Translations under genes and position numbers: made by a program | Source of the DNA: Chloroflexota bacterium | GTDB lineage: Bacteria > Chloroflexota > Dehalococcoidia > GIF9 > UBA5620 | NCBI GenBank assembly: GCA_026389735.1 | Contig: JAPLHH010000043.1 | Location: forward strand, 1-12,329 | DNA length: 12,329 nt | Direction of reading: 5' to 3' | Part shown: in pieces, positions 1 to 12,329 of the stretch | How the letters are laid out: each line of letters starts with the position of its first letter | Numbering within the stretch: the first letter of the stretch is position 1 | The notes under the pieces: model-generated | The model's input: the letters and a program-made list of their open reading frames with translations, nothing else | The model's database searches: none | What the model was told of the DNA's origin: nothing

Positions 1-252
1 CTTGATGCAAATATTCTAATTACCATTAAAAAGGGCGATATATTGGAACATGTCTTTATGTCTGCTCCTGGCTTTGGTGATCCCTTTGAAAGGAATCCTG
101 AGAAGGTGAGAGAGGATGTAAGGAATGAGCTGGTATCAATACAGAAGGCTAAGGAAGAATATGGGGTAGTCATTAACCCGGTCACATTGGAGATCGATGT
201 TGAAGCAACAGAGAAACTACGAAAGCAGCACAAAAAGAAAGTTCGACTATAG
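1..252 (+). CDS. Hydantoinase B/oxoprolinase family protein, C-terminal end (partial)
   Basis: The reading frame is open from base 1 and ends at TAG 250-252, giving the last 83 residues of a protein that begins outside the window. The segment SAPGFGDPFERNP, then VREDVRNELVS, then YGVVINPVTLEIDVEAT, matches the usual C-terminus of the HyuB/N-methylhydantoinase B (oxoprolinase B-like) family, where a glycine-rich GYGDP-ER-P motif precedes a helix and a YGVV-(D/N)P-TLE-VD-AT stretch. In that family the B subunit works with HyuA in ATP-dependent opening of hydantoins or 5-oxoproline in the cytoplasm. The Gly-rich motif is shorter here (PGFGDP), but nothing else looks broken. The HyuA partner would lie upstream, outside the window. 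Family assignment is by recognised motif pattern only; the exact substrate cannot be told. Confidence 0.75.
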   Translation, partial: LDANILITIKKGDILEHVFMSAPGFGDPFERNPEKVREDVRNELVSIQKAKEEYGVVINPVTLEIDVEATEKLRKQHKKKVRL

Positions 253-710
253 GCACTCATATTATACCCAAAGAGGCTCCAGATTTGATTGATGCCCCCA
301 GGTCACAAGGAGATAATACCCTCCAAGAGCGCAGATAGATGCGCGAGTATTGATCAAAATGAAGATCCTGTTGTGTGAACTAATGGTGGGAGGAACTACT
401 CGATGTGGAAGTGCTTCTTGTATATACCAAAATCTGGTTGCGAAACGAAACACTCTTAAGCTGGAGCCAAAACTAATGCCTAAAATTCTTAGGTTAGATG
501 GCTCGAACAGAGCTCGGCTAACTCTTTGTAGTAGTCTAGCTTGCTATATTGCCTGGTGTCACGACAAAATTGTGGTACCCATTTTAATATATGTTCAGTC
601 ACAAACTGGTCCTTCAGCTTCAAGTAGCGCCACCTCCTCCTATGAAAGCATAGTGCAAATTATCGAAATCTAACAATCAGCATCCGATGCCGAGAAAGGA
701 GTTGGTAGAA
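253..710. other. Intergenic stretch without a convincing gene
   Basis: This 458-base gap lies between the hydantoinase-type gene and the dehalogenase-like gene. A 107-codon plus-strand frame (350-673) is open, but its product is low in recognisable pattern, has no good ribosome-binding site and matches no family I know, so I do not call it. The region probably holds the promoter of the downstream gene; I could not pick a clear -35/-10 pair. An AT-rich run TTTTAATATATG near 582-593 is the only candidate -10 neighbourhood. Confidence 0.5.
695..701 (+). promoter_or_regulatory. Ribosome-binding site that sets the start at 711
   Basis: AAAGGAG lies nine bases upstream of the ATG at 711. The in-frame ATG at 687 is upstream of this site and has no Shine-Dalgarno sequence of its own, so 711 is preferred; this shortens the protein by eight residues. 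Confidence 0.7.
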
Positions 711-1910
711 ATGAATAAGGAACCTAACCAATACGGTATACTGTTTGAAGACGGTCAGCTTGGTTCCTTTCCTATGCATCGATTAAAGCATGTCGACGAG
801 CCGACAACCCTTATCACTGATGATTGGCAGAGGGTTGACGCCCGAGAATCCGCGTATACCTATGCCAAGCGTGGCTATTATGGGTCGGTCGTGCAGAGGG
901 AGCTGCCACGTTTTGCGGCAAAATATCCATTGGCCGCAGCGCAACATGATATTCTGTTTCATATCTGCTGTTTCAAGGGTTGCCAAATTGCTGCCAATCA
1001 AGCACCGATTCCTGAGAACCCTAAGGTTTTGAGCCGACATATTAAACGCCTGGGTTACTTTCTCAAGGCCGATGTCATGGGCATTTGCGAACTGCCCAAA
1101 TCCGCCCTCTATAGCTACGATCTCTTGGGAAATCCCGTGGATCTTGATTATAAATACGCTATCGTAATCGTTGTGGCTAAAGAATACCAGACAATAAATG
1201 CTTCCACTGGCTATGATTGGATATGTGACCCAATAAGCTTTCAATCATATCAACGTGCAGGTTTGATAGCTCAAACCATAGCTGAATACATTAGAAAATT
1301 AGGCTATCCAGCCTTAGCACAGCATCCGCCAATAGAGGCGGGGCGATATCAAGTTGTCATCCCACCACTTCTTATCTGGGCTGGCATCGGAGAGCTCAGT
1401 CGAGCTGGAATTATCCTCAACCCCTTTCTAGGCCTGGGTTTCAAAGCATCTGCTGTCCTGACTGATCTTCCGTTATTACCGGACAAGCCGATTGACTTCG
1501 GACTTCAAGATTTCTGCCGAGACTGCAGGGTGTGTGCCCAGGAATGCCCCAGCAACGCGATCCCAATGGGAGACAAAGTTATTTATAATGGCTACGAAAC
1601 CTGGAAGCTCAATGAACGGCGCTGCGCCAGCTTCAGCATCACAAATAATAAGGGAACCATATGCAATAGGTGTGTGAAGGTTTGTCCGTGGACCAGACCT
1701 GCTACTTGGCCGCACAATTTGGTGCGCTGGGGAGTTCAACATTCCAGCATAGTCAGAAAATTCGCAATCATAACTGATCGTCTACTTGGCCATGCAAAAG
1801 CCAATAAAAAAACCAAATGGTGGTTTGATTTGGAGGATGTAGATGGGGTTCTGAAAATACCATCAAATAATGGTACTAAAGTTATTCGAGATAGTATAGA
1901 AATCCCTTGA
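711..1910 (+). CDS. rdhA: Reductive dehalogenase-like cobalamin/[4Fe-4S] protein, no Tat signal, orphan
   Basis: This 399-residue protein has the features of the catalytic core of reductive dehalogenases (RdhA). Residues 260-290 hold two four-cysteine motifs' first member, CxxCxxCxxxCP (Cys269, 272, 275, 279), and the second member follows as C-x12-C-x2-C-x3-CPW (Cys305, 318, 321, 325), for two [4Fe-4S] clusters. The cobalamin-domain stretch PPLLIWAGIGELSRAG, then VLTDLPLLPDKPIDFG, is characteristic of RdhA. It differs from QueG, which has a GWIGKH-type motif there. Known RdhA enzymes cleave carbon-halogen bonds using corrinoid. This one lacks the twin-arginine signal peptide of respiratory RdhAs, and no RdhB-type membrane anchor is encoded nearby, so a cytoplasmic, non-respiratory role is inferred. 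It is shorter than typical RdhAs (about 450-520 residues with signal). The reaction may not be dehalogenation. Fold is confident; substrate is unknown. Confidence 0.85.
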   Translation: MNKEPNQYGILFEDGQLGSFPMHRLKHVDEPTTLITDDWQRVDARESAYTYAKRGYYGSVVQRELPRFAAKYPLAAAQHDILFHICCFKGCQIAANQAPIPENPKVLSRHIKRLGYFLKADVMGICELPKSALYSYDLLGNPVDLDYKYAIVIVVAKEYQTINASTGYDWICDPISFQSYQRAGLIAQTIAEYIRKLGYPALAQHPPIEAGRYQVVIPPLLIWAGIGELSRAGIILNPFLGLGFKASAVLTDLPLLPDKPIDFGLQDFCRDCRVCAQECPSNAIPMGDKVIYNGYETWKLNERRCASFSITNNKGTICNRCVKVCPWTRPATWPHNLVRWGVQHSSIVRKFAIITDRLLGHAKANKKTKWWFDLEDVDGVLKIPSNNGTKVIRDSIEIP

Positions 1911-1916
1911 ATATAA

Positions 1917-2195
1917 AACTACGATATTTCTGCCTTTGTTTTTATAGTACATAAAGCCATTATACTTGATTTTCATAGGAGGCCAGCTACAGGACAAGAA
2001 TGAATGATAGGTTTAGAAGGTAGGGTGATCAAAACGTTGACTCCTGTTGGCACTGTCACTGTTGGTGGAGAGTACTGGAGGACCAAATCGGTTAATGTCA
2101 ATGTAGGAGTCGGTAAGGCGTCTTGGCCGGAAGGGAACAATCCCTGGCAGGTACCCTGGGATCAGGCGTCACCTCTACCTAAAGGCAGTGGTTGA
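1917..2195 (+). pseudogene. NfeD-like C-terminal remnant with an in-frame TGA
   Basis: The frame starting at 1917 reads a hydrophobic stretch (ISAFVFIVHKAIIL), then FHRRPATGQE, a TGA at 2001-2003, then MIGLEGRVIKTLTPVGTV and TVGGEYWRTKS. This order (last membrane segment, RRP-TG-E, (L/I)G-EG, L-P-G-V, GE-W) is the signature of the junction and soluble OB-fold domain of NfeD proteins, which partner with stomatin/SPFH membrane proteins. The protease and earlier membrane segments are absent, and the sequence stops resembling NfeD after about 2075. The frame runs on to a TGA at 2193-2195. It begins six bases after the dehalogenase stop, in the same frame. Best read as a decayed fragment. An alternative is that only the short 63-residue part from ATG 2004 is translated. 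Confidence 0.6.
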
Positions 2196-2399
2196 TGACT
2201 GGATTAGGTCGGGTAGTAGAGTTGAAGGGAAGCCCACAAGCCCCTTGCAGGAGGAGGCTCATGCGCTATGTATCGAGGGAGACCATCGCTGGCTTAATGA
2301 TGAGAGATTTGATGGGCATGCTTACAAAACGGAGACCGTCTCTGAATTCAGAAACTGTATCCTTAGTATTAGCCATAAGCGAACTTGCTATTTCTGTGG
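2091..2399. other. Gap between NfeD remnant and recombinase; weak small-ORF candidate
   Basis: No gene is convincing here. One plus-strand candidate starts at ATG 2261 with AGGAGG six bases upstream and would run 70 residues to 2473 (MRYVSRETIAGLMM...), overlapping the 3' end of the recombinase on the opposite strand. The good ribosome-binding site is its only support; I know no family for it, so I list it here rather than as a gene. Confidence 0.3.
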
Positions 2400-3443
2400 T
2401 CATGTCGAGGTCATCTCCATTGCTTGAGGCACAATACCAATTCCTCGTGCCACCCAGTTGTCATAATACATGAAACTGCATGGTGTCATAATGCCCAACA
2501 GATACTCAGCTACCCAGACTTTAAGCCTATCTACCACACCATAGCGTAAGTGCTGCGCCCTGACATCAGAATCGGCTAGGTTACAGTAGTGCCTAGTCAT
2601 GGTAAGCGAAGTGTGTCCTAGCTTTTTCTGCAGTGAGAATGGATCACCGCCATTTCTTAGATACATCACACTCGAAGTATGCCTCAGCTTATGAGCGTAG
2701 CATCTTTGGAGGCCAGCCTTCTTCCCGTATTCGGCTATGAGCTTCTCAACCCGCTCTGCGTTAAGGGCACGGCCGTCTGTGGTCAGGAAGAACCTATCTG
2801 TTCCTACTGGTTCTGGGCGATGCCTTAGCCTGTATTTGAGTAGGGCCTTCGCCACCTTCTGCCCAAAGGGGATATATCTCTCCTTGCTCCCCTTGCCCAT
2901 CGCCTTGAGATATCCCTGCTCAAGGTCTACATCGTCGATCCTTAAGTTAGCAATCTCCGAGAGCCGAGCACCAGTATCAACGAAGGTGAGCAACAGGGCA
3001 TAGTCCCTGAATCCCCTGTCGGTGTGCTTATCCGGCTGTGCTAGCAGTTTCTCTATCTCTTTCTCGGAGAAGGTGGGGACTACCTTCTTGTGTACCTTGG
3101 GCATCTTGATCTTCTCCATCGGGTTCTGCTCGATAAGCCCCTCGTGGTAGAGGTAGCCAAAGAATGCCCGTACTGCCCTGGCGTAGGTCTCTATGCTTTG
3201 GGGGCTTAGGTTCTCTTTCTGAGGTTTAGCGTAGGGGTGCTTCCTGTACCTGTGACTCTCTTGGAGGGCGATAATAAAGCGCCTCAAGTCATTGCCAGTA
3301 ATCAGTAGAATATCTTAGTCACTGCCCAGGAAGTCTGCGAAGTAGCCAACGCTTGAGCTAATCCACTCAATCGTTTTGGGGCTCTTTGCTTCGGCTCTGG
3401 CGCAGATACGATAAGCTGTCAGCGCATCAGATAGAGTAGTCAA
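2400..3443 (-). pseudogene. Tyrosine recombinase/integrase (XerC/D type) broken by an in-frame TAA
   Basis: Read as one frame, this encodes about 347 codons of a phage-type integrase. The start is TTG at 3443, six bases after AAGGAG. The N-terminal SAM-like core-binding domain (LSDALTAYRICARAEAKSPKTI...) runs through codon 42, then TAA (3315-3317) interrupts it at codon 43. The frame resumes with DILLITGNDLRRFIIAL and continues intact to the end. The catalytic domain has a full active site: Arg160 (TGARLSEI), Lys187 (GKGSKERY), His251 and Arg254 (HKLRH), His277 (LGHTS) and nucleophile Tyr286 (TRHYCNL). The C-terminus has an extra tail of about 35 residues beyond the usual VDRL end. Such enzymes cut and join att sites. 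It lies directly 3' of tRNA-Gly on the same strand, the classic integration layout. Without the stop it would be complete; no good internal restart is visible, so it is probably a recently dead gene (or a sequencing error). Confidence 0.85.
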
Positions 3444-3449
3444 CTCTGT

Positions 3450-3455
3450 CTCCTT
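3450..3455 (-). promoter_or_regulatory. Ribosome-binding site for the recombinase TTG start
   Basis: AAGGAG on the minus strand lies six bases before TTG 3443. It is the main reason for placing the start there: the full N-terminal DNA-binding domain is then included, although the frame is interrupted later. Confidence 0.6.
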
Positions 3456-3544
3456 ACGCTGACAGCTTACAGGCTCCACAAGGATATTTCTACGACTTTG
3501 TGCTACATTGCGTGCAGTGAAAGCAGTTGCTCTACTCAGCTTTG

Positions 3545-3619
3545 TGGAGCGGGAGACGGGATTCGAACCCGCAACAGCCTGCTTGGAAGGCAGGAACTCT
3601 ACCTCTGAGTTACTCCCGC
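3545..3619 (-). tRNA. tRNA-Gly(TCC)
   Basis: The reverse strand folds as a complete cloverleaf: acceptor GCGGGAG pairs with CTCCCGC, a D-arm with AACTCAGAGGTAGAG follows, and the anticodon stem CCTGC/GCAGG holds loop CTTCCAA with anticodon TCC, which reads glycine GGA/GGG. The T-arm is GCGGG-TTCGAAT-CCCGT (one G-T wobble). Discriminator T and an encoded CCA (3545-3547) finish it. The recombinase starts about 100 bases beyond its 3' end on the same strand, so this gene is a likely attachment site. Confidence 0.96.
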
Positions 3620-3646
3620 CAAAATCACGTCCACTTGTGCCGTGAG

Positions 3647-3674
3647 ACTGTAGTTAGCCTATAGCAAGATGCAA
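3647..3674 (-). promoter_or_regulatory. Possible promoter of tRNA-Gly
   Basis: On the minus strand TTGCAT (3674-3669) and TACAGT (3652-3647) are 16 bases apart, and the -10 lies 27 bases before the mature tRNA 5' end. Position is suitable; match to consensus is moderate. Confidence 0.35.
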
Positions 3675-3679
3675 TCTTA

Positions 3680-3693
3680 AGGACTAAAGTCCT
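3680..3693. repeat. 14-bp perfect palindrome, CTAAAG-centred
   Basis: AGGACTAAAGTCCT is perfectly self-complementary. Its centre CTAAAG is the complement of the CTTTAG centre of the palindromes at 5786-5803 and 6147-6164, so the three look like members of one short intergenic repeat type with variable arms. Confidence 0.6.
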
Positions 3694-3827
3694 AGCTATA
3701 AATTACCTAACTGATTTGTTGATTTGAACAGCACCCTGACGTATACTGTTTTTATAAACAGCGTGGAAATGAAGGTGGTTCTACGAACACAGGTAACAAG
3801 CTTTTATGAAAATTGATGGCTTGACTA

Positions 3828-3857
3828 TTGCTTTCTTTGAATCATCAGATGTATAAT
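3828..3857 (+). promoter_or_regulatory. Promoter of the zinc-ribbon/FN3 gene
   Basis: TTGCTT (3828-3833), an 18-base spacer, and TATAAT (3852-3857) form a sigma-70-like promoter 82 bases before the ATG at 3940. The -10 sits inside TGTATAATC, a 9-mer also found before the genes at 5026, 6516 and 7584. Confidence 0.55.
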
Positions 3858-3939
3858 CAGAATAATATAGCGTTGCAATGAAAACAGATAGGCGGCTGAA
3901 GTTTGGAGCGGGAATAGGAGACAGGTAGAGACCTGAAGT

Positions 3940-4782
3940 ATGCAACAAAGGTGTCCTAATTGCGGTTCGCCAATCGCTCCAGGGCAGCGATTCTGTGGAG
4001 GCTGTGGTGCTCAGATAAGCCTCGCTTGCCCTCAGTGTAGGATCACAGTGAGCCCCGGTACTAGATTTTGCCCGAACTGCGGTGCTACGTTAGGCGGAGG
4101 CGCGCCCCAACAGCCGGGATGGGGACAGCAGCCAGGTGGGATGCCACCACAACAACCAGGCTGGGGTCAGCAGCCAGGCGGGATGCCACAACAACCTGGG
4201 TGGGGTCCGCAGCCAGGCGGGATGCCGCCACAACAACCCGGCTGGGGACAGCAGCCAGCCTGGGCACCGCCGGCACCAAAGAGACAATCGTCGTCATCGA
4301 GACCGTTTCTGGTGATGCTGCTAATTGTCCTCTTGATCGGCCTTGGATTTCTTACTGTTAAGTACACACCACTTGACGAAACACTGCTGGGCTTCTTCAA
4401 ATCTTCCACTGGTGGCACTACTTCTACCGCAGATACCACAAAGCCAGTAATCTCAGATTTTAAGGCAATTGAAATTACCACAACAAAGGCCACTATCACT
4501 TGGACTACCGATGACCTGTCCAGCAGCCAGGTTGAGTATGGCAAGACTAAGGAACAAACTTCGCTCTCACCCGCCCAACCTGCAGATGACCCAACTGCAC
4601 TCGACGCGGAGGGTAAGCCTATCTCGGCAGGAGTCGTTACCCACTCCGTAACCTTGACTGGCCTTGAGCCAAACAACATCACTTACTATTACAGGGTTAA
4701 GTCAAAAGACGCAGCCGGGAACGAGGCGGTGTCCCCAGCGTCAGAGTGGAAAAGCTTCACCACGACAGTTCCCGAGGAATAA
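3940..4782 (+). CDS. Double zinc-ribbon, PQQPGWG-repeat, single-TM protein with FN3 domain
   Basis: The 280-residue product has four parts. Residues 5-47 hold two zinc ribbons (Cys5/8/19/22 and Cys30/33/44/47). Residues 57-106 hold a low-complexity tandem repeat of QQPGWGQQPGGMP(P). Residues 122-140 are a hydrophobic membrane helix preceded by a Lys/Arg/Ser-rich stretch. Residues 168-276 form a fibronectin type III domain (ATITWTTDD, SSQVEYGKT, HSVTLTGLEPN, YRVKSKDAAGNEA). By the positive-inside rule the zinc ribbons and the repeat should be cytoplasmic and the FN3 domain outside, so the protein would link the two sides of the membrane. No signal peptide is present. Zinc-ribbon/TM architectures are common in uncharacterised bacterial membrane proteins. 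The FN3 domain is closely related to that in the lipoprotein at 7584-8549. No enzymatic motif is seen; the function is unknown. Confidence 0.85.
   Translation: MQQRCPNCGSPIAPGQRFCGGCGAQISLACPQCRITVSPGTRFCPNCGATLGGGAPQQPGWGQQPGGMPPQQPGWGQQPGGMPQQPGWGPQPGGMPPQQPGWGQQPAWAPPAPKRQSSSSRPFLVMLLIVLLIGLGFLTVKYTPLDETLLGFFKSSTGGTTSTADTTKPVISDFKAIEITTTKATITWTTDDLSSSQVEYGKTKEQTSLSPAQPADDPTALDAEGKPISAGVVTHSVTLTGLEPNNITYYYRVKSKDAAGNEAVSPASEWKSFTTTVPEE
4108..4257 (+). repeat. In-frame tandem repeat encoding QQPGWGQQPGGMPP units
   Basis: Three near-identical units of 42, 39 and 42 bases plus a partial fourth encode 14-, 13- and 14-residue copies (residues 57-70, 71-83, 84-97, 98-106). Lengths are multiples of three, so gain or loss of units keeps the frame. 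Wobble differences between units suggest they are not a fresh slippage product. Confidence 0.85.
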
Positions 4783-4840
4783 TTACAGCCGCCTCTTGGC
4801 ATGAGCCTCAGTTAGACAATAGCCTGTTTTTCAGCTTTTG

Positions 4841-4869
4841 TTCCGTTTTACCGCCACAAGTTGTATAAT
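4841..4869 (+). promoter_or_regulatory. Promoter candidate for the small exported protein gene
   Basis: TTCCGT (4841-4846), 17 bases, TATAAT (4864-4869), with the shared 9-mer TGTATAATC at 4862-4870. The -35 match is weak. The leader to the ATG at 5026 is long (about 150 bases) because a 68-bp MITE-like element lies within it. Confidence 0.45.
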
Positions 4870-4925
4870 CAATGCAGGCGGGCTGTATAGCCCGGAGAGC
4901 AAGAGAGTGTTTAATCATTCGTCGC

Positions 4926-4993
4926 TGTCATTGCGAGCCGAAGGCGAAGCAATCTCATGGGATTGCCACGTCGCTACGCTCCTCGCAATGACA
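4926..4993. mobile_element. MITE-like element, copy A (68 bp)
   Basis: Perfect 12-bp terminal inverted repeats TGTCATTGCGAG (4926-4937) and CTCGCAATGACA (4982-4993) bound a largely self-complementary interior with GCAATCTC and GATTGCCACG blocks. It has no coding capacity. Related copies lie at 5954-6034 and 7331-7413. It sits between the promoter candidate and the start of the gene at 5026, so its hairpin would be in that mRNA leader. Confidence 0.8.
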
Positions 4994-5015
4994 ATAAACA
5001 CACCCGGTAAAAGGC

Positions 5016-5020
5016 GGAGG
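5016..5020 (+). promoter_or_regulatory. Strong Shine-Dalgarno sequence for the gene at 5026
   Basis: GGAGG is followed by TGACG and then ATG at 5026, an ideal five-base spacing. It is the best ribosome-binding site in this part of the window and supports real translation of the interrupted gene behind it. Confidence 0.75.
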
Positions 5021-5025
5021 TGACG

Positions 5026-5352
5026 ATGAAATATATATGTCAGCTAGCCATCACTGCTATTTTACTTTCATCCGGGGCTTGTGCTCAGATGAATAATGCG
5101 CCTCGCCATACGGCCGACGAGGTAATAATGATAGCCAAGAGCTTCAGTCCTCAGTGCCAGGTGCAAGTAGCTTCCGAGCCCTGCGGCTGAGGAGGCCCCG
5201 CTGCTCCTCAGTATGAGGAGGCTGCCCCAATTCTCACTGCTGAGTATTCAGGGGACGGAATATGGAGTATAACCAAGACCTGCCCGATAAACTCAGAATA
5301 TAACCGTGCCTGGTATTTCCATGATGATACCGATGAATTAGTATGGAAGTGA
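5026..5352 (+). CDS. Small exported protein with internal in-frame TGA (candidate Sec codon or nonsense mutation)
   Basis: From ATG 5026 the frame encodes a signal peptide (MKYICQLAITAILLSSGACA; lipobox-like SGAC with Cys19, or AxA cleavage before Gln21), then TADEVIMIAKSFSPQCQVQV and SEPCG. TGA follows at 5188-5190 (codon 55). The same frame stays open for 53 more codons and looks like protein: TAEYSGDGIWSITKTCP, then AWYFHDDTDELV, to a TGA at 5350-5352. Total length read through is 108 residues. The stretch after the stop has a Y-G-G-W...W-F-(D/E) pattern I associate with small secreted domains, and the first part looks like its N-terminal helix, so both belong to one domain. A stable hairpin lies directly after the TGA. 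Explanations: recent nonsense mutation, sequencing error, or selenocysteine insertion (giving C-G-U). The next gene starts 39 bases later. Function unknown. Confidence 0.6.
5188..5220 (+). promoter_or_regulatory. SECIS-like hairpin/alternative stems directly after the internal TGA
   Basis: TGAGGAG (5188-5194, including the stop codon), CTCCTCA (5204-5210) and TGAGGAG (5214-5220) can pair two ways. CTCCTCA with the second TGAGGAG gives a perfect 7-bp stem with a GTA loop whose first base is 20 nucleotides after the TGA. CTCCTCA with the first TGAGGAG gives a 7-bp stem that buries the TGA. The first form meets the broad bacterial SECIS rules as I recall them (short loop with an early G, stem of 4-16 bp, loop about 16-37 bases after UGA). 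Such hairpins also occur by chance. Confidence 0.35.
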
Positions 5353-5391
5353 GACTAATGCCGAACGATTTAGAAAGAACTGAGGTTAAAA

Positions 5392-5715
5392 GTGAGTGAC
5401 ATTCTGGATGAAGCCCAGGCATTGGTTCAATGCAAAGCTTGCCCCTGGTATAAGAGCTGCGTCTTGCCCATGCGGCTGACGGAGGATGACTTAAGAAAAC
5501 AGCTGGAGTCTTCCATACCCGGAGCTACCACTCCGGGAGCAGCGCAATACGGCATGCAACAACTATTATCCGGCCTGGCAGCCGCTGCCGAAAACTCCAT
5601 CCTCGAAGGTTGTCCGGTATTCATCAACAGGCTTCGCTCTAACCCCAAGCTCGCCGAGCAAATAAAGAAACTGATGCAGGAATGGACAAGAGAAAGCGAA
5701 GGGCAAACTTCGTAG
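5392..5715 (+). CDS. Hypothetical 107-residue protein with CxxC-x5-C and CP motifs
   Basis: The start is GTG at 5392, with GAGG a few bases upstream. The protein has four cysteines: Cys14-x2-Cys17-x5-Cys23 in QCKACPWYKSCVLPM, and Cys74 in LEGCPVF. The middle is Gly/Ala-rich (GATTPGAAQYG) and the C-terminus is a charged helix (PKLAEQIKKLMQEWTRE). There is no signal peptide or membrane segment, so it should be cytoplasmic. Four cysteines in this spacing could hold a zinc ion or an iron-sulfur cluster; this is an inference from pattern, and I do not recognise the family. It follows the interrupted exported-protein gene on the same strand with a 39-base gap, so the two are probably co-transcribed from the promoter near 4850. 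Confidence 0.7.
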   Translation: MSDILDEAQALVQCKACPWYKSCVLPMRLTEDDLRKQLESSIPGATTPGAAQYGMQQLLSGLAAAAENSILEGCPVFINRLRSNPKLAEQIKKLMQEWTRESEGQTS

Positions 5716-5785
5716 AGCTTAGGCATATCCAGCATTTGTTTGCCCGTGCTCCATTTTAAGAACCCCAAATGTACGTGTGGTAGCC

Positions 5786-5803
5786 GCAAGGCTTTAGCCT
5801 TGC
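5786..5803. repeat. 18-bp palindrome, CTTTAG-centred
   Basis: GCAAGGCTTTAGCCTTGC is a perfect 18-bp inverted repeat 70 bases after the stop of the Cys-motif gene. It could fold in RNA as a stem with a tight loop, but no U-run follows, so it is a poor terminator. It shares its centre with the palindromes at 6147-6164 and 3680-3693. Confidence 0.7.
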
Positions 5804-5878
5804 CCCTAACATAAGAAACCCTAAGTACCAAATATCAAACAATGTCAAAATTTAAATTCTCCAAATTGAAGTGTTCGT

Positions 5879-5910
5879 CATCATTGCGAGGAGCAGGATT
5901 CCTCGCTTAC
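5879..5910. mobile_element. Degenerate MITE-like fragment
   Basis: TCATCATTGCGAGGAGCAGG and the following TTCCTCGC resemble one end and the inner arm of the neighbouring elements. A second clean terminal repeat is missing; a block GCAATCTCGGTGGGG at about 5928-5942 resembles their interior. It is best read as a broken copy. Confidence 0.5.
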
Positions 5911-5953
5911 ACTTGGAACAAGCTCCGCAATCTCGGTGGGGCTATCCCCATAC

Positions 5954-6034
5954 TGTCATCGCGAGGTACGGAGTGCCGTGGCGATCCCGGTGGGGAATGG
6001 GCAGGGAGATTGCCACGCTTCGCTCGCAATGACA
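5954..6034. mobile_element. MITE-like element, copy B (81 bp)
   Basis: Ends TGTCATCGCGAG (5954-5965) and CTCGCAATGACA (6023-6034) are inverted repeats with one mismatch. The 39-base interior block 5978-6016 is, in reverse complement, 37/39 identical by hand count to block 7351-7389 of copy C, so the two copies are related and inserted in opposite orientations. Confidence 0.8.
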
Positions 6035-6146
6035 TAAAGGCAAATGTTTTGGTCATTGATATTTTGAGCTTTGAATCTGTTTGGTGCTTGGGATTTCGAA
6101 CTTGCGATTTTTATAATAACGCTGCGCTGCTTTAGCCTCGCGTAAA

Positions 6147-6164
6147 GCGACCCTTTAGGGTCGC
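6147..6164. repeat. 18-bp palindrome, CTTTAG-centred
   Basis: GCGACCCTTTAGGGTCGC is a perfect inverted repeat with the same CTTTAG centre and length as 5786-5803 but different arms. Arms vary compensatorily while the centre is kept, as expected of a structured repeat family. Confidence 0.7.
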
Positions 6165-6189
6165 AACTACAATTTAGAAATAGCAGACA

Positions 6190-6279
6190 CTAAAGCAGAT
6201 ACCAGGCACAGAAAAAGAAGAACAAACAGACAAACAGGAAACTACCAATTATAGCGATTAGCTCTTTGTTCATGGTCAT
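6190..6279 (-). CDS. Predicted 29-residue single-span membrane miniprotein
   Basis: On the minus strand, ATG 6279 opens a 30-codon frame ending at TAG 6190. Residues 1-6 (MTMNKE) are polar; the rest is one hydrophobic span (LIAIIGSFLFVC followed by LFFFFCAWYLL) ending almost at the membrane face. GAGGTG lies about eight bases upstream, in AAAGAGGTGTAGGGA. A start at the second ATG (6273) is possible but farther from that site. Short hydrophobic proteins of this kind are common and usually missed. It stands alone between the palindrome at 6147 and the lipoprotein gene, facing away from the latter. No function can be assigned. Confidence 0.5.
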   Translation of the reverse strand: MTMNKELIAIIGSFLFVCLFFFFCAWYLL

Positions 6280-6464
6280 TCCCTACACCTCTTTCTGGTT
6301 TCTAAACATATAACGAACCAGAGCAGGCATTGGTTTAGGCCTCAGTGCTTAATCAGAGAAACATAATTAGCTTAAGTGAAAAGTAAAGCTGCCAGAGGAA
6401 AACAACCTGTCCGAAAAGTTGTGGCTGCAGAGAAAGAGTCAACCAAAATAGCCATGCTCAAAGG

Positions 6465-6493
6465 TTTCAGGGACAACTGGCTGGGTGTATAAT
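6465..6493 (+). promoter_or_regulatory. Promoter of the lipoprotein gene at 6516
   Basis: TTTCAG (6465-6470), 17 bases, TATAAT (6488-6493). The -10 lies in CTGGGTGTATAATCA, almost the same as TTGGGTGTATAATCA before the lipoprotein gene at 7584. The leader is very short (about 15 bases) and a strong ribosome-binding site is missing. Confidence 0.55.
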
Positions 6494-6515
6494 CAGAACG
6501 GGTGAATTGTAGGCT

Positions 6516-7250
6516 ATGAAGATGCGACTGAAATGGTATGCCATTATAGCTGTAGCCCTGGTTCTTCTGTCAGTTATGGCTTGCAGTCAGCGAGAGCGTC
6601 AGCCGGAGCAACAATTCCTTGACCTCTGTGACAAGATGAAGAAATACATTGAGCAAGCACAGGCTATGGCTTCAGACCTCGAGGATTTCAACTGGAATGA
6701 ATTTTCCAATATCGGGATACTATGTCCGCCAAAGGGAATATGTCCGGTGGGAAGCCTGCCCATAGTTGAGAAAAGCTCAGTTGTTGAAGAGTTTATGGAA
6801 CGCTGGGTTTCTCTAGCTGAACGATTGCCATTCCCGCAAACAGCCAAGACCTACTCTGTACAATGTGCTAGCTGTTTGAAGCTCGCCAGCGAGGTCTGTT
6901 CACGCAGCCCTTATAATGAATCACAAACGCGTACGCCGGAGGCTGAAAAACTTACACTAACTCAGTGGCAAGAGCTGTGTAGCCAACTGCAATCAGCCTT
7001 ACAAGGAGCTGAGTATCTGGCCTCGAGGGATAAGACTATTGCCTTAGATTATACATTCCCTCAACTATTGGTGTATCTCGATTCTTCGGATGAAGGGATA
7101 AAACAGAAATACCTTGATAAGTTTATGGCTAAATCCGATAAGTATATTCAATTACACGCCGGACTGATACACAATATACAGCAGGCCGAACAAGTGGCAT
7201 CCGAGCTAGCCAACTGGCAATTCAGCTCGCAAGGCCTTGGAGACCAGTAA
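6516..7250 (+). CDS. Putative lipoprotein, helical, Cys-containing, unknown function
   Basis: The 244-residue product starts with a lipoprotein signal peptide: basic MKMRLK, a hydrophobic core (WYAIIAVALVLLS) and lipobox VMAC with Cys23. It should be anchored on the outer face of the cytoplasmic membrane. The mature part is mostly predicted helix (DLCDKMKKYIEQAQAMASDLEDF; SKDKT-like charged stretches; a C-terminal HAGLIHNIQQAEQVASELANW). It carries several cysteines, including CPPKGICPVGS and CASCLKLASEVCS, that could form disulfides. No catalytic motif or known domain is recognised. It is flanked by repeats on both sides and appears to be a single-gene unit with its own promoter. The same TGTATAATC promoter word precedes the second lipoprotein at 7584. 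Confidence 0.75.
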   Translation: MKMRLKWYAIIAVALVLLSVMACSQRERQPEQQFLDLCDKMKKYIEQAQAMASDLEDFNWNEFSNIGILCPPKGICPVGSLPIVEKSSVVEEFMERWVSLAERLPFPQTAKTYSVQCASCLKLASEVCSRSPYNESQTRTPEAEKLTLTQWQELCSQLQSALQGAEYLASRDKTIALDYTFPQLLVYLDSSDEGIKQKYLDKFMAKSDKYIQLHAGLIHNIQQAEQVASELANWQFSSQGLGDQ

Positions 7251-7292
7251 GGCATGGAAAGCGGGAGGCATGTGCTCGTTCAGATAGATAGA

Positions 7293-7311
7293 TTACACTT
7301 TTATAGTGTAA
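7293..7311. repeat. Inverted repeat TTACACT/AGTGTAA
   Basis: TTACACT (7293-7299), five-base spacer TTTAT, AGTGTAA (7305-7311). The form is that of a dimeric-regulator operator or a weak hairpin. It lies 40 bases after the lipoprotein stop and 20 bases before MITE copy C; no promoter is next to it, so its role is unclear. Confidence 0.4.
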
Positions 7312-7330
7312 CATTGGGTAATGTCCCCGG

Positions 7331-7413
7331 TGTCATTGCGAGCCGAAGGCGTGGCAATCTCCCTGCCCATTCCCCACCGAGACCGCCACGTCGCTCACGC
7401 TCCTCGCGATGAC
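7331..7413. mobile_element. MITE-like element, copy C (83 bp)
   Basis: Ends TGTCATTGCGAG (7331-7342) and CTCGCGATGAC (7403-7413) are imperfect terminal inverted repeats. The interior 7351-7389 is the inverted counterpart of the interior of copy B (37/39 by hand count). Confidence 0.8.
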
Positions 7414-7524
7414 GGAAAGAAGAACAGGGATAGCAAGCCCTGTTCCGAGCGCCAACGAGGAATCTCGCTCTTATCAATAACAACAACAGCAAGTGTCACT
7501 AATGTACTGGACGAGTGCACGGCA

Positions 7525-7553
7525 TTCTATTTTGCCTTGGTTGGGTGTATAAT
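7525..7553 (+). promoter_or_regulatory. Promoter of the FN3 lipoprotein gene
   Basis: TTCTAT (7525-7530), 17 bases, TATAAT (7548-7553) inside TTGGGTGTATAATCA. It lies about 30 bases before ATG 7584, which argues against using any start upstream of 7584. Confidence 0.55.
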
Positions 7554-7583
7554 CAAACAAATTGGAGTTTGCAGGCGGCAAGT

Positions 7584-8549
7584 ATGAAAACTAAGCCCAG
7601 ATGGTATATCGTTTTACTCACTGGCCTGGCTCTCCTATCGCTTTGCTCATTCATTTCCTGCCGGCCGGAACCGCCAGCTATTATTCTTTTCAGTGCCACT
7701 CCGTCAGAAATCAATCTCGGCCAGTCAACAAACTTAAAATGGGACATCAAAGATGCTACCAGCATAACTATAGACCAGGGCATAGGGGAAGTTGCTGCTG
7801 CCGGGTCAACGGAGCTGTCACCAGCTAAAACCATCGCCTACACTTTAACTGCCACCAATGCCGGCGGTACTGTCAGCAAGTCCGTGGTCATTTATGTCAA
7901 CCCTCCACCACCGCCACCCCCCGACACTACGCCGCCGGTAATCAAAAATGTCTCGACCTCGTTTGAAAGTGAGACGGTAGCTGTCATTACCTGGTCGACA
8001 AATGAGCCAGGCAGCAGCCAGGTTGAGTACGGCAAGACCACAGAATACGGTTTAACTGCCACTTCGGACGAGCTGACCACTGCCCACAGCATCACTTTAA
8101 GCGGGCTCGAGCCCAATACTGAATATCACTATCGGGTAAAGTCGAAGGACAAGGCTGGCAACGAAGCCTCGTCAGCGGACAATACTTTCTTCACACTCCA
8201 GGAAAAATCGCCGTATTCAATGGAGCTGCAATCCCTCGAATGGGGAAGAAGAACTGAAAGCACGAGCTTTGGCTCAGGCATGAAACCAGTAGAGGGAAAG
8301 AAGTATCTGTTTATCAAAGGCACATTACAAAATAAGAGCCATGCAACCTTGCGAGCTGTGATATGTACCATGAACTGCTGGAACGGCAATACTCTTGTGA
8401 AATACGAAGTATATGTGTATCATGGCCCTGCCTTGCCCGGGCAGGTCTTTAACTTCGATATTCAAACTGCCGATGACCCAACGGTTAACAATGTGACCGT
8501 AGATTTTGCCGATTCTCTAGGGAAGGAAATCGAGGTTATTAAAAAATAG
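7584..8549 (+). CDS. Lipoprotein with Ig-like, FN3 and C-terminal beta domain
   Basis: The start is ATG 7584 rather than the upstream in-frame ATG 7515, because 7515 precedes the promoter and 7584 begins a clear signal peptide (MKTKPRWYIVLLTGLALLSL, Cys26 in FISC). The 321-residue product then has an Ig-like domain (about 27-106: GQSTNLKWDIKDATSITID, then YTLTATNAGGTVS), a proline linker (NPPPPPPPDTTPP), and an FN3 domain (about 117-210: AVITWSTNEPGSSQVEYGKT, HSITLSGLEPN, YRVKSKDKAGNEA). A C-terminal beta-rich part (about 214-321) contains KKYLFIKGTLQNKS, which resembles FxLyD/DUF4352-type domains. It is probably a surface-displayed binding or adhesion protein. The FN3 domain is very close to that of the zinc-ribbon protein at 3940, even at the DNA level. 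No catalytic residues are seen. Confidence 0.8.
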   Translation: MKTKPRWYIVLLTGLALLSLCSFISCRPEPPAIILFSATPSEINLGQSTNLKWDIKDATSITIDQGIGEVAAAGSTELSPAKTIAYTLTATNAGGTVSKSVVIYVNPPPPPPPDTTPPVIKNVSTSFESETVAVITWSTNEPGSSQVEYGKTTEYGLTATSDELTTAHSITLSGLEPNTEYHYRVKSKDKAGNEASSADNTFFTLQEKSPYSMELQSLEWGRRTESTSFGSGMKPVEGKKYLFIKGTLQNKSHATLRAVICTMNCWNGNTLVKYEVYVYHGPALPGQVFNFDIQTADDPTVNNVTVDFADSLGKEIEVIKK

Positions 8550-8612
8550 CAAAGAGGTGGCAGATAGAAGCCGGGAGGAGGAAACCAAGACGAATCAAAG
8601 TGGAGAATAAGC

Positions 8613-8939
8613 ATGAGTGATACAACTATTATAGTCATACTGGTGGTTTTTCTGCTATTTGTAATGTTTGTCTTGCCACAATTACTTTTGAGGCGGGCCA
8701 TCCCATCTGTAATTCGCATCCTCCGACAGGGCAACGCAGTTGGGATTGAGAATGCCAAGACAATTGAGGAACTGGGGCTCAAGCCCAAAAACATAGCTCA
8801 GGCTATACTCAGGGGGCGTGACTATAAAATTACTGCCTTACAAGTCTTGAGGAATGCCAATATCATCCAGAGCACTGAAGACGGCAAACTCTATCTTTCC
8901 GAGGAGAATCTCTCAAATAGTAAATGGAAGGGACACTGA
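8613..8939 (+). CDS. Small membrane protein with winged-helix-like cytoplasmic tail
   Basis: The 108-residue product starts at ATG 8613 with GGAG nine bases upstream. Residues 5-25 are a strong membrane helix (IIVILVVFLLFVMFVLPQLLL), followed by RR. The tail is helical and then AILRGRDYKITALQVLRNANIIQ with STEDGKLYLSEENL, which has the shape of a recognition helix and wing (helix, then a hairpin DGKLYL). The RR after the helix puts the tail in the cytoplasm. It lies 63 bases after the FN3 lipoprotein on the same strand and could be co-transcribed. I do not recognise the family; the winged-helix idea is inference from pattern. Confidence 0.65.
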   Translation: MSDTTIIVILVVFLLFVMFVLPQLLLRRAIPSVIRILRQGNAVGIENAKTIEELGLKPKNIAQAILRGRDYKITALQVLRNANIIQSTEDGKLYLSEENLSNSKWKGH

Positions 8940-8966
8940 TTCCAGTTGTTTGGTGGCAATAAGAAA

Positions 8967-9008
8967 TAGCGGCGGCTGGATTTGAACCAGCGACCAAGGA
9001 CTTACCAA
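8967..9008 (-). pseudogene. 3' half of a tRNA (Thr GGT-like), attachment-site scar
   Basis: On the minus strand the sequence reads TTGGTAA (anticodon-loop 3' side, anticodon GGT if in register), GTCCT (3' anticodon stem), TGGTC (variable), GCTGG-TTCAAAT-CCAGC (perfect T-arm), CGCCGCT (3' acceptor strand) and A (discriminator). No D-arm or 5' acceptor strand is found on the other side. A tRNA broken in the anticodon loop is the usual product of tyrosine-recombinase integration. The acceptor end does not show the C72 expected for tRNA-Thr, and no CCA follows, so the specificity is tentative. Confidence 0.55.
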
Positions 9009-9031
9009 TCCCCTGTCCTCAAATAAAGCTC
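8996..9031. repeat. Hairpin repeat, left copy
   Basis: AAGGAC...GTCCT with 13-base loop, followed by CAAATAAAGCTC. It matches the right copy at 9844-9878 (stem, CCCTGTCC, AAATAAAGCTC shared). It overlaps the tRNA-like fragment. Confidence 0.55.
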
Positions 9032-9078
9032 ATGAAATCAACTATACACTTACCTGTCTACATTCTTGCGAATCAGAA

Positions 9079-9675
9079 CTACGTGCTTTCTCTCAGCTCT
9101 TTAGTGTGCTCCAAGATTATAATGCCGATAGCCACACCCAGTGCGTTAGCTACCATCATAGCCGGGATAGCAGTTTTGACTACCTCAAGGGCTTCAGCAA
9201 AAGGCCTGGCTATGAGTAATGTCAATCCGCCGTGTAAGAATTCAACGAATACAGCTAGTAGAATACCTTGCAAGATCCCAATGAGCTTACCCTTATTAAA
9301 GTAGTATACAGCACCACCGATTAAACCTGCTAAAACTGTTGCCAGCCCGCAAGGAATACAAGTAAATCCACCAAGAAGCAAACGGTGTATTCCACCAATC
9401 AGTCCCACGGCTAAACCAACGATCGGCCCAGCTGTCAACCCGGCAATCACTGGTGCAAAATCCCTTATATTAACTATGGCGCCCGAAGGTAATGGTATGC
9501 CGGCATAGGTGCCAAATATGGAAAAGCCTCCAAATATGAGAATGAAAATGACTTTATCACGCCAACTGGCCTTTTTGACTATGACCCGTTGAATGACTTT
9601 TATCCTGGTGATGATTTCCATAAACACGAAGATAAAGATTTCTGTTTCTGCAAAAAGACCTAAAATCCTTTCCAT
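9079..9675 (-). CDS. Stand-alone LytS-type 5TM receptor (5TMR_LYT) membrane protein
   Basis: The 198-residue product starts at ATG 9675; AGGAAG lies only two bases upstream, so the ribosome-binding site is not ideal. The sequence matches the membrane sensor part of LytS/BtsS-type kinases: an N-terminal span, KVIFILIFGGFSIFGTYAGI (about 41-60), VNIRDFAPVIAGLTAGPIVG (N69, R71, D72), GLIGGIHR (91-98), LGGFTCIPCGLATVLAGLIGG, FLHGGLTLLIARPFAEALEVV and a last helix with PAMMVANALGVAIGIIIL (about 171-188). In LytS family kinases this module senses small metabolites or cell-envelope state (BtsS binds pyruvate). Here the GAF, HisKA and ATPase domains are absent: the protein ends a few residues after the last helix. 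It might be a sensor or a transporter-like module acting alone. It lies between two copies of a hairpin repeat. Confidence 0.8.
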   Translation of the reverse strand: MERILGLFAETEIFIFVFMEIITRIKVIQRVIVKKASWRDKVIFILIFGGFSIFGTYAGIPLPSGAIVNIRDFAPVIAGLTAGPIVGLAVGLIGGIHRLLLGGFTCIPCGLATVLAGLIGGAVYYFNKGKLIGILQGILLAVFVEFLHGGLTLLIARPFAEALEVVKTAIPAMMVANALGVAIGIIILEHTKELREST

Positions 9676-9843
9676 GTCTTCCTATAAATTCTCTTATTTG
9701 TACGACCAAAACATATAGCTAATGTCCGATGCAACATTGTAGTTTTCTCATTATCACCGTGAATATTACATTATTTGACGGCGCTCTTAAAGAGGTCACT
9801 GTGCAGCAGTGAGTCGTAAACTCTATCTACTGTTTAGCAAATA

Positions 9844-9878
9844 AAGGACTGCTGATTCCCTGTCCTTAAATAAAGCTC
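9844..9878. repeat. Hairpin repeat, right copy
   Basis: AAGGAC (9844-9849) pairs with GTCCTT (9862-9867), 12-base loop, then AAATAAAGCTC. Minus-strand reading gives AAGGAC...GTCCTTTATTT, so it could work as a weak terminator in that direction. Left copy at 8996-9031. Confidence 0.55.
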
Positions 9879-9944
9879 CCCAAATCATGTGTATCAGATC
9901 TTTTGCCCTTTTATAATGCTGAGCTTCTTGTGTACTAGTCGTGC

Positions 9945-9972
9945 TTGACAAAAGGTTTCGGAAGTATATAAT
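9945..9972 (+). promoter_or_regulatory. Near-consensus sigma-70 promoter of the MFS gene
   Basis: TTGACA (9945-9950), 16-base spacer, TATAAT (9967-9972), about 85 bases before ATG 10058. Both hexamers are perfect consensus, which suggests strong constitutive expression unless a repressor acts on the leader. Confidence 0.7.
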
Positions 9973-10057
9973 CGCTTACTATTACTTAAGAGCGATCTAA
10001 CCAAAGCATATATCAAATCATGTCGGAACAGAACAGGCAAAGACTGGAAGCAGATAA

Positions 10058-11305
10058 ATGATTGACGAGCCCAAATCAAAGCCCTTAGCCGGTAATAAAA
10101 AGGGACTCTTCTATGGCTATGTCATATTGGCGGCTGCCTTTATTATTATGGTAGCTTGCTTTGGCATTAACTTTGCTTTTGGTATCTTTTTCAAGCCGAT
10201 GATGACCGAGTTTAACTGGACAAGGGCAATTACGTCCGGTGCTTTTTCTGTTTCTTGGATCGTCTGTGGGTTGGTTTCTATTCCCATAGGCGGACTTGCT
10301 GATAAGTTCGGACCACGCGTTGTCATTACAGGCTGTGGTTTAGTTTTGGGTCTGGGAAATTTACTAATGTCACAGGTTAGCGCTGCATGGCATTTGTATT
10401 TATTTTATGGGGTTATTATCGGTTGTGGAATCAGTGTTTATGTACCCCTGGCGTCTACCATAGCTAGGTGGTTTGGCGAGCGAAGAAGCATGATGACGGG
10501 TATCCTTGTTGCCGGATCAGGCGTAGGAGCGCTAATTGGGCCGCCGATAGCTGAATACCTTATTAAGGCTTATGACTGGCGTTCGGCTTACATGATAGTT
10601 GGTGTTGCGGTTTTGTTAGTTATCATTCCATTTGCACAACTCTTAAGGCGAGACCCATCACAGGTTAAGCAAACGACCAGTAGTGAAAAGGTAAGCACAC
10701 AACAGGAGTTGAAATCAGGGACAATGGGATTTACTTTAAAAGAGGCAGCCTACACCAGACAATTCTGGCTAGCTTTTTTCATTTTTTTCTGCGTAGGATT
10801 TTGTTTATACAGTGTTCAAATACACCTGGCTCCACATGCCACTGATATAGGACTGTCAACCACCACTGCTGCTAATATATTGGCCATCATGGGGGGCACA
10901 AGTATTATGGGAAGGGTAGCACTGGGCATGGTTGGCGATAAGATAGGTAATAGATTAGTCTATATCATAGTATTTTGTCTTATGTCTGTAACTTTACTCT
11001 GGCTGATTTTTTCCAAAGATGTATGGGGGTTCTTTCTATTTGCTGCCATTTTTGGCATCGCCTATGGGGGAGGCATTGCACAACAATCACCTCTAGTAGC
11101 AAAATTGTTTGGAGTAGGATCACTTGGTCTGGTATTGGGAGTTGCCAGTCTTGGATTCACGATTGGAGCATCTGTAGGACCACTTGTGACTGGGTATATA
11201 TTTGACGTTTCCGGGACTTATCAAATTGCCTTCATAATCAATGTCATTATAGGTATTATAGGCTTCACATTAACCATGATGTTGAGGCCTGTTAGCCTCG
11301 ACTGA
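10058..11305 (+). CDS. Major facilitator superfamily transporter, OFA/monocarboxylate-like
   Basis: The 415-residue product starts at ATG 10058 (GGAAG seven bases upstream). It shows about 12 hydrophobic spans with a polar central loop (about 197-225, RRDPSQVKQTTSSEKVSTQ). The MFS motif A is clear at residues 78-87 (GGLADKFGPR) with a matching second-half copy GMVGDKIGNR, and the first span region has GYVILAAAFIIMV and FGIFFKPMMTEFNWTR. The latter (FG-FF-P...F-W-R) is typical of the OFA (oxalate/formate antiporter) and MCT branch, which carries monocarboxylates or dicarboxylates across the inner membrane. Length is normal for the family (about 400-430). The neighbours give no clear clue to the substrate. 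MFS membership is certain; the branch is inferred from the pattern and the substrate is unknown. Confidence 0.92.
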   Translation: MIDEPKSKPLAGNKKGLFYGYVILAAAFIIMVACFGINFAFGIFFKPMMTEFNWTRAITSGAFSVSWIVCGLVSIPIGGLADKFGPRVVITGCGLVLGLGNLLMSQVSAAWHLYLFYGVIIGCGISVYVPLASTIARWFGERRSMMTGILVAGSGVGALIGPPIAEYLIKAYDWRSAYMIVGVAVLLVIIPFAQLLRRDPSQVKQTTSSEKVSTQQELKSGTMGFTLKEAAYTRQFWLAFFIFFCVGFCLYSVQIHLAPHATDIGLSTTTAANILAIMGGTSIMGRVALGMVGDKIGNRLVYIIVFCLMSVTLLWLIFSKDVWGFFLFAAIFGIAYGGGIAQQSPLVAKLFGVGSLGLVLGVASLGFTIGASVGPLVTGYIFDVSGTYQIAFIINVIIGIIGFTLTMMLRPVSLD

Positions 11306-11326
11306 CCTGCCCCTGGCTGCTATCTG

Positions 11327-11400
11327 ATTCTTGCCCTTGCCCTGGCAAAGCTTATTGGTATTATCTAGAGCCACCCTGCCCCGGAAACTATGCTGCTCAT
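11327..11400. repeat. 74-bp direct repeat, left copy, before the GIY-YIG gene
   Basis: The sequence from ATTCTTGCCC to CTATGCTGCTCAT aligns without gaps to 12251-12324; 62 of 74 positions agree by hand count. The last 22 positions (CCCCGGAAAC...) are identical. No coding frame or terminal inverted repeat explains it. Confidence 0.8.
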
Positions 11401-11452
11401 GTCATAAGAAGTGGTACAATAACTTGGGGTAGGTCAGTCGGCGGCTAATGCA

Positions 11453-12208
11453 ATGAGTGTACGGCATCAAAGTCAAAAGATACTACAGAGTAGGTTTGAT
11501 ATTGTTTGGAAACGCTTAGATGATGCTGGCGAACAGCAGCTAGTAACGCCAAATGGTCACAAGTTTACCGCACTAGCTTCCCAGCGTAAAAGGACTCTAG
11601 AAGACCAGGACCCGAGGTTTATTGCAGTTAAACAACGCGGGCAAGAGTTTGCTCGTATTTACCCATGCTGTTGGGGCCACACGACTAATTGCTATGGTAC
11701 ACGAATAGGTGGCTATAGTGATGGGCTGGATGCATGGGCTAAAGGCTTGATGCTAAGTAAGGAGAGTCTGACTTTAAAACCTAATGATGAGGTTGTTCAC
11801 ATGCTCGGTAAGTTGCTCAACTCAGAGGAGTTAGACTATAAACAGGCTGGCACACATCTTCCAAAAGAACCGGGAGTCTATCTAATCTACGATAGAAAGC
11901 AAAAGAAATACATCTATGTCGGTAAAGCTCTGGATATACAGAAAAGAATTCGGCAACATGCCCATCATCAAAATAAGCCAGCTCGATTTAGTAGTCAGCC
12001 AATTCAGAAAGGGCTAATTGATAAAAATCGTTGTGCCGACTCAAGGGAAGCTCAAGAATACTTATCCACAAACTGCACTGTAAGGTACCTGGTTGTACCA
12101 GATGAAAACCAGAGAAAGTACCCCTGGAAGAAGCGCTCGCTTCTAGAACATTACGCTATTTGCGTTATTGAACCTGAATACAATATTTCTGGCGAATTCG
12201 AGCATTAG
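11453..12208 (+). CDS. GIY-YIG nuclease-domain protein flanked by direct repeats
   Basis: The 251-residue product starts at ATG 11453; no good ribosome-binding site precedes it and only a weak -10 (TACAAT 11415-11420) is seen. Residues about 137-245 form a GIY-YIG domain: PGVYLIYD (141-143 as GVY), YIYVGKAL (YVG 155-157), catalytic-type Arg165 in KRIRQH, metal-ligand-type Glu232 in LLEHYAI and Asn244 in PEYN, so the active site appears intact. The N-terminal 130 residues are unlike UvrC or Slx1. They include FARIYPCCWGHTTNCYG and TRIGGYSDGLDAW, a Cys/His/Trp-containing part that may bind DNA or RNA. GIY-YIG domains cleave DNA in homing endonucleases, restriction enzymes and repair enzymes. 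The gene lies between 74-bp direct repeats, which suggests a self-contained unit. Function beyond nuclease is unknown. Confidence 0.8.
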   Translation: MSVRHQSQKILQSRFDIVWKRLDDAGEQQLVTPNGHKFTALASQRKRTLEDQDPRFIAVKQRGQEFARIYPCCWGHTTNCYGTRIGGYSDGLDAWAKGLMLSKESLTLKPNDEVVHMLGKLLNSEELDYKQAGTHLPKEPGVYLIYDRKQKKYIYVGKALDIQKRIRQHAHHQNKPARFSSQPIQKGLIDKNRCADSREAQEYLSTNCTVRYLVVPDENQRKYPWKKRSLLEHYAICVIEPEYNISGEFEH

Positions 12209-12250
12209 ATACAAGCCAATACTCCAATAATCATAGTATAATTTAATGAA

Positions 12251-12324
12251 ATTCCTGCCCTTGCTCCGGCAAAGCGTATCGGCATTGTCTGGAGACGGCC
12301 TTCCCCGGAAACTATGCTGCTCAT
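12251..12324. repeat. 74-bp direct repeat, right copy, after the GIY-YIG gene
   Basis: Pairs with 11327-11400 in the same orientation. It lies 42 bases after the stop and five bases from the window end, so the full repeat may be longer than what is visible. Confidence 0.8.
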
Positions 12325-12329
12325 AACAT

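Follow-up and report, generated by a model that had tools for sequence, protein, structure and literature searches.

Bacterial selenoproteins, as described in the available passages of a 2026 review, are characterized by an in-frame UGA that is followed, at a spacing of 16-37 nt, by a hairpin, the loop of which starts with G and then U or G (PMC13188914). The bSECIS model given in this review sets a loop of 3-9 nt, a stem of 4-16 bp, a distance of 16-37 nt from the UGA, and an energy of -7.5 kcal/mol or lower, with a G within the first two loop positions that is mostly followed by G or U (PMC13188914). According to the accessible parts of two sources, such proteins have been found either by SECIS searches or by pairing cysteine homologues with TGA (PMC13188914, PMC12013277). 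Regarding the Chloroflexi, the available passages of two papers mention selenocysteine (Sec) in formate dehydrogenases, one of them extending this to other dehydrogenases (PMC5736913, PMC4959059).

In the present study, we analyzed a 12,329-nt stretch of DNA, referred to here as the window (contig JAPLHH010000043.1, assembly GCA_026389735.1), from a Chloroflexota bacterium (Dehalococcoidia; GIF9; UBA5620). The gene at 5026-5352 is predicted to encode a selenoprotein, a reading to which we assign a probability of approximately 0.94. It resembles the bacterial selenoproteins covered by the available review passages in its in-frame UGA, downstream hairpin, spacing, and loop start, as well as in the presence of SelA, SelB, SelD, and tRNA-Sec in related genomes (PMC13188914). 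Unlike them, it belongs to a family with no meaningful NCBIfam or Pfam match and no cysteine counterpart found, and its Sec would stand as G-U with distant cysteines rather than in CxxU or UxxC. Selenocysteine had been proposed for this gene in the initial annotation, and it is strongly supported by the conserved TGA, the hairpin, and the sel genes in related genomes that are described below.

Layout of the gene and its predicted product

The features of the locus are listed in Table 1. The product of the gene reads as a short lipoprotein-like protein, and the signal peptide, the TGA at codon 55 with the 53 open codons behind it, and the perfect 7-bp stem with its GTA loop, all of which had been pointed out in the initial annotation, were each found in place. 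The signal peptide ends at Cys19 in the manner of a lipoprotein; this cysteine is invariant in a 13-row set and missing from one relative (L024). Judging from this signal, the product is predicted to be lipid- or transmembrane (TM)-anchored on the outer side of the membrane. Two earlier descriptions held in part. The term small secreted selenoprotein was apt for the selenoprotein, but not for its setting, which is not one secreted protein but a family of varied architecture, the members of which are lipoproteins or anchored in the membrane. The residue series C-G-U occurs in the window and in some members, whereas near-invariance across the family (at least 90%) is limited to the G that precedes the TGA.

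Table 1. Features of the candidate selenoprotein locus and its neighborhood (window coordinates).
Feature	Position	Strand	Remarks
Conserved upstream neighbor	3940..4782	+	Zinc ribbons, TM segment, and fn3-like domain; Pfam
Shine-Dalgarno GGAGG	5016..5020	+	5 nt ahead of ATG 5026; sequence reading
Predicted selenoprotein gene	5026..5352	+	108 codons; TGA as codon 55; terminator TGA 5350-5352; same TGA read through in homologues
Signal peptide	5026..5082	+	Ends at predicted lipidated Cys19 (codon 5080-5082); sequence reading
Cys44	5155..5157	+	Invariant in 24-row alignment
TGA codon 55, predicted to be read as selenocysteine	5188..5190	+	One TGA in 24/24 homologous domains
bSECIS hairpin	5204..5220	+	7-bp stem 5204-5210/5214-5220; loop GTA 5211-5213; loop 20 nt after TGA
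Cys86	5281..5283	+	Invariant in 24-row alignment
Conserved downstream neighbor	5392..5715	+	107 aa; CKACPWYKSC motif
Helical lipoprotein gene	6516..7250	+	Related to C-terminal extension of fused Sec protein in L040

Conservation of the TGA across the family

A scan of named bacterial genomes yielded the first two relatives, L001 (Chloroflexi MAG, VGNX01000010) and L002 (Dehalococcoidia MAG, JADHXB010000004), which matched residues 1-108 with 81% identity in the best segment and each contained one inner in-frame TGA, though the adjacent codons shift by one. A profile built from these two and the window sequence was then searched in 84 genomes of the order to which L001 belongs, and 24 homologous domains were obtained in 15 of them, each with exactly one stop, a TGA. 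This profile contained cysteine in the column of the TGA, and a homologue with cysteine there would therefore have suffered no loss of score. When a 24-row profile was searched in 22 genomes, 25 of 25 matches showed one TGA, one of these matches being partial at a contig end. In a class sample of 393 genomes, 10 had matches, 9 of which were already known from the order; the matches comprised 15 with TGA and one distant half-domain without it. In a phylum sample of 400 genomes, G001 was the sole match, and the family looks restricted to this one order within the genomes sampled. The distant half-domain (L071, genome G391) is a lone relative of the C-terminal half that lacks both the TGA and the KTC cysteine, and is possibly a sign of a wider domain family.

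In window numbering, the invariant positions of the 24-row alignment are Ala37, Cys44, the TGA column, Tyr74, Trp80, Lys84, Cys86, Trp96, and Phe98; in L042, the most distant row, a neighboring cysteine was aligned with the TGA column, and the TGA of this member lies two residues earlier. Among eight close members, the median dN/dS was 0.25 downstream of the TGA (47 codons) vs 0.20 upstream (19 codons), with 22 of 28 pairs estimable on each side, which indicates purifying selection on the part after the TGA. Between the window and its two nearest relatives, the downstream dN/dS was 0.53 and 0.34 and the downstream dS was low (0.108 and 0.161); an additional constraint imposed by the hairpin may have contributed to this. 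The frame behind the TGA had been described as protein-like, which agrees with the conservation of both sides as one domain and with the constraint on the downstream side.

A plain explanation would be an ordinary stop codon or a nonsense mutation at this TGA, with the downstream half left behind as a relic. The window by itself does show a stop, and the database proteins that were found end there. Position 55 was regarded from the beginning as the site at which homologues would be informative, and the 24 domains from 15 genomes carry neither cysteine nor any other residue there, but TGA in each case, followed by a half that is open and constrained; by contrast, an integrase in the same window is broken by a TAA. 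Because the TGA is kept in all homologues, the nonsense mutation, which had been raised as the alternative, is refuted, and we consider the relic to be practically out of the question. Since both sides form one conserved domain and all homologues retain the TGA between them, the ribosome must pass it.

The hairpin downstream of the TGA

The hairpin of the window, with its GTA loop at +20, 7-bp stem, and energy of -8.5 kcal/mol, fits the bSECIS geometry. When the 61-nt region of the window alone was compared with dinucleotide shuffles, the z-score was -1.0 and 32 of 200 shuffles folded at least as well, and the hairpin is convincing because of its relatives (loop G, covariation, and energy) and not because of the fold of the window alone. 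We set the register such that a loop of three bases begins +17 or +20 nt behind the TGA; in this register, G is first in 24 of 24 distinct members, with T as the next base in 18 members and G in the other 6. In terms of the loop as it forms, the G is the first base in 18 of the 24, while in the other 6 it is the second base of a five-base loop because the innermost pair does not form there.

Across 17 distinct rows, 89% of the cells pair in the hairpin stem, and the covariation score was 0.463 vs 0.226 in shuffled alignments, a value reached in 0 of 500; slid versions of the stem register scored 0.15-0.21. Two-sided changes were present in 6 of 7 stem pairs (mean of the shuffles 3.2; as many in 1 of 500), and further pair types in the 17 rows were not above the shuffles (12 vs 10.9; 166 of 500). 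The alignment leans towards the hairpin because the register was chosen on it. A null that preserves the protein was obtained by reshuffling the codons after the TGA synonymously, and in 19 of 24 members, the stem exceeded the strength expected from the protein sequence alone (p<0.05). An energy of -7.5 kcal/mol with an uninterrupted stem was reached by 15 of 24 members vs 0.57 expected under this null, and missed by the remaining 9 with the same stem requirement. Five of the 24 (L024, L028, L030, L032, and L039) did not reach p<0.05 under synonymous reshuffling, and the hairpins of L032 and L039 were weaker than the null mean. The description of the hairpin as SECIS-like was thus borne out by its fit to the bSECIS geometry, the loop G in every member, and a covariation that the shuffles did not reach.

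UGA recoding is selenium dependent. The TGA may be viewed as a read-through switch for which the inserted residue is irrelevant and which yields a short as well as a long product; this dependence on selenium and the upstream half, which is a complete small lipoprotein, are in favor of such a role. However, the invariant Cys44 and Cys86 flank the TGA, the hairpin conforms to the bSECIS geometry, and the Sec machinery occurs in related genomes, and we regard a switch that is indifferent to its residue as very unlikely. A read-through switch and selenocysteine are compatible and not mutually exclusive. In the case of selenocysteine, and by analogy with known bacterial Sec insertion, SelB with Sec-tRNA-Sec would bind the hairpin and insert selenocysteine at codon 55, and translation without selenium would stop after a fragment of 54 residues.

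Selenocysteine machinery in related genomes

The sel genes were searched for in the 84 genomes of the order, which are relatives of the organism of the window, and tRNA-Sec was called by ARAGORN on the loci of the best Rfam matches. tRNA-Sec was present in at least 14 of the 84 genomes, selB in 15 and selA in 16 above the cut-off, with partial selA genes in two more, and selD above the cut-off in 14, where 15 of 15 matches had one TGA; among the matches listed, no stop was found in selA or selB. The TGA-coded SelD of these genomes is likewise a Sec protein, but an unrelated enzyme, namely, selenophosphate synthetase. When genomes with any of tRNA-Sec, selA, selB, or selD were counted as Sec-positive, these made up 12 of the 15 family-bearing genomes vs 7 of the 69 others (Fisher p=1.5e-7). 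The sel genes proposed as a check (selA, selB, and tRNA-Sec, together with a TGA-coded selD) were found in relatives carrying this gene. No sel gene was found in three of the family-bearing genomes (G002, G066, and G078), a weak absence because these are listed at 0.9-1.5 Mb and may be incomplete. G058 is Sec-positive on tRNA-Sec alone, and its locus is interrupted by two gaps of 100 N each, with a zinc-ribbon paralogue truncated at one of them; in G067 and G083, selA and a TGA-coded selD are present, and tRNA-Sec and selB were not found. Two selA and two selB matches lie on separate contigs in G077, and G084 has two tRNA-Sec and a full selB plus the end of a divergent selB; these two genomes may have two sel systems or be mixed bins.

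tRNA-Cys of the tRNA-Sec-like selC* type has been described for some anaerobes, in some cases with a UCA anticodon, in a paper whose available passages name other phyla and do not contain the word Chloroflexi (PMC7609411). Reading of the UGA as cysteine by such a tRNA needs to be considered since G067, in which tRNA-Sec was not found, has a long-armed tRNA with a GCA anticodon and a T before CCA. This 95-nt tRNA (L059:671-765, minus strand) has a tRNA-Sec-like score and resembles selC* tRNA-Cys. However, its anticodon is GCA and not UCA, while the tRNA-Sec of ten family-bearing genomes has the anticodon TCA (UCA in the RNA) and ends in GCCA, with G and not T/U73 before CCA. Nine of these ten genomes also have selA (two of them partial) and five a TGA-coded selD, and a cysteine codon would serve a cysteine-reading system equally well, yet is used in 0 of 24 members. 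Considering these points, we judge cysteine at this codon to be extremely improbable and selenocysteine to be by far the more probable residue.

Search for a cysteine form and probable novelty of the family

Cysteine-containing homologues are the usual supporting evidence for selenoproteins and are not a requirement. For the present family, no cysteine homologue was found in a database of 5.8 billion proteins or in the order, class, and phylum genome samples (84, 393, and 400 genomes, respectively). The database returned 6, 10, and 10 matches per search, each of which was half a protein: the 21 distinct N-terminal halves (the window's own excluded) all stop at the residue that should precede the TGA, and P0010 is a C-terminal half. 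From these ends, the database proteins appear to have been cut at the TGA, and some of them probably represent genes already included among the loci found here.

Among the 24 members scanned, NCBIfam 20.0 gave one match only (E 0.3, in 1 member) and the best Pfam-A match was DUF1163 (E 0.0051, in 2 members). Nothing was recognized as this domain in the table of 119 families and subfamilies in the available part of the 2026 review, the accessible text of which does not contain the words Chloroflex or Dehalococc (PMC13188914). No publication on this domain was recognized from titles and abstract openings, in a search that left subscription literature mostly outside. The protein family appears to be new, and its insertion mechanism is of a known kind. 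A family without cysteine relatives would escape the method that pairs cysteine with TGA.

Architectures and neighboring genes

By our reading of the sequences, the family comprises window-type short lipoproteins, proteins with zinc ribbons and a TM segment, short TM proteins, and members that are extended at the C-terminus by a helical part. Homologues of the upstream neighbor (3940-4782) precede the Sec gene in 7 of the 8 other window-type loci, two of them by partial matches, and homologues of the downstream neighbor (5392-5715) follow it in 7 of 8, the exception being L024 in both cases. The product of the downstream neighbor had no NCBIfam or PDB match and one sub-threshold Pfam match. 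In L040, the Sec protein is fused to such an extension, which shows 25.6% identity over 133 residues to the product of 6516-7250 (E 2.6e-5, tblastn), and this match to a separate gene suggests that the two work together. The Sec protein probably works with neighboring envelope proteins, one of which is fused to it in a relative.

The paralogue with zinc ribbons and a TM segment lies between tRNA-Sec and selB in G001, G057, G081, and G084, downstream of tRNA-Sec and in tail-to-tail orientation to selB, which in G084 is truncated at the contig end. In G072 and G068, tRNA-Sec and selB are separated by 24 nt and no gene intervenes. This position next to selB suggests that the second version is tied to the selenium machinery. 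Its N-terminal half is of the kind seen in zinc-ribbon and TM membrane proteins (PF12773/PF13240 type); its outer domain carries the Sec, and the database versions that were found stop before this domain.

Several other features of the window were recorded. The genes at 3940-4782 and 7515-8549 share the fn3-like domain (48.8% identity over 84 residues). In a tyrosine recombinase gene at 2400-3479 (minus strand), codon 55 of the frame as read is a TAA; the gene adjoins tRNA-Gly at 3545-3619, and this region looks like a decaying integrated element. The gene at 687-1910 (plus strand) scores above the NCBIfam cut-off for reductive dehalogenases (TIGR02486, 178.1 vs 160.35 bits). Similar-looking interspersed intergenic stretches (attgcgag... 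/ ...caatgac) were seen by eye at approximately 4925-5000, 5875-6035, and 7300-7420.

Predicted fold and possible function

A structure model based on 13 sequences (mean pLDDT 71, pTM 0.53) showed the signal helix followed by a single helix and six strands. Sec55 is located in the loop that connects the first strand to the second (pLDDT of this stretch about 58), whereas a strand begins at Cys44 and Cys86 directly follows the end of one. The best VIA score against solved structures was 5.8, for YebF (rmsd 6.3, 69 aligned), and the N-terminal domains of DsbC and DsbG scored lower. YebF and the DsbC/DsbG N-terminal domains share a cystatin-like fold.

By analogy with selenoproteins in general, the most likely role, with about an even chance, is that Sec55 is the reactive selenol of an extracytoplasmic thiol/disulfide or peroxide redox module, in which it would form a selenenylsulfide with Cys44 or Cys86. 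A far more tentative and, in our opinion, unlikely proposal is that the domain family has never existed in any form but with Sec, and that its zinc-ribbon/TM version in the sel locus relays an outside selenol redox or selenium signal to the cytoplasmic zinc ribbons and acts as a sensor of selenium or redox status.

If the present reading is true, selenoprotein families without a cysteine form exist and may be found by TGA conservation alone. Uncultured relatives of the Dehalococcoidia would then have a selenoprotein in the envelope and a paralogue of it within the sel locus, and the question of why an anaerobe places selenium on its surface would become testable.
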